Shown here: positions 1 to 63,108 of the stretch, one piece after another
Layout: each line of letters starts with the position of its first letter
Position numbering within the stretch: the stretch's first letter is position 1
Origin: Virgibacillus sp. AGTR
GTDB taxonomy: Bacteria; Bacillota; Bacilli; Bacillales; Amphibacillaceae
Direction: 5' to 3'
Length of the DNA: 63,108 nucleotides
Assembly: GCF_016919725.2 (NCBI RefSeq)
Contig: NZ_JAJERH010000014.1
Coordinates: 1-63,108 of the forward strand
Made by a program: the position numbers and the translations under genes
Notes under the pieces: model-generated
The model's input: only the letters and a program-made list of their open reading frames with translations
Databases searched by the model: none
What the model was told of the DNA's origin: nothing

Positions 1-33
1 TCTCAAATCCTTTACTTCTAACAATTTACTCAT
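1..33 (-). CDS. oppD: Oligopeptide ABC transporter ATP-binding protein OppD, first 11 codons only
   Basis: Reading leftward from 33, an ATG gives MSKLLEVKDLR, a typical opening of an OppD-type ABC ATPase. It is preceded by an AAGGTAGG ribosome site overlapping the end of oppC, and the window edge cuts the gene. Position directly after oppA-oppB-oppC on the same strand is the usual opp order. OppD would hydrolyse ATP on the cytoplasmic face to drive peptide import. Only 11 residues are visible, so the call rests mostly on gene order. Confidence 0.7.
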   Translation of the reverse strand, partial: MSKLLEVKDLR

Positions 34-51
34 TTAGAAACACCTACCTTC

Positions 52-1209
52 TTATTTATGCATTTTCGGATCAAACGCATCACGTAATCCATCTCCAATT
101 AAGTTGAATGCAATCATAATTACGGATATTAATATAGCTGGGAACACGAGTAAATATGGGTACAATCTCAGGTTCTCAAATCCAGTATTAATCAATGTCC
201 CAAGAGACGCCTCTGGCGGAACCATCCCTAATCCAATAAAGCTTAAGAATGCTTCAAAGAAAATCGCCCCTGGAATCGTAAACATCGTATTAATGATAAT
301 AATCCCACTAATATTTGGTACTAAATGCCTGCGAATGATCGAGCTATTTGGCGTACCTAGCGTTCGTGCAGCAAGCACAAATTCCTGACTTTTCAACTTT
401 AGCACTTCACCACGGACGATCCGGGCCATTCCAATCCAGCCTGTTATCGTCAGAGCGATAATGATCGAGAGCATTCCCGGCTGTAATACGAGAATCATTA
501 AGACAATGACGACGAGATTTGGTATACCGACAAGAATTTCAATAATTCGCTGCATCACATTATCCACTTTACCGCCATAATATGCGGAAATACCACCATA
601 TGCGACACCAATTACGAGGTCAATCGCCGCCGCAACTAATGCGATAATTAAGGAAACACGCGTACCTAACCAAATCCTTGTCCATTGATCTCGACCAAGC
701 GTGTCGGTGCCGAGCCAGAAATATTGATCAGACATATCCTTGGCTTCGTAAATATGATAAGTAGCTTTTACCTCTGCAGAATCCTTACTGCCATCTCCTT
801 CGGACAATACCTTTATATCAATAAAATCTTTATCATTATTGTATCTTTGAATTGCATTTTGCGTTGCATGTTCTACATCGTTACCCTTAAATTCATCTTT
901 TAATGTACCGTTAAAGCCAAGCCATGAAATATTTTCTAAAACGGGTACGTGTGGTGGCATTTTAGCACGTGACAAATCTTGATCATCTAAGCCATGCTCA
1001 TTCATACCTGGTCCGATAATACTAAATAAACTAATCAAGCCTAGAATAATAACACAAAAAATCGCCAGTTTATTTTTGAAGAAGGTTCGGCGAGCGTCCT
1101 GCATAAAAGTTCTGCTTGGACTCGTTATTTTTTCACTTGTATCTTCTTTTCTTTCAATTGGTATTAATAATTCTTTTGGTACTTGTTGCTCGTTTTTTTT
1201 GTTATCCAT
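52..1209 (-). CDS. oppC: Oligopeptide ABC transporter permease OppC
   Basis: Inner permease subunit of the Opp peptide importer, pairing with OppB in the membrane. The 385-aa product has a cytoplasmic N-terminus, a first membrane helix near residues 47-70, then an extracellular stretch of about 90 residues before the conserved WLGTDTLGRDQW motif that opens the BPD_transp_1 domain. The EAA loop reads EFVLAARTLGTPNSSIIRRH. The family is often near 300-345 aa, so the extracellular insertion makes this a long variant. The ATG lies 2 bp from the oppB stop, indicating translational coupling, and oppD follows at once. Confidence 0.93.
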   Translation of the reverse strand: MDNKKNEQQVPKELLIPIERKEDTSEKITSPSRTFMQDARRTFFKNKLAIFCVIILGLISLFSIIGPGMNEHGLDDQDLSRAKMPPHVPVLENISWLGFNGTLKDEFKGNDVEHATQNAIQRYNNDKDFIDIKVLSEGDGSKDSAEVKATYHIYEAKDMSDQYFWLGTDTLGRDQWTRIWLGTRVSLIIALVAAAIDLVIGVAYGGISAYYGGKVDNVMQRIIEILVGIPNLVVIVLMILVLQPGMLSIIIALTITGWIGMARIVRGEVLKLKSQEFVLAARTLGTPNSSIIRRHLVPNISGIIIINTMFTIPGAIFFEAFLSFIGLGMVPPEASLGTLINTGFENLRLYPYLLVFPAILISVIMIAFNLIGDGLRDAFDPKMHK

Positions 1210-1211
1210 TT

Positions 1212-2141
1212 TTAGCTCTTCCCTCCTGTCAGTCTAATTCTCGGATCAATTAATACATAGAGGAGGTCGATGACTAGAATAATGACAACAAATAAAAAGG
1301 CAAATAAGAGGGTTGTCCCCATAATTGTAGGGTAGTCATTAACCATAATGGATGATACAAACTGCTCACCTATCCCAGGTACGGCAAAAATTTGTTCAAT
1401 AACAAGCGTTCCTGTCATTAAACTCACTGCCATTGGACCAATTACGGTCACAAGTGGTATAAGTGCATTACGCATACCATGCTTGAAGATGATTCCGTAT
1501 TCACTTACACCCTTCGCACGTGCGGTTGTAATAAAATTAGAACCCATTACTTCGATCATTTCCGTACGCGTAAAACGAGCAGCCGTTGCCATCGGAAATA
1601 TCATCAAGGCGATCGTTGGCAATATGGTATGTTCAAACGTTCCCCATAATGCGACAGGGAACCAGCCTGTTTCCACGGCAAGGAACCATTGGAGTAGTCC
1701 GGCAAAAACAAACGAAGGTATGGAAGTACCTAGTACAGCAAGAATGGTTGAGGTATAATCGAGGATACCATTATGCGAAATCGCGGCAATTAACCCAAAT
1801 AAAATACCTAAAAATGTTCCCACTAGTAACGATTGTGCACCTAGCTGTGCCGACGGACCAATTCGATCCATAAGTATTTTTGTAACCGGTGTATTATCAA
1901 ACGCAAAGGAGATACCTAAGTCCCCTTGCACTAAATCTTTCAAATAAGTTATGTATTGCACTGGCACAGGATCATTTAAGCCATATTTCTCAAGAACGAT
2001 TTCTTTTTGTTCTTCGGTCAGTTTATCTTCTGCCTTCAACGGACTACCTGGTAGCATCTTCATTAAAAAGAAAGATACGGTCGCGATGATAAATAGCGTA
2101 ATTACCATATAAAATACACGTCGTAGTATATAACGAACCAT
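1212..2141 (-). CDS. oppB: Oligopeptide ABC transporter permease OppB
   Basis: First permease of the Opp importer, 309 aa, of usual length. It begins MVRYILRRVFYMVITLFIIA, the family's typical N-terminal helix, carries the GDLGISFAFDNTPV extracellular motif, and has the EAA loop NFITTARAKGVSEYGIIFKH. About six membrane helices are evident and the C-terminus ends LYVLIDPRIRL. It lies between oppA and oppC on the same strand. A GGAGGTGC ribosome site precedes the ATG. The 150-bp gap to oppA contains a terminator-like hairpin, so oppB is probably expressed at a lower level than the binding protein. Confidence 0.94.
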   Translation of the reverse strand: MVRYILRRVFYMVITLFIIATVSFFLMKMLPGSPLKAEDKLTEEQKEIVLEKYGLNDPVPVQYITYLKDLVQGDLGISFAFDNTPVTKILMDRIGPSAQLGAQSLLVGTFLGILFGLIAAISHNGILDYTSTILAVLGTSIPSFVFAGLLQWFLAVETGWFPVALWGTFEHTILPTIALMIFPMATAARFTRTEMIEVMGSNFITTARAKGVSEYGIIFKHGMRNALIPLVTVIGPMAVSLMTGTLVIEQIFAVPGIGEQFVSSIMVNDYPTIMGTTLLFAFLFVVIILVIDLLYVLIDPRIRLTGGKS

Positions 2142-2212
2142 TCGTGCACCTCCTATTAAGCTGAATATTCTAAAAATAGTAAATGTTATTTATTATAAGT
2201 CTTTTTCTTGAC

Positions 2213-2253
2213 AGGGGAAAAGAGAGTATATACCAAAGGGTCATACACTCTCT
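2213..2253 (-). terminator. Intercistronic terminator/attenuator between oppA and oppB
   Basis: On the minus strand an 11-bp stem (2243-2253 with 2221-2231, one G-U pair) closes an 11-nt loop and is followed by TTTTCCCC. The U-run is short, suggesting partial termination after oppA, the usual way binding-protein mRNA is kept in excess over permease mRNA. Readthrough would supply oppBCD. Confidence 0.6.
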
Positions 2254-2291
2254 TAACCTACTAATCTTTAGCATATTAATTTAGACTACTA

Positions 2292-3986
2292 TTATTCTTC
2301 TGATCCAACGCTAGCCCATTTGTATTCATATGTTGGTCCAAATGGATTCACATAAACACCTTTAACTTTAGGTGATACTAATTGTGCCATTGCACTTTGG
2401 TAAACAGGAGCGATTGCTGCATCTTCAAATAGCATCTTTTCTGCTTCAAGGAAGGTTTGGTAACGTGCTTCATTATCTTGAGCTAATTCCGTAGTAGTTT
2501 TTTCTAATAACGCATCATAGTCAGGGTTAGAGTAGCCCATTTTATTATTACCACCATCCGTTAACCATAGGTTAAGGAAGGTATATGGATCAAGATAGTC
2601 TGGACCCCAGCCGGAGAATTGAATATCATAATCCATATTCGTATCTAAGTCTAAACGTTGCTCAAACGGAACCTGCTTTAACGTAACTTTTAATCCAGGT
2701 AAATTTGTTTCTAGCTGATTAGCAAGGTATTCATTCATCGTTTTAGCCGTTTCTGAATCACCTGCAAGGAATTCAAGCTCGACAGAGTCTGTTCCTAGTT
2801 CTTCTAGACCTTTTTCCCAATATTCTTTCGCCTTTTCTACATCATATGTCACTAAGTCGCCACTAACTTCACGGAAATCCTCTCCACCGCCTGGCATTGG
2901 GGTAAAGTTAGCAGGAATTAAACCATTAGCTACTAGCGATCCGTTGTTAAGGATTTGATCGACTAGTGCTTGCTTATCAAATGCACGACTAATTGCAGCA
3001 CGGACATTTGTATTTGCTAATGCTTCGTTTCTCGTTTGGTTCATCTTCAAGTAAAAGACAGATGTTTCAGGTGTTACTACATAATCTTCATGTGTAGAAT
3101 ACTGATCAACTAAATCAGATGATAGTCCAGCACGATCAACTGTACCGCTTTCATATAAGTCAACACCAGTTTGTGGATCTTTTACCACTTCATACGTCAT
3201 CTTTTCTAGCTGAACCGTTTCTGCATCCCAGTAATCTGCATTCTTCTCCAGATTCCATGAGCTGCTTGTGCTTTCCCAATCTGTTAGCTTATAAGGACCA
3301 TTAGATAATAGCGTATCTGTACTTGTAGCAAACTTATCGCCTTGTTCTTCAACAAATTTTTGATTTAACGGGAGGAACGTGCCAAAGGTAGTTAATGATT
3401 CAAAATAAGGTACAGGATTTTCTAGCTCTACAACAAGGGTGTAATCGCCATCCGCTTTAACACCTAAATCTTCTACAGGAACGTCACCAGTGTTAACAGC
3501 TGTTGCATTTTTAATAACGCCACCCATCATATACGGGCCATATTCAGAGCCAGTGTCTGGGTCTACAGCACGCTGCCAAGCATAAACGAAATCATGTGCA
3601 GTTACAGGATCGCCATTTGACCAAACTGCATCTTCACGTAAGGTAAATGTCCATGTAAGACCGTTCTCACTCACTTTGTGCTCTGTTGCAATACCTTCAA
3701 CTGGTTCTGCGTTCTCATCCAAGCGATAAAGACCTTCCATGGTTGCACCTAGAAACTGGAAGCCATATTCGTCAGTAGCCATGGATGGATCCATCGATGG
3801 AATTGTATCTCCATTAATAAAATTAAGTACTTGTTCTACATTTTCTTCGTCTTTTGCTGGTTCTTCTTCTTTCTTATCATCAGAACCAGTGCCTTCTGCT
3901 GAATCTCCGTCATCACCTGAGCATGCTACTAAAAACACACTAAGCAATAGACCAAGAGCCAATAATAGTGACCATTTTAACTTCAT
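2292..3986 (-). CDS. oppA: Oligopeptide-binding lipoprotein OppA
   Basis: Extracellular substrate-binding lipoprotein of the Opp importer (SBP_bac_5 family), 564 aa from the chosen start. The signal sequence MKLKWSLLLALGLL ends in the lipobox LVAC with Cys22 as the lipidation site, followed by a Ser/Asp/Glu/Lys-rich linker and then the peptide-binding domain (WTFTLREDAVWSNGDPVTAHDF is diagnostic). The reading frame is open 25 codons further upstream, but the ATG at 3986 has an AAGGGGG ribosome site and puts the signal peptide at the N-terminus. It captures peptides and hands them to OppBC, and is the promoter-proximal gene. Confidence 0.94.
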   Translation of the reverse strand: MKLKWSLLLALGLLLSVFLVACSGDDGDSAEGTGSDDKKEEEPAKDEENVEQVLNFINGDTIPSMDPSMATDEYGFQFLGATMEGLYRLDENAEPVEGIATEHKVSENGLTWTFTLREDAVWSNGDPVTAHDFVYAWQRAVDPDTGSEYGPYMMGGVIKNATAVNTGDVPVEDLGVKADGDYTLVVELENPVPYFESLTTFGTFLPLNQKFVEEQGDKFATSTDTLLSNGPYKLTDWESTSSSWNLEKNADYWDAETVQLEKMTYEVVKDPQTGVDLYESGTVDRAGLSSDLVDQYSTHEDYVVTPETSVFYLKMNQTRNEALANTNVRAAISRAFDKQALVDQILNNGSLVANGLIPANFTPMPGGGEDFREVSGDLVTYDVEKAKEYWEKGLEELGTDSVELEFLAGDSETAKTMNEYLANQLETNLPGLKVTLKQVPFEQRLDLDTNMDYDIQFSGWGPDYLDPYTFLNLWLTDGGNNKMGYSNPDYDALLEKTTTELAQDNEARYQTFLEAEKMLFEDAAIAPVYQSAMAQLVSPKVKGVYVNPFGPTYEYKWASVGSEE

Positions 3987-4052
3987 AGTTAAAAAGAACC
4001 CCCTTAAAGTAATAGTTTTTTGATTTTTTCGCAGATTTAATCTACTAACGAA

Positions 4053-4081
4053 ATTATACAATCAACCCAGCTAATTTGCAA
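4053..4081 (-). promoter_or_regulatory. Sigma-A promoter of the opp operon
   Basis: On the minus strand TTGCAA (4076-4081) is separated by 17 bp from a perfect TATAAT (4053-4058). The -10 ends about 66 bp before the oppA ATG. No CodY or TnrA box was identified with confidence. Confidence 0.65.
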
Positions 4082-4260
4082 AACATTTTTTATAATAGTG
4101 TAAAAACTATCATTATTTTCATTTATTAAAAATATGTGTAAACGGCGTTGGATTAATGCTTTCGTCCTAAATACAATTCATTAAATTTTTTAAATAATGC
4201 GCTTTTTGCAACATAAAATTCTATGATATAATTAGTTCAACTTATCTAGAAGGTGACTCT

Positions 4261-4623
4261 ATGAATAAATCAAAACATGGGCTGTATTTCCTGCTCACGA
4301 TATGCTTAACACTTGTGATTTTTCTTATTTTTGCTCCATCCTATAATCTCGTGAACTTTATAAATGCACTATTCTATGTGTTTTTACTGCTTCTCGTCAT
4401 TACATTGTTTATCTATACCAAAAAAGGCGGCTTCTTTGATGGTGTCACGTTTGGCTTCAGAAGATTTTTAAGTATGATATCAAATGACTATATGGAAGAA
4501 TGGAAAGAAAAGCCTGCTCCTTCTGAAAAGGTAAATCCCTCATTTTATAAGATCATGCAATTCCAAACAATTACTACCTTTGTGTTATTAGGGCTACTAC
4601 TGATTATTTATTATTACATTTAG
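4261..4623 (+). CDS. Small membrane protein, DUF3899-like
   Basis: Protein of 120 aa with two N-terminal membrane helices (about residues 10-27 and 32-51), a cytoplasmic segment containing GGFFDGVTFGFRRF, and a final helix at 100-119. The GFFD..TFGFRRF pattern with flanking helices resembles the DUF3899 group of Bacillaceae; this is recalled similarity, not a search result. A GAAGGTGA ribosome site precedes the ATG, and a TTGCAA/TATAAT-like pair lies about 35 bp upstream. It is divergent from oppA and appears monocistronic. Function unknown. Confidence 0.7.
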   Translation: MNKSKHGLYFLLTICLTLVIFLIFAPSYNLVNFINALFYVFLLLLVITLFIYTKKGGFFDGVTFGFRRFLSMISNDYMEEWKEKPAPSEKVNPSFYKIMQFQTITTFVLLGLLLIIYYYI

Positions 4624-4991
4624 CTATAAAGAGTGTTCTTCGAAGGTAGCTCGCTCTAATATTCTTTTCTTCAAAAACGGAACTTCCCGAAAAGATATCG
4701 TTCAGATGTCGCAGCGAAACTATACAAGACTTCAGTGAAAAAGTAACCGTGTGATATCCTCACACGGGACTTGCCCATAAAGAGGGTAAGCCGTTGCCGT
4801 GGAATGAAAGATGTATTTCAAATATGTGTGAAAAGAGGCGGGAACAAACGTATTTTTATCAAAAGAAAATGTATGACAACTTCGCTTTCCACGGCAACGG
4901 TCCCAGCCTGTATGTTTATTTCATACTGTTTTTTTAGGTAGTCCAGTCAGCTAGATATATGTATAAGTAATGCAAATATATTATTTTAGGA
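4624..4991. repeat. Gene-free stretch with a hairpin and an IR-bounded 110-bp segment
   Basis: No gene is supported here. CCGTGTGA/TCACACGG (4747-4754 and 4760-4767) forms a perfect 8-bp hairpin with a 5-nt loop. A 14-bp perfect inverted repeat CCGTTGCCGTGGAA/TTCCACGGCAACGG (4791-4804 and 4887-4900) bounds a 110-bp segment. GC content and layout resemble the decayed GC-rich intergenic repeats elsewhere in the window, but no second copy of this one was seen. Confidence 0.5.
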
Positions 4992-5020
4992 TTGACAATT
5001 ATGAGAAAATTCAATACTAT
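4992..5020 (+). promoter_or_regulatory. Probable sigma-A promoter of the serine hydrolase gene
   Basis: A perfect TTGACA (4992-4997), a 17-bp spacer and TACTAT (5015-5020, four of six consensus bases) lie about 155 bp upstream of the hydrolase ATG. A 52-codon frame at 5001-5159 overlaps the -10 region and is therefore unlikely to be translated from its first ATG. Confidence 0.4.
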
Positions 5021-5174
5021 ATTGCTATTAGCGAAAGTTGTCGATTGTTGTTCGTTAAATATTGATGAACGCTTTACTGTATTAAAGCAAAGAAGCGATG
5101 TCAATACTTGCTTACAGTGTACGTCCAGCTTCAGAAAGTTTTCTAAGACTGATATGTAAGGTGGTCTATACGAT

Positions 5175-5960
5175 ATGAATTTTCGAGAATTGGAAAAATC
5201 CATACATCACAAATTGGAACCGGTAAGCGATCATTTTTCTGTTTATATTGAAACAGATGAAGGTACTATTTCCATTAATCCAGCTCAGTTAAGATGTGCA
5301 GCCAGTTTGGCTAAATTACCAATTTTAATTGCAGGCTTTCGTCAACTAGATAAAAACCCACATTTACAGGACAAGCTTGTTTATATAAAAAGGGAAAATA
5401 TGGTTGGCGGTGCTGGAGTAATTAATTATTTATCCCATTCTCATATTTATAGTTATCGAAACTTATTGGAGCTAATGATTATTGTTTCAGATAACACAGC
5501 TGCCAATGTATTACTTGATATATTAGGTGTAGAAACAATCAATCAATTAACAAAAGATGCTGACTGCCAACAATCGATCATTCAACGTAAGTTTATGGAT
5601 CTACAGGCAAAGGAAAATGGATTGGACAATTATACAAGTGCATATGATATCGCAAAATTGTTGCATTTAATTTCAGAAAATAATAAATTTTTAACAAAAG
5701 AGAGCCAGAAAATGATTTTAACTATTTTAGCTAACCAGCAATTTACTAATAAGCTCCCTAGTTATTTGCAGGCAGAGGATGAGATTCAGTTTTACCATAA
5801 AACGGGGGAGCTACAAGGAGTCACCCATGATGCTGGCATTATGAAATATCAGGATAAGACGATACATGTTGTTCTTTTATCAGAAGGAATCTCCCTTAAT
5901 GCAGAAAGTGAAAGAATAATTGCAGATATCGGTCATTTATTAATTCGTTACATCAAGTAG
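5175..5960 (+). CDS. Class A beta-lactamase-like serine hydrolase without signal peptide
   Basis: Protein of 261 aa with the three active-site blocks of the penicillin-recognising serine hydrolase fold: SLAK (Ser44-Lys47), SDN (105-107) and KTG within YHKTGELQG near residue 208. The class A omega-loop glutamate motif is not evident; the region reads ENGLDNYTSAYDIAKLL, as in the Beta-lactamase2 group, whose members are often not true beta-lactamases. There is no N-terminal signal sequence or lipobox, so the product is predicted cytoplasmic, unusual for this fold. AAGGTGG lies 10 nt before the ATG. Substrate is unknown; a D-amino-acid ester or amide hydrolase is possible. Confidence 0.8.
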   Translation: MNFRELEKSIHHKLEPVSDHFSVYIETDEGTISINPAQLRCAASLAKLPILIAGFRQLDKNPHLQDKLVYIKRENMVGGAGVINYLSHSHIYSYRNLLELMIIVSDNTAANVLLDILGVETINQLTKDADCQQSIIQRKFMDLQAKENGLDNYTSAYDIAKLLHLISENNKFLTKESQKMILTILANQQFTNKLPSYLQAEDEIQFYHKTGELQGVTHDAGIMKYQDKTIHVVLLSEGISLNAESERIIADIGHLLIRYIK

Positions 5961-6044
5961 GGAAGCTAGTTTAAATAAAAATAGGATTACATAGTAAAAA
6001 AATTTGCATTTATAATCATTTATAAGAACATGGGAGCGTTTAGA

Positions 6045-7337
6045 ATGAAAATTAAGATTGCAGCTTTTGGTAATGAGGATGTAATGAAACGCATTATGAA
6101 GCTCGCTGATACGAAAAGCGATATCGAGCTTATGCCCTTTACCTACTCAAAGGCTGAAGATGTTACAGAATTAATTGAAAAAGCATATGTATGTGATATT
6201 TATTTATTTACGGAACAGCTCTCTTATCTATATGCAAAAGACTTGTTAGTGAAGAAGCGAATTCCAAGTATTCAAATACCGTATGATGAATATATGATTA
6301 TTCACTCCTTATTCCGGTTAAACCATCTTCATAAACAAGTTATTAACCGCATTTCTCTAGATGTGTTAAGTGGGAAGCATGTCAGCAACGTACTAGCAGA
6401 TATAGCCATGAAAAATAAGGATATCTATATTTTTCAGCCAAATAAACAACAGCAGGTGCAATCAGATGACATTGTGTCCTTCCATCAAACGTTATGGAAG
6501 GAAGGAAAAATTGATACTGTCCTCACATCTACAAAGGAAATCGAAATAAAATTAAGACATGAAGGTATACCCGTAAGCTGTATGACAATACCTAGACTAA
6601 ATATTGCATGCGCCCTCGAAGAGGCTCGAAAAATCGTGACACTTTCAGAGCCCAATACTACACAAATTGTTTCTGGATACGTACGATTAAAGCAATGGGA
6701 AGTTATTGAGCAACGAAGAGGTAGTACGGTGGCTAAGCAATCGCTACAGAAATTACATCGTTTACTCTTAACATTTGCCAAGCAAACGAACGCTTCCGTC
6801 TTTCCAAGTGATGATAACCGTTTTATTTTATTCGGTACCAAGGGAGTCATTGACCATATTCAAAATCATTATCGGGATTTTCCTTTACTGTACGATATTG
6901 AGAAAACATTGCAAACACCTGTCGATATTGGATTTGGATTGGCTTTAACCGCAAAGGAAGCAGTGGAAAATGCGAAATTAGCATTAGATGCATGCAGTAC
7001 GGAAAAAGACAGTAAATGCTATATTGTTAATGAACGGCAAGATACGATTGGACCAATTGGTATTATTAAACATTTTGATACATCGAAGCTTTATCAAGCA
7101 CTCATTCATAAGGCACGTTTAAATAATGAACTATCCTATAATTTTATCGATTTTATTCAATCTCGAAATAACGAACCATTCTCTTCTCACGATATTGCAT
7201 CGCATTATAAAGTTACAAAACGAAGTGCAGAACGTACCATTAATAAACTGTTAGCTGGCGAGGTCATAAAAGTGGCAGGTGAGGAAAAGCCTTATCTAAA
7301 AGGAAGGCCGAGAAAACTATTCCGATTAAATCAGTAA
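6045..7337 (+). CDS. Putative transcriptional regulator with cyclase-like middle domain and C-terminal winged helix
   Basis: Protein of 430 aa. The ATG at 6045 is chosen over an in-frame ATG at 6030 because GGGAG lies 8 nt before it. Residues 1-100 look like a receiver- or PrpR-like alpha/beta sensing domain (KIKIAAFGNEDVMKRIMKLA). Residues about 205-325 resemble a degenerate GGDEF/cyclase fold (DIGFGLALTAKEAVENAK). Residues 375-430 form a helix-turn-helix (SSHDIASHYKVTKRSAERTI) followed by GRPRKLFRL. The family is not recognised by name. Single gene; target and ligand unknown. A two-hairpin repeat starts 6 bp after its stop. Confidence 0.65.
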   Translation: MKIKIAAFGNEDVMKRIMKLADTKSDIELMPFTYSKAEDVTELIEKAYVCDIYLFTEQLSYLYAKDLLVKKRIPSIQIPYDEYMIIHSLFRLNHLHKQVINRISLDVLSGKHVSNVLADIAMKNKDIYIFQPNKQQQVQSDDIVSFHQTLWKEGKIDTVLTSTKEIEIKLRHEGIPVSCMTIPRLNIACALEEARKIVTLSEPNTTQIVSGYVRLKQWEVIEQRRGSTVAKQSLQKLHRLLLTFAKQTNASVFPSDDNRFILFGTKGVIDHIQNHYRDFPLLYDIEKTLQTPVDIGFGLALTAKEAVENAKLALDACSTEKDSKCYIVNERQDTIGPIGIIKHFDTSKLYQALIHKARLNNELSYNFIDFIQSRNNEPFSSHDIASHYKVTKRSAERTINKLLAGEVIKVAGEEKPYLKGRPRKLFRLNQ

Positions 7338-7342
7338 ACTTG

Positions 7343-7497
7343 ATAAAGTAAATCTTCCATCCGTGGGCTTGTTTATCCCCACGGATGGTTAGGTGAACCA
7401 ATCGGACATTTACTGGCAGTTGATTCCCCTCTTACCAATTTCGGTTTCTCTTTATTGCTTGAAGCGAGAATCTTACTGCCAGTTATATGCGGGATAA
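7343..7497 (+). repeat. Dispersed two-hairpin repeat A, copy 1
   Basis: Begins GATAAAGTAAATCTTCC and ends ATATGCGGGATAAA. The left hairpin is CCATCCGTGGG/CCCACGGATGG. The right hairpin is closed by ACTGGCAGT/ACTGCCAGT. Compared with the copy at 30467-30650 it lacks a middle piece of about 30 bp. It sits between two convergent genes, where it may also act as a terminator. Confidence 0.75.
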
Positions 7498-7512
7498 ATC
7501 CCTTCGTACCCA

Positions 7513-9306
7513 TCATCTCATTTCCTGCCATTTTCTTTCCGATAATTTCTTATACTGTTCAATAGCTTCGATTGTTGGCTGCAAGGATGCTTCCCAAAAT
7601 GACAAATCTGTAATGTCCTGCTTTAGATAGTGGGCTGCCAATTGTTCAATTGTCATTTTTCCTGTGTTTTTTAAAAATGCATCGTATTGAGCCGGAAACT
7701 GTACGGGATTTTCCTTATATTGTGCATACATTACATTGCTGAGTAGATAGCCAATGGTGTACGGAAAATTATAAAATGGCAGCTCTGTACGATAAAGGTG
7801 TGGGATGGTCATCCATAGATAAGGGTTCATGTCTTTCACCGTGTCTCCATAAACCTGTTTAAACGTGCTTGTCATTAATTCATTTATTTCATTGGGTTTC
7901 AATGGGCCAGACTTCCGTTGTTCATATAATTTCATTTCGAAATCAAACATTGCTGGAACAGTCACTTGATACTTTAGACCATTTCCAATCTTCATTTCTA
8001 GCAAGGTTAATTTTTCTTCTTCATTTGATGCGCTGTCTATTACAGCATCGAGTACTAGATTCTCAGCGAACGTTGAAGCTGTTTCCGCAATACTTGTACT
8101 TCTTTCCTGTGCAAAAGCGGGTTGATCGTTGACTAAGTAATTATGATAAGCATGCCCAAGTTCATGAGCAATCGTTACAACATCTTGATAACTGCCGGTA
8201 TACGTTAAAAAAATACGACTTTCTTTAGCAATTGGTAAGTAGGCACAAAACCCACCATGCATTTTCCCCTTCCTATCCTCTGTCTCTATCCAACCATTCG
8301 CAAAAGCATTTGCTGCAAAAGTTCCAAGTTTTTCACTAAACTTAGAGAATTGGGTAATGATCAAATCTGCCGCTTCTGCGTAAGTAATTTTATCTTTTGA
8401 TGTAAAGCTTGGTACATCCGTATCATACCATGCCATTTTCTTAAGCTTCATTAACTGCGCTTTTCGTTTTAAATAAGGTTGCATGATGTAACTCTTCGCG
8501 CGTATAGCTGATAGCATGGTATGTAGCGTTTTCTCCTTCATTCTATTTTTATCCATTGCCTCTTTTAGCATATTGTCCCAGCCACGCTTTTCATACACAT
8601 CTAAGCGAAATCCACTTATTCGATTAAATGTCGTGGCAAAAGAGGAGCCATTTTGTTGCAATACATCCATTAATGCTTCCGCTGTATTTTTCCTTAGCGA
8701 GCGATTGGGCGAAGCTAGATACATTAATGCTTGTCCTATCGATGCTTCCTCTACCTTTCCCTGTTTGTCGATGAGGATTTTCAATTCACCCATTAACTGT
8801 TCGTAGTAATTCTCCCAACCAATAAATCCGTTAATCGCCAATTTATTAATTAACTTTTCCATTTCAGCAGGGAGACGATCTTTGATCCCGGCTCTACGCT
8901 CTTCTAGATAAAAACGAACATCTTGAACTTCCTGTAATTGAATAAAATGATTCCATTGATCGACGGAAAAATGATCAATATGCGTGTCAATATCTACAAA
9001 TAATGCTTCAAACATGGAGCGTACATGATCTATCTCATTCATTATTTTTAATATATCGGGCTCTCCCACATTAACTGCATAGAGGCAGACAATGTAATCC
9101 TCTAGCTCTCTTAGACCTTTTAGATTTTTTTGCACATCGCGTAAACAGGAAGCAAATGATAATTGATCATCCACTGTTCCAATCTTCGTATGCAGCCTAT
9201 CTATCTCTCGCTTTAATTGATTCAACGTCTCATGTAATTTTTTGGAATCTTTACCGCCAGCGTATAATGTATCAAGTTCCCAATTTTCTTTTATAGTTTG
9301 TTCCAC
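7513..9306 (-). CDS. pepF: Oligoendopeptidase F-type metallopeptidase (M3B)
   Basis: Cytosolic zinc endopeptidase that cleaves oligopeptides, 597 aa as usual for the M3B family. The zinc motif HELGHAYH is clear, with the third ligand in the downstream STSIAETASTFAEN segment. The start is GTG at 9306, with GGGAGG 7 nt upstream; a nearby ATG is out of frame. It is transcribed alone on the minus strand. A role in degrading imported peptides would fit the opp operon nearby, but the two are separated by unrelated genes. Confidence 0.92.
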   Translation of the reverse strand: MEQTIKENWELDTLYAGGKDSKKLHETLNQLKREIDRLHTKIGTVDDQLSFASCLRDVQKNLKGLRELEDYIVCLYAVNVGEPDILKIMNEIDHVRSMFEALFVDIDTHIDHFSVDQWNHFIQLQEVQDVRFYLEERRAGIKDRLPAEMEKLINKLAINGFIGWENYYEQLMGELKILIDKQGKVEEASIGQALMYLASPNRSLRKNTAEALMDVLQQNGSSFATTFNRISGFRLDVYEKRGWDNMLKEAMDKNRMKEKTLHTMLSAIRAKSYIMQPYLKRKAQLMKLKKMAWYDTDVPSFTSKDKITYAEAADLIITQFSKFSEKLGTFAANAFANGWIETEDRKGKMHGGFCAYLPIAKESRIFLTYTGSYQDVVTIAHELGHAYHNYLVNDQPAFAQERSTSIAETASTFAENLVLDAVIDSASNEEEKLTLLEMKIGNGLKYQVTVPAMFDFEMKLYEQRKSGPLKPNEINELMTSTFKQVYGDTVKDMNPYLWMTIPHLYRTELPFYNFPYTIGYLLSNVMYAQYKENPVQFPAQYDAFLKNTGKMTIEQLAAHYLKQDITDLSFWEASLQPTIEAIEQYKKLSERKWQEMR

Positions 9307-9515
9307 TTAGCATCCTCCCTTATGAAAAGTATAGCTTATTTTAAATTTTCCGACTCCGTCTTAAGTCGTATATTTATTACATACACAGATTTAATTTTAC
9401 TTGATGTTAATTACTTTCCTATTAAATTAAATAATTCATGAAGAAAGCATTCTTACACTATGCTTAGTATGTCAGCACAAAAGATATCAAACTTATATTG
9501 TATTGAAGGGGCACT

Positions 9516-9987
9516 ATTATAAAGAACCATGGCTTAGGACAAACTCTATTAAACTATCGTAAAAAGAATGGTATGACAATTCGTGAGTTTGCCGATGATG
9601 CAGGAATTAGCACGTCAATTATTAATCAAGTAGAAAGAGGACAAGGAAATCCTTTGCTTACTGTATTAGAGTTAATTGCAAAAGCATTAAACGTACCACT
9701 GTACGCTTTTTTTTAATGAAATTGATACAGATTCCCTTATTTCCAGAAAAAAAGATCGCGTGAACGTATATCGTGAAAATAATAACCATATTGTCTATGA
9801 TGTTTTAACACCAGACCTTATGAAGGCACATATCGAACTAGAAGGGACCGAGTATTTTTTAGATGAAGGAGATGTGGTACGTACTCTACCAAATATGAAG
9901 CATCGTTTTTTGAATAAAAGTGATAACTCGAGCCTATTTTATTCGTACTTACGTCATCGTTGTTTTAAACCTCTCCTTATCATGTAA
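9516..9987 (+). pseudogene. Broken XRE-family regulator with C-terminal cupin domain
   Basis: The frame from about 9519 encodes GLGQTLLNYRKKNGMTIREF and a full XRE helix-turn-helix (GISTSIINQVERGQGNPLLT), then stops at TAA after a run of eight T (9707-9714). With seven T the frame continues YAFFNEIDTDSLISRKKDR into the second frame (from 9760), which carries a shortened cupin with LDEGDVVRTLPNMKHRF. No ATG, GTG or TTG start is available in the first frame; an ATT follows an AAGGGG site. Compared with intact XRE-cupin regulators part of the cupin barrel is missing. Lesions: lost start, +1 frameshift, probable internal deletion. Confidence 0.75.
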
Positions 9988-9998
9988 GCGTAACTCCT

Positions 9999-10063
9999 TA
10001 AACACGAATAGGGGGCGTTGCAAACATCGATCTAGTATCCATGTTTGCAACGCCCCGTGTTTA
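9999..10063. terminator. Long bidirectional terminator-like hairpin
   Basis: A perfect 16-bp stem (10012-10027 with 10041-10056, GGGGCGTTGCAAACAT arm) closes a 13-nt loop and is extended by TAAACACG/CGTGTTTA across a small internal loop, followed on the plus strand by TTAACTTTTTT. It separates the broken XRE gene from the helicase gene on the other strand and can serve both. Confidence 0.7.
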
Positions 10064-10104
10064 ACTTTTTTATAAACCAAATACACTTATTACATCGTTA
10101 CGTT

Positions 10105-13100
10105 TTATATATTTAATAGCTCCCTGACATCATCTTCACTCAAGCTGGATATCATCGTTTCTCCAGGCTGGATTACTTGATCGATTAATTCTCGTTTCTT
10201 TTGCTGCAGCTCATATATTTTCTCTTCAATAGTACCTTCCGTAATAAGCCGAATCACTTGAACTACATTTTTTTGGCCAAAACGATGAGCACGACCTGTT
10301 GCTTGGTCCTCAACTGCTGGGTTCCACCATAAGTCATATAGAATAACGGTGTCGGCACCTGTTAAATTAAGTCCCGTTCCACCGGCTTTTAACGAAATTA
10401 GAAACACGTTGTTTTCACCATTGTTAAATCGCTCACTGATCTCAACTCTTTCATGCGATGGTGTCTGACCATGTAGATAAAAATAGCCGATCCCTTCATG
10501 ATCTAACTTCTTAATCAGAATTTCATGCATCGAAGTAAACTGAGAAAATATTAGCATACGCTTCCCATTTCCTAATGCATTCTTTATTGTGTCCATAAGT
10601 TGTTCTAGCTTTCCGGATTCCCCTTGATAGTTTTCTAAAAATAGAGATGGGTGACAGCAAATTTGTCTTAGTCTTGTCAAACCGGCAAGTATCTTCATAC
10701 GGTTTTTTTGAAAGCCATTTTCGTTCATTGATTGTGCAGCTTCTTCTTGTAGCTGTCGATGATAGCCTACATATAAATCTTTTTGCTCCTTCGTTAACTC
10801 AGAAGTATGCACGGTTTCAATTTTATCGGGTAGCTCATTTAGCACATCCCGTTTTAGGCGTCGTAAAATAAATGGTCTTGTCATCATAGCAATTTTTTCG
10901 TAAGACAGTTGTTTAAATGTTTGATGATTCGGCATTAATCCTGGGAGAATTACTTGGAAGATAGCCCATAGCTCATCAATCGAGTTTTCAATTGGGGTCC
11001 CACTTAAGGCAAATCGTCTCCCTGCTTTAATTTGCCGAATAGCTTTCGATGTTTTCGTAGCATAATTCTTTATATATTGCGCTTCATCGAGAATCAGTGT
11101 TTGAAAAGATAATTCCTCATACAGTGCAATATCTTGCCGTAACGTTGCGTAGGAAGTAATCCAAACATCCATATTTTTTGAATCCGAAAATTTTCGTCTT
11201 CTTTCCTGGGGAGATCCAGTTAAGACAGCTACTTTTAATGTTGGTGTAAATTTTTCAAATTCTTTTTTCCAATTATATACAACAGATGAAGGCGCCACAA
11301 TCAGATGAGGATCTTCACAAAGCTCTGACGCAATATATGCGATACTTTGTAATGTCTTCCCTAGACCCATGTCATCCGCTAGTATACCTCCCAAATGATA
11401 ATGGCTCAATGATTTAAACCATTGATAGCCAATTTGCTGATAATTTCTAAGTGATGCCTCCAGCGTATCTGGAAGTGGGTATACTTGTTCTTCTGGAGAT
11501 TTTAACTGATGTAGTAATTTACGAAATGATAGATCATAACGCTTACTCGTTTCCAGTAGCTCATCTACCTGTGTACCTTGATACACTGGCACCTTAACCT
11601 TGCCTTCATCCAGATCATTGACCTCAATATCCATCCCATCTAAGAACCGTCTAACAGATGAAAATGTGTCACTTTCCAAGGAAAGAAGTGCTCCATTATC
11701 CAAACGATAATAGCGTTTTTTTTCAATAACTGCCTCTAATATTTGATTTACCTCTGTGTCATTTATCCCCTCAATATCAAAACCGATATCAAGTAAATTT
11801 GATGCATTTTCCAATTTAACACTTGTACTTGTCATCGGTTCTTGTTCGACGATTAGATTCCGTATTTCTGAGGTTAAGTAGAGCTCCACATACTCCTTTA
11901 GCTTTGGAAGCATATAATAAATGAAATCATACATTTCCTCTTCGTTTTCCATATCGATATAGAGCTCTTTCCCATTATAGTGAAAATCAGCATGTTCTAT
12001 GAGTCGCATAATTTGTTGTTCTTTTTCCACATCACGAATAATAATGACTTCATTTTCTTCACGTCCACTAAAGGGGTCAATTTGTTCTTTTCCATAATGA
12101 TATTCTAATCTACCTACGACCCATGCTGCCTTCACCTCTAAATAGAGTTTTGCCTGTAATGGTACTTGAATAATATCTTTAGCTACCTTATCATCGATCG
12201 CTACCTCACCAATTTTTTTCAATGATGGAATAACAGTAGAAACAAATTCATCTGCCTGCTTCTTGGCGATTGGTAAATGAAAACCTTCATTACGGAAATG
12301 ACTAATCTGTTCAATCACTGGAACTTGATGACTTTGAAGAAAATAAAATATTCCTTCAGAAAATAGTAATTCATAGGCATCTAAGTAGATAAAATCATTC
12401 ACCTTTTCCATTTCCAATTGCAAATCTTCTTGTTCACTAGCGGTTAAAGAAAATTGAAAAGGTAACGAATCCCTATTAATGGATACAGATGGATACGTGA
12501 GATCCTTTGTTTCCACAGTCAATGACTGCGCTACTAATTTTTCTAGCAACGCTTTTGCCTCTAGTGGTGGAATTATAATCGATCGTTTACTTGCTTGATC
12601 GCCTCTAAAAAAAGGATTGGTATGATAAATTCTTTCATTTTTAATGATGGCAGATAATGTCTCTAAAATCTGCCGATCCACATCTGAAAAAGTGTGTATA
12701 TCTGGATTATAGGAAAATTTTTTTGTCATCGGGTATTCCGATGCTTGTGAAACATGTTGGAGAAATTCACCTGCATTTTTCACAACAAAACAACGCTTTT
12801 CTCCCACTTTAAGCTCAATTTCCAATTGACTATTAAAAGCTAATTTGCAACTATACTCTACCTTAAGCATCGTTTGCTTTGGTAACGCAGTTTCCTTGTC
12901 GTTATTGTTTTGCGGAATGTTATGAAGTGCATTCATAAATTTCCGAGTCATGTTGTAATCATATGAGGAATATTTAGGAACCTGAAATTTCTCATTGTCT
13001 TTATTAACGATATGGATTAATACCGCAGCTATATGCTTACATGAACCAAATGCGTCAAATGCCGGACAATCACAATACGTATCAATGGTACCTTTAGAAA

Positions 13101-13296
13101 AATCCTTCATATTAATCTCGACAAAATAATTTTCCGATCCGTGTACGATGGCAGTCCATACTTGATAATTAATATCGTATAAAAGATCACTTACCTTATC
13201 TTGTAAATAGTAGTCTAATCCTCGCTTATATATAACGGAAGGAAATAATTTTTCAACATTGATGTTTCGGATACTTTTCAAAATAGCAAATACCAT
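10105..13296 (-). CDS. SNF2-family helicase/ATPase with N-terminal SWIM zinc finger
   Basis: Protein of 1063 aa. A SWIM zinc finger (Cys75, Cys77, Cys86, His88 in CDCPAFDAFGSCKHI) is followed by a long middle region, then the SNF2 motor near residues 600-1060: Walker A GILADDMGLGKT, DEAQ box ILDEAQYIKN, motif III LSGTPIENS, and motifs V-VI in LKAGGTGLNL and QATGRAHRFGQ. Such enzymes translocate on double-stranded DNA; the cellular role of the Bacillus members is poorly defined. The ATG at 13296 directly abuts AAAGG, so a TTG at 13281 with AAAGGATGG 11 nt upstream may be the true start. Monocistronic. Confidence 0.9.
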   Translation of the reverse strand: MVFAILKSIRNINVEKLFPSVIYKRGLDYYLQDKVSDLLYDINYQVWTAIVHGSENYFVEINMKDFSKGTIDTYCDCPAFDAFGSCKHIAAVLIHIVNKDNEKFQVPKYSSYDYNMTRKFMNALHNIPQNNNDKETALPKQTMLKVEYSCKLAFNSQLEIELKVGEKRCFVVKNAGEFLQHVSQASEYPMTKKFSYNPDIHTFSDVDRQILETLSAIIKNERIYHTNPFFRGDQASKRSIIIPPLEAKALLEKLVAQSLTVETKDLTYPSVSINRDSLPFQFSLTASEQEDLQLEMEKVNDFIYLDAYELLFSEGIFYFLQSHQVPVIEQISHFRNEGFHLPIAKKQADEFVSTVIPSLKKIGEVAIDDKVAKDIIQVPLQAKLYLEVKAAWVVGRLEYHYGKEQIDPFSGREENEVIIIRDVEKEQQIMRLIEHADFHYNGKELYIDMENEEEMYDFIYYMLPKLKEYVELYLTSEIRNLIVEQEPMTSTSVKLENASNLLDIGFDIEGINDTEVNQILEAVIEKKRYYRLDNGALLSLESDTFSSVRRFLDGMDIEVNDLDEGKVKVPVYQGTQVDELLETSKRYDLSFRKLLHQLKSPEEQVYPLPDTLEASLRNYQQIGYQWFKSLSHYHLGGILADDMGLGKTLQSIAYIASELCEDPHLIVAPSSVVYNWKKEFEKFTPTLKVAVLTGSPQERRRKFSDSKNMDVWITSYATLRQDIALYEELSFQTLILDEAQYIKNYATKTSKAIRQIKAGRRFALSGTPIENSIDELWAIFQVILPGLMPNHQTFKQLSYEKIAMMTRPFILRRLKRDVLNELPDKIETVHTSELTKEQKDLYVGYHRQLQEEAAQSMNENGFQKNRMKILAGLTRLRQICCHPSLFLENYQGESGKLEQLMDTIKNALGNGKRMLIFSQFTSMHEILIKKLDHEGIGYFYLHGQTPSHERVEISERFNNGENNVFLISLKAGGTGLNLTGADTVILYDLWWNPAVEDQATGRAHRFGQKNVVQVIRLITEGTIEEKIYELQQKKRELIDQVIQPGETMISSLSEDDVRELLNI

Positions 13297-13387
13297 CCTT
13301 TACCAATTCTTATTACTATTGTATACGAGTTTTCATTGATTTTAAACTGAAGCCTGCTCATAAAACAGCTTTCCCCGTCATTTACCC

Positions 13388-13401
13388 TTACAAAACTGTA
13401 A
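13388..13401 (+). promoter_or_regulatory. BceR/PsdR-type operator box
   Basis: TTACA-AAAC-TGTAA exactly fits the TnACA-N4-TGTAA inverted repeat bound by BceR-type response regulators. It lies 81 bp before the ATG of a BceA-like ATPase. A TTGCTG-17-TTCTAA promoter candidate follows but is weak. Confidence 0.55.
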
Positions 13402-13482
13402 GCTTGCTGAAAGGAAAATCCATACCTTCTAACTCCTAATAACGGTAGACTAGCATTAGAAAATAAAGTTGGAGGTAGGATT

Positions 13483-14250
13483 ATGAGTCAACCTGTATTA
13501 CACGTAAACCATTTAAATAAAGTTTATGGGAAGAAAAATGAAAATCAATTTCACGCATTAAAAGACGTCTCTTTTGATATAGAGAGCGGTGAATTTGTTG
13601 GAATTATGGGGCCATCAGGCGCCGGAAAAACCACTCTATTAAATGTTATTTCTACATTAGATCAATCTTCTAGTGGAACCATTGAGATCGCTGGTACGAA
13701 TATTACCGCTATGAAGCAAAACCAGTTGGCAGATTTTCGTTCCGAGCAGCTTGGATTTATCTTTCAAGACTTTAACCTGTTAGAAAACCTGACTGTATAT
13801 GAAAACATTGCTCTACCGTTATCATTAAAAGGTGTTTCCACTCGACATATTAAGCCAAGCGTGATGAACGTTGCACAAAAATTAGGTATTGAAAAGATTA
13901 TCGATAAATATCCTATTACAATATCTGGAGGTCAAAAACAACGTGTTGCTGCTGCGCGAGCACTTGTACATGAGCCTGCCATGATTTTAGCAGATGAGCC
14001 AACCGGTGCCTTGGACTCTAAAAACGCAAAAAGCTTAATGGAAACATTAGTTCACTTAAATGAAAAGCTTAATACTTCAATTATGTTAGTTACACATGAT
14101 CCGTTAAGTGCTAGCTATTGTCAGCGAATCTTATTCATCCAAGATGGCCAATTATATAAAGAAATCCATCGCAACACAACAAGAAATAGCTTCCATCAGG
14201 AAATCCTAGATGTACTTGCTGAGTTTGCTACATCAAATGAATTGGAATAG
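13483..14250 (+). CDS. BceA-type ABC transporter ATPase (antimicrobial peptide resistance family)
   Basis: ATPase of 255 aa with Walker A GPSGAGKTT, a Q-loop in FIFQDFNLLENLTV, signature ISGGQKQRVAAARAL and Walker B MILADEPTGALD. The sequence pattern and the adjoining large FtsX-type permease place it in the BceAB/PsdAB/YxdLM group (Peptide-7 exporters), which protect against cell-wall-active peptides such as bacitracin and act as sensors for their histidine kinase. GGAGG precedes the ATG. A BceR-like box lies upstream, yet no BceRS-like two-component system is encoded in the window. Substrate unknown. Confidence 0.9.
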   Translation: MSQPVLHVNHLNKVYGKKNENQFHALKDVSFDIESGEFVGIMGPSGAGKTTLLNVISTLDQSSSGTIEIAGTNITAMKQNQLADFRSEQLGFIFQDFNLLENLTVYENIALPLSLKGVSTRHIKPSVMNVAQKLGIEKIIDKYPITISGGQKQRVAAARALVHEPAMILADEPTGALDSKNAKSLMETLVHLNEKLNTSIMLVTHDPLSASYCQRILFIQDGQLYKEIHRNTTRNSFHQEILDVLAEFATSNELE

Positions 14251-14265
14251 AAAGTAGGTGATACG

Positions 14266-16122
14266 ATGTTAGTAAAATTAACTTTATCAAGTATGCGAAA
14301 AATGTTTAAAGATTATTTAGTATTATTGTTTGGATTAACGATATCCATTGCTATTTTTTACATGTTTCAAACGTTAGCTCAAAATAAAGCATTTGTTGAA
14401 GCAAATTCATTAATTAGTTCCATCATGTTTGTGTTTCATGTTGGTTCCTTTATTTTAGGGTTTATTACCATTTTCTATATATTCTATGCCACTTCTTTTA
14501 TTCAAACATTAAGGCAAAAAGAAATGGGCATGTATATGACACTTGGAGCTAAAAAGGGTAAAATCACACAACTGATGTTTTTCGAAACATTCTTCATTGG
14601 GATTATCTCTCTTGTCGTAGGAATCATAGTCGGAGTTGGATTATCGATTGGTATTTCTGACTTGTTAATGCAACAGCTTGATTTTTCAGTAGAAGGATTT
14701 AAGGCAGTATATACTTCCTCCATCCTTACAACCGTTATCTTTTATATTATTTTATTCCTGTTGACTTCCATCGTAAATGCTTGGCAGATTGGCAGAAGAA
14801 GTGTATTACATTTACTACACGCTGGTCAGAAGCAAGATTTCGTGAAGGTAAGTGGTGTAAAAACGTTCTTTGGCGTGCTATTTGCCATTATATTAATCGG
14901 CATTGGCTATTTCGCAATGATTGAAATTGAAAAGCTACAGCAGTTAGGTGTAATTTTAGCCTCCGTTACAATTATACCAGGAACATACCTTGTTTTTATC
15001 TCGTTTTTACCCTATTTCTTGAAAAAGCTAAAGCAAAACCGACAGCTTAATGAGAAAGGAATTAATTCATTTACACTTGGACAACTTCGTTTTCGTATGC
15101 TTAACTTAACAAAGGTACTAGGAACGGTTGCCATGCTTATTGCTCTTGGATTAGGAGCCATGACAGCAGGGATCTCCTTTTATCATAATATTGAAATTCA
15201 ATCTTCCATGTTCCATGCGAATGATGTCGCCATACATCAACCAACTGAGCAAGATTTAGAAGCACTCAAGTCGATGGATGTGACTGAACAGCATACGTAT
15301 ACGTATAAAGTAACTGATGATGGTATTTATTTTCTTAAAAATAAGCTAATCGAAGATCCACCATTGGTGCAGGCGTACAATGCACAGTTTGAGTTACCAA
15401 AAAAGCAACGTGTTGAAGATAAATTACCTGCTTCGTCTTATTCACTTCAAGAAGATGCAGGCTCTGAGGAATTACCTGAAAATTGGTGGTCAGCAATATC
15501 TACCGAAATCAATGCTAGCTACAACATGTTTGGCTCTACTTCAGTGTATGTTGTTGATCAGGCTAAGTACGACGAGATAGATGCGAACGATAATGAAGTA
15601 ATTTTGGCTCGCGTCGAAGATTTTAAGGCGGACATTCCGCAGATAGAAAAAATCGATAAGGGTCAAGCTCAGATCGCAGAAAAATATCGTGGAGAACCAG
15701 TTGAAAATACCGGTAGTAAGTTCACGAACTATGTTGCATTAAAGAGTCTTGCTAGCGGAACCATTTTTATGGGAATATTCCTAGGAATAGCTTTCTTAAT
15801 GATGATGGCCAGTGTTCTGATGTTTAAATTACTATCAAGCGCAGGGGCAGATATACATCGCTATAGTATGCTAAGGAAAATTGGCGTACGCAAATCATTA
15901 TTGAAGAAATCTATCTACCGTGAGCTCTTCCTATTATTCCTTTTTCCAGCGTTAGTTGGCTTAGTGCATGTAATTGTGGGAATGCAAATGTTCTCGTTTA
16001 TTATCATTGAGCCTTATACAAAAATTTGGATCCCAATTAGTATTTTCTTCGTAATTTACGGACTATACTATTTGATTACCGTTCATTTATATAAGCGAAT
16101 TGTCCTTCCAAAGGAAAAATAG
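14266..16122 (+). CDS. BceB-type ABC transporter permease
   Basis: Permease of 618 aa with the layout of BceB/PsdB/YxdM: an N-terminal helix, an FtsX domain with three helices, further helices to about residue 300, a large extracellular domain at roughly 305-500, and three C-terminal helices with a second FtsX domain (YSMLRKIGVRKSLLKKSIYREL). It starts 15 bp after the ATPase stop behind AGTAGGTGAT. The extracellular domain is the peptide-sensing region in the family. BceB of B. subtilis is slightly longer (about 646 aa). The gene ends before a shared terminator. Confidence 0.88.
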   Translation: MLVKLTLSSMRKMFKDYLVLLFGLTISIAIFYMFQTLAQNKAFVEANSLISSIMFVFHVGSFILGFITIFYIFYATSFIQTLRQKEMGMYMTLGAKKGKITQLMFFETFFIGIISLVVGIIVGVGLSIGISDLLMQQLDFSVEGFKAVYTSSILTTVIFYIILFLLTSIVNAWQIGRRSVLHLLHAGQKQDFVKVSGVKTFFGVLFAIILIGIGYFAMIEIEKLQQLGVILASVTIIPGTYLVFISFLPYFLKKLKQNRQLNEKGINSFTLGQLRFRMLNLTKVLGTVAMLIALGLGAMTAGISFYHNIEIQSSMFHANDVAIHQPTEQDLEALKSMDVTEQHTYTYKVTDDGIYFLKNKLIEDPPLVQAYNAQFELPKKQRVEDKLPASSYSLQEDAGSEELPENWWSAISTEINASYNMFGSTSVYVVDQAKYDEIDANDNEVILARVEDFKADIPQIEKIDKGQAQIAEKYRGEPVENTGSKFTNYVALKSLASGTIFMGIFLGIAFLMMMASVLMFKLLSSAGADIHRYSMLRKIGVRKSLLKKSIYRELFLLFLFPALVGLVHVIVGMQMFSFIIIEPYTKIWIPISIFFVIYGLYYLITVHLYKRIVLPKEK

Positions 16123-16140
16123 TGTTAGCAGCTAATCTAA

Positions 16141-16174
16141 AAACCAAGCGATAATTATCTTCGCTTGGTTTTTT
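16141..16174. terminator. Bidirectional rho-independent terminator
   Basis: A 10-bp stem, AAACCAAGCG (16141-16150) with CGCTTGGTTT (16162-16171), closes an 11-nt loop and is followed by T's on the plus strand. It terminates the bceAB-like operon and overlaps the end of the convergent MFS gene. Confidence 0.85.
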
Positions 16175-17363
16175 ACTGCCGATTATGACTACGAGCTGCC
16201 TTCCATACTAGATATATATATAAAATAATCGAAAGCGACACAGAGCCTGCAGCTGTTACATAAATGAAAGAATAATTGAATACAAAGGCAATTTGTCCAA
16301 ATATAATAGCGCCTAACCCTATACCTAAATCAAAGAAAGAGAAAAATGTTGCATTTGCCATACCCTTTCGATTACCCGGCGCATTTTCAACAGCCCATGC
16401 TTGTAAGGCTGGCTGCACAGAGCCAAATCCAAGTCCATACATACCAGCTGCAATTAGCATAACTGCAGTATTTGGCAGCCAGGCTAATAAGAGCATTGCC
16501 CCAAAAATTAAAACCGTCCCTGGTAAAAAGACATAGAGATGCCCTTTTCGATCATACACTTTACCAGCAAAGGTACGAGAAATCATTAAAAAAATGGCAT
16601 ATACAAGAAAATAAGATTCGATTCCAGCTACACTTTTTTCTGCTGCGTGTAACGGAAGGAAAGTGGCAATTCCTCCAAACGTAAAGGTAATAAAAAATAA
16701 TAACATGGAAGGCTGTATTGCAGTTTTTTCAAAGATATCGAACTTCACCGCAACTGTTTTATGTTCAGACTGGTCTACCTTTTTATACCTGATTGTACTC
16801 GATAATATAAATGCAATCAAACCACCACTAGCACAGATTAGAAATAGTTGTGGAAAGGTTATGACATCTACTAATGTCAATCCAAGTGAAGGACCAAAGG
16901 CAAGAGCAATGTTACCTGATAATCCGAAATAACCCATCCCCTCTCCACGGCGTTTAGGGGGAATAAGATCGGTGGCAATTGTTCCAGTCGCTGTGGTTGA
17001 AAATCCCCAGCCTATTCCTTGAACAATTCGCATCATAAGTAAAAAGGCTATGCTTGTAACGAAGGCGAAAGAGCCAACCGATAATACAAACACACCAAGA
17101 CCGAACATATAAACAAAGCGTCTCCCTCTAGATTCCAGTGCATGACCAGCATATGGTCTCATTAAAAGTGCTGAAAATGTAAAAATACCAACAATAATGC
17201 CGATTAGCTGATCACTACCACCAAGCTCTTTCACAAATAATGGCAGGGTTGGGAGCGTCATTTGAAAACCTAGAAAAATAAAGAAATTAGCTAAACAGAT
17301 TAGTATAAAGTCACGCGTCCAGATTTTTCCAGATTTATTTGTAGTAGCTTGCTGTGCATCCAC
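16173..17363 (-). CDS. MFS transporter (12-helix drug/metabolite exporter type)
   Basis: Major facilitator of 396 aa with about 12 membrane helices. Loop 2-3 reads GHALESRGRRFVYMFG and loop 8-9 GKVYDRKGHLYVF, both variants of motif A. RIVQGIGWGFSTTATGTIAT in helix 4 resembles motif B. It belongs with the Bacillus YwoG/YfkF-like exporters by general appearance; substrate unknown. The start is GTG at 17363, with GGAGGG upstream. Monocistronic, convergent with the ABC operon. Confidence 0.85.
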   Translation of the reverse strand: MDAQQATTNKSGKIWTRDFILICLANFFIFLGFQMTLPTLPLFVKELGGSDQLIGIIVGIFTFSALLMRPYAGHALESRGRRFVYMFGLGVFVLSVGSFAFVTSIAFLLMMRIVQGIGWGFSTTATGTIATDLIPPKRRGEGMGYFGLSGNIALAFGPSLGLTLVDVITFPQLFLICASGGLIAFILSSTIRYKKVDQSEHKTVAVKFDIFEKTAIQPSMLLFFITFTFGGIATFLPLHAAEKSVAGIESYFLVYAIFLMISRTFAGKVYDRKGHLYVFLPGTVLIFGAMLLLAWLPNTAVMLIAAGMYGLGFGSVQPALQAWAVENAPGNRKGMANATFFSFFDLGIGLGAIIFGQIAFVFNYSFIYVTAAGSVSLSIILYIYLVWKAARSHNRQ

Positions 17364-17640
17364 AATAACCCTCCTTTTTCTTCGACACTCGAAATATATT
17401 ATACAGATTTGGAGGGAGAAAGCAATGATTACAAACTATGAAGCTATTCATTTAGTTACTTGTTCTATAAGAGTGACTGTTTTTTGTTGAACAGTAAGGT
17501 GGATGAGACAACTACCAATGAAAATAAAGGGAAAATTCAATTCAGTTGGAGATGTTTATATACCGTTAATCACCAGTACAACTAGTATAGTTCTGTCTTT
17601 TATTGATACAATGAAAAAAACAATATGATTATACAAGGAG
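17364..17640 (+). other. Intergenic region upstream of gluconokinase
   Basis: No convincing gene. A 21-codon frame at 17424-17489 (MITNYEAIHLVTCSIRVTVF) has a GGAGGG site, and a second short frame follows to 17627. Both could be remnants of a lost upstream gene such as a gntR. A TTGATA element near 17603 precedes TGATTATAC at poor spacing. Confidence 0.3.
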
Positions 17641-17654
17641 GATACAATTGTATC
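17641..17654 (+). promoter_or_regulatory. 14-bp palindrome, candidate operator over the ribosome site
   Basis: GATACAATTGTATC is a perfect 14-bp palindrome adjoining an AAGGAGG motif (17635-17641). The half GATACAAT also occurs about 38 bp upstream. It could be a GntR-family operator, although it does not match the B. subtilis GntR operator closely. Confidence 0.35.
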
Positions 17655-17683
17655 TTCGTTATGTACTGAAAGTAGGGATATAA
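17648..17683 (+). CDS. Possible 11-residue leader peptide coupled to gluconokinase
   Basis: A strong AAGGAGG site at 17635-17641 is followed 6 nt later by TTG and a frame reading MYLRYVLKVGI, whose TAA directly abuts the gluconokinase ATG (TAAATG). The kinase ATG itself has only AGTAGGGAT in front. This layout suggests translational coupling through a minigene, or a site that once served a now mutated start. Inference only. Confidence 0.3.
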   Translation: MYLRYVLKVGI

Positions 17684-19225
17684 ATGATTACATACTACCT
17701 TGGTGTCGACATAGGCACAACAAGTACAAAGGCGGTACTCTTTACAAAAGATGGAAGAATTACCTCAAATCATACGATCCATTATCCGCTACACACCCCA
17801 ACTCCATTGATTGCCGAACAGAATCCATTGGAAATATTTGATGCAGTGATCCGTAGTATTCGCGAAACAATTCGAAAAAGCAACATTTCACCGATGGATG
17901 TATCATTTATTTCCTTCAGCTCAGCAATGCATAGTCTCATTGCTGTGGATAAATCGGATCAACTTTTAACCAATAGCATTACATGGGCAGATACACGAAG
18001 TACAAAGTACGCGGATCAAATAAAGGAAAATAATGGACATGCTTTATATTTACGCACGGGGACACCTATTCACCCAATGTCTCCATTGTCTAAAATAGTG
18101 TGGTTGAGGGAAGAAAAGCCAGAGATATTTAGACAGACCAAAAAATTTATTTCCATTAAAGAATATGTATTTTTTCGGTTATTTAAAACCTATGCTATTG
18201 ATTATTCTATAGCTTCCGCAACGGGTTTATTGCATTTAAATAGGTTGGATTGGGATGAAGAAGCATTACGTGTAGCAGGGGTATCAACAAGTCAACTCTC
18301 TAAACTGGTTCCTACCACTGAAGTATTCACTGGCATATCCGATGAACTGAGTCATTTTATGGGAATTAAACAAACAACGAAATTTGTCATTGGCGCAAGT
18401 GATGGCGTTCTTTCTAACCTCGGAGTGGATGCAATGGAGCAAGGTGTTATTGCAGTTACAATTGGTACAAGTGGTGCCATACGGACAGTTACAAATAAAC
18501 CACATACCGATGTAAAGGGTAGGACCTTTTGCTATGCATTAACAGAGAAGCATTGGATCATTGGGGGAGCTGTTAATAATGGAGGCATGATACTACGATG
18601 GCTCCGAGAGGAATTGGCTGATGCTGAGGTCGAAACAGCAAAACGCCTAGGTATTGATCCGTACGACATGCTCACTGAGATCGCCTCTAAAGTAAATCCA
18701 GGTGCGGACGGATTGCTCTTCCATCCATATATGACTGGTGAACGTGCCCCATTTTGGAATGCTAATGCCCGTGGTTCTTTCTATGGGCTTAGTATCCATC
18801 ATCAAAAGCAACATATGATACGAGCAGTACTAGAGGGCGTTATTTACAATCTATACAGTGTATTACTAGCATTACAGGAACATATTGGAGAACCATTAAG
18901 GATCCAAGCAACAGGTGGATTTGCTCGTTCTGAGATGTGGCGGCAGGTATTGGCAGATGTCTTTGATAAACCAGTTATCGTGCCTAAAAGTTATGAAAGC
19001 TCATGTTTAGGTGCTGTGATTCTTGGAATGTATGCCCTTGGTGAAGTTGAAGACCTGCAAAGTATTTCCGATATGATTGGCAGCACGCATACACATTATC
19101 CAGAAAAAAATTCAAGCGATATTTATCGGGAGCTACTTCCAATTTTTATTCGCTTATCAAATTTATTTGAAGATGAATACCAGTGTATAGCGGACTTTCA
19201 ACGAAAGCATAGCACGAATTATTAG
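17684..19225 (+). CDS. gntK: Gluconokinase (FGGY family)
   Basis: ATP-dependent phosphorylation of D-gluconate to 6-phosphogluconate, feeding the pentose phosphate pathway. The 513-aa length equals that of B. subtilis GntK. The FGGY features are present: phosphate-1 loop GVDIGTTSTKAVLF, HSLIAVDKSDQLLTNSITWA in the sugar-binding half, phosphate-2 loop VTIGTSGAIRTVT, and the adenosine motif ATGGFARSEMWRQVLADVFD. Unlike the B. subtilis gntRKPZ operon there is no gntR, gntP or gntZ beside it, so the permease must be elsewhere. Another FGGY sugar substrate cannot be excluded. Confidence 0.85.
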   Translation: MITYYLGVDIGTTSTKAVLFTKDGRITSNHTIHYPLHTPTPLIAEQNPLEIFDAVIRSIRETIRKSNISPMDVSFISFSSAMHSLIAVDKSDQLLTNSITWADTRSTKYADQIKENNGHALYLRTGTPIHPMSPLSKIVWLREEKPEIFRQTKKFISIKEYVFFRLFKTYAIDYSIASATGLLHLNRLDWDEEALRVAGVSTSQLSKLVPTTEVFTGISDELSHFMGIKQTTKFVIGASDGVLSNLGVDAMEQGVIAVTIGTSGAIRTVTNKPHTDVKGRTFCYALTEKHWIIGGAVNNGGMILRWLREELADAEVETAKRLGIDPYDMLTEIASKVNPGADGLLFHPYMTGERAPFWNANARGSFYGLSIHHQKQHMIRAVLEGVIYNLYSVLLALQEHIGEPLRIQATGGFARSEMWRQVLADVFDKPVIVPKSYESSCLGAVILGMYALGEVEDLQSISDMIGSTHTHYPEKNSSDIYRELLPIFIRLSNLFEDEYQCIADFQRKHSTNY

Positions 19226-19344
19226 AGGTAAATTACTATTCGCTGATATCTAAGTGTCATTCAATTTAATCAACGATATTAGATACGAGCAGGAAAAGAT
19301 TATGCAAAATGTATGACGTAATTAAAAGAGGTAACAGCTTTTGA

Positions 19345-19453
19345 GTTGAACTTTCAAAAGATCGTCTCGAATTTCAAGTGCTTATTCCGCTTCCCGGTAT
19401 TGGAGAAATTACAGTCGTCAGAGAGTTCGACGATAGTCGTCGTTTTAAAAACC
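19345..19453 (+). pseudogene. IS110-family transposase relic (Transposase_20 fragment)
   Basis: A frame preceded by a stop reads VELSKDRLEFQVLIPLPGIG and then EITVVREFDDSRRFKNHK. The PLPGIGEIT...RRFKNHK pattern is the hallmark C-terminal Transposase_20 domain of IS110/IS116 elements, with a few residues missing in the middle. The fragment is cut off at 19454 where two-hairpin repeat A begins. No catalytic DEDD domain remains. Short match, so moderate certainty. Confidence 0.5.
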
Positions 19454-19634
19454 ATAAAGTGAAACTTAAGCCGTGGGGGGTTTTGTTATTCTTCATGGAT
19501 TGGTAGTACCACAAGGGTATGACCAAAGGCATTTAAACAAATCGGACATTTACTGGCAGTCGACCACGCTTATCCATATTGGGTTCTCTTTATTACTGGA
19601 GGTAGGAGCTTACTGCCAGTTATATGCGAGATAA
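19454..19634 (+). repeat. Dispersed two-hairpin repeat A, copy 2
   Basis: Begins ATAAAGTGAAACTTAAG and contains GTACCACAAGGGTATGACC, AATCGGACATTTACTGGCAGT and CTTACTGCCAGTTATATGC, ending GAGATAA. Full-length type including the middle segment. It directly follows, and apparently interrupts, the IS110 relic. Confidence 0.75.
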
Positions 19635-19804
19635 TCTTTTTAGAATAAATAATTTACCACCTGAAAATATGAGAGACTCCTTAAAAAAGAAGAACACTTT
19701 TTCAAAGAACCTATGTAATTATCGAAGATGCATGGCTCGTCTTTGTAACGGAACGTTTTAATTATATGATAACTTCTTGTTGACTAGTTAACACTCACAA
19801 CGAT

Positions 19805-20521
19805 TTATAATTGTTCGATTAATAAATATATTCCTGTAAACAACAATAGCCCATATGTTAACTTTTGGAATAATGCTCGATTAATCCTTTTAAAAAGAAT
19901 TTGACCAGTAATTAGCCCTATTACCACGAGCGGAAGTGACCACGCACTTGCTATCCAAATTTGCTTTGACGTTCCAGCAGCAACAACCTGTATAATTAAG
20001 CTAATCATGTAAATAAATAGGTAAAATGCTAGCGTTGTTGCCCGCAGCGTCTCCTTCGATGTATTCGTACTCGAAAAATATAATAAAATGGGGGGGCCTG
20101 GCATACCAATACTTGTTGTAAACGCTCCGGAAAATCCGCCAGCTATATAATCGCGATGATTTGTTTGTTTCAGACGAAATCGCATCATTAATAATATGGT
20201 TAAGAGTAATATAGTTACACTAATTATAAGCGTCAAGACCTCCACATCAATTAGCAGAAAAATTACTGTACCAACAGGTAAACCAAACACACTTCCCCAT
20301 CCAAATCTTTTTACAATACCTAAATCTACATCGTGTCTAATTTTATAGATTAGTGCACATGAGATAATTAATGAAATAACTAAGTTTATTTGGATTGCTT
20401 CTCTAGGTTCAAAGATTAATAACAAAAGAGGTGTAGCAATAATAGAAAAGCCAAATCCGGTACTCGTTTGCAATATAGAAGCAACTAATATAATGAAGGA
20501 AAAAAGAAAAATGGATTCCAT
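19805..20521 (-). CDS. TauE/SafE-family anion permease
   Basis: Membrane protein of 238 aa with 7-8 helices. The N-terminal pattern FSFIILVASILQTSTGFGFS and the internal repeat GGFSGAFTTSIGMPGPPIL are typical of the TauE/SafE (DUF81) family, which export or import sulfite, organosulfonates or related organic anions. AGGTGAG precedes the ATG at close spacing. Monocistronic on the minus strand; substrate not deducible. Confidence 0.85.
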   Translation of the reverse strand: MESIFLFSFIILVASILQTSTGFGFSIIATPLLLLIFEPREAIQINLVISLIISCALIYKIRHDVDLGIVKRFGWGSVFGLPVGTVIFLLIDVEVLTLIISVTILLLTILLMMRFRLKQTNHRDYIAGGFSGAFTTSIGMPGPPILLYFSSTNTSKETLRATTLAFYLFIYMISLIIQVVAAGTSKQIWIASAWSLPLVVIGLITGQILFKRINRALFQKLTYGLLLFTGIYLLIEQL

Positions 20522-20605
20522 ATACTCACCTACAGCATGGTAAATTTTAGATAACCTTATTATATCAAAGAACGCTGAAAGAATATGAATGATTGCTTAT
20601 GCCAT

Positions 20606-20634
20606 GAAAAATGCCCGAGCTATCTCGCTCGGGC
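20606..20634 (-). terminator. Rho-independent terminator of sodC
   Basis: GCCCGAGC/GCTCGGGC (20613-20620 and 20627-20634) with a 6-nt loop is followed on the minus strand by ATTTTT. It lies just after the superoxide dismutase stop. Confidence 0.88.
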
Positions 20635-20643
20635 ACATTGGAT

Positions 20644-21261
20644 CTATTCAGCTATTACACCACAGGCTATACGGTCTCCTGCATCTCCTGATGGCTGAGA
20701 TATATAATCATCTGCACCAGCATGGATTACTAAAGCTGTTCCTCCCTCTTTATAAAGCGAATTATCTTTCCCTTTTTTCAGCGTAACCAATTCGGCTGTT
20801 GTTTCTGTGTTTACGGTACCATCTTCCCCAACTTCAATATTCGGTAGATCGCCTGCATGAGGACCTTCTGGGTGCTTCTTTCCATGCTTAGTTTGACCAG
20901 GATTAAAATGTCCCCCTGCCGACTTAAAATCTGGCGGTTGACAGGATCCTGTTTCATGAATATGAAAGCCATGTGTTCCAGGTGGTAAGTTTTCTCCGTT
21001 AAGTTTTATATGAACACCCGATTTCACTTGCTTTAGTGTCGCTGTTGCAACAACATGATCATCTTTATCTTTTAATGAAACGAGAACCTCTTCCTCTGCA
21101 GTTGCATTATCTGGATTCCCTACAGTTGGACTATCTTCATTTTGTTGATCTTGTTCATTATTTTTATCGACGTTACCTTGCTGCTCCTCATTATTTGGAT
21201 TACACGCTGCTAGAAGTAGTAATACCAATCCGAAAATTAGTATAGCATACGTCCTTTTCAT
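20644..21261 (-). CDS. sodC: Cu/Zn superoxide dismutase, lipoprotein
   Basis: Surface lipoprotein of 205 aa converting superoxide to oxygen and hydrogen peroxide. The signal sequence ends in the lipobox LAAC (Cys20). After a Glu/Asn/Gln/Asp-rich linker (22-55) comes the Sod_Cu domain. Copper ligands HxH (HGFHIH), the bridging His in GGHFNP, zinc ligands in KHG and PHAGDLPN, and the last copper His in VIHAGADDY are all visible, as is the disulphide Cys pair (GSCQ and RIACGV). B. subtilis YojM is said to lack some copper ligands, so this copy looks more complete. AAGGGAG precedes the ATG. Confidence 0.92.
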   Translation of the reverse strand: MKRTYAILIFGLVLLLLAACNPNNEEQQGNVDKNNEQDQQNEDSPTVGNPDNATAEEEVLVSLKDKDDHVVATATLKQVKSGVHIKLNGENLPPGTHGFHIHETGSCQPPDFKSAGGHFNPGQTKHGKKHPEGPHAGDLPNIEVGEDGTVNTETTAELVTLKKGKDNSLYKEGGTALVIHAGADDYISQPSGDAGDRIACGVIAE

Positions 21262-21582
21262 ACCCTTACGCTCCCTTCAAGGATGTTTAGTATCATCATT
21301 CACTTTTGTTAGACACCTTAAACATCAGAGTAGCATAAATTGATGAAAACGATAGGTAACTACTAATAATAGCCCCCTTTATTACTTTTAAATGACGTAT
21401 GTCCTAGCAATAAAATCGTGTATAGCTAAGTTATCCACCCTCACTCCCACCATAAGGACGCTGACAATTATACCAATATATACCATAATTAAGAACATAT
21501 ACGAGACTCGCAATTATAACACGAAGAAGGGTGGTTATAATCGTGTTAGGGGCACATTTTATAATTTCCTAGGCAAAAATAA
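21262..21582. other. Gene-free region between sodC and doxX
   Basis: AT-rich region with no supported gene. A TAACACGA/TCGTGTTA inverted repeat (21517-21524 and 21541-21548) with a 16-nt loop is the only notable structure. A 115-codon plus-strand frame crossing the doxX terminator has no ribosome site or protein-like composition. Confidence 0.4.
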
Positions 21583-21613
21583 AAGTGAGCTGCCCTTTAA
21601 AGACAGCTCACTT
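21573..21613 (-). terminator. Rho-independent terminator of doxX
   Basis: AAGTGAGCTG (21583-21592) pairs perfectly with CAGCTCACTT (21604-21613) around an 11-nt loop, followed on the minus strand by TTATTTTTGC. It lies about 85 bp after the doxX stop. Confidence 0.8.
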
Positions 21614-21696
21614 ACGATTGTCATTTTTTATATTATTAACCACTTCATATCTAACATCTATTTGCTCAGAAGCTTAACTATCAAATCGGTTAAATA

Positions 21697-22203
21697 CTAT
21701 GCCACTTTCATGTTTGTTTTTTTGCCAGTCGGTTTATGATTTTTTAAAAATGGGATAACCCAGCGATCCAATCCATATCTGCCAGCGTTATAACCAGCTA
21801 CAAGTAAGAATGTCGTTAGTAATACCATTTGCGCATTTGTGCTGACTGTTCCGCTAAATAAGAAGGCAAAATTCATTGTTATTCCCATTAAAGCAGCGAA
21901 GTTGGTGAAAATTCCTAATATCAATGCAATACCTACTAATAATTCTCCCCACATCACAAGAAATGTGAATAGTTCTGCATTTGGAAGTGCAACTTTTTCT
22001 AGAAATACAGCCCACCAACCTTGAACTGCAGGGTGTTCACCACCTGCACTTGCTATTGCACCTTGTAAAAACCCACTAGCATCAAATCCACCGCCAGTTA
22101 TTTTTCCATATCCGGCAGTTAGCCATTCATAGCCAATATAAATACGTATGATTGCCAATATTCCTGCTGCCACTTTATGATTGCGAATAAAATTCATGAT
22201 CAT
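21697..22203 (-). CDS. DoxX-family membrane protein
   Basis: Protein of 168 aa with four membrane helices and the DoxX pattern: AAGILAIIRIYIGYEWLTAG at the N-terminus, then MWGELLVGIALILGIFTNFAALMG. The frame is open to an ATG at 22212, but that codon abuts AAAGGAG; the ATG at 22203 has it 9 nt upstream and is preferred. An inserted GGFDASGFLQGAIASAGGEH segment after helix 1 is typical of the Bacillus members. DoxX proteins include quinol oxidase subunits and thiosulfate or redox-linked membrane factors. Precise role unknown. Confidence 0.82.
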   Translation of the reverse strand: MIMNFIRNHKVAAGILAIIRIYIGYEWLTAGYGKITGGGFDASGFLQGAIASAGGEHPAVQGWWAVFLEKVALPNAELFTFLVMWGELLVGIALILGIFTNFAALMGITMNFAFLFSGTVSTNAQMVLLTTFLLVAGYNAGRYGLDRWVIPFLKNHKPTGKKTNMKVA

Positions 22204-22367
22204 TACTTTCATCTCCTTTTCAAATGCTCACTATTTCACAAAAACTTGTGTATTTCTTACTACACCTATAGTTTACCATGATTCATTTAAATTTAAATCA
22301 CTTTGCTCACTATTTCACATTTAGTTCATAACTTTATTACCATTTCATGTAGGATGGAAATTTATTC

Positions 22368-22414
22368 TTGACACCCTACCTTAATCCTATATACTGTATA
22401 TAAACACATACACA
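22368..22414 (+). promoter_or_regulatory. Promoter with overlapping candidate GntR/YtrA operator
   Basis: TTGACA (22368-22373), a 16-bp spacer and TATACT (22390-22395) form a good sigma-A promoter. TGTATAT-N6-ATACACA (22395-22414) is an imperfect inverted repeat overlapping the -10 and start point, a likely site for the YtrA-type repressor encoded in the operon. Confidence 0.6.
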
Positions 22415-22440
22415 GCATAACAGTGTAAGGAGGGTTTACT

Positions 22441-23169
22441 ATGAAGGAATGGAAGCAAGCTTACCAAGTAGCAAAACTAGAATTAACTCATTCGATAAAA
22501 GGCTTTTTCTTTTATTTTATCTTTTTAATGTTTATCTTATCCTTTCTTGCCACATCTCTAGAATCTTACATAGATAATGACTTTATGGGATATGATTTCT
22601 TCTTCATTTTCCTTTTTTTCATGGGAGGATTTTGGGCAAAACCAAAGGTGTTTCAAAGTCAAAAGCAGGCTTTAGATGTTTTAGTGTCACCTACCTTAAT
22701 CATGCAACTCCAATTACCTATTAAGCAGGATGTGCTTATTAAGAGTAGATTTATAATCTATTTTTGTTATTCACTACCTTGGCAAGTTATCTTTTTGATA
22801 CTGTTTTATTATGTATCCCCTATAAACGAAATGCTATCTATCAGCGCATATATTGCTTTCTCCGTCATTTGGTTGTCGACAGCTGTTTATGTTGGAACGT
22901 TATTTCCAATGAGTGATGCAGGAGAAAGAGGCTTTGCTGCAACAACGATTGGTACCATTATTATTGCTATCATGGTGTTATTTTTGATGTTCATTGCTTT
23001 TCTAGGTATCTATTTTTTTACTGATCATGGCTTCGTATATTGGTCTATCGTTATTGCCAAAAAATGGCCTTTTCTTGCATCCATACTGTCTATCGGATTG
23101 GCTGGCGCTGCTCTCCAAGCTCATCAAATTTATATGAAAAAGATAATGAATAAACTGGATTATATATAA
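22441..23169 (+). CDS. Membrane protein, first gene of a YtrA-type ABC operon
   Basis: Protein of 242 aa with six predicted helices, beginning with a short cytoplasmic segment (KEWKQAYQVAKLELTHSIKG) as in ABC-2 type permeases. It has no ATPase features and probably supplies membrane subunits for the ATPase encoded at 23589. TAAGGAGGG precedes the ATG at good spacing. It is cotranscribed with gntR, two ATPase genes and a NatB-like permease. I do not recognise a specific family member. Confidence 0.65.
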   Translation: MKEWKQAYQVAKLELTHSIKGFFFYFIFLMFILSFLATSLESYIDNDFMGYDFFFIFLFFMGGFWAKPKVFQSQKQALDVLVSPTLIMQLQLPIKQDVLIKSRFIIYFCYSLPWQVIFLILFYYVSPINEMLSISAYIAFSVIWLSTAVYVGTLFPMSDAGERGFAATTIGTIIIAIMVLFLMFIAFLGIYFFTDHGFVYWSIVIAKKWPFLASILSIGLAGAALQAHQIYMKKIMNKLDYI

Positions 23170-23190
23170 AATTGGAAAGGAGTAATTAAA

Positions 23191-23592
23191 GTGGAATTGC
23201 CAATACGTCTTTCCAAGTCATCTCGTGAACCAATATATCATCAAATCGAAAATCAACTGAAGGCATTAATTGCAGGTGGACAGTTACCGGAAGGGGCTCC
23301 CTTACCATCTATTCGCTCACTATCCAAAGATCTGGAGACAAGTGTTATCACCATTCGAAGAGCCTATCAAAACTTAGAATACCAAGGGTTTATTCGTACA
23401 TCCCAAGGGAAAGGAACCTTTGTAGCTGAAATTGAAGACGCACTGAAGCAGCAGGTTAAGGTTTCAGAGGTGTACCAAACGATTGAAAATGCAGTTGATA
23501 CAGCACTTAGCTATGACTATACGATAGATCAAATAAAGGAGATCTTTACTGAAGTGATGGAATCACATACTAGAAAGGATGATAACAGTTGA
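23191..23592 (+). CDS. GntR-family transcriptional regulator, YtrA subfamily
   Basis: Regulator of 133 aa. The winged helix-turn-helix covers residues 10-78 (REPIYHQIENQLKALIAGGQ, LPSIRSLSKDLETSVITIRR, GKGTFVAEI) and is followed by only about 50 residues without a ligand domain, typical of the short YtrA subfamily that controls ABC transporter operons in response to cell-envelope stress. The start is GTG with AAAGGAG upstream. The stop overlaps the next gene's TTG. It probably represses its own operon through the repeat at 22395-22414. Confidence 0.88.
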   Translation: MELPIRLSKSSREPIYHQIENQLKALIAGGQLPEGAPLPSIRSLSKDLETSVITIRRAYQNLEYQGFIRTSQGKGTFVAEIEDALKQQVKVSEVYQTIENAVDTALSYDYTIDQIKEIFTEVMESHTRKDDNS

Positions 23593-24437
23593 ATGGAATA
23601 ATGGAAATTTCCAACCTAGAAAAAGGCTTAGATTCATTCCATCTTGGACCTATAAATTTAACGCTGGAACCCGGAACAATAACAGCATTAGTTGGTAATA
23701 ACGGATCAGGAAAAAGCACCATATTAAAGTTAATTATGAATCTAGTAAAGCCTGATAAAGGAAACATTAAAGTGTTAAATAAATTTGTCCATGGTCCAGA
23801 TGAGGGTTGGAAGACAACCGTAAGCTACCAACCACAGCCAATAATTGGCTGGAATGCTTTCTCAGGTAGAACACTTAAGAAATTTATTGCCCCTTACTAT
23901 CCAAACTGGGATGAACACTTATTTGAAGAAATGGTGAAACGTTTCGATATTTCCCTAGATAAAAAGTTTATTCACTTATCTCCTGGCTCACAACAGAAGT
24001 TATGTCTTGCGTTAACCTTACCGAAAAACACACCTTTATTGCTGCTTGATGAGCCAACAACATTTATGGATATCCCTGCAAAGCAAGTATTTCTGGATAT
24101 GATCGTAGCATGGATGGAACGAGGAGATCGAGCAATCGTTATGACCAGCCATCAATCTTCAGATATTATGAAACTTGCTGATTACTTATGCGTATTAAAA
24201 AGAGGAGAATGGGTTGGAACATATGAAAAAGAGGCATTAAATAATATGTTTAAACGCTACTGGTTATCCGATACGTTACCTGAAGAAAGGATACCTGGAG
24301 AATTACTGCGAACCAATAACCAAATCATTTCGAATAACCCAGATGATACAGAGGCATATTTCCATAATCAACATATAAAAAGCTCTTCTCAAGCACGCTT
24401 AGATTTAGAAGAAATAATTACATTATTAGTTGAATAA
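23589..24437 (+). CDS. ABC transporter ATPase, YtrB-like
   Basis: ATPase of 282 aa. Walker A GNNGSGKST, a degenerate signature LSPGSQQKLCLALTL and Walker B LLLLDEPTTFMDI are visible. The divergent signature and the YtrA-type regulator directly upstream resemble YtrB. The start is TTG at 23589, overlapping the gntR stop, with AAAGGA 9 nt upstream; an internal ATG at 23601 is less well placed. Likely partner: the membrane protein at 22441. Confidence 0.82.
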   Translation: MNGIMEISNLEKGLDSFHLGPINLTLEPGTITALVGNNGSGKSTILKLIMNLVKPDKGNIKVLNKFVHGPDEGWKTTVSYQPQPIIGWNAFSGRTLKKFIAPYYPNWDEHLFEEMVKRFDISLDKKFIHLSPGSQQKLCLALTLPKNTPLLLLDEPTTFMDIPAKQVFLDMIVAWMERGDRAIVMTSHQSSDIMKLADYLCVLKRGEWVGTYEKEALNNMFKRYWLSDTLPEERIPGELLRTNNQIISNNPDDTEAYFHNQHIKSSSQARLDLEEIITLLVE

Positions 24438-24455
24438 TGAAAGGACGATGTCGAC

Positions 24456-25388
24456 TTGAACACAATGCTTACTGTCAAAAGCTTAGGGAAATCCTTTAAA
24501 GGGAAGCAGATTATTTCCAATATTTCTTTTGAAGTAAAACAAGGGGAAATAATGGCTATTCTTGGTCCTAATGGAGCAGGAAAATCAACAACCATTCGTA
24601 ACATCATGGGAATCATGTATCCAGATGAGGGATCCATTACATTTCATCATAGTAAAGGAGCTACTATTCCAAGACATAAAATTGGTTATTTACCAGAAGA
24701 GCGCGGTCTCTATAAAAATGTTAAGGTAATGGATATTTTACTATATTTAGCCGAATTAAAAGACTATCCACTAGATAAGGCGAAACAACGGGCACTCGAT
24801 TACCTTAAAAAGTTTGATCTAGAGGGTAAAGAGAAGGTTAATGTGGAAGAGTTATCCAAAGGGATGGGGCAAAAAGTGCAATTTATTGCCTCCATTATTC
24901 ATGAGCCAGAATTATTGATTTTAGATGAACCGTTTTCTGGTCTTGACCCTGTCAGTCAGGAGCTATTTAAGCAGGAAATTAGGAATCTCGCTCAGAATGG
25001 TACCGCCATATTATTATCCTCACATCAAATGAATCTTGTTGAGGAAATGGCAGATCGATTATTTATGATTCATCGCGGACAAAAAGTTATTTATGGTGAA
25101 ATGACAGATGTAAAAATGGAATATGCTAACTTTAAATGTACGATACACGGCAAAAATAACAAACAAGATTTAGCACAACTTCCTAATGTACAACGCGTCG
25201 AACAGGAAGATGACCGCAGTATCATTTACCTTAGTAAGGACGTGCAGCCCACAACATGGCTAAGACAGCTTCCGAACCATATTAACATTCAGGAACTTAC
25301 GCTGAATCGCATATCGCTCCATGAAATTTTTATTGATATTGCAACAGACAAAAATCTATTACACGAAGAAGGTGTGGAGCATGCGTAA
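24456..25388 (+). CDS. ABC transporter ATPase, NatA/YhaQ-like
   Basis: ATPase of 310 aa with Walker A GPNGAGKSTT, signature LSKGMGQKVQFIASI and Walker B LLILDEPFSGLDPV, plus a C-terminal domain of about 90 residues ending LHEIFIDIA as in NatA-type sodium-export ATPases. The start is TTG at 24456 with AAAGGA 10 nt before; ATG at 24465 is the alternative. Its stop overlaps the start of the NatB-like permease. The pair probably exports Na+ or a toxic compound, but the substrate is not shown by sequence. Confidence 0.85.
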   Translation: MNTMLTVKSLGKSFKGKQIISNISFEVKQGEIMAILGPNGAGKSTTIRNIMGIMYPDEGSITFHHSKGATIPRHKIGYLPEERGLYKNVKVMDILLYLAELKDYPLDKAKQRALDYLKKFDLEGKEKVNVEELSKGMGQKVQFIASIIHEPELLILDEPFSGLDPVSQELFKQEIRNLAQNGTAILLSSHQMNLVEEMADRLFMIHRGQKVIYGEMTDVKMEYANFKCTIHGKNNKQDLAQLPNVQRVEQEDDRSIIYLSKDVQPTTWLRQLPNHINIQELTLNRISLHEIFIDIATDKNLLHEEGVEHA

Positions 25389-26616
25389 TACCATGAAGGT
25401 AGCCAAATGGGAGATCAAACGAAATCTAAAAAACAAGACATTTATTATTGGCATGTTTCTAACACCAGTTCTCATAATTGGTTTTATGCTACTCGGAAAT
25501 ACCTTTGGAGGGTCTGATACAGAGGAAACACAAGAGCTGACAACCGTTTTTATAAATGATCAGCTTCAATTATTTTCTGCCATCGAGGATACGGTTAAAA
25601 CAAATGATCTCCCTTGGGAGTTAAAGCAATCGGATTTAAGCGAAGAAGAAGTAAACAAAGAATTAGAAGATACAGATGATACTGCTTACTTATTTATTGA
25701 TCAACGTTCACTAGAAGAGGGTGTTATTCGAGCCTACACTTCTGAAGAAATACCCCCTTACTTTATCAACCAGGCACAAATTGTGGCAGGTCCATTACAA
25801 ACGATGCAGATGAAGCAGCTTGGTTTAACTGAGGAAGAACTTGCGACCCTTTCACGTGGAGTTTCTGTTGAAGCGATTGCATCTAAAGAAGCGCAAGAAA
25901 CTGTAAATGAAGAAGAAGCTGGAGCTGACCCGCTGAAACGAATTGTACCAGGTGCGTTCGCTGGATTTATCATGCTATCCATTGTATTTACAGGTATGGC
26001 GATATTCCAAAGTGCGTCACAGGAAAAGAAAGATAAGATTGCAGAGATTATTCTTTCATCATTAACACCAGCAGACCTTATGCAAGGAAAGATTATTGGC
26101 TATTTCGTTCTGGGTCTCATTCAGGCTGTGGTTTCCATTACACTTGTGTTGCCTATCATTGCTTGGCGTGTAGATATATCCATTTTGCAGTATTTATTAG
26201 TACCTGAACTAGCCTTTTATATCGCTATTGCCATCTTAGGCTACCTTCTCTTCGCCTCTATTTTTGTAGGTGTTGGAGCTACGATGGCAGACGTTTCTAC
26301 TGCCGGTAATTTTCAGGGAATGGTCATGATGCTTCCATTTCTGCCATTCATTTTCATTGGTCCGGTCTTAAGTGATCCAAATGGATTCATGGCTCAGATT
26401 GGTTCTTATATTCCCTTTACTTCTCCAGGGGTTCTCTTACTACGATTAACTAGTTTAGAAGAATGGCCATGGATGGAAATTGCCATTTCATTGACGATTC
26501 TAATCATCAGCGTCTGGTTCTTTATGAAACTAGCTGGAAAGATATTTAAAGTTGGTATATTAATGTATGGTAAAAATGCTACACCTGCAGAAATATGGAA
26601 ATGGATACGTGCTTAA
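25381..26616 (+). CDS. ABC-2 type permease, NatB/YhaP-like
   Basis: Permease of 411 aa: a first helix at about residues 20-40 (TFIIGMFLTPVLIIGFMLLG), an extracellular acidic domain to about 190, then five or six helices. This is the NatB/YhaP layout. The ATG at 25381 overlaps the preceding ATPase stop (CATGCGTAA) and has AAGGTGTGGAG upstream; the frame is open 20 codons further but that part belongs to the ATPase gene. Last gene of the operon. Confidence 0.85.
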   Translation: MRNTMKVAKWEIKRNLKNKTFIIGMFLTPVLIIGFMLLGNTFGGSDTEETQELTTVFINDQLQLFSAIEDTVKTNDLPWELKQSDLSEEEVNKELEDTDDTAYLFIDQRSLEEGVIRAYTSEEIPPYFINQAQIVAGPLQTMQMKQLGLTEEELATLSRGVSVEAIASKEAQETVNEEEAGADPLKRIVPGAFAGFIMLSIVFTGMAIFQSASQEKKDKIAEIILSSLTPADLMQGKIIGYFVLGLIQAVVSITLVLPIIAWRVDISILQYLLVPELAFYIAIAILGYLLFASIFVGVGATMADVSTAGNFQGMVMMLPFLPFIFIGPVLSDPNGFMAQIGSYIPFTSPGVLLLRLTSLEEWPWMEIAISLTILIISVWFFMKLAGKIFKVGILMYGKNATPAEIWKWIRA

Positions 26617-26629
26617 ACCTATATTATTT

Positions 26630-26658
26630 AAAGGAGGGGGAAGATCGCTCCCTCCTTT
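26630..26658 (+). terminator. Terminator of the YtrA-type operon
   Basis: AAAGGAGGG (26630-26638) pairs with CCCTCCTTT (26650-26658) around an 11-nt loop. The following T-run is weak (TTTAATTCC), so termination may be incomplete. Confidence 0.65.
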
Positions 26659-26714
26659 AATTCCAGCTTTTTATTACTACGTTAATCAGTTTCTCGATTC
26701 GTTTACAGCTTACC

Positions 26715-26742
26715 AAAGTAAAACTTCAATCAGTGGGGGCTT
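26715..26742 (+). repeat. Fragment of two-hairpin repeat A
   Basis: AAAGTAAAACTTCAATCAGT followed by GGGGGCTT matches the left 28 bp of repeat A. It ends 28 bp before the 570-bp repeat B, the same order as at 34980-35732. Confidence 0.6.
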
Positions 26743-26769
26743 GCTAGCAGCAGGTAGTAAATCACTAAA

Positions 26770-27342
26770 AAAAACGGAGCAAAATTCGCTCAGTCCTTAT
26801 CCTTACATGCTCAGATTTACGCTTCCTCTAGTAGCTATTATGGAATAATAGCTACTGCTTGACCACCACTCCGGCTGCCCACTTCCCTTTCCGTGGGGTT
26901 TGTCCTTCAGCTAACTTTTTTAGCAAAACCCGCTCAAAAAAGTGGATCTTCAGGTCAAACATTTCCCACAGGAGTTGAAGTGGCCGCCCTTCGCTATTAT
27001 CAGGCTCTACAACGCTAGCATGAAGTAACACAGCTGCTTTTATACTCACGGATAGCGATTTTCACTTTACCCATTGTAAAAAAAGTCAACCTATTACTTA
27101 TAACAAGAATTGTTGCACCTTCTCATAGCGGAGACTAATTACGTAGACTCCTGCGGGAATTGCGCGAGCCGAAAATCCACTTTGCAACGTGTTCTTCTTT
27201 GCAAAGTTAGTTGAGGCCGTGCCCGCCGAAAGCGAAGTAATTCGTCGGAGCATTGCCAATATACATCAAACATTTCATAATAACTACTTGGCTTAACGCA
27301 GTCATTGCACTGATTTTATACTTTCTTAACTTACAAAAAAAG
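26770..27342. repeat. Repeat B, copy 1 (about 570 bp)
   Basis: Nearly identical to 35162-35732 in the same orientation, with only scattered substitutions and small indels. It starts with a GAGC..GCTC hairpin (GAGCAAAATTCGCTC). The section 27125-27250 is the GC-rich Bacillaceae intergenic repeat type (GACTCCTGCGGGA...CCCGCCGAAAGCGAAG) with imperfect terminal inverted repeats CGGAGACTAATTAC/GTAATTCGTCGGAG. It encodes a 65-codon frame identical in both copies, not considered a gene. Confidence 0.85.
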
Positions 27343-27372
27343 CAATCCGCTGCCTCTTTTCAATCCTTCATG

Positions 27373-27669
27373 TTAAACCTCATCCTGTTTCTTCTTTTTC
27401 CTTCGTTTTCTAAAGTGAAATATAATCATACTAACCACTACAATACTAGCTATTATAAATATCGTGCTAGTAATAGGCTGAATGGTAAACGCATATAGCC
27501 ATTGATCGATAAAGTATATATCTCTTGGGTCTGATACATCCTCAGGTGTAAATATCGTCTTATTTTGCCAATTATGCTCGAGCATCAGGTAGGAACCAGT
27601 CCAAGAGGTTAGAAATAATGTATATATGGAAACGATCAGTAATACGATGAAAACGATTATTTTTTTCAT
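27373..27669 (-). CDS. Small two-helix membrane protein, DUF4306-like
   Basis: Protein of 98 aa: a first helix at residues 4-22, an extracellular stretch with TSWTGSYLMLEHNWQNKTIF, a second helix at about 66-85, and a very basic tail (HFRKRRKKKKQDEV). The arrangement resembles the DUF4306 (YjdJ-like) group of Bacillus; recalled similarity only. AAGGGTGA precedes the ATG. It lies right beside repeat B. Function unknown. Confidence 0.6.
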   Translation of the reverse strand: MKKIIVFIVLLIVSIYTLFLTSWTGSYLMLEHNWQNKTIFTPEDVSDPRDIYFIDQWLYAFTIQPITSTIFIIASIVVVSMIIFHFRKRRKKKKQDEV

Positions 27670-27717
27670 TCGTGATTCACCCTTAAAGTACTCAAATAGG
27701 TTTTTAATGCCTGTTTG

Positions 27718-28194
27718 TTAGTTATAAATGACCTGTTTATCGTTATAGCTGCTCAACATATTGCAAATATCCTGTCTTTTCTGCTCAAATTGTCTATTCC
27801 ACTGCAACATACTGATAAATATAGAAAGTGTAGGTTGATAATTGGCAGGTTCGATGCCTAACTTCTGCCTTAGGAATCTTTTACAAATTCGAAACGACCG
27901 AACATGTTTATTCGTATCCAATATGATAATAAGATCTACGTGTTTAATACTAGGAATTACCAAATTATCACGATGAACACCTTCATTAATCCAAGCAAAT
28001 TATTGACATATGCTTGAAAGTATCTTCTTACGTTCTTCGATTGTTCTTTTTATATCCCCTGTCTTCCTTCTATACCACACGACATTGTCCAATTCATAGT
28101 AGGTTATACGAAGCTGTTTCGCCAGCAACTTAGCTAACGTCGTCTTCCCACTACCTACAGAACCAATGATACGTATCTTACTTGGAATCTTCAA
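27718..28194 (-). pseudogene. P-loop NTPase/kinase gene split by an in-frame TAA
   Basis: The N-terminal 64 residues begin TTG-MKIPSKIRIIGSVGSGKTTL with Walker A GSVGSGKT and continue LAKQLRITYYELDNVVWYRR, typical of small adenylate-kinase-like (AAA_17/FlaR-like) proteins. A TAA at 28000-28002 follows SSICQ. The same frame continues FAWINEGVHRDNLVIPSIKH and on to 27718, matching the expected W..EGV.R...AD.III block, so one nonsense codon splits a 158-codon gene. AGGTGAG precedes the TTG. It follows the Nudix gene by 23 bp, likely in one operon. Confidence 0.7.
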
Positions 28195-28217
28195 CTGTGG
28201 CTCACCTACATTCTTTA

Positions 28218-28999
28218 TTACTGTTCTTGCTTTATACTAGGTCTCAGCTGATGAAGTATGTGATGCGGTCTTATTTCGAATGCTTCATATGGGATGTAGG
28301 TTGGATGCATTGCATCTAATACCCTATCTAAAAAATGCTCTCGTGTAATATATTGAGATGTATTCGTAGCTGTTAATTTTCTAAAGCACACTTCTGTTGT
28401 TTCCTCTTCTTGCGTGCGTAAGTCACCAGATATGTATTTTCCTCTAAATACAATATTTATGATTCCCTTGGTAACATTCTGATAAATTCCAGTTATACCA
28501 TCCATCTGGACGATAGCTCCTGTTTCTTCCTTAATTTCTCGATGTACCGCTTCTAATAATGACTCCTCTTCTTCCACTTGTCCTCCTGGTATCTCCATGG
28601 TATCTGCACGATCCATATTACGTACTAGTAGAACTTCCCCCTGATCATTCGTTATATAACCACTAACAGAAACTATATGCTTAGGATATTGATCGTTTCC
28701 TGTAGAAGTTAAGAATTCCTGACGACTATCTATAATGATATCCCCCAATTCTTTTCTTTTTTTCTGTCCCATTTTATGTAAGTCACTTGCTCTAATGTTC
28801 GCTTCGATACGCTCATATTCCTCCATATTATTATATGCCCACATAGCTGTTATTTCATCGTTTGATTGATTTACCCATCTGCCAACAAGGTTTGCCCCAT
28901 AGGTATAAGCTGATTCGGAAGCAAATATTCATGAAAGAAGTTATTAAAAGCTTCAACGTTGCCCTTTTTCAATTTGTATGTTTTCTTTCTATATATCAT
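28218..28999 (-). pseudogene. NIPSNAP-Nudix fusion gene with a -1 frameshift
   Basis: From the ATG at 28999 (AAAGGAGC 10 nt upstream) the frame reads MIYRKKTYKLKKGNVEAFNN and FFHEYLLPNQLIPMG, then a G is missing in the G4 run (28895-28898). In the next frame ANLVGRWVNQSNDEITAMWA completes a NIPSNAP-type domain of about 100 residues. A Nudix hydrolase domain follows with the exact box GGQVEEEESLLEAVHREIKE plus ETGA. The downstream frame could start at ATG 28844 but has no ribosome site there. Nudix enzymes hydrolyse nucleoside diphosphate derivatives; NIPSNAP is a dimeric alpha/beta barrel. Confidence 0.7.
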
Positions 29000-29241
29000 C
29001 TTTGGAATAGCTCCTTTAGCTAAATCATTTATTTTATCTATAAATAAGATTCTTCTCTCACTTCTAAAATACCTGCTGAAGAATACAATTTAAGAAAAGG
29101 AAAAATTTCATGAGTTTTTAGGATTCCTTACCGTCCAAGGTATCCATAGGATTATGCCTGTTAAGATGGTAAAAACACTACAGTCTTTTGCTAAATACGG
29201 CTTCATTCATCCTGAAAAATCTTTCATAGGGAGGATAATAC

Positions 29242-29778
29242 ATGAAAATTGCTGTATTTCATGGTTCCACTCGAGTTAATGGAAATACGGAATATTTAAC
29301 GTATCAAGCAGTTCCTAAAGAGAAAGGAACCCATATTTATTTACGCGATCATGATATTCAACCAATTATTGATAAACGTCATGCACCAGAAGGATTTCCA
29401 GTAGTTGAGGATGATCATACACAGTTAATCGATCAACTGTTAGAGCACGATACGCTTGTTTTCTCTACACCAATTTACTGGTATGGGATGTCTGGTCCAA
29501 TGAAAACCTTTATTGATCGTTGGTCACAAATTTTAAGAGACGACAGCTATTCACATTTTCGTGCCGCATTAAAAGAGAAAAATGTTTATCTAATAATTGT
29601 TGGCGGTGATCATCCACGAGTAAAGGGACTACCGCTTATTCAGCAATTCAATTATATCTGTGAATTTTATGGAATGACACTAAAAGATTACGTGATTGGC
29701 CAAGCAAGACGACCTGGAGACATTGTTAATGATCAAGTTGCACTGACTGCTGCTTCAACGCTCATTCACATAGATTGA
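29242..29778 (+). CDS. NAD(P)H-dependent FMN reductase/oxidoreductase (YwqN-like)
   Basis: Flavodoxin-fold enzyme of 178 aa. The N-terminal FMN phosphate loop reads HGSTRVNGNTEYL, and the second FMN-contact segment is STPIYWYGMSGPMKTFIDRW. Layout and length are those of the NAD(P)H-dependent oxidoreductase group that includes B. subtilis YwqN. It probably reduces quinones, nitro- or azo-compounds with FMN. GGGAGG precedes the ATG. Monocistronic, with a terminator at 29909. Confidence 0.82.
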   Translation: MKIAVFHGSTRVNGNTEYLTYQAVPKEKGTHIYLRDHDIQPIIDKRHAPEGFPVVEDDHTQLIDQLLEHDTLVFSTPIYWYGMSGPMKTFIDRWSQILRDDSYSHFRAALKEKNVYLIIVGGDHPRVKGLPLIQQFNYICEFYGMTLKDYVIGQARRPGDIVNDQVALTAASTLIHID

Positions 29779-29832
29779 ATTGGTATACATTAATAAACGA
29801 CAGCTGTCTGCTATCAGAAAGAGAGTAAGACA

Positions 29833-29891
29833 AAAACCCCCATTTAACTTTATTACTTGAGGTGGGGGCTTACTGCCATATGCGGGATAAA
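29833..29891 (+). repeat. Fragment of two-hairpin repeat A
   Basis: AAAACCCCCATTTAACTTTA, then TTACTTGAGGTGGGGGCTTA and CTGCCATATGCGGGATAA: the right hairpin with an internal deletion of the left arm. Confidence 0.6.
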
Positions 29892-29908
29892 GTTATGTAA
29901 CACTTATG

Positions 29909-29938
29909 ACAACGGCTTTTGTTAGCTGTTGTTTTTTT
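29909..29938 (+). terminator. Rho-independent terminator after the FMN reductase gene
   Basis: ACAACGGC/GCTGTTGT (one G-U pair) with an 8-nt loop is followed by TTTTTT. Confidence 0.8.
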
Positions 29939-29946
29939 ACTGTAGG

Positions 29947-30291
29947 TTAAGCCTCTGTCTTTTTATACATGCAATAGTTATAGCCAATTTGCAAACAGTT
30001 GCCAGTTAGAAAAGCGATAAAAACTAGAATTTCGACAGTCGGCCGCATATGAGTAATATAGATGGCCAGTAAAATAATTGCTATATGAATAGGAAACGTC
30101 CAAAGGCTGCGAATTAACTTTCTTCGGTAACTAAGCTGAAAATAGATAATCACTCTACCACGATCAATTTTTGGCTTATTTTTATAAACAATCGACATAA
30201 CAATGGTTGCCATGATAGCTACCATCACTGGTATCAGTATATCCGTAACTGGAAAAGGTGTATATGCAGTTTGTAACCAAAAATAAAACAA
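29947..30291 (-). CDS. Small three-helix membrane protein, possibly the 3' part of a decayed gene
   Basis: Hydrophobic protein of 114 aa with three predicted helices, no family recognised. The start is TTG at 30291 with GAGGGG 8 nt upstream. The same frame continues upstream without a stop (FKEFGKNEGIS and further) to a TGA at 30364, and beyond it encodes another helix (NLIFVFVLGFVIMVFYYYMW) up to 30466, where repeat A begins. It may thus be the tail of a longer membrane protein gene that acquired a nonsense codon and lost its 5' end to the repeat. Confidence 0.45.
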   Translation of the reverse strand: MFYFWLQTAYTPFPVTDILIPVMVAIMATIVMSIVYKNKPKIDRGRVIIYFQLSYRRKLIRSLWTFPIHIAIILLAIYITHMRPTVEILVFIAFLTGNCLQIGYNYCMYKKTEA

Positions 30292-30466
30292 CGATATCCC
30301 CTCATTTTTTCCAAATTCCTTAAAAAGTTTAATAATGAACGTTACGATCTCCCGAAGACTTTTTCATAGAAGCCCTCTCTTCCACATGTAATAGTAAAAC
30401 ACCATTATAACAAACCCTAAAACAAATACAAAGATAAGATTAGTATCTTGACAGTTGATTATTTTA

Positions 30467-30650
30467 GATAAAGTGAAACTCCTATCAGGGTTTTGTTTAT
30501 CCCCCCACTGATGGTTAGTACCACAAGGGTATGACCTAAAGACCATTGAACCAATCGGACATTTACTGGCAGTCGATACCCCACTTATCTATATTGGTTC
30601 CACCTTATTGCTTGAGGTGGGGGTCCTACTGCCAGTTATATGCTGGATAG
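30467..30650 (+). repeat. Dispersed two-hairpin repeat A, copy 3 (most complete)
   Basis: Runs from GATAAAGTGAAACTCC to ATATGCTGGATAGA. It contains the left hairpin ending CCCCCCACTGATGG, the middle GTACCACAAGGGTATGACC, AATCGGACATTTACTGGCAGT, and the right hairpin with inner pairing ACCCCAC/GTGGGGGT inside ACTGGCAGT/ACTGCCAGT. It truncates the minus-strand membrane gene relic on its left. Confidence 0.75.
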
Positions 30651-30788
30651 AGGTATTTTTTGTGTTAATTCCTGCTACCCATCTAGCAATCTAGTACTTC
30701 ATAGTTTATTTTTCAGAAACATAGTTTAATTAGTTATCTCCTTGTACATACTGTTATTACATTAAATTACTATTAAGAGGAGATTGCT

Positions 30789-31910
30789 ATGCGGTTTATC
30801 TATTATATTGTTAGTAGCTTTGTCGTTATCTTTGTATCTATGCTTTTTTTTCCTAATGAAAGTCAAGCAGATACTCGAGAGCTTTTTGAAGTAGGAGAAA
30901 CATTGCTAAATGTTAGAAGTGAACCATCAGACCAAGCAGAAATCATCGGTAAGCTACAAGCTGGTGATCAATTAGTCGCCTTCGAGGAAAAATATGGATG
31001 GATTAAAACATTTTATGATGGGAAGGAGGCATGGGTAGCAGGGCATTATTTGCATAATATTGGACAAGTAAGTGAAGCGAAAGAAACAGAAGAAGAAAAA
31101 ATAAAAGTAGTAACAAAGAACACGCATATTCGCTCAGGTCCTGGCTCTAGCTATTCTAGTATTGGAACATTACCAGCTGGAAAAAGCTATAGACTAATAG
31201 AAACCAAGGGTGAATGGCATCAAATAGAAGTAAATAATGGACAAAACGGTTGGATAGCTTCCTGGCATACGGATACCCCAGTTCAAGAAGCTACAAGCGC
31301 GAGTGTATCCGCCCACACAATCAAAGCACCAGACCAGCAAACATCAAGTATAACATCAGCGACAAAACCGCTTGATGGTTATCATATCATGCTAGATCCA
31401 GGACATGGCGGGAAAGATTCAGGGGCAATGGGCTTGAAGAATGTATACGAAAAAAATATAACATTTACGACCGCTCAGAAAATTGCTGATAAGCTACGTG
31501 AAGCTGGGGCAACGGTACTGACTACAAGATCAAAGGATACGTATATATCATTAGATCGAAGAGTTGAATTAAGTCATTCTAACAAGACCAACGCATTTAT
31601 TAGCATTCATTATAATGCATTTCCTGATTCTTCTGTTAGTGGCTTAAATACCTTCTATTATTCTAAGAAAAATGATCTTCGATTAGCAGAAAATGTGCAT
31701 ACATCACTAACAGCTTCTATTGATATGAAAGACCGTGGGATACTCCAGAAAAACTACCGTGTCCTACGAACAAATCATGCGCCATCTATTTTACTGGAGC
31801 TTGGTTTTATTACAAACCCAAATGATCTAGCCAAGATTCAAAGTGAATCATTTGAAACGAACGTAGCCGAAGCAGTTACCGATGGATTAAAAAACTATGT
31901 GCAAGAATAA
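30789..31910 (+). CDS. N-acetylmuramoyl-L-alanine amidase with two SH3b domains
   Basis: Secreted cell-wall hydrolase of 373 aa cutting the amide bond between muramic acid and L-alanine. It has a signal peptide (1-27, ending NESQA), SH3b domain 1 at 33-90 (LLNVRSEPSDQAEIIGKLQA), SH3b domain 2 at about 105-165 (THIRSGPGSSYSSIGTLPAG), a Ser/Thr linker, and an Amidase_3 domain at 196-371. Zinc and catalytic residues are visible in LDPGHGGKD, VYEKNITF, ISIHYNAF and ILLELGFITNPNDL. The layout is like B. subtilis YrvJ-type amidases. AAGAGGAG precedes the ATG; the gene ends in a shared terminator. Confidence 0.92.
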   Translation: MRFIYYIVSSFVVIFVSMLFFPNESQADTRELFEVGETLLNVRSEPSDQAEIIGKLQAGDQLVAFEEKYGWIKTFYDGKEAWVAGHYLHNIGQVSEAKETEEEKIKVVTKNTHIRSGPGSSYSSIGTLPAGKSYRLIETKGEWHQIEVNNGQNGWIASWHTDTPVQEATSASVSAHTIKAPDQQTSSITSATKPLDGYHIMLDPGHGGKDSGAMGLKNVYEKNITFTTAQKIADKLREAGATVLTTRSKDTYISLDRRVELSHSNKTNAFISIHYNAFPDSSVSGLNTFYYSKKNDLRLAENVHTSLTASIDMKDRGILQKNYRVLRTNHAPSILLELGFITNPNDLAKIQSESFETNVAEAVTDGLKNYVQE

Positions 31911-31955
31911 CGTAATGGAAGCTGTCTGTTATTAGTGGATAGCTTCCATTACGTT
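31909..31955. terminator. Bidirectional terminator shared by amidase and acetyltransferase genes
   Basis: A perfect 15-bp stem, AACGTAATGGAAGCT (31909-31923) with AGCTTCCATTACGTT (31941-31955). It includes the amidase stop codon on one strand and the last codons of the acetyltransferase on the other. The T-run is short (TTTAATT). Confidence 0.75.
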
Positions 31956-32432
31956 TAATTGTAGTACATATTGTTCTCCTTTTTTCCCAATAATCCTTTT
32001 CCCACTATCTACAAATCCACATTGTTGATAAACGTGTTGTGCTATTATATTTTGATGGTTTACTCCAAGGACAACCTCATTTTTTTTCGGAAAGTGGCAA
32101 TTTAGAAAAGCAGGTAACTGTAGAAGTGATTGTTTTGCAATTCCTCTCCCTTGCATCTTGTACGCAATGGAATACGAGCAAAGCAGTAATGCCTGTTGGT
32201 TATCACTATACATTTTAAGACTTTCTCCATCCTCTAGTACAAAAAAACCTGCAACATGGTGTTGAAACAGAATGACAATCCCATGTCTTCTTGCTTCGAA
32301 AGCTTCTTTAGCCAATGCTTCCTTAGGATGTGCGGTATACATTAATTGATCTGTTGATAAATGGTAGTAAGTTAAATCAGCGAGATATTTATCTTGAAAG
32401 AAATCCAATCTAACTGCTGGCGTATTATTCAT
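31932..32432 (-). CDS. GNAT-family N-acetyltransferase
   Basis: Protein of 166 aa with the GNAT acetyl-CoA loop YKMQGRGIAKQSLLQL (motif A) and motif B NIIAQHVYQQCGFVDSGKR. The N-terminal half includes LMYTAHPKEALAKEAFEARR and FFVLEDGESLKMYSDN strands. The acceptor substrate is unknown. It overlaps the preceding MerR-methyltransferase gene by 4 bp (ATGA), so the two are translated together and likely act in one process. Confidence 0.85.
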   Translation of the reverse strand: MNNTPAVRLDFFQDKYLADLTYYHLSTDQLMYTAHPKEALAKEAFEARRHGIVILFQHHVAGFFVLEDGESLKMYSDNQQALLLCSYSIAYKMQGRGIAKQSLLQLPAFLNCHFPKKNEVVLGVNHQNIIAQHVYQQCGFVDSGKRIIGKKGEQYVLQLNVMEAIH

Positions 32433-33484
32433 GCTTTATCACCACAAGCTGTCTTTTGGGCATAAATCATGCTTAAAATATCATTAAACGGATATGCTTT
32501 TACATCATAGTTATGTTCTTTTAACCATTCTATTAGGATAGAGCGATCCGCATAATATTCATCTTTTATGGCGTAAATTGCCTCTTTATTGCCCGCATCC
32601 TGAAAATATTTCATAACTTGCTTACGTTGTCGTTCATTAATAAACATTAAATCAGCTATACAAATTTGCCCACCTGCTTTTAATACTCGATCCATTTCCT
32701 GTAATGCTAGTATTTTTTCTTCGTCAGTAATATGATGTAGTGCATAGCTGGAAACAATCCCATCTACTTGCTGATCCATCAACGGCAAGGCTAAAAAGTG
32801 TCCTTTACGTATTTCTATGGCTGGGTGCTTTTGTTTACAAACATGTAACATGTTTTCGGACTGATCAATGCCAATGACGTTTATTCCTTTGGGTAAAAAC
32901 TTTGCACCGAGATTTCCTGTACCAATTCCAATATCTAGGCACGTATTGCCAGCTTCTAGCTGGATGGTTTCAACTACTTTTGTTAACGCCTTATCATAGT
33001 CCTGATGTACATTAAAGCGATAGCCATGCATCTTGATACTAGAATCATAATCCTTAGCTTGACTATCAAAATTCCATTTGTCTTGCCAATTTCGACGAAT
33101 TTCCTTTAAATTTTTTAAATGAGTCGCTAATTGATAGATTGCTTGCATATTATCATAATCATCCGATGTACGATCTAGCATTTGATCGATCGTATGAATC
33201 ATATCCTTCATTTCGAGCCATTTTTCATAGAGAGCAGATCGTTGTATGTTTAGATACTGCGAAATGCTTCGCTGTTCTTCGTTTAGAACGTGGGATATCT
33301 CACTAACGCTAAATCCGATTTCTCGAAGAGCTAATATCGTACTTAATCGGGCAATATCTTCTTCAGAAAAGCTGCGATACTCATTGTTGTCTAACTTTGC
33401 AGGCTTAATTAATCCCTTCTCCTCATAAAAGCGAATTGCTCTCGGAGTAGTATTTAATTGCTTTGCGACTTTTTTTATTTGCAT
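32429..33484 (-). CDS. MerR-family regulator fused to a SAM-dependent methyltransferase
   Basis: Protein of 351 aa with two domains. Residues 1-70 are a MerR winged helix (IKKVAKQLNTTPRAIRFYEE, ARLSTILALREIGFSVSEI), then a dimerisation helix to about 125. Residues 145-350 are a class I methyltransferase: motif I CLDIGIGTGNLGAKF, acidic end of strand 2 NVIGIDQSENML, motif IV region VDGIVSSYALHHI, and LKAGGQICIADLMF. The MTase part resembles small YrrT-like enzymes. GAGGAGGAAGG precedes the ATG. The upstream promoter has the 19-bp spacer and dyad expected for MerR control, so autoregulation is likely. Confidence 0.88.
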   Translation of the reverse strand: MQIKKVAKQLNTTPRAIRFYEEKGLIKPAKLDNNEYRSFSEEDIARLSTILALREIGFSVSEISHVLNEEQRSISQYLNIQRSALYEKWLEMKDMIHTIDQMLDRTSDDYDNMQAIYQLATHLKNLKEIRRNWQDKWNFDSQAKDYDSSIKMHGYRFNVHQDYDKALTKVVETIQLEAGNTCLDIGIGTGNLGAKFLPKGINVIGIDQSENMLHVCKQKHPAIEIRKGHFLALPLMDQQVDGIVSSYALHHITDEEKILALQEMDRVLKAGGQICIADLMFINERQRKQVMKYFQDAGNKEAIYAIKDEYYADRSILIEWLKEHNYDVKAYPFNDILSMIYAQKTACGDKA

Positions 33485-33504
33485 ATTCCTTCCTCCTCAA
33501 CTTC

Positions 33505-33536
33505 ACTATAAACCTTGACGTTACGTTAATGTAAAG
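33505..33536 (-). promoter_or_regulatory. MerR-type promoter with 19-bp spacer and operator dyad
   Basis: On the minus strand TTTACA (33530-33535) and TATAGT (33505-33510) are 19 bp apart, longer than the optimal 17 and typical of MerR-activated promoters. A dyad CTTGACGTTA-CGT-TAATGTAAAG (33514-33536, 8 of 10 positions matching) fills the spacer and overlaps the -35. Confidence 0.75.
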
Positions 33537-33630
33537 TGGAAAATTCGATTTTTTGATTTTTGCTCATTATATCATTTTGTAATATGTGAATTCGTTCCTA
33601 AAGGAATGATATACTATAGGCAAAGTTATA

Positions 33631-33666
33631 AAGTAGGGGCTTCCTGCCAGTTATAAACGAGATAAA
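33631..33666 (+). repeat. Right-end fragment of repeat A
   Basis: AAGTAGGGGCTTCCTGCCAG followed by TTATAAACGAGATAAA matches the last 36 bp of repeat A with a few substitutions. It lies 48 bp before the next gene. Confidence 0.5.
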
Positions 33667-33714
33667 AGGAACTATCTATTTAATGTCAAACTGAAATAAA
33701 GTGAGGGTATCTAT

Positions 33715-34983
33715 ATGCATAAGCGAGTACAAAAATTGATTGACGTTACAGCAGATGAATTGGGACTAGATAAATATTATTTAAAAAGACACAGCTTTGT
33801 TAAAGAAGAAAATCCTAATGAAGGCGTATCCTATGAGTTAACCATGGAATGGTTTCCTAATGAAGCAGCGGAAACAGAAGAAGGCTTAAATCCTCCAGGA
33901 ACAGCCGTTGTTGATGTAGACCTTCATAGTGAACGAATCAAAAAAATAATCTTTGTTAATGATATATCTTATGCTCATGCAGAGGCGTTAACTGTCATTC
34001 ACCAAACCAGTGAACAAATCATTGAATGGGTTGAGGAAATGACGGGTCTAGAATATGGTAGACAGTTTCAATTAGTCGAGGAATCAAAAAATGAAATGCA
34101 TTTCCGATCTGCTGTAGACAATATTCCCGTCTATCCAGGTGGGAACATCGATATAACCTTTAATGAGCAAGGACAACTTACACTCTTTTCTATCCATGGG
34201 AGCTTTCCTACAGAGGATCAAGTTCAGTGGGAACCCTTTGCTTTAACGTCGGAAATCGTTGAACCCATTGCTCTAGATCATTGCAAGTTGATGGAAATTC
34301 CAGTGGAGAATGAACAAAAATGGATTTCCGTATACGGGACATCTATGTTCTTCCTTACCAATAATGGAGGAGAGACGATTTCCTATGATCAAGTGGAAAA
34401 ATCCATCATTTATTGTAATAGCGTTGAACCTATCACATGGAGCCATACTAGTTCCGCTTCTACCATATCTCTAGAAAAAATCGATCTGTCACCAGAAATT
34501 TCCGAGTCTGAGGCATTGAGCAATAATAAAGAGATTGATAGAAAAAGATCTATTTCCAAAGATGAACAAACTAGAATTATTACAGAAGTGAGTCGTCTAC
34601 TACAGCAAGAGTTACCAGATGACAATGGCCAATGGAAACTAACTACCATTCAACAGGAACACAACTACCTATTTGCAATCTTGCATCCAGTAAAGCAAGA
34701 TTTTCGTATCATCGGTCCTAAGATAAAGGTTATTATGGATTCAAAAACATTAAAGCCTCTTAATTATATGGACAATCGTCAATTGCTCGATGTCCTTCGT
34801 GATTTTAAAGAAGCAGAAATGCCTGTTATTTCAAAGGGAGAAGCATCCGAAAAGCTCCGTAGCTACCTTGAGATCTCACCTGTCTACGTCTATCAAAAAG
34901 GTAGGTATATGTTATGCGGTAAAATTGAATGTAGCTATGTAGTAGATGCAGTAACGGGGGAAATGATTAGCTTAGACGAATAA
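33715..34983 (+). CDS. Hypothetical protein, possibly YcdB/YcdC (DUF4901)-like
   Basis: Acidic protein of 422 aa without signal peptide or membrane helices. It appears built of two similar alpha/beta halves, with PepSY-like strand patterns: SAVDNIPVYPGGNIDITFNE near 135 and CSYVVDAVTGEMISLDE at the C-terminus. This recalls YcdB/YcdC repeat proteins, but I am not certain. The ribosome site is GTGAGGG at close range. The stop codon lies inside the first bases of a repeat A copy. Function unknown. Confidence 0.6.
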   Translation: MHKRVQKLIDVTADELGLDKYYLKRHSFVKEENPNEGVSYELTMEWFPNEAAETEEGLNPPGTAVVDVDLHSERIKKIIFVNDISYAHAEALTVIHQTSEQIIEWVEEMTGLEYGRQFQLVEESKNEMHFRSAVDNIPVYPGGNIDITFNEQGQLTLFSIHGSFPTEDQVQWEPFALTSEIVEPIALDHCKLMEIPVENEQKWISVYGTSMFFLTNNGGETISYDQVEKSIIYCNSVEPITWSHTSSASTISLEKIDLSPEISESEALSNNKEIDRKRSISKDEQTRIITEVSRLLQQELPDDNGQWKLTTIQQEHNYLFAILHPVKQDFRIIGPKIKVIMDSKTLKPLNYMDNRQLLDVLRDFKEAEMPVISKGEASEKLRSYLEISPVYVYQKGRYMLCGKIECSYVVDAVTGEMISLDE

Positions 34984-35075
34984 AGTAAAACTTCAATTAG
35001 TGGGTGTTTTTATCCCCCACTTAGTTCTCTTTATTGCTTGAAATTGGGGGCTTACTGCCAGTTATATGCGGAAAA
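34980..35075 (+). repeat. Two-hairpin repeat A, internally deleted copy
   Basis: ATAAAGTAAAACTTCAATTA, then GTGGG..CCCAC and CTTACTGCCAGTTATATGCG. The middle and ACTGGCAGT arm are missing. The TAA stop of the upstream gene (34981-34983) is part of the element's first bases. Confidence 0.65.
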
Positions 35076-35161
35076 AACCAAACAAAATACCCTGCCTCTA
35101 GAAGCAGTAGGTTTCTAATAGGTGCAGCTACTTTTGCTCTATATCTAGCACACGCATTAAG

Positions 35162-35732
35162 AAAAACTGAGCAAAATTCGCTCAGTCCTTATCACTAAAT
35201 GCTCCGATTTACGCTTCCTCTAGTAGCTATTATGGAAAATAGCTACTGCTTGACCACCACTCCGGCTGCCCACTTCCCTTTCCGTGGGGTTTGTCCTTCA
35301 GCTAACTTTTTTAGCAAAACCCGCTCAAAAAAGTGGATCTTCAGGTCAAACATTTCCCACAGGAGTTGAAGTGGCCGCCCTTCGCTATTATCAGGCTCTA
35401 CAACGCTAGCATGAAGTAACACAGCTGCTTTTATACTCACGGATAGCGATTTTCACTTACCCATTGTAAAAAAAAGTCAACCTATTACTTATGACAAGAA
35501 TTGGTGCACCTTCTCATAGCGGAGACTAATTACGTAGACTCCTGCGGGATTAGCGCGAGCCGAAAATCCACTTTGCAACGTGTTCTTCTTTGCAAAGTTA
35601 GTTGAGGCCGTGCCCGCCGAAAGCGAAGTAATTAGTCGGAGCATTACCAATAGACATCAAACATTTCAAAATAACTACTTGGCTTAACGCAGTCATTGCA
35701 CTATTTTATACTTTCTTAACTTATAAAATAAG
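35162..35732. repeat. Repeat B, copy 2 (about 570 bp)
   Basis: Direct repeat of 26770-27342, nearly identical. Here the GC-rich section keeps a better terminal inverted repeat (CGGAGACTAATTAC with GTAATTAGTCGGAG). The unique 35076-35161 stretch before it contains CTCTAGAAGCAGTAGG but no gene. As in copy 1, a repeat A piece lies just to the left. Confidence 0.85.
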
Positions 35733-35786
35733 CTGTCGAATTTCTCGACAGCTTGAGGAATCGGCGATATCGTCGATTTCTTTTTT
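35718..35786. terminator. Terminator region at the end of the nrd operon
   Basis: AAGCTGTCGA (35730-35739) and TCGACAGCTT (35745-35754) form a perfect 10-bp hairpin followed on the minus strand by ATTTTATAAG. A second hairpin, AATCGGCGAT/ATCGTCGATT (35759-35778), is followed by TTCTTTTTT on the plus strand. Confidence 0.75.
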
Positions 35787-36828
35787 ATAAATCATCAAAT
35801 CCGTTTAGGTCACTTGTCTTAGTATATTGACGTGATTTCTGTTCAAAGAAATCTGTTTTTGTTCCATCAAAATTATCCACATAAGCTCTAATCCATTTTA
35901 GTGGATTATCCAAGTGATCTGGATAAATATCTTGTAACCCCATCATACGAAGCATTTTATTTGCACGATATTTTATATAACCTGCCATTTCATCTAAATC
36001 AATGCCTTCTACATTACCTAATACATAGTTAGACCATTCAATCTCTAATTCTACGGACTCTTTGAAGTGATCATATACCCATTGTGTAAATGATTCCGTG
36101 TTATATTCTGGATTTTCAGCTAATGTCGCACGGAATAGCTCCGAAATAAATCGACCATGCTCTAACTCATCCCTATTAATATAACTGATCATCGTAGAAG
36201 TTCCAACCATCTTATTATGGCGTGCTAGATTATAGAAAAATGCAAAGCCGGAATAGAAGAACATCCCTTCTAATAGCGATGTATAGACCATCGTTTTTAA
36301 AATATTTTCAATCGATGGCTCTTCAACAAATGCGTTATATTGCTTAATTAGATTTTCATTACGTTTAAGTAAAATGGGATCCTTTCTTCCTAATTGAAAG
36401 GACTTATTCTGTTCGTCTAGTGAGACAACAGAGGATAGAACATAGGAATAACTTTCATTATGCACAGCTTCCTGCTGTGCGATTACTGCCATAATCGATT
36501 GAACCGATGGATCTGTTGCATATAAAGATAGTAATAATGCTGTTCTCGTTTGTGGTGCATCTAATGTTGATAACAATCCAATAATTTTTAGATATGCATC
36601 TTGTTCTTCTTCTGATAAAGAAGGAAATTGTTTGATATCGCTCTGCATATTCACTTCATCTGCTTGCCAATAATTTCCGACAAGTCGCTTGTACATTTTA
36701 TACCAGTGTGGATAAGCAATATCATTCCAATTCAGAATACCACTTGATTTACCTCCAAAAATCCCCGTGGACTTATTTGGATTTAGTGGCTCTAATGTTT
36801 TCGCTTTTTCAAGCATGACTTTTGACAT
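35785..36828 (-). CDS. nrdF: Ribonucleotide reductase small (radical) subunit, NrdF-like
   Basis: Small subunit of 347 aa carrying the dimetal centre and tyrosyl radical. Metal ligands are visible as Asp in LSTLDAPQTRT, Glu and His in QQEAVHNESYSY (the Tyr after the His is the expected radical site), and Glu/Glu/His in SLLEGMFFYSGF and INRDELEHGRFI. It ends SDLNGFDDL, the hydrophobic-acidic tail that docks on the large subunit. Its start overlaps the flavodoxin gene by 20 bp. Family NrdF is usually 320-330 aa, so this copy is slightly long. Confidence 0.9.
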   Translation of the reverse strand: MSKVMLEKAKTLEPLNPNKSTGIFGGKSSGILNWNDIAYPHWYKMYKRLVGNYWQADEVNMQSDIKQFPSLSEEEQDAYLKIIGLLSTLDAPQTRTALLLSLYATDPSVQSIMAVIAQQEAVHNESYSYVLSSVVSLDEQNKSFQLGRKDPILLKRNENLIKQYNAFVEEPSIENILKTMVYTSLLEGMFFYSGFAFFYNLARHNKMVGTSTMISYINRDELEHGRFISELFRATLAENPEYNTESFTQWVYDHFKESVELEIEWSNYVLGNVEGIDLDEMAGYIKYRANKMLRMMGLQDIYPDHLDNPLKWIRAYVDNFDGTKTDFFEQKSRQYTKTSDLNGFDDL

Positions 36829-37255
36829 GATGCAGTACTCCTTCCACCCAGTCTTTCACTTTTGATTCTTGTAAACCACGTGGGGATTGTTCAACCTTCA
36901 ACCCCTGCCATGGACTGTTATAAAAATGACTTAATTTATCAACTGCTCTACAAAATAAGTCGTCTCCGCCAAACTGTGTATCTCCCGTTCCAAATATGGC
37001 AACATTACTTGGTTTATAGCCTACTTCCAGTATAAAATCTTTTACTTCCTCTGGTGTACTTCCTTTATCCCAAGTAAAGGTGCCGATAAATAGTATATCA
37101 TATTCGGACGGACGTATCGGCGGGTCAATTCCAATTCGGTGAACCGCCGTAGTAAACCCTTCCTGATTTAAGGCATCTTCAATAATCGTAGCTACTTCTT
37201 GTGTATTACCACTATATGTCAAGTACGCAATTAACGCCCTCAACTTTGACACCAC
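36809..37255 (-). CDS. Flavodoxin encoded within the nrd operon (NrdI-like role)
   Basis: Flavodoxin of 148 aa with the FMN phosphate loop LTYSGNTQEVATII, IGTFTWDKGSTPEEVKDF and FGTGDTQFGGDDLFCRAVD. Position between the large and small RNR subunits is where NrdI sits; NrdI reduces oxygen to build the dimanganese-tyrosyl cofactor of NrdF. The sequence looks more like a classical flavodoxin than a short NrdI, so the functional equivalence is inference. The start is GTG at 37255, overlapping the nrdE end by 16 bp. Confidence 0.82.
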   Translation of the reverse strand: MVSKLRALIAYLTYSGNTQEVATIIEDALNQEGFTTAVHRIGIDPPIRPSEYDILFIGTFTWDKGSTPEEVKDFILEVGYKPSNVAIFGTGDTQFGGDDLFCRAVDKLSHFYNSPWQGLKVEQSPRGLQESKVKDWVEGVLHHVKSHA

Positions 37256-39474
37256 TCACATTCCTCAACTTCACTTGAGGTGGATCGAACGTAATAGGTA
37301 GTTTTTAAGCCCTCTCTCCAAGCTTGTAAATGAAGGTCCAGTAACACGGAAGCTCTAATCGTATTCGGAACATAAAAATTAAATGATAGACTTTGATCAA
37401 TATGCTTTTGTCTTGCAGCATTTTGTTTTACAGACCAACGCTGATCCACAATATAAGCAGAACGTCGATATACATTATATGTCTCATGCGTTAAATCTGG
37501 TGCAGTGACAGGAATTTTAAAATCCTTCTTCTCTTCGTTATAGAACGGCTTGAAGATTGGGTCAATACTAGCTGTTGAGCCAGCAATCATTGCTGTTGTT
37601 GAGTTCGGTGCAACTGCCATTAAATAGCCGTTACGCATACCGTGTTCTTTAACAGCTTCTTTTAATGTTAGCCACTCGCCTTTATGATAACCCTTCAAAT
37701 CAAAATATTCTCCTGAGCTCCACTTACTGCCTTCGTACGCTGGATAGCTTCCTTTTTCTTTACTTAATTCCATGCTGGACTTAATTGTCAAGAAAGCAAT
37801 TTTTTCGTATAAATCATTCGCATAGTTTACTGCTTCATCGGTTTCCCATTGCAAATTCTTTCTTGCTAATAAATGGTGCCAACCAAATGTTCCAAGTCCG
37901 ATAGCACGGTATTTTTTGTTCGTTAACTGCGCCTGCATAATCGGTAAATTATTGATATCTATCACATTATCTAACATACGCACTTGAATTTTAATTAACC
38001 GTTCTAATATTTCGTCTGGAACAGCCTTACCCAAATTAATCGAACTTAAATTACAAACCACATAATCTCCTGATTGATATTTCTTGACGATCGTGCTCTC
38101 ACCTTCAAGAAATTCCTCCATAAATTCAGATGGAGATTGGTTTTGTGTAATTTCTGTACATAGATTAGAACAATAGATCATTCCATTATGACTATTACTG
38201 TTCTGACGATTTACTTCATCACGGTAAAACATAAATGGTGTACCTGATTCAAGCTGTGACTTCATAATGCGCTTCATAATATCGATCGCTGGTATTTTTC
38301 GCTTTGTTAACTGATCGGATTCCACACATTCTCGATATTTTTCACGCCACGTACCGTTTCCTTTTGCTTCATCATAAAAGTCCTCTAATGAATAGCCCAT
38401 TACTTGCCGAACTTCATGTGGATCAAATAAATACCAGTCTTCACGTTTTTCTACCTGTTCCATAAATAGGTCTGGAAGTGTTACACCTGTAAAGATATCA
38501 TGGGCACGCATGCGATCATCCCCATTATTTAGCTTAAGATCAAGGAATGCTTCAATATCACGATGCCAAACATCTAAATATACAGCAATTGCACCTTTTC
38601 TGGTTCCTAGCTGATCCACATTTACTGCTGTATTGTTTAATTGTTTAATCCATGGGACAACACCACTCGACATACCTTTAAATCCTTTAATAGAGCTACC
38701 GCGGCTACGAATCTTACCCATATATACGCCAATTCCACCACCGTTTTTCGATAGCTTAGCAATGTCTGTGTTACTGTCGTAAATTGATTGTAAGCTATCA
38801 TCTACTGTATCAATAAAACAGCTTGAAAGTTGGCCATGAGTCTTACCTGCGTTCGCAAGTGTCGGTGTAGCAACTGTCATATAGAGATTGCTTAGTGCCC
38901 AATAAGCTTCCAAGACATGTTCCGTACGATGTGCCTTATCCTCGTGTTGCATTAACGTCATTGCAATAACCATCCAACGTTCTTGCGGAAGTTCAAAAAC
39001 GTTCTTATCATGATCCGTTGCAAGGTAACGAGTTGCTAACGTATATAATCCTAGATATGTAAATGATAAATCCTTTGCTGCGTTTATTTGTTGTGCAAAA
39101 TAATCAATCTCTTCTTTTGTATACGTATCAAGTAATGTAGGCTTATAAATCTTTTTATCCGTAAGCATGTTTAATAATGCGTAGAAATCGCCATACTTTG
39201 CATGTCCATCATATTGACGATTCTCACCTGCTTGACGATACAGTTCTTGTAAATAAATACGGCTTGCTAGATATGTCCATTCTGGTTCAGATTCATCAAT
39301 ATTTTCCAATGCATTTTTAACAAGCATATCAATTGCTTTTTCAATTGGTGTATCCTCATGTATGGTTTTAAACGCTTTTTGCTTGTATGCTTCTGTGTGA
39401 ATAGCTAGTCCTTGCGCAGCATTATCAATTACTTCTATAAGTTTCTCTTTATTCGATGTCAATTCAATGATCAT
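37240..39474 (-). CDS. nrdE: Ribonucleotide reductase large (catalytic) subunit
   Basis: Class I catalytic subunit of 744 aa reducing ribonucleoside diphosphates to deoxyribonucleotides. Visible are the first redox cysteine in GQLSSCFIDTVDDS (Cys219), GGGIGVYMGKIRSRGSSIKG, the active-site cysteine region YCSNLCTEITQN, the paired tyrosines in KTTYYVRST, and the C-terminal redox pair CEWC three residues from the end. The N-terminal layout (EPEWTYLASRIYLQELYRQA) resembles NrdA-type subunits more than B. subtilis NrdE, so the subclass is uncertain. GGGAGG precedes the ATG. Two NrdR boxes lie about 250-300 bp upstream. Confidence 0.9.
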   Translation of the reverse strand: MIIELTSNKEKLIEVIDNAAQGLAIHTEAYKQKAFKTIHEDTPIEKAIDMLVKNALENIDESEPEWTYLASRIYLQELYRQAGENRQYDGHAKYGDFYALLNMLTDKKIYKPTLLDTYTKEEIDYFAQQINAAKDLSFTYLGLYTLATRYLATDHDKNVFELPQERWMVIAMTLMQHEDKAHRTEHVLEAYWALSNLYMTVATPTLANAGKTHGQLSSCFIDTVDDSLQSIYDSNTDIAKLSKNGGGIGVYMGKIRSRGSSIKGFKGMSSGVVPWIKQLNNTAVNVDQLGTRKGAIAVYLDVWHRDIEAFLDLKLNNGDDRMRAHDIFTGVTLPDLFMEQVEKREDWYLFDPHEVRQVMGYSLEDFYDEAKGNGTWREKYRECVESDQLTKRKIPAIDIMKRIMKSQLESGTPFMFYRDEVNRQNSNSHNGMIYCSNLCTEITQNQSPSEFMEEFLEGESTIVKKYQSGDYVVCNLSSINLGKAVPDEILERLIKIQVRMLDNVIDINNLPIMQAQLTNKKYRAIGLGTFGWHHLLARKNLQWETDEAVNYANDLYEKIAFLTIKSSMELSKEKGSYPAYEGSKWSSGEYFDLKGYHKGEWLTLKEAVKEHGMRNGYLMAVAPNSTTAMIAGSTASIDPIFKPFYNEEKKDFKIPVTAPDLTHETYNVYRRSAYIVDQRWSVKQNAARQKHIDQSLSFNFYVPNTIRASVLLDLHLQAWREGLKTTYYVRSTSSEVEECEWCQS

Positions 39475-39720
39475 CTATAATCCTCCCTTTAACTGCTTCT
39501 AAATCCTGTTCAGCGATCTAGTAAGAGATACGCTCCTGTCATTAACCTTTTTCGCAGGACATGAAACAGATCCTAGTAAAAAATGAATATCTATTAATTT
39601 TAATAATTATCATGCAAAAATAAAAAACCGCTGTATCTCGTGAGGATAGAATTCTTGATCCTTTTGGGTTCTCAACAATCTCAATTTTCTAACACGAAAT
39701 CGGTTACTTAAATGTCATAA
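39475..39720 (-). other. Long untranslated leader of the nrd operon
   Basis: About 245 bp between the nrdE ATG and the NrdR boxes with no gene. It has a short CAGGA/TCCTG pairing around 39527-39562 and an AT-rich remainder. No known riboswitch consensus was recognised. Confidence 0.35.
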
Positions 39721-39721
39721 A

Positions 39722-39770
39722 AACACTATATATAGTATTTGTTTCCTGATAGTTTTACGATATATTGTGT
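39722..39770 (-). promoter_or_regulatory. Paired NrdR boxes
   Basis: ACACTATATATAGTAT (39723-39738, with a perfect 12-bp palindrome ACTATATATAGT) and ACGATATATTGTGT (39757-39770) both fit the acaCwATATwGtgt NrdR consensus. Their centres are about 33 bp apart, three helical turns, the usual tandem arrangement for the NrdR repressor. Confidence 0.7.
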
Positions 39771-40255
39771 TAAAAGCTTAGCATATAACATTCCGGAATG
39801 CAATCATTTTAGCGAAAAAATAGAGACGACAGAACGTTCAAAAACGGTCAAAATTGAGATAAAACAACGCTAGAAACTGCTTTAAAAATTTAATAGAAAA
39901 TATTCCCTATGATAGAGAACAGGCTAACAGTCATAGACGTCTTACAACCTTGTATATTAGATTTCTTCTGATCAGATATTCAAGACAAAAATCTAATGTA
40001 TGAATTATTCCTATGTGTAAATCTTAATACATACGATCAGATTGATATGCAGTAGTAAACCCTTATTCAAGTAAGTTTACCTCCATTTAAAGCAATACTT
40101 CAATTTTGGTGCTTTGTTATGACCTGTACGCTTATCCGAGAAGGAGTAAGGGCATCTCCATGGTTTGTCGATGGAACAAAATAAATTTTTATCCCCGTTC
40201 TGTAACATCAGATAATAAGAATACTACATATTGATGGTAGAAAGGATGATTCTTT
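39771..40255. other. Gene-free region between nrd and BCCT genes
   Basis: No gene supported. CATTCCGGAATG (39789-39800) is a perfect 12-bp palindrome of unknown function. At about 40085-40120 the sequence AAAGCAATACTTCAATTTTG then GTGCTTTGTTATGACC looks like a decayed left end of repeat A. AAAGGATG (40240-40247) is the ribosome site of the BCCT gene. Confidence 0.35.
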
Positions 40256-41830
40256 ATGAAGACAAAGCTAATCGATTGGCGTACATTTATCAGTGCTTTA
40301 ATTCTTTTATTATGTGTATGTTTACCCTTAATCTTCTTCCCAGAGGCCGGTGCGGAGCTTGTCAATGCAGCTAACAGCTTTATGACTGGTAAGTTCGGGT
40401 TCCTCTACTTAGCACTTGGCTTATTATGTTTTGTTTTTCTTTTATATGTTGCCATTAGTAAATACGGTAATATTAAGTTAGGAACGAAGCAGGACGATAA
40501 AGAGTTCGGGAGTTTCTCTTGGGCGGCCATGCTATTTGCAGCGGGAATAGGATCGAGTATTCTCTATTGGGGAATGATCGAGTGGGCCTATTACTATCAA
40601 GGACCCCCATTCGGTATAGCTCCTGAGTCGGCAGCAGCAATTCCGTGGGCAGCCTCCTATGGTATATTTCATTGGGGCCCAATAGCTTGGGCGATTTATA
40701 CATTACCGGCATTACCTATTGCCTACTTTTATTATGTTCGTAAGACATCTGTATTAAAAATTAGTGAAGCGGTCAGACCTGTCATTGGAAAATGGATTGA
40801 TACGCCAATTGGCATTATCATTGATGTACTGTTTATGTTTGGATTATTAGGCGGTGCTGGTACTACGTTAGCCTTAGGCACACCTATGATCGCAGAAGGA
40901 ATCAACAACTTAACCGGCATTCCTGTCACCTTAGGTCTAAAAGCTATCGTTATGTTGATTTGCACACTAATTTTTGCTATCAGTGCCTATTCCGGCCTTA
41001 CAAAGGGAATTAAAGTACTAAGTGATATTAACTTATGGCTTGCCATTTTTGTCCTTTTATTTGTTTTTATCTTTGGACCTACACTTTTCATTACCGAGAC
41101 TACTTTTACTAGTGTCGGACAGGTAGCCGATAGCTTTTTTAAAATGGCTACCTGGCTTGAGCCATTCGCTAATTTAGCTGGATTTGAAGAAACAAGATTT
41201 CCTGAATCCTGGACGGTATTTTATTGGGCATGGTGGGTTGTCTACGCACCGTTTGTTGGATTATTTGTTGCACGTATTTCCAGAGGACGTACCATACGTG
41301 AGATGGTTTTAGGAACTATGATATACGGAACTTTCGGCTCCATTTTGTTTTTCGGTATTCTCGGAAATTTCGGGTTGTATTTACAATTAAGCGGACAATT
41401 TGATGTGATCGGTTTTATGAATGAACATGGTGCGCCTGCCGCAATTATTGCTATTTTAGAACAGCTGCCATTAGCTAAAATGATGATTGGTGTTTTTACG
41501 GTATTGGCCATTATATTTTTAGCAACTACCTTTGATTCCTCATCATTCATTTTGGCAGCTGTGGTGCAAAAGAAAATTCAATCTGAACCGCTTCGGTGGA
41601 ATCGGCTATTTTGGGCATTTACCCTATGTCTTCTTCCAATGGTACTCATGTTTGTCGGCGATTTGGAAACATTACAAACAGCAAGTATCGTGGCAGCTTT
41701 TCCTGTTATTTTCATCATGGCACTTTTAGCATGGTCCTTTATTAAGGCCGCTACTGTAGATATTCGCACATCCAAGCATTACCATAGTTCAACCATCTAC
41801 ATCCATACGAAAAATACCGATGATGAATAA
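40256..41830 (+). CDS. BCCT-family transporter (betaine/carnitine/choline type)
   Basis: Carrier of 524 aa with 12 helices. The family signature WTVFYWAWWVVYAPFVGLFV then ARISRGRTIREMVLG is intact, as is FHWGPIAWAIYTLPALPIAY. The helix-3 segment reads ILYWGMIEWAYYYQGPPFGI, closer to the CaiT/carnitine branch (…YYY..PPFG) than to the MFWG.AEP of OpuD-type betaine carriers, so carnitine or a related quaternary amine is possible. Na+-coupled osmolyte uptake is the usual role. AAAGGATG precedes the ATG. Its TAA lies inside the first bases of a repeat A fragment. Confidence 0.88.
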   Translation: MKTKLIDWRTFISALILLLCVCLPLIFFPEAGAELVNAANSFMTGKFGFLYLALGLLCFVFLLYVAISKYGNIKLGTKQDDKEFGSFSWAAMLFAAGIGSSILYWGMIEWAYYYQGPPFGIAPESAAAIPWAASYGIFHWGPIAWAIYTLPALPIAYFYYVRKTSVLKISEAVRPVIGKWIDTPIGIIIDVLFMFGLLGGAGTTLALGTPMIAEGINNLTGIPVTLGLKAIVMLICTLIFAISAYSGLTKGIKVLSDINLWLAIFVLLFVFIFGPTLFITETTFTSVGQVADSFFKMATWLEPFANLAGFEETRFPESWTVFYWAWWVVYAPFVGLFVARISRGRTIREMVLGTMIYGTFGSILFFGILGNFGLYLQLSGQFDVIGFMNEHGAPAAIIAILEQLPLAKMMIGVFTVLAIIFLATTFDSSSFILAAVVQKKIQSEPLRWNRLFWAFTLCLLPMVLMFVGDLETLQTASIVAAFPVIFIMALLAWSFIKAATVDIRTSKHYHSSTIYIHTKNTDDE

Positions 41831-41884
41831 AGTGAAACTTCAATCTGTTGGGGTTTTTGTTTACCTTTATTATTTGAAGTAACG
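41827..41884 (+). repeat. Two-hairpin repeat A, fragment
   Basis: ATAAAGTGAAACTTCAATCT, then GTTGGGGTTTTTGTTTACC and TTTATTATTTGAAGTAACGG: left end joined to an internal part. As at 34980, the upstream gene's stop codon (41828-41830) is within the element. Confidence 0.6.
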
Positions 41885-41945
41885 GGAAAATCGCGTTCTG
41901 AAGACGCGCTCGCGGAAAGCGAAGCATTTGACTAAGCGACGAATG
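41885..41945. repeat. GC-rich Bacillaceae-type intergenic repeat, degenerate
   Basis: Contains ACGCGCTCGCGGAAAGCGAA, the typical right-hand end of the 'ACTCCTGCGGGA...GCGGAAAGCGAAG' intergenic repeats also present in repeat B and near 46400. Strongly GC-rich compared with neighbours. Confidence 0.5.
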
Positions 41946-41967
41946 AACTACCTGTCTCCAAAACAAT

Positions 41968-42011
41968 AACCCAAACATCATCTAAAATATTTCAGATAAA
42001 GTTTGGGTTTT
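41968..42011. terminator. Terminator between BCCT and DUF421 genes
   Basis: AACCCAAAC (41968-41976) pairs with GTTTGGGTT (42001-42009), with an inner ATCT/AGAT stem, followed by TTTT on the plus strand. Confidence 0.75.
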
Positions 42012-42086
42012 ACATCGCTAAAAATTCTTTTGTCCGTGCTCCATATTCTTTAAAATCTAGAGGAGATAACTTCCGCACCTATTAGG

Positions 42087-42746
42087 TTAATCTAAACGGC
42101 GTGGGGGGGATGCGTTTTTGTCATGCTTATGATTTTCTACTTCTTTAAACAGATCATCTTCATTTGAAGTTTGCATCATTTGCTCATTTAAGCTTTGTAG
42201 GTGCTTCGTTATTTCATACAATTGTTGGTTCGGAGCATTTGCCTGTAACGCATTTTTCAACTCATTAGCTAGCTCCTGAAATTCTTTCTTCGTTACTGGC
42301 TGTGCCTCTGGCTTTAAGGCAAAGCCTACTTGACCATTTGGTTCTAGTGTCGCCCATTGCACATCTCGAATACTTGTGACGTTCTGCTGTCTTAAGTTCA
42401 TTTCTAATTGATCGACAGTCAAGCGTAGTTTTTTCAAATGTTGTTCTTGTATGACACCATTATGTATAAGTAATTTTGACTTTCCTGTAATAACATTTTC
42501 AAAGAAATCTGATTTAATTTGAACAAATTCCATAACGATTAACGTAAGTACTAGAACTGCTCCTACTCCTAATGTAACCCAAATATTCTTGCCAGCTAAC
42601 GGCTGGATGAGTAGTGAACCTATCCCAATCATAATAACCGTTTGTGTCAAGGTCATTTGTGAAATAGATTTTCTACCAGCAAATCGTAGAAGTAATGTAC
42701 CTCCTAGTACAATCAATACCGCTTTCCAAACCCAGGCAAACTCCAT
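42087..42746 (-). CDS. DUF421 membrane protein (YetF/YkjA-like)
   Basis: Protein of 219 aa: three N-terminal helices including the conserved LLRFAGRKSISQMTLTQTVI, followed by the cytoplasmic DUF421 domain (KSKLLIHNGVIQEQHLKKLR, DVQWATLEPNGQVGFALKPE), then a long charged tail rich in Gln, Glu and His. This is the YetF/YdfS/YkjA type found in several copies in Bacillus; related proteins serve spore germination. AAGGAGGC precedes the ATG. Monocistronic. Confidence 0.85.
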   Translation of the reverse strand: MEFAWVWKAVLIVLGGTLLLRFAGRKSISQMTLTQTVIMIGIGSLLIQPLAGKNIWVTLGVGAVLVLTLIVMEFVQIKSDFFENVITGKSKLLIHNGVIQEQHLKKLRLTVDQLEMNLRQQNVTSIRDVQWATLEPNGQVGFALKPEAQPVTKKEFQELANELKNALQANAPNQQLYEITKHLQSLNEQMMQTSNEDDLFKEVENHKHDKNASPPRRLD

Positions 42747-42910
42747 TCATTAAGCCTCCTTCGATCTATTCTCTTGTTAGTTTGACTGCTAGGAGGTAAT
42801 TTATACGAATTACCTATGCCAAAATCCAATTTTGCCGACTAAACGTATGGAGATTCTCTCACAATCAAGCTGGATAAATCATGATTCTTTCTTTTAACGC
42901 TGTTAACCTG

Positions 42911-44809
42911 TTAAGAGCTTTTAACCCCAGTCTCTTGACGTCTAAGTTCCGAGAACTCGTCCCGATTTTCTACAAAAATCTGATGCCATAGCATAAATAC
43001 AAGTACAGTCCATAGCTTTCTTGCATGTTCTCCCTTATTAGCAGCATGCAACTCCAATAAATTTAACATAAATGATTTGTCAACTAGATGATCGGTTTCA
43101 CTCGTTTTAATTAAATTTTTCGCCCACTCATATAATTCATCTCGTAACCAGGATTTCATTGGTACGGGAAAACCGAGCTTTTTCCGATTCAGCACATGAG
43201 CTGGAATAATATCGTGCACCGCTTTTCTTAGAATAGACTTCGTCGTACCATCAGCTATCTTGTATTGTGTGGGTATTTGTTTTGCAACATCAAAAACGGC
43301 CTTATCTAAAAACGGTACACGTAACTCTAATGAATTTGCCATCGTCATTCGATCTGCCTTTACTAAAATGTCCCCTGATAACCATGTATGGATATCAATA
43401 TATTGCATTTTTTGAACGGGATCTGCGGCCTCTACACACTTATATAAAGATTTTGTCCAAGATTGATAGGACTGGTTACTAGCATAATTCAGCATAAACT
43501 GTTGTTTTTCCGCTTCTTCAAACATCTTAGCATTGCCAATATATCTGTCTTTAAGTGATGTAGTTCCCCGCTGTAAAAAGCTTTTACCTCTCACACCCTC
43601 TGGCATCATATCTGCGATCCGTTTGACTAGTGGCATAATGCCTTTAGGTATATATTGAAAGCACCTTAATGCTTCCGCCTCTCGGTAAATATTGTATCCA
43701 CCAAATAATTCATCTGCACCCTCGCCCGAAAGCACAACTTTAACATGCTTTCTTGCTTCATTTGCTACAAAATAAAGCGGAATACTTGCTGGATCGGCTA
43801 AAGGGTCATCCATATGCCAGATTATTTTTGGTAGTTCACTAACAAATGCTTGGGCTGAGATATATCGATGAATATTTTCAACGCCAAGCTTTTCAGCACT
43901 CTCTTTTGCTACATCGATTTCCGAGTAGCCAGCCTCGTCAAACCCTACCGAAAAAGTTTTTATTTGTGGATTTATTTGTTTTGCCATTGCTACTATGATT
44001 GTTGAATCAATTCCACCAGACAAAAAAGCACCTACTGGGACATCACTTTGCATATGTGCTGTCACTGAATCAAATAATACTTCACGTATAGCAAACATCA
44101 GCTGTCTTTCATTTTTATGCACTGGTTGCAGACTTGCATGAAAGTATCTAGAGATTTGTATCGGCTTTTGCCAATCCTTAACAAAATAATGACCAGGCGC
44201 TAAACGTTGTATCCCTTCTGTTATTGTTAATGGATCTGGCACGTATTGAAACGATAAGTAATGCTGAAATGCTCGTTGATCAACTACATCCTGCTTATTT
44301 AAATAAGAGATACACTTTTTCTCTGATGAAAAGACAGTATCATGTTCATTTTCACAGTAGTAAAATGGTTTGATCCCAAAAGGATCCCTAGCTCCATAAA
44401 GTCTTTTCTCGTCTTTATCCCAGATTAATATGGCGAACATACCACGAAGTTCTGAGAATCCTTCAACACCTTGATCTAGAAATAAGAAAGCAGCAACCTC
44501 TGTATCTGAATTGGTGGTAAAATGATACCCTTTTTTCTTTAATTGCTCTTTTACTATTTTTTAGTTATATATCTCACCATTAAAAACCATCCAATACCGT
44601 TGCTTGCCAAAAGAAAAAGGCTGCTGTCCTCCATCAATATCAATAATACTTAACCTTCGGAAGGCTAATGCTATATGATCATCATGGTAGCTACCATCAT
44701 CATCCGGACCTCGATGTCTAATTAGCTGATTTGCTAGTTTGATTTCTTCCAAATGCTCATTACTGAATTGAACCTCTTGATCTAATAGTACTCCTACGAA
44801 TCCACACAT
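42911..44809 (-). pseudogene. asnB: Glutamine-dependent asparagine synthetase, interrupted by a nonsense codon
   Basis: A single frame of 632 codons, the length of B. subtilis AsnB, broken only by TAA at 44561-44563. The N-terminal glutaminase domain starts MCGFVGVLLD (catalytic Cys2) with RHRGPDDDG and NGEIYN; the stop stands where the family has Tyr in GEIYNY. After it KIVKEQLKKKGYHFTTNSDT continues the glutaminase domain, then the synthetase domain with PP-loop LSGGIDSTIIVAMA. The ribosome site AAGGAGG is intact. The downstream 509 codons from ATG 44440 lack the glutaminase active site. It would convert aspartate, glutamine and ATP to asparagine if intact. Confidence 0.85.
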
Positions 44810-44831
44810 AGCATTATCCTCCTTAAATTAA

Positions 44832-45581
44832 CTACTTCACAATTTCAAAGCTTTCTAACATATAATGGAAGCGAGCTCCATGTCCTTCAGCTGCTTCTAA
44901 AAAATACGCTTGTTTAATAACAAAAACCTGCCCGTTCATCGAATCTGTAACATAATATTGGTAAATAGGAGTGTCCCATTCAGGATATTTGCTCCCCCTG
45001 CCACGTATCAACTCTGCCTCTATAGGATTTTTTGTTCGAGTTTCTTCAACAATTTCCATTTCTTCGTTATTCAATGTTTCTTTAATATCGGCAACTACTT
45101 CTTCTGTTGTGGTATTTTCTTCTCTCCTAATTTCCATATAAACATCTGGATAACTGTCTGGAAGCTCTTCTTTTAGTTCAATTCGGTCAGCTTCTCCACC
45201 CTTATCCATCTTATAGCGATCATCATCGAGATAAATAACATAGCGAAGCTCCTCGTTTGTTTCCAGGTGCGTATCTAGCTCCTCTTGTTGACCTTCCATT
45301 TCGATCTGTTCTTGCTTTTCTTCAATAAACAAATCTTTTAAGTTTTGTATCATAGCCTGACCAGTCTCTGTCATTACTCCAAATAATAGAATGAGCATTA
45401 CTGCCGCTAATGATATGCCAGCTACCCATACTCCTCGTCGATTCTTATCATGTTCCGTAATGGAGTGGAATAATTCATCCTCAATGCTTTTCCAGATCGC
45501 TTGTTTGACGTCCATATCAAGCTGTGTTTTCCTTTTGAGTTCTGCTTCTAGTTGTTTATCAAACAGGTTATTATCTTTCAT
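44832..45581 (-). CDS. Membrane anti-sigma factor of an ECF sigma system
   Basis: Protein of 249 aa: a cytoplasmic N-terminal region of about 48 residues, one membrane helix (about 50-70, VWVAGISLAAVMLILLFGVM), a Glu-rich extracellular coiled stretch, and a C-terminal extracellular domain ending GHGARFHYMLESFEIVK. The ATG at 45581 has GGGAGG 8 nt upstream, within the end of the sigma gene, so it is preferred over an in-frame GTG at 45590. Overlap with the sigma gene marks it as the cognate anti-sigma, holding the sigma factor at the membrane. Confidence 0.75.
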   Translation of the reverse strand: MKDNNLFDKQLEAELKRKTQLDMDVKQAIWKSIEDELFHSITEHDKNRRGVWVAGISLAAVMLILLFGVMTETGQAMIQNLKDLFIEEKQEQIEMEGQQEELDTHLETNEELRYVIYLDDDRYKMDKGGEADRIELKEELPDSYPDVYMEIRREENTTTEEVVADIKETLNNEEMEIVEETRTKNPIEAELIRGRGSKYPEWDTPIYQYYVTDSMNGQVFVIKQAYFLEAAEGHGARFHYMLESFEIVK

Positions 45582-46107
45582 CAGAAGCACCTCCCATCAT
45601 ACCTTTCAATTGCTTTCTAGCTTTAAACAGCCTAGACTTCACTGTGTTCACATTTAACTCAAGCACTTCCGCAATATCTTTTTCCGTAAATCCGTTTAAA
45701 TATTTTAATATGATTACTGTGCGATGATTTTCCTCCAATTTATCCATAGCTAGATACAAATCATCAAAATGGTATGCTTCCTCTGTTTGTTGGTGCAAAA
45801 AATCTAGTAACTGATCTGATTCGATACTCCTTGCTTGCTTTGTTTTCTTTTTCATATACCGCCTAGTCTCATTAATTAATATTTGATAAAACCACGCCTT
45901 AAATGATCTGGACATATCATAGGAATCAATATTTCGATAGACACGAATAAAGGTTTCCTGAACGATATCTGATGCATCTGACTGATTTTTTGTAATGGCA
46001 AAAGCTGTTCGTAGCGAATAGTCAGCAAATCGATCATATAGCTTCTTAAATGCCTGATGATTGCCTTTCTTTATTTTTTTAATAAGCCTGGTTTCTTTAT
46101 CCACCAC
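45571..46107 (-). CDS. ECF-type RNA polymerase sigma factor
   Basis: Sigma-70 family ECF factor of 178 aa. Region 2 is at about 20-90 (HQAFKKLYDRFADYSLRTAF, QSDASDIVQETFIRVYRNID, SFKAWFYQILINETRRYMKK), and region 4 at about 115-170 (LEENHRTVIILKYLNGFTEK, IAEVLELNVNTVKSRLFKAR). The start is ambiguous: a TTG at 46116 abuts GGGAGA, so the GTG at 46107 (10 nt spacing) is chosen. The anti-sigma gene overlaps its end. The promoter recognised is not deducible. Confidence 0.88.
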   Translation of the reverse strand: MVDKETRLIKKIKKGNHQAFKKLYDRFADYSLRTAFAITKNQSDASDIVQETFIRVYRNIDSYDMSRSFKAWFYQILINETRRYMKKKTKQARSIESDQLLDFLHQQTEEAYHFDDLYLAMDKLEENHRTVIILKYLNGFTEKDIAEVLELNVNTVKSRLFKARKQLKGMMGGASDER

Positions 46108-46116
46108 CAGTGACAA

Positions 46117-46563
46117 TCTCCCTTCATGACGTTCTTACTTATATATACCTTGACATTTTGTAAAAAGTTTTCGACCAGTTAAAACTTTACACTCTACCTT
46201 ACATTTATTTTAGATAAGATACGTAGCATCATACAGAAAAGCAAATTTGTAATGTATTCGCTTACATGATACGATTGGAAGTACCTATATATTTCTTGAA
46301 TCCTCAATGCACTTACCATCAGTTACACAGAATACTTTTCAACTGTTGGAAAGATGTAATGCTCATTCCATAGACAAAACGAAGCGCAGCGATACCTGAG
46401 AAACAGCGTGTTCTGGTGAGACCTCTCTGCAGCGGCGAGGGGACTCGTAGACCGACTGCCCGTTGTGACAATCTGCCATATTCCATTATTCACATATAAA
46501 TTGTTCGAGTGGTTAGTTTGAGTGAAGAGATAGACTCACTTTATAAAATAGGAGGGATCTTGA
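46117..46563. repeat. Gene-free region with a degenerate GC-rich intergenic repeat
   Basis: No gene. At 46380-46470, CAGCGTGTTCTGGTGAGACC then TCTCTGCAGCGGCGAGGGGA and TCGTAGACCGACTGCCCG match the GC-rich Bacillaceae repeat type, here without a clear terminal inverted repeat. TAGGAGGGA (46551-46559) is the ribosome site of the next gene. Confidence 0.5.
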
Positions 46564-48915
46564 TTGGGTAAAACAAAACATAAGGGACCTATTAAGCTCT
46601 CGAAGAAACCAGACCCATCCCTTTGGGTCAGTAAAATTCCTTTTGGTTTAGGAAAAATCAAGCCACATCATATCCGAGATACCGCCAAAGTAGCTTGGGA
46701 AAACAGAGATAGGCTACCCTACGCTACGCGTATCCTTACACAAGGAGTTTGTGATGGCTGCGCCCTTGGCGTACAAGGCCTTAAAGATCAAACACTAACC
46801 GGCCCTCACCTTTGTACTACCAGATTAAATGTTCTTCGCTTAAATACAATGCCAGCAATTAAGAAAGAAATACTACATGCAGATATAGATGAGCTACGAA
46901 ATCGGAGTAGCACGGAATTACGTCAGCTTGGTAGAATTCCTTACCCTTTAATCCGTAAACAAGGTGAACGTAAATTTCGTCGTATCTCTTGGGATCAAGC
47001 TCTAGATACAATTGCTACTAAAATACAATCCTTGCAACCGAAACAATTTTCCTTCTACACGACTTCTCGTGGAATAACGAATGAGACATACTATGTTCTT
47101 GGAAAAGTGGCGCGTTTCCTTGGAACAAACAACATTGATAATGCCTCAAGAATTTGCCACTCTCCTTCCAAAACTGCATTAAGCCGATCACTTGGTGTAG
47201 GTGCATCCACTTGTAATTACAAGGATTGGATTGGAACGGACGTTCTTATATTCTGGGGTTCGGTTGCTGCGAATAATCAGCCTGTGTCAACCAAATACAT
47301 GTATGCAGCAAAGAAAAAGGGAACGAAAATTATTGTTATCAACCCATATCATGAACCCTCTATGGATCAATATTGGATACCTTCTATTGCAGAATCCGCC
47401 CTATTTGGCACGAAAATAGCTGACGATGTTTATCAGGTTCATATTGGTGGTGATATCGCCTTTATGCACGGGCTTATGAAGCATTGGTTCGAAATGGAGA
47501 AGGAAGTACCTGGCTCAGCGCTTGATCATGGTTTTATTAGTAAACATGTTAATGGCCTTGAAAAACTACAATCCACCGTTAATACATATTCATGGGAGCA
47601 GCTGGAAGAATCATCTGGTCTCTCTAGGAATAGAATGATTGAATTAGCTACACTCTTAGCACATGCTAAGTCAGCAGTATTTGTTTGGTCAATGGGTTTA
47701 ACGCAGCATCGTTTCGGTACAGACAATGTATCACAAATCGCTAATCTGGCATTACTCCGTGGTTTTATCGGTCGAGAGTTTTGTGGACTAATGCCAATAC
47801 GTGGGCATTCAGGTGTACAGGGATCAGGTGAAATGGGAGCCGATCCGTTCTCATTACCTGGAGGTAATATGAATGATGATCAGCGAAAACGATTAGAGGG
47901 TATTTGGAAGTTTGATATCCCTACCTGGCAAGGTGATATTGTGGGTGAGTCTCTCGAAAATGCTTGCTTGCCAGATGGTCATGAACGAAAACTTCATCTT
48001 TATTATTTATCCGGTGGGAATTTCTTAGAAACGATGCCAAATCCAGATTTTATTCAGACATGTCTTGAGAACGTCGAGCTCAGGGTCCATCAGGATATTA
48101 TCTTAAATACATCCACGCTTACAGATGCAAAAGAAGCAGTACTCGTATTACCTGCAAGAACTAGATACGAACAGCGTGGTGGCGGAACCTCTACATCTAC
48201 GGAACGAATGGTTTATTTCTCTCCAGAGATAAAGGGCCCACGAATTGAAGAAGCCCGTACAGAGTGGGAAATCTATATAGACTTGGCTAAACGGGTATGT
48301 CCAGAGAAGCAAGAACATATTCATTTTGACAATGCATCAGCTATTCGCAAGGAAATTGCAGAAGCTGCACCAAATTATGACGGCATCCAGCACCTACATA
48401 AACGAGGGGATCTTTTTCAATGGGGTGGCGCTTGGCTGTGTGAAGATGGAATTTGTCCTACTCCAGATGGCAGGGGAAATTTAATAGCAATCGAAATTCC
48501 AGAATTAAGAAAACCCGAAGGGCATTTCTATGTAACAACTCGAAGAGGAAAACAGTTTAATTCCATGGTCTACAGTGAAACAGATCCCTTTAATGATGCA
48601 AAACGAGAGGATGTACTAATTAGTGAAGAGGATGCCGTTAAGTATCATATCGAAGATGGTGAGCCAATCGTTGTTTATAATCAACATGGGTTATTTGCCG
48701 GACGCGCAAAGTTTGCTCCAATGAAATCTAGTAATTTAGAAGTGCATTGGCCAGAAGGGAATGTTCTTATACCAAAAGGAGTATATGAGGCATATGCTGG
48801 AATTCCCGAATATAACACAGTAGTTATTTTAGAAAAAGCTGTGTCCTATTATGCACAAAAAGATAGAAAATATGCCCAAAAACGTATCGAAGAATTAGAG
48901 ATTGACAGCCACTAA
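46564..48915 (+). CDS. FdhF/YdeP-family molybdopterin oxidoreductase
   Basis: Molybdenum enzyme of 783 aa related to formate dehydrogenase H and E. coli YdeP. The N-terminal CDGC...C cluster motif shows three cysteines (Cys63, Cys66, Cys84) in the first 100 residues, one fewer than a standard [4Fe-4S] set. The molybdopterin domain follows (ISWDQALDTIATKI, SFYTTSRGITNETYYVLGK), with Cys198 in ASRICHSPS at the Mo-ligand position where FDH-H has selenocysteine. The C-terminal molydop_binding domain begins near 650 (YVTTRRGKQFNSMVYSETDP). The start is TTG at 46564 behind GGAGGG. fdhD follows. The true substrate is uncertain. Confidence 0.87.
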   Translation: MGKTKHKGPIKLSKKPDPSLWVSKIPFGLGKIKPHHIRDTAKVAWENRDRLPYATRILTQGVCDGCALGVQGLKDQTLTGPHLCTTRLNVLRLNTMPAIKKEILHADIDELRNRSSTELRQLGRIPYPLIRKQGERKFRRISWDQALDTIATKIQSLQPKQFSFYTTSRGITNETYYVLGKVARFLGTNNIDNASRICHSPSKTALSRSLGVGASTCNYKDWIGTDVLIFWGSVAANNQPVSTKYMYAAKKKGTKIIVINPYHEPSMDQYWIPSIAESALFGTKIADDVYQVHIGGDIAFMHGLMKHWFEMEKEVPGSALDHGFISKHVNGLEKLQSTVNTYSWEQLEESSGLSRNRMIELATLLAHAKSAVFVWSMGLTQHRFGTDNVSQIANLALLRGFIGREFCGLMPIRGHSGVQGSGEMGADPFSLPGGNMNDDQRKRLEGIWKFDIPTWQGDIVGESLENACLPDGHERKLHLYYLSGGNFLETMPNPDFIQTCLENVELRVHQDIILNTSTLTDAKEAVLVLPARTRYEQRGGGTSTSTERMVYFSPEIKGPRIEEARTEWEIYIDLAKRVCPEKQEHIHFDNASAIRKEIAEAAPNYDGIQHLHKRGDLFQWGGAWLCEDGICPTPDGRGNLIAIEIPELRKPEGHFYVTTRRGKQFNSMVYSETDPFNDAKREDVLISEEDAVKYHIEDGEPIVVYNQHGLFAGRAKFAPMKSSNLEVHWPEGNVLIPKGVYEAYAGIPEYNTVVILEKAVSYYAQKDRKYAQKRIEELEIDSH

Positions 48916-48928
48916 AAGGAGGAGTGAC

Positions 48929-49720
48929 ATGCGTTCCAATGAAGCAAATTGGGAGATGATCCGCTTTGATAATACAGGAGATTCAAATGAAACCTCACTA
49001 GTGGCTGTAGAAATGCCAATTACTATTCATATAAATGGAAGTGAGTTTGCCACAATGGTATGCTCTCCAAGCAATCTTAAAGAGCTCCTCATTGGATTTT
49101 TAGCATCAGAAGGTATAATTCGTAGTTATTCTGCTATTAAAGATCTAGCTATTGATATCGATACTGGCTATGCATATATAGAAATAGATCCTCTCCCAAC
49201 TACATTTCATCAGGACCATTCTAAGCGTTTCATTGGCTCATGTTGTGGGAAAAGCAGACAATTTTATTTTAAAAATGACGTAAAGACAGCAAAAACTATT
49301 CTTTCCAAGCATATGATATCAGCTAAACAGTGTTTTTACTTAATGCATGAATTACAGCAATCCTCTAGTCAGTTCCGTAAAACTGGTGGTGTGCACAATG
49401 CTGCACTAGCTACTACTAACGAACTTATGGTTGTTCGTACGGATATCGGGAGGCATAATGCACTCGATAAGCTTTTTGGGCATATTTTGGTAAACAATGT
49501 TCCTGTACATGATAAAATTATTGTCTTTAGTGGACGTATCTCTTCAGAGGTCCTTTTAAAGCTATCCAAAATGGGAATTGGTATATTAATTTCTAAATCA
49601 GCACCTACTAATTTGGCATTACAGCTGGCAGAGGATCTGAAGATTACCGTTATTGGATTCGTTCGTGGATACCAAATGAACGTATATACCCATCCAGAAC
49701 GTATCGTGAGAGGAACATAA
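48929..49720 (+). CDS. fdhD: FdhD, sulfurtransferase for formate dehydrogenase
   Basis: Protein of 263 aa that transfers sulfur from a cysteine desulfurase to the molybdenum cofactor of formate dehydrogenase. Visible are PSNLKELLIGFLASEGIIRS, the conserved cysteine pair in GSCCGKSRQF, RKTGGVHNAALAT, DIGRHNALDKLFG and SGRISSEVLLKLSKMGI. The ATG at 48929 has AAGGAGGAG upstream and lies 13 bp after the oxidoreductase stop; an in-frame ATG at 48902 is inside the upstream gene. Operon with the molybdoenzyme supports its role. Confidence 0.93.
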   Translation: MRSNEANWEMIRFDNTGDSNETSLVAVEMPITIHINGSEFATMVCSPSNLKELLIGFLASEGIIRSYSAIKDLAIDIDTGYAYIEIDPLPTTFHQDHSKRFIGSCCGKSRQFYFKNDVKTAKTILSKHMISAKQCFYLMHELQQSSSQFRKTGGVHNAALATTNELMVVRTDIGRHNALDKLFGHILVNNVPVHDKIIVFSGRISSEVLLKLSKMGIGILISKSAPTNLALQLAEDLKITVIGFVRGYQMNVYTHPERIVRGT

Positions 49721-49721
49721 A

Positions 49722-49763
49722 AATAAAAGCAAGTCCTACCTTACTGCAGGACTTGCTTTTATT
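49722..49763. terminator. Strong bidirectional terminator
   Basis: A perfect 16-bp stem, AATAAAAGCAAGTCCT (49722-49737) with AGGACTTGCTTTTATT (49748-49763), around a 10-nt loop. It serves fdhD and the convergent parR-like gene, whose stop it overlaps. Confidence 0.88.
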
Positions 49764-50295
49764 TATTCATACTCGAAAAGAAGTCTTTTAATGGATCCTC
49801 TTCTTCCTCTTCGATTACCTCTTGCTGTTGGTTTGTATCTAACGAATCCAAACGTAAACTATCTAAATCTATTTCTTCCTTTAGAGCTGTTTCCTCCAAC
49901 ACAGGCTTACCTGTGTCAATATCATTTTCTTGTAAGTATAGTGCCTCATCAATATTCGTATGATTACTGTTTAAGGAAGCCAATAAGGTCGTAGCTCGCA
50001 TTGGGTCACTTAATAATTGATATAGAATGGTACCTACTAATGCTTCTGAATGCTCATGTTTCAACCAACTCTTTTGTTCCTTGGTTAATTGTTTGGGGAG
50101 CGGGACAGTGACCGTTTCCCGCTCTTTTGTAACACTTTCACTTAAGCCTCGTAATACAAATTGGGCAATTTGACTAGAAAAATTTCTCCGTTCCGTTTCC
50201 TTGAGTCGTTGTAGCGCCTTTAGTAAATAATCCGGTGTATCGGAAGGAACACGAAAGGTTATTGATTGCCCTCGTTCAATTGTGTTTTTGGCCAT
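49759..50295 (-). CDS. ParR-like DNA-binding adaptor of a ParM partition system
   Basis: Protein of 178 aa. Residues 8-55 (SITFRVPSDTPDYLLKALQR, NFSSQIAQFVLRGL) look like a ribbon-helix-helix DNA-binding domain. The middle is helical (EQKSWLKHEHSEALVGTILY), and the C-terminal 60 residues are acidic and end EEDPLKDFFSSMNK, a hydrophobic tail suited to capping actin-like filaments. It lies 9 bp downstream of a ParM-like gene, the classical parM-parR order. By analogy it would bind the repeats at 51571-51684 and couple them to the filament. Family assigned by context and fold pattern. Confidence 0.7.
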   Translation of the reverse strand: MAKNTIERGQSITFRVPSDTPDYLLKALQRLKETERRNFSSQIAQFVLRGLSESVTKERETVTVPLPKQLTKEQKSWLKHEHSEALVGTILYQLLSDPMRATTLLASLNSNHTNIDEALYLQENDIDTGKPVLEETALKEEIDLDSLRLDSLDTNQQQEVIEEEEEDPLKDFFSSMNK

Positions 50296-50304
50296 TATAT
50301 CACC

Positions 50305-51480
50305 CTATTTTGCTTTTGCCTTTACTGCTTCTTTCTCTTCCTTTTCTTGCTTGGCATTCTTATTTACAAAATCAGTTATTAACTTATAATAAGCATTAGC
50401 CATCATCCAAATACTTTCCTGTTCATCTTCAAAGAAATCAATGTTAAAGCCATCGAGTTTATTATTAAGTGCTTTTAAATAATCTTTTAAGACTGCTGAT
50501 CCACCACCGACAAAGTAACAAATTTCCGATTGGGAATTCTTAGCCCACACGTTTCTTAAGAATCGATACTCTTTTTTAGCCAATTCAAGTAGGATATGGT
50601 CTGTAATATCGTGAACGCTTGTCCTACTTCCTTTGACCATGATGTGATGTCGGTCATTTTTCCTTGTAATAATATCTACTACATCACGGCGACTATCTAG
50701 CTCTACACCATGTTTTGTTCGAATTTCTTCCCTAATCTGCTCCAGTGATTCAGAAACGCCTAAATTAAATCCTTGGGCTTTATCATCGTCAACATTACGA
50801 TTACGAATCACCGCGATATCTGTTGACAATCCACCAATATCTTGAATAAGTATTTGTTTATCAATCAAATCTTTATTAATAACTTTTAAATCATTATCCA
50901 TAATTAAATTCACATATGCTGCAAACCCCTCTGGATAAACCTTTACTTCATCAAATTTAATGTTTACTTTCTTACCCTGATGATGTGGTGTTACTAAAAA
51001 TTCAACTTGGTGAACCGATCCCAGTAATTGAGAACGATAACCTACATCCTTACCTTCCTTTACCTCTCGGAGTGGTAGCCCAGTTCCAAGGGTATAATTT
51101 GCATCAATAACTTTATTCTTCATGGAAAAGGCTCCATTTTCTACTGCATCCAATGCTAAGGAAGCAAATAGCATAATTAAGGTTTGATCCTCTTCTGCCT
51201 TGCTACTACCGGGATCTAGCTCTGTTGAATTGTTTGTCTTTGTTGCTAAATTCCCAACACGGTAGATTACGTTATTTTCTTCGAGCGCAGGTGAATGTAC
51301 GCGAATATGAATATTATCCAATACCTCTTTTTTATCTAGCTCTTCAATGCCAATTACGGGACGGTCTTCAAAATCCTGGGCGACTACATTGGGAATATAT
51401 ACCTCGTGTTCCATCTTTCCAAAGTTTGCCTTTAACGCATCGTTTCCCACGTCCACTGCTGCTATTCTTGTTTTTGTCAT
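50305..51480 (-). CDS. parM: ParM/StbA-type actin-like ATPase
   Basis: Actin-like protein of 391 aa. Nucleotide-binding motifs are phosphate-1 AAVDVGNDALKANFG, phosphate-2 ILIQDIGGLSTDIAVI and the adenosine motif CYFVGGGSAVL. The tail is highly charged (NAKQEKEEKEAVKAKAK). ParM filaments push plasmid copies apart when nucleated by ParR on parC. The ATG at 51480 has GAGAGGAG upstream; the frame is open 10 codons further to 51510. ParR-like gene downstream and repeats upstream complete a cassette, here surrounded by chromosomal housekeeping genes. Confidence 0.85.
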   Translation of the reverse strand: MTKTRIAAVDVGNDALKANFGKMEHEVYIPNVVAQDFEDRPVIGIEELDKKEVLDNIHIRVHSPALEENNVIYRVGNLATKTNNSTELDPGSSKAEEDQTLIMLFASLALDAVENGAFSMKNKVIDANYTLGTGLPLREVKEGKDVGYRSQLLGSVHQVEFLVTPHHQGKKVNIKFDEVKVYPEGFAAYVNLIMDNDLKVINKDLIDKQILIQDIGGLSTDIAVIRNRNVDDDKAQGFNLGVSESLEQIREEIRTKHGVELDSRRDVVDIITRKNDRHHIMVKGSRTSVHDITDHILLELAKKEYRFLRNVWAKNSQSEICYFVGGGSAVLKDYLKALNNKLDGFNIDFFEDEQESIWMMANAYYKLITDFVNKNAKQEKEEKEAVKAKAK

Positions 51481-51570
51481 GTAAGAAAACTCCTCTCCAT
51501 AATAATACATTCTATCTAAGAGTACTTCCTTTCTTCTTATAACGCAATCCGACTTTTTTCGTATTCTATT

Positions 51571-51684
51571 TTGTATACATGTTTACAGTTTAGTTTTCGT
51601 TGATATAACAGTGTCTACACATATTTGTACACAAGTAAACATTTTTGTGTTCTTCATGTACACTTTTTGTTTACTTGTATACAT
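51571..51684. repeat. Candidate parC centromere: 17-bp repeats upstream of parM
   Basis: Three related 17-mers: TTGTATACATGTTTACA (51571-51587), TTGTACACAAGTAAACA (51625-51641) and, inverted, ATGTATACAAGTAAACA (51668-51684). Consensus TTGTAYACAAGTAAACA; a partial ATGTACAC lies at 51657-51663. They precede the parM start by 90-200 bp, where parC lies in ParMRC loci, and may also overlap the parM promoter. Confidence 0.6.
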
Positions 51685-51806
51685 TATTGTTTGCGAATGA
51701 AGTTGATGTGACTATATGTAAAAAATGAGGCCGTGTATTGCTTTTCCAAATAGCAGCATACTCGATTAGAAGGAAAACTAAACGTTACTCAACAAAAAAT
51801 TAGTTT

Positions 51807-51931
51807 TCAGGTGATAGCTAACCAAACAATTAATATTAATCCAATAATGTGCTTTCCTATAATAATGAAAACCAACCGATGTTTAATTTTCCACATGGAA
51901 TTGGTTTGCTTATATTTTTTTCAATTGACAT
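51807..51931 (-). pseudogene. N-terminal relic of a second peptide ABC permease (OppC-like)
   Basis: A frame from ATG 51931 (MSIEKNISKPIPCGK) and, shifted, the frame from 51896 (WKIKHRLVFIIIGKHIIGLI then LIVWLAIT, stop at 51807) together look like the first 40 residues of an OppC-type permease: a polar N-terminus then the first helix. The rest is gone. It follows the relic at 51946-52308 in OppB-OppC order. Short, so moderate certainty. Confidence 0.4.
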
Positions 51932-51945
51932 TTTGTTAAGTAACA

Positions 51946-52308
51946 TCAATTTGCTTTTTCTTTACGATTTGTTTGTACACGCTGAAAACGAGAAGAAGAA
52001 GGTTTCATGTTTTGATCACCATTACTTTGTTTCACTGTTATCTTCTTTTTTCTTATTGTGAATTTAGTTATAAGTCCTCTCCTTTCTTCTTGCACCTCTT
52101 TTATTCCTGTTATAATGAATTGCATGGCGAATATGGTTAGAATAAAAGCTAATAAAGGAAAAAGCGCTAACCAATACGTTTCACCATCAAGTATCGAATT
52201 TTTTGCATTGCCCAGTAAACCCGACCATTCGTTAGATATGGATTTAGGGGGTTTATCATAAATCGTACCACCAAAAAAGAAGGTAAATACACCTAAATGT
52301 ATACATCG
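51946..52308 (-). pseudogene. C-terminal relic of a peptide ABC permease
   Basis: An open stretch of 120 codons without a plausible start encodes GVFTFFFGGTIYDKPPKSIS, NEWSGLLGNAKNSILDGETY and WLALFPLLAFILTIFAMQFI, then a basic tail ending VQTNRKEKAN. WSGLLGNA..S...GETYWLALFPLLAF matches the last transmembrane part of OppB/OppC-type permeases. A TAA at 52309-52311 and loss of everything upstream mark it as a remnant. Confidence 0.6.
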
Positions 52309-52434
52309 TTACCTTAATCTATATAAGATATTGTTGTTGCAACTGCTTTCAAGAACTTTAAAACTAGGAATCTAAAAAAACGGCATGTTACAATAGAAGC
52401 AAGGATAGCTTTATTCCATAAGGAGTGAGCGTAC
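52309..52434 (+). other. Upstream region of the DCC-family gene
   Basis: AT-rich leader with AAGGAGTGAGCG (52420-52431) as ribosome site of the next gene. No promoter could be assigned with confidence. Confidence 0.35.
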
Positions 52435-52824
52435 ATGAGTAAGGTCATTCTCTTTGATGGTGTTTGTAATTTCTGTGATCAGAGTGTTCAATTTATCTTA
52501 AAAAGAGATAAGCAAGAGCAGTTTACATTCGCCTCCATACAAGGAGACGCTGGTCAAGAACTCTTAAAAAGAAACCATGTAGCAACTGACATGAATAGTT
52601 TTATCCTCATTGACGGTAATAAAACGTATTTTAAATCAACAGCAGCGCTTAGGGTATGTAAAGAATTAAACGGCGCATGGAAGCTTTTATACGGCTTCAT
52701 GATCATTCCTAAACCGCTTAGAGACTTCCTATATGGAGTGATCGCCAACCATCGCTATGAATGGTTCGGACAGAAACAAAGCTGTACATTGCCGTCTCCT
52801 GAAACAAGGAAACGGTTCTTGTAG
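52435..52824 (+). CDS. DCC-family thiol-disulfide oxidoreductase-like protein (DUF393, YuxK-like)
   Basis: Protein of 129 aa beginning SKVILFDGVCNFCDQSVQFI, with the DGVCxFC motif that names the DCC family; the CxxC is thioredoxin-like. Further family features are SFILIDGNKTYFKSTAALRV and the C-terminal RPLRD..YG..A..RY..FG pattern (KPLRDFLYGVIANHRYEWFG). Comparable in length to B. subtilis YuxK. Predicted cytoplasmic. Redox partner unknown. Monocistronic with a terminator at 52848. Confidence 0.88.
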   Translation: MSKVILFDGVCNFCDQSVQFILKRDKQEQFTFASIQGDAGQELLKRNHVATDMNSFILIDGNKTYFKSTAALRVCKELNGAWKLLYGFMIIPKPLRDFLYGVIANHRYEWFGQKQSCTLPSPETRKRFL

Positions 52825-52847
52825 ATAGTGACAGATGAGGAAGTAAA

Positions 52848-52876
52848 AAACCTAAGTGCAAATTGCACTTAGGTTT
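52848..52876. terminator. Bidirectional terminator
   Basis: AAACCTAAGTGCA (52848-52860) pairs perfectly with TGCACTTAGGTTT (52864-52876) around AAT. It is shared by the DCC-family gene and the convergent rlmN-type gene. Confidence 0.82.
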
Positions 52877-52881
52877 CTCCT

Positions 52882-53949
52882 TTAGCCAACATTCTTTTTC
52901 TTCATTTGTTTACTTCTAAGTTGTCCACAAGCGGCATCAATATCTGCACCATTCTCCCAACGAACACCACAATTGATTCCTTTATCCTTCAACGTTTCAA
53001 AAAAGGCTTGTATAGATGCTGATTCACTACGCTGATATTGGTTATGTTCATCAACCGAATTATAAGGTATTAAATTGACATATGCTAAGTGTCGATGATT
53101 CTCAAGCAGCTTCGCCAACTGAAGCGCCTCCTCCTGATGATCATTGACATCTTTTAACATAATATACTCATACGTAATTCTTCGATTCGTTTTCTCTAAA
53201 TAATAATCTACTGCCTTCATTAGCTTTTCAATAGGGAAGGCTTTGTTTATTTTCATGATTTGTGTACGTAACTCATTGTTAGGAGCATGGATAGAGATCG
53301 CTAGGTTAACTTGGATTCCTGTATCTGCAAACTCATATATTTTATGAGCTAAACCACTCGTTGATACAGTAATATGTCTAGCACCTATATTTAATCCTCT
53401 ATCGTCGTTTACTACATACAAAAAGTCCATTAAATTAGTAAAGTTATCAAATGGTTCGCCAATTCCCATGACAACAATATGACTAACCCGATCATCCTCA
53501 CCACGAGAATCTAAATCTTTTTGTACATTCATGATCTGTTCAACAATTTCACCACTAGATAGATCACGATTTTTCTTTAATAGCCCGCTAGCACAGAAAC
53601 TACAACCGATGTTACAGCCCACCTGCGTAGTTACACAAACAGACAATCCGTAGTTAAATCGCATTAAAACAGTTTCAATTAAATTACCGTCTGCTAAGCG
53701 AAATAAATATTTAATCGTACCATCTTTTGATTCTTGCTTAACCTCTTCTTCTAGTGTACCTAAGACAAAATTGTCCTCTAACAAAGCAATCGTCTGTTTA
53801 TTAACATTCTTCATGTCAGTGAATCGATGGACACGTTTTTTATAAAGCCAATTCCAGACCTGATCAACGCGGAAACGCTGTTGACCATGATCCATTAGCC
53901 AATCCGTTAATTGTTCATATGTTAGTCCATAAATGGATGGTTTACTCAT
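52882..53949 (-). CDS. rlmN: RlmN-type radical SAM rRNA/tRNA methyltransferase
   Basis: Radical SAM enzyme of 355 aa that methylates C2 of adenosine in 23S rRNA (and tRNA) in this family. The cluster motif CNIGCSFC follows VCVTTQVG, whose first Cys and the C-terminal Cys in DIDAACGQL are the residues used for methyl transfer. [10 protein letters not shown] and the N-terminal YKKRV region are family-typical. The stretch after the cluster ([20 protein letters not shown]) differs from B. subtilis YloN (CASTLGG...), and it is not next to prpC-prkC, so it may be a second RlmN-like copy or a Cfr-like relative. Confidence 0.85.
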
Positions 53950-54213
53950 GATTTACCCTCATTTCTAGATTATCTTATCCAAACAAACTGCAAAATTTGA
54001 TAATCTAATACCTAAAAATATTTCTCACCATACTATCTTACTGCAAGTAGTATTTTGTTGCAAACTCATTTCTCCGTACTTTTATGCAGATCACAAGTTA
54101 TTTGTCTAAAACTTACCTTTTTATGTACGAAGATCACATAATAGTGGTGTGTAGACACGAAAAAGCGCCACCGCTCCATACATTGTATGAAACAATAGCA
54201 CTCCATTTTCGAC

Positions 54214-55701
54214 TTATGGTAGCACAGTTTCTCCCATTAAATAACGATCACATTCCCTGGCTACGCCTCTTCCCTCATTTATCGCCCAAACAATTAGACT
54301 TTGTCCGCGTCGCATATCACCTGCAGCAAACACACCGTCTACATTTGTTTTATAGTCATCATAATCAGCGGCGACGGTCGATTTAGCCGTAGTTTCAATT
54401 TGCAATTGCTCAATAAGATCCTGTTCTGGTCCACGGAAACCAATCGCAATCAATACAAGATCTGCCGGCCAAATTTTTTCAGTACCAGGGATTTCATCCC
54501 GGACTTTGTTGCCAGCTTCATCATAACGAAGGCGAACGTTTACTGTGTGCACCTCTTTAACATATCCATTGTCATCCCCAACAAATTTTTTAGTCATCAC
54601 AGCATAAGCACGTGGATCTTTCCCATAAGTACTTGCTGCTTCTTTATGACCGTATTCTACTCGATGAATCATTGGATATTGCGGCCATGGATTTGTTTCC
54701 ATATCACGAACTAATCCTTTTTTATCGTAAATATCAAACTGAGTTAGACTCTTACAATTATGGCGAACAGATGTGGCTAGACAATCTGTTCCTGTATCTC
54801 CACCACCAATAACAATAACATCCTTACCCGTAGCAGATATATAATTGCCATCCTGTAAATCTGAATCTAGTAGGCTTTTCGTATTGGAATGGAGGAAATC
54901 CATTGCATGATGAACACCTTTTAATTGACTCCCCGCCACTTGAATATCACGATGCACTGTCGCACCACCACATAGTACAATCGCGTCAAATTCCTTTCTA
55001 AGTTCTTCAGTAGTAATATCTTTACCGACTTCTGTATTCGTTACAAAGGATATTCCTTCTTGCTGCAAAATTTCGACGCGTCTTATCACTACATCATAAG
55101 AAAGTTTCATCTCTGGAATGCCGTAAGTTAATAATCCTCCGACACGATCATCTCTTTCAAAAACTGTAACGAGATGACCTGCTTTATTCAACTGAGCTGC
55201 TGCGGCTAGCCCTGCTGGTCCAGAGCCAACGACAGCCACTTTTTTGCCAGTTCGCTTTTCTGGAGGCTTCGGGACTACCCAGCCTTCTTGAAAGCCTTTC
55301 TCAATAATTGAACGCTCTACGGTTCGAATAGCAACAGGCGGCTCATTAATACCGAGCACACAAGCTCCTTCACACGGAGCCGGACAGGCAATCCCCGTGA
55401 ACTCCGGGAAGTTATTTTGCTCATGCTCTCGATCTAATGCCTCTTTCCACTTCCCTTCATAGACAAGCTGATTCCATTCGGGAATAAGATGATACACTGG
55501 ACAACCAGAGGTTACACCATTAATTTCCATTCCTACATGACAAGTAGGTACACCACAATCCATACAGCGTGCCCCCTGTATTTGAACCTCTTTATCCGAC
55601 AATGGAGCTGTATAATCAAACCAATCCTTGGTACGGACCGCTGGGTCTCGCTCCCGCCGTACTTGTCTGTCATATTCCATAAACCCTGTCTGTTTCCCCA
55701 T
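54214..55701 (-). CDS. gltD: Glutamate synthase small subunit
   Basis: Protein of 495 aa (called GltB in B. subtilis). It passes electrons from NADPH through FAD and iron-sulfur clusters to the large subunit. The N-terminal cluster domain has [10 protein letters not shown] and [12 protein letters not shown]; the FAD loop is [17 protein letters not shown]; the NADPH loop is [13 protein letters not shown]; the second FAD motif is [23 protein letters not shown] 55701 with GGAGG 6 nt upstream is preferred over TTG 55704. It lies 62 bp after gltB, forming the gltBD operon. Confidence 0.94.
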
Positions 55702-55763
55702 CAAAGGCCTCCTTTTCCAACAAGCAAACGCATATCTATCCCTTTCTTAATTGGCAAACATGG

Positions 55764-58700
55764 CTATTGTAATGCTCCTACCTCTTTCTTTTCTTCTTTT
55801 GCAGGCTGCTTACTCTCCTCAAAGGCAAGCATCTCTGCATCGAATTTGCTCATTCCTTCTGCTCTTAACGTTGCAATTCGGTCATTTATTTTCACAAATG
55901 CTTTTGGAATAATTTTCACAAACTGTTCTACATATTTGTCCCAATAGGATAAAATTCGCTCCGCATGTGTACTATTTGTTTCATTTACATGTTGTTGAAT
56001 AATTCGATAAAGTCGCTGAATTTCTTCTTGATCTGCTACTGTTTCTATATGCACAAGCTCGTCATTCACCTTCGAACAGAATGAATCGTCTTCATCGAAT
56101 ATATATGCTACGCCACCAGACATACCTGCAGCAAAATTTCTTCCCGTACTTCCTAATACTACGACTGTACCACCTGTCATATACTCGCAACCATGATCTC
56201 CTACACCTTCAACAACGATGGTTGCTCCACTATTTCTTACTGCAAACCGTTCTCCTGCGAGTCCGCGTATATATGCTTCTCCTCGTGAAGCGCCATAAAA
56301 GGCTACATTACCGATTATTGTGTTTTTCTCAGGTGGGAAGGTAACAATAGGGTCTGGATGGACGATAATTTTCCCTCCAGATAGACCCTTTCCTACAAAA
56401 TCATTGGCATCACCGATAAGTCGTAATGTCATACCTGGTGGAATGAATGCTCCAAAGCTTTGCCCAGCAGATCCGTTAAAATTCAATTTAATCGTATCTT
56501 CAGGTAACCCAGCTTCCCCATAGCGATTGGTTATTTCACTGCCTAATAGCGTACCAGTTACCCGATTTATATTACGTATTGCTGTTGTAAACTCAACTGC
56601 CTTTTTCTGTTCAATTGCCTGTTTACAATTCGGAATTAGTTCTTGATAATCAAGTGTCTTTTCAATTCCATGATCTTGTTTGATTGTCGCATATCTTCCT
56701 ACTTTTGCAGGTACATCTGGTTGATAAAGCAACTCTGTCAGATCTATACCTTTTACCTTCCAATGATCAATGGCTTGATTAAATTCAAGCACATCCGTAC
56801 GACCAATCATTTCATTGATGGTTCGAAAGCCAAGTTCTGCCATTAATTCACGTGCTTCCTGTGCAATAAATTTCATAAAATGGACTACATGTTCCGGGTC
56901 TCCCATAAATTTCTTACGTAGTTCCGGATTCTGTGTTGCTATCCCAACTGGGCATGTATCCAAATGACAAACACGCATCATTACGCATCCCAATACGACT
57001 AGTGGGGCTGTAGAGAAGCCGTATTCCTCGGCACCCAGCAGACTTGCTACTACTACATCACGCCCTGTCATCATTTTACCGTCTGTCTCCACAACAATTC
57101 GATCTCTAAGTCCATTTAATAAAAGCGTTTGATGTGTTTCAGCCAATCCAATCTCCCAAGGTAGCCCTGTATGCTTCAAGCTTGTACGTGGTGCTGCTCC
57201 AGTTCCACCATCATAACCACTAATTAAAACTAGATCTGCTCTACCTTTTGCGACACCTGCTGCAATGGTACCAACGCCAACTGCTGATACAAGCTTGACA
57301 CTAATTCTTGCATTTGGATTCGTATTTTTTAAGTTATGAATTAACTCAGCCAAATCTTCAATGGAGTAAATATCATGATGTGGTGGTGGAGAAATGAGCT
57401 CAACTCCTGGAGTAGATCCGCGTACCTCAGCAACCCATGGATATACTTTTTTTCCAGGTAAGTGTCCACCTTCACCAGGCTTAGCACCTTGGGCAATCTT
57501 TATTTGGATCTCATCAGCATTCACTAGATAATTGCTGTTTACTCCAAACCTCCCTGAAGCAACCTGTTTAATGGCACTCCTTCTTAGATCACCATTCTCA
57601 TCACGAGTAAATCGGTCTGTTGATTCACCGCCCTCACCACTATTACTACGCCCACCGATGTGATTCATGGCAATCGCTAAAGACTCATGAGCTTCCTTAC
57701 TGATCGAGCCAAAGGACATAGCACCAGTTTTAAAACGAGCACAAATAGATTCTATAGATTCTACTTCGTCGAGTGGCACTGGTTTACGTTTTTTAAAGGA
57801 CAGTAAGCCCCTTAAAGATTGAAGATTCTCCTTTTCATCTGTCAAAAGCTTTGAGTATTCCTTAAATAACTCATAATTACCTGTTCGACAGGCATGCTGT
57901 AAAATATGAATAGTTTTAGGATTATATTGATGGTCCTCCCCATCTTTACGATATTGGTATTCATCGCCAGCTTCTAAGGTATAGCTGCCACCACGATTTT
58001 CTGAAAAAGCCTTTTGGTGACGCATACGTGTTTCTTCCTCAATTAGGCCAAGATCAATACCACCCAATCTTGAAGCAGTACCAGTAAAATACTTTTCTAT
58101 AACATCTTTTCTTATACCAATTGCTTCAAAAATTTGTGCTCCTCGATAACTCTGGATTGTCGAGATTCCCATTTTCGAGAGTATCTTTATAATTCCATCT
58201 GTCACTGATTGAATATAATTCCGCTTCGCCTGTTTTGCTGTATACTGTTCTAATTCTTGTTTCTCAGCAAGATCTTCTATGGAGTGAAAAGCAAGATACG
58301 GATTTATCCCTTCTGCGCCATAGCCGATTAAGCTTGCAAAATGATGAACCTCTCTTGGTTCTCCCGATTCGATTAATAGACTCACTTTAGTACGTAGCCC
58401 CTGACGAATTAAATGGTGGTGTAAACCAGATACAGCTAGTAATGCAGGAATAGCTGCTTTATCTTTGCCGATTCCTCGGTCAGATAAAATGAGGATTACA
58501 GCACCTTCATTAATGGCTTTATCTGCCTTTACAAAGAGTTCGTTCAGTGCTTTTTCCAATGCATTCTCCTGATCATTTACATCAAAATGCATAAACAAGG
58601 TTACTGCTTGAAAACCGGCTAATTGTTGAATACGTAATTTTTCTAATTCGCCATTTGTAAGGATTGGTGTTTTCAAACGAATGTGTCGGCAGCTTTCTGC

Positions 58701-60371
58701 AGTGGGGTGTACTAGATTCCCCTCTGCTCCAATAGTCGTCTCGACCATTGTGATAATCTTTTCTCTAATGGCATCAATTGGAGGATTTGTTACTTGAGCA
58801 AACAATTGCTTAAAGTAGTTGTATAGCAGCTGTGGCTTCTTAGACAGTACAGCTAAAGGTGAATCGTATCCCATGGAACCAATCGGGTCTTTTCCGTCCG
58901 TAACTAATGGTTTAATGATTTTATTCAATTCTTCCCGGGTGTATCCAAATGCATGCTGCTGTTTAATTAATTTTTCCTCTCCAAATACCGGCTGTCTATA
59001 CATTACATCTGGAATATCATCTATATCTATTTTATTATTCAACCATTCCTTATACGGTTGTTCTGATGCAATTTGCATTTTAATGTCTTCATCTGGAACA
59101 ATGACACCTTTCTCCAAATCAACTAAAAGCATTCTTCCAGGCTCTAATCTACGTTTATACAATATGTCATCAGCAAATATATCCAGGGCACCAACCTCTG
59201 ATCCAAGAACGATCATTCCACTCTTCGTAACATAATAGCGTGCGGGCCGCAATCCGTTACGGTCCAAACATGCGCCTATTTGCGTTCCGTCAGAAAAGAC
59301 AAGTGCCGCAGGCCCATCCCAAGGCTCCATCAGTGTACTATGATATTCATAGAAATCTCGTTTTTCTTCTTTTATTCCATTATCATTTGCCCAAGGCTCT
59401 GGAACCATCATCATTGCTGTATGCGCTAGAGAACGTCCAGATAAATGCAGGAATTCAAATGTATTATCAAATATAGATGAATCGCTTCCCTCATAGTCAA
59501 TTACTGGCAATATCTTTTCCATGTCCTCTTCTGTAAAATATTCCGATGAACACATTTGCTCCCTTGCACGCATCCAATTCACATTGCCCCTTAGTGTATT
59601 AAATTCACCGTTATGAATGGTGTATCGATTTGGATGCGATCGTTTCCAACTTGGAAAGGTATTAGTACTAAAGCGAGAGTGAACTAATGCGAGTGCTGAT
59701 TTAAAATCAGGATGGTTTAAGTCGATATAAAAGGCATCTAACTGTTCAGGGACGAGCATCCCTTTGTAGACGATGGTACTTGAGGACAAGCTACTAATAT
59801 AAATATCCTCGAATTCTGGGGATTTTGCAGCTTCTTGTTCGATTCGCTTCCGAATGACAAATAACTTTCGTTCGAACGCTTTTTTATCTTTCACATCTTC
59901 CGGTTTCTTTATAAAGATTTGACGAATGGAAGGCATACTTTTTGCTGCTACTTTCCCAATAAATGATTCGTTAATAGGGACTGGTCTCCAGCCAAGAAAT
60001 GTTTGTCCTTCTTCTCGAATAATTCGTTCAAACATCCTTTTACTTTCCATACGGAGATTATGATTTCTCGGAAGAAATACCATCCCCACACCGTAGTCCC
60101 CTTTTGCTGGAAGTTGAATTCCTTCCTTTGCACATTGCTTCTGAAAAAAACGATTCGGAATCTGTGTTAAGATTCCGGCACCATCCCCTGTACTGGTATC
60201 TGCCGATTGACCACCACGATGCTCCAGGTTACAGAGAATATTAATGGCATTTTGCACAATATTATGCGTCTTCCTACCGTTTATGTTTGCAATCATCCCT
60301 ATCCCACATGCTTCATGTTCAAAATCAGGACGATACAATCCCTGTGATTCAGGGAATCCATTTCGCGACAT
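55764..60371 (-). CDS. gltB: Glutamate synthase large subunit
   Basis: Protein of 1535 aa (GltA in B. subtilis) making two glutamates from glutamine and 2-oxoglutarate. The N-terminal glutaminase has its catalytic Cys22 after a short propeptide ([14 protein letters not shown]). A central domain, the FMN/synthase domain ([40 protein letters not shown]) and the 3Fe-4S cysteines in [19 protein letters not shown] follow, ending in the GXGXG beta-helix. ATG 60371 with AAAGGGG 8 nt upstream is chosen over GTG 60404, which has no ribosome site. No gltC regulator is adjacent, unlike B. subtilis. Confidence 0.94.
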
Positions 60372-60641
60372 CCCAACATCCCCTTTCTTAACATCAAAAT
60401 TCACATGATCTATATTTTAATTTCATTGATTTCAGAAGCTTTAAAACCACCTATCACATAATTTTCGCACTGTTCCATCCATTCGGAAAAAAGTATAGTA
60501 GGATTATCATATCATAATTTTTATTTTACCTCAAAATTCAGATAAGTTATTTTAATACAATATTATTAAATTTTAATAAATGAAAACGCTGTCTTTTTCG
60601 TGTTTCTATTTTCTTTATTCATCTAAACTGCATGATTGACA
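60372..60641. other. Upstream region of gltB
   Basis: Very AT-rich and gene-free. TTGACA at 60636-60641 on the plus strand is a good -35 but no clear -10 follows. No GltC-type inverted repeat was recognised. Confidence 0.3.
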
Positions 60642-60758
60642 AGGGGTATAGACAGGTTGAGGATTACTTCACAAAAATTTCAATTTTTATTAAAAATTTT
60701 CTTTGAATTTTTCTTAAACCATGGTTAAATGATCAATTCTTTCGTGGTCTAGACCAGT
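60642..60758 (+). promoter_or_regulatory. Two dre-like (NagR/DasR-type) operator sites
   Basis: CGTGGTCTAGACCAGT (60743-60758) contains the perfect 12-bp palindrome TGGTCTAGACCA and differs at two positions from the palindromic dre AGTGGTCTAGACCACT known for NagR/DasR. AGGGGTATAGACAGGT (60642-60657) is a weaker match, directly after a TTGACA. Both lie between gltB and the monooxygenase gene. Confidence 0.45.
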
Positions 60759-60896
60759 TGAATTATATACAATTGATTTATCCGCTTTAACAGCTATCAA
60801 CGAGCTATCTGTTTTCTACCGAAGCTAATCGTTGGACGGTTTATAAAAAAATCCGTATCATTTCTTATTAAGAAATAAGCGAAGAGGTGAAAAATA

Positions 60897-61907
60897 ATGA
60901 CTCATACGAAGACATTTCAGCATATACCATTATCTGTCTTAGACTTAGCTCCTGTTAATGAAGGCAGCACACCAAGCGATTCTTTTAAAAATAGTGTAGC
61001 TTTAGCACAGGATGTAGAGAAATTTGGCTTTAACCGTTACTGGCTAGCTGAACATCATAACATGCCTGGAATAGCTAGCTCTGCAACCTCCGTAATTATC
61101 GGACATATTGCCGAAAAAACAAATCACATTCGTGTAGGAGCAGGTGGTGTTATGCTGCCAAATCATGCAACACTTGTCATTGCCGAGCAATTTGGAACGC
61201 TTGAGTCACTCTATCCAGGACGCATTGATTTAGGGCTTGGCCGTGCACCAGGGAGTGACCAAGCGACAGCATATGCGCTAAGGCGGACACTAAATATGAG
61301 TGTGGAAGATTTCCCTATGCAAGTAAATGAATTACAAGATTACTTCGCTAAAGATCCGGTTTCTCGTGTAAAAGCTGTTCCTGGTCAAGGGTTAAACATC
61401 CCTATTTGGTTACTCGGTTCTAGCGATTTTAGTGCTAGATTAGCAGCTCAAAAAGGGTTGCCATTTTCCTTTGCTAGTCATTTTGCACCTGCATATACAA
61501 TTCCTGCATTAAACTTATATCGAGAACAGTTCCAGCCATCCGAATATATGGATAAGCCATATGCCATGGTTGGTGTTAATGTAATTGCTGCAGATTCTGA
61601 TGAGAAGGCGAGCTATTTAGCGACTTCCTTGCAGCAGCAATTCTTAAATATACGTCGTGGAAAACCAACAAAGCTAAAGCCACCGATTGAAAATATCGAG
61701 GCCCATTTCTCTATTAACGAGCTTGAAGCTATCAAACAAACGCTAGACCCTCGTACAACGATAATTGGCAGCAAAGAAACGGTTAAACAGGGGTTGAAAA
61801 ATTTCTTAGAGGAAACACAGGCGGATGAAATGATTATAAGCTCTCAAATCTATCATCAAGCAGATCGGCAGCAGTCGTTCGAAATTATTTCTGAGTTAAT
61901 GGATTAA
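60897..61907 (+). CDS. LLM-class flavin-dependent oxidoreductase
   Basis: Bacterial luciferase-like monooxygenase of 336 aa. The N-terminus [20 protein letters not shown] is typical of the subgroup with B. subtilis YceB and YwcH. Further marks are [40 protein letters not shown] and [16 protein letters not shown]. It would use reduced flavin to oxidise an unknown substrate. AGAGGTG lies 9 nt before the ATG. Single gene, with dre-like sites 140-250 bp upstream. Confidence 0.88.
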
Positions 61908-61970
61908 CAAGCTATCATTAATGTTTACTTAAAACAGGTTCTATCACGCTCCATTAACATACTTCCCTTT

Positions 61971-62009
61971 CCTGCGGGATCTTCAGCCCGTACACTGTTC
62001 CCGCAGGAT
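61971..62009 (+). terminator. GC-rich hairpin after the monooxygenase gene
   Basis: CCTGCGGGA (61971-61979) pairs with TCCCGCAGG about 20 nt later, with an outer CTTCC/GGAAG pairing. No T-run follows, so it may be a relic of the GC-rich intergenic repeat type rather than a true terminator. Confidence 0.45.
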
Positions 62010-62035
62010 AAGGAAGGCATCAGCAGCGAGTGGAA

Positions 62036-62095
62036 CCATCCGTGAGGGATAAATAAGCCCCCCACGGATGGAAGGTTCACTTTATCATATGGCTT
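62036..62095 (-). repeat. Repeat A fragment, opposite orientation
   Basis: CCATCCGTGAGGGATAAATA then AGCCCCCCACGGATGGAAGG and TTCACTTTATCAT is the inverted left end of repeat A, closest to copy 1 at 7343. The hairpin CCATCCGTG/CACGGATGG is intact. Confidence 0.65.
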
Positions 62096-62130
62096 TTGGG
62101 TTAACGATTTTAGGTTCGTCCCCGACCTTT

Positions 62131-62919
62131 TTATCCTTTATTTTTTTCTAACAACTTCTTAATCTCTTTTAATTCCTTCTGAACCTCAGCTAGTTTCATA
62201 TCCGTTGGTGATGGAGAATCTTCTCTACTAGCTTCTTCTACATTATTGACAACAACCCCAACAAATAAATTAACAATTACAAATGCACCAATAAGAATGA
62301 ATGTGACGAAGTACCACCAGGATGAAGGATCTTCAGCTAAGATTGGGCGCATTACACCACTTGCCCATGACTCCAATGTGATGACCTGAAAAAGCGTCAA
62401 TAAAGACTGGTGTAGTGTACCGAAGTATTCAGGAGCGATTAGTTGAAACATCATCGTACCAATAACACCGTATACATAGAAGAAAATACCTAACAGCAGT
62501 AGGATCGTTCCCATTGAAGGAATAGTGAGAAGTAATGCATTAACCATCTTTCGTAATGAAGGTATAATAGAAATGGCCCTTAACACACGAAGCACACGCA
62601 TTATTCTTAATACCGTTACATAATAGGAGCCAACCAATACATGTCCACTAAGTACAATTACAAAATCAAATACACTCCAAGGATCTTTAAAGAATGCCTT
62701 AAGAGAACGACTGCCAATTAGTCTAATTACAATTTCCAATGTAAATATCCAAAGTAATATTCGATCGGCAAGATATATCCAACCTGCATACTTTTCTGCA
62801 ACAAAACTATATGTCTCAAAACCGACTAAAATGGCGTTCAAAACAATTAATACTATAATTGTATTCATAAAAGCAGGATGTTCTGCTAGCGTTGCACACT
62901 TTTTACGAATTGTGCTCAT
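62131..62919 (-). CDS. NaChBac-type voltage-gated sodium channel
   Basis: Single-domain six-helix channel of 262 aa that assembles as a tetramer. S1-S4 lie in residues 18-120, with S4 gating arginines at 105, 108, 111 and 114 (LRIMRVLRVLRAI). The pore loop FQVITLESWASGV has the selectivity filter TLESWAS (181-187), identical to NaChBac of Bacillus halodurans. S6 is WWYFVTFILIGAFVIVNLFV, and a C-terminal coiled coil (241-260, KLAEVQKELKEIKKLLEK) follows. AAGGAGG lies 13 nt before the ATG. In alkaliphiles the channel supports sodium cycling, motility and pH homeostasis. Confidence 0.95.
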   Translation of the reverse strand: MSTIRKKCATLAEHPAFMNTIIVLIVLNAILVGFETYSFVAEKYAGWIYLADRILLWIFTLEIVIRLIGSRSLKAFFKDPWSVFDFVIVLSGHVLVGSYYVTVLRIMRVLRVLRAISIIPSLRKMVNALLLTIPSMGTILLLLGIFFYVYGVIGTMMFQLIAPEYFGTLHQSLLTLFQVITLESWASGVMRPILAEDPSSWWYFVTFILIGAFVIVNLFVGVVVNNVEEASREDSPSPTDMKLAEVQKELKEIKKLLEKNKG

Positions 62920-63108
62920 GATATAATACTTGCCTCCTTCTCTTTAGTAATTTTACTGATTTCCCTATCGTTTGTCACCTACATATTACTTTTCTACTGT
63001 TAATTTTCCGTGAACAACCAAACTCGTAAATAGAAAGCGACAGTGAATTTATGTCTATACCCCCTACCATCGCATACGTTATTGAATTATAAAGCTCTCA
63101 ACGGTTAA

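Follow-up and report, generated by a model that had tools for sequence, protein, structure and literature searches.

A ParMRC-type cassette of Bacillales chromosomes and its conserved parC array near the replication origin

We analysed a 63,108-nucleotide stretch of DNA from Virgibacillus sp. AGTR (hereafter the window), in which an earlier reading of the bare sequence (the original prediction) had placed a parC-parM-parR layout at 49759–51684 on the minus strand. This layout was borne out by family models, by homology of the small protein to plasmid adaptors and by a regularly spaced repeat array. In the direction of minus-strand transcription, three near-palindromic sites are followed by a gene for a ParM-like actin, a gene for a 178-aa protein, a terminator-like hairpin and the convergent fdhD gene. 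The features are as follows:

51668–51684, minus strand: parC site 1, the most distant from parM (PWM, 21.1 bits)
51625–51641, plus strand: parC site 2, 42 bp from site 1 (PWM, 19.6 bits; spacing)
51588–51612, no strand assigned: interruption of the array, with similar stretches in many relatives (by eye)
51571–51587, no strand assigned: parC site 3, 54 bp from site 2 (PWM, 21.7 bits; spacing)
50305–51480, minus strand: parM, an actin-like ATPase of the Alp7A/ParM kind, 391 aa (ORF table, Pfam, PHROG, alignment)
49759–50295, minus strand: parR, an adaptor-like small protein of 178 aa with an acidic stretch and invariant C-terminal residues (ORF table, neighbours, alignment, hhalign, model)
49721–49764, minus strand: terminator-like hairpin at the operon end, between parR and convergent fdhD (consensus scan, which returned 2 terminator-like sites in the stretch against 1.3 expected)

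The neighbours given in the original prediction (fdhD, gltBD and rlmN, named by protein likeness) are present in the window's ORF table. A further gene at 42911–44809 (minus strand), asparagine-synthase-like by its sequence, appears as two ORFs (44561–44809 and 42911–44440), as if a frameshift or stop lay between them.

The ParM-like ORF spans 50305–51510 on the minus strand; its likely start is the ATG at 51480, with GGAGAGGAG just before it, and a loose pattern found an SD-like motif at the corresponding start in all relatives (80/80; best 80 of 428 loci). The product matched the Pfam families Alp7A_like_C (124.5 bits; cut-off 22) and ALP_N (39.1 bits; cut-off 26.3) as well as PHROG 691 'partition protein' (E 2e-41), in agreement with the ParM-like actin ATPase proposed earlier. 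Among 28 aligned sequences (here and in the trees below about every third ParM was taken), D10, G12, K17, D214, G216, G217, D221 and G325–G327 are invariant, residues that belong to the nucleotide motifs of such ATPases. Scores against the NCBIfam plasmid ParM equivalog PRK13917 (31.3 bits) and the FcmB morphology actins (28.1 bits) were far under the curated cut-offs of 417 and 300, and a sequence search of solved ParM and ParR structures gave no true match and one chance hit. The predicted ParM structure was poor (mean pLDDT 43.8) and was left out of the analysis. Some ParM matches (e.g. in genomes G316, G274, G149 and G177) have an in-frame TAA inside the aligned range, which by the open-frame lengths lies near the C-terminal end and may be end variation only. 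Several of the 45 near-complete genomes described below also carry a second, weak ParM relative (~30% identity) far from parM and dnaA (e.g. at G274:C1:2797788, G149:C1:2497193 and G136:C1:3324372).

The 178-aa protein, ParR, matched no Pfam or PHROG family and gave only sub-cut-off noise with NCBIfam; a Pfam search with 41 family members returned noise only, and one plasmid relative had a sub-cut-off Arc match (E 0.042). Using hhalign, we found ParR to be homologous to proteins encoded beside six plasmid ParMs (probability 99.8, E 5.8e-28, 99 columns), which are annotated as hypothetical and represent the 6 of 36 plasmid matches that were fetched. Chromosomal relatives were pulled out by pattern at 79 of 80 loci (L089 was missed; best 80 of 428), and 40 of these 79 entered the alignment. 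Across its 41 sequences, R8-G9-Q10, F14-R15, P17–P21, R37–S41, L169, F172, M176 and N177 are invariant, and a variable acidic stretch lies between the invariant N-terminal part and the conserved C-terminus. Of the acidic tail attributed to this protein, the acidic stretch is present, and the conserved C-terminus follows it. Plasmid ParR proteins have a DNA-binding N-terminus and a ParM-binding tail, and the conservation pattern would suit the same division here. In the predicted structure (mean pLDDT 61.9), residues 4–21 are non-helical or extended and helices span residues 22–34 and 39–57, with no strand assigned; the helix order in this low-confidence model is that expected of a ribbon-helix-helix monomer. 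Comparison of the model with the PDB by Foldseek and VIA-align yielded no match, and the proposed ribbon-helix-helix fold has weak support.

The three related repeats reported upstream of parM were recovered at the positions listed above. As 16-bp units they occupy 51668–51683, 51626–51641 and 51572–51587. The sites are near-palindromes (model consensus TGTATACATGTATACA), and the earlier description of one of them as inverted therefore carries little meaning. A PWM trained on 80 other loci (best 80 of 428) with the window excluded, and independent only for the window, returned exactly these sites as its top three matches in 63 kb, any other position scoring 12.4 bits or less. When the window's genome was scanned with the 17-mer of the original prediction at up to one mismatch, this locus alone was found, by two of its three sites; the third site differs from the 17-mer at 3 positions. 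The interruption of the array reads like CTGTTATATCAACG in parM orientation and resembles stretches in many loci (L064–L143); it might be a site for another protein, or might set the bend of the complex. A search for a second motif in the array gave, from one seed, a degenerate motif exceeding 12 bits in 63 of 80 regions versus 4–9 in shuffles, which misses the window stretch seen by eye; from the other seed the search drifted to the ParR site itself.

The array is conserved among relatives. In 81 upstream regions (80 loci, the best 80 of 428, plus the window), the untrained word TGTNNACA occurs 4.35 times per region versus 0.28 in order-1 simulated sequence, mostly 100–300 bp upstream of the parM start; 14 of the 81 regions have fewer than three copies, some none. 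All 80 loci on which the PWM was trained (best 80 of 428) have at least two PWM sites in the 400 bp upstream of parM. Neighbouring sites are regularly spaced (n = 208 intervals in the 81 regions), with 52 intervals of 20–22 bp, 77 of 41–43 bp, 34 of 53–55 bp and 26 of 56 bp, classes that correspond roughly to two, four and five helical turns; the array comprises a median of 3 strong sites (range 2–6) at 20–56 bp spacing and covers ~131 bp overall. Exact sites in the 45 near-complete genomes number 36 in the 400 bp upstream of parM, spread over 27 genomes, and 37 elsewhere; the other 18 genomes lack one in that 400-bp stretch, and four genomes contain none anywhere. Since the genome-wide total hardly exceeds that of a reversed-pattern control (101 versus 91 strand matches, our own sums over the 45 genomes), exact sites away from parM look like background, and the array at parM forms their sole cluster in these genomes. 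An arrangement like that of parS, with many parC sites round the chromosome, was ruled out: away from parM, no pair of exact sites within 300 bp was found in the 45 genomes. One genome has an extra exact parC-type site downstream of parM, close to where the small gene ends (G045:C1:3264738).

We found parM at E 1e-20 in 202 of 397 genomes of an order-level sample (one match weak; 57 of 136 genera), the remaining 195 having no match at this threshold. In a class-level sample 24 of 398 genomes matched at E 1e-100, eight of them outside the order, in two families. Strong parM matches (at least 77% identity) occur in 23 of 61 genomes of a sample of relatives, the window's own included, with four more having weak matches only, and in 2 of 8 genomes of the window's genus, again including its own. 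The cassette is dispensable. Named parM loci (best 80 of 428, mostly draft contigs) come from Virgibacillus, Oceanobacillus, Halobacillus, Lentibacillus, Metabacillus, Neobacillus and others. The small protein was found beside ParM at 23/23 loci (22 relatives and the window), and ParM, small protein and array occur together at all 80 named loci (best 80 of 428), with a gap between parM and parR of 6–19 nt in 78 of 79 measured loci from the same set. The next commonest neighbour, an rlmN-like gene, lies within ~6 kb of parM at 32 of these best 80 of 428 loci. Because the small protein is constant and the rlmN-like gene is not, we take the unit to be parC-parM-parR.

To describe the position of the cassette, we used genomes with a strong parM match and at most four contigs (45 of 46 qualifying genomes, G151 with 3 contigs being left out; 25 genera in the program's tally and 17 families by our own count). 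Each of the 45 has dnaA and parM on one contig. The side of dnaA on which parM is found and its orientation are constant (45/45), with transcription running away from the origin and co-directionally with replication. The distance to dnaA has a median of 95 kb (range 36–407 kb), and parM falls within the origin-nearest 10% of the half chromosome in 35 of 45 genomes; 10 lie outside, the farthest at 407 and 288 kb. The window itself is a 63-kb contig of a 215-contig draft and is not placed relative to dnaA; in four genomes of the same family the distance is 176–407 kb. The controls in this comparison were only genes that adjoin parM in some lineages. For rlmN, 7 of 29 close-type and 0 of 22 remote-type copies were within the origin-nearest 10%, counting copies on the dnaA contig (a rule also applied to a second-contig copy in G223 and to a second-ranked remote copy; a third remote copy in G370 was dropped); for a monooxygenase, with paralogy as a caveat, the figure was 1 of 39 (best hits with 50% identity or more, which 39 of the 43 genomes with any match have). 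The genes around parM change, but parM stays near the origin. The proximity could also go back to one ancestral place and persist because gene order near origins is stable in general.

When genomes are compared in pairs, the identity of their ParMs is correlated with the identity of DnaA (r 0.70, 17 genomes) and with that of RlmN (r 0.80, 18 genomes), as DnaA is with RlmN (r 0.80, 16 genomes); mean identity over 17 genomes is about 0.82 (81–82%) for ParM and 0.84 for DnaA. ParM and RlmN have similar dN, and most dS values are saturated (one row of the table, gltD versus L038, is spurious); this fits purifying selection on ParM. Plasmids gave 36 ParM matches, the best 44.8% identical and all below 60%, and phage proteins gave no ParM match at E 1e-5; a recent plasmid or phage gene was ruled out on these grounds. 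A tree built from 27 chromosomal and 6 plasmid ParMs splits them into these two groups with 100/100 support; 5 weak paralogs were left out of it, having given extreme branches in a first version. By eye, TGTATACA-like sites can be made out at the promoter in some of the six plasmids. The original prediction had offered a captured plasmid locus or a chromosomal filament system: because of the fully supported split and the tracking of DnaA and RlmN, capture holds only for the deep past, and a chromosomal filament system fits. The best reading of these comparisons is that the cassette is an old chromosomal branch of a family common to plasmids, inherited vertically in Bacillales.

ParABS (Soj/Spo0J-parS) provides an origin-proximal chromosomal centromere. 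Two ParB-type proteins over cut-off were found in 45/45 genomes, two of which have a third below cut-off, so the cassette does not replace ParABS, and by the same token a second partition system is not obviously needed. Around parM, parS-like sites with up to two mismatches to the consensus occur in 6 of 103 sources (the window, 22 wide loci and 80 named loci, the best 80 of 428, with some genomes present twice) and not in the window; parS beside parC was rejected accordingly. The six lie within 10 kb of parM (L050:17596, L051:4803, L053:974, L055:2492, L080:892 and L106:10546), and a few such sites may be expected close to the origin. No parS-like site at the same stringency was seen in 30 short dnaA loci. 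The gene for SpoIVA is present in 80 of 80 sampled parM-positive versus 72 of 80 parM-negative genomes (drawn from 188 with strong parM and 175 without, G061–G424; G258, a weak match, was dropped). The eight negatives belong to four genera of three families and so represent few independent events, leaving a weak hint of a link to sporulation.

Chromosomal ParMs with an adjacent ParR (cParMR) have been described in Desulfitobacterium, Clostridium botulinum, Bacillus tropicus (two), Moorella and others, several conserved within genera and accompanied by ParA and ParB genes, and the C. botulinum ParR binds a palindromic parC (PMC12270681, as far as its accessible text goes). The present locus shares the chromosomal ParM with adjoining ParR and the company of ParA/ParB genes; it differs, in a comparison of cParMs by description, in having a parC conserved across genera, whereas the accessible text of that paper identifies no conserved cparC in the Clostridium strains studied there and does not settle the function. 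It differs also in being origin-proximal: that text gives no origin distance, 'oriC' appearing only in a reference title. Our search of the literature for chromosomal ParM with oriC, Bacillaceae or origin proximity, in the parts of papers available and with subscription papers mostly outside it, recognised no other report as this locus. Plasmid ParMRC systems of Bacillus and relatives, the Alp7A kind among them, have in common with it Alp7A_like_C, the order of the genes and homologous small proteins, and some plasmids also have TGTATACA-like sites; the best plasmid ParM is, however, 44.8% identical, and plasmid sites crowd the promoter (by eye), whereas chromosomal arrays lie mostly 100–300 bp upstream. 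Repeated ParR sites beside parM are likewise known from pSK41, whose ParR binds 20-bp repeats (PMC9426499, in the part available), and from R1, although neither solved ParM nor solved ParR has a sequence match here. FcmB/FcmC of filamentous cyanobacteria resemble our ParM in being chromosomal actin of plasmid partition origin, but control cell shape (PMC12645912, accessible part), and the FcmB cut-off is not reached by the window's ParM. The likeness to ParABS lies in an origin-proximal chromosomal centromere; the NTPase differs, and ParB-type proteins coexist with the cassette in 45/45 genomes. As anatomy, we are nearly certain that this is an old ParMRC-type cassette of the chromosome, whose parC is conserved and lies close to the origin.

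For plasmids, actin-based segregation is an established mechanism. For the chromosomal cassette, we lean, without great confidence, towards a type II (actin-based) partition system acting on sister origins in the cell. ParR would bind the regularly spaced near-palindromic 16-bp parC sites upstream of parM to form a curved complex; parC, being close to the origin (some 40–400 kb from dnaA), would be duplicated early in replication; and ParM filaments capped by two ParR-parC complexes would push, space or anchor the sister origin regions, working alongside ParABS, whose ParB part is present too. ParR would probably also repress its own operon. We infer the DNA binding, the filaments, the force on the chromosome and the autoregulation, and the origin-proximal position points to a role for a chromosomal filament system.

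An unlikely, though not negligible, reading is that the segregation role has been lost, with ParM filaments doing another job such as shape or scaffolding and ParR-parC serving as operon repressor and operator only. The array lies directly upstream of the operon and ParB-type proteins occur in all 45 genomes, both in line with such a loss; yet a median of 3 strong sites at 20–56 bp spacing over ~131 bp exceeds the needs of a simple operator, and constant origin proximity is not predicted. Its precedent is FcmB, a plasmid-derived chromosomal actin controlling cyanobacterial shape in the accessible part of PMC12645912, whose model our ParM matches only far below cut-off. We give a small chance to a special case of the partition reading, in which the cassette mainly serves sporulation by bringing the origin region to the cell pole or holding it there. 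DNA near the origin is captured first in sporulation, and the SpoIVA counts (80/80 versus 72/80) lean the same way, but the few independent events behind the eight negatives, and SpoIVA in most sampled parM-negative genomes too, weigh against it.

A slim chance goes to an anti-plasmid role, in which chromosomal ParR/parC would compete with related incoming plasmids through incompatibility. Homologous ParMR pairs do occur on plasmids of the same order, and in Clostridium perfringens plasmid incompatibility is determined by the specificity with which ParR binds (PMC9426499, in the part available); plasmid ParMs are, however, at most 44.8% identical, the plasmid sites inspected by eye differ in spacing or letters, and such a role gives no reason for origin proximity. 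That the cassette is a neutral remnant of an integrated plasmid we regard as highly improbable: the family is shared with plasmids and its presence is patchy, but mean ParM identity of about 81–82% between genomes is close to that of DnaA, ParM dN is like that of RlmN with dS saturated, and the three parts are kept together at 80/80 loci (best 80 of 428).

If the partition reading is true, this would be, to our knowledge, the first actin-driven segregation machine of a chromosome, rather than of a plasmid, with a defined centromere. The conserved centromere, regular geometry and constant position make it directly testable in culturable Virgibacillus, Oceanobacillus and Metabacillus. Tentatively, and short of an even call, roughly half the genomes sampled from the order may possess a dedicated actin-based chromosome partition system, made of one conserved origin-proximal parC, one ParR and one ParM, that pushes or anchors sister origins beside ParABS and is perhaps needed most at sporulation. 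Our results suggest that many Bacillus-like bacteria may move their own chromosomes with an actin-like filament.
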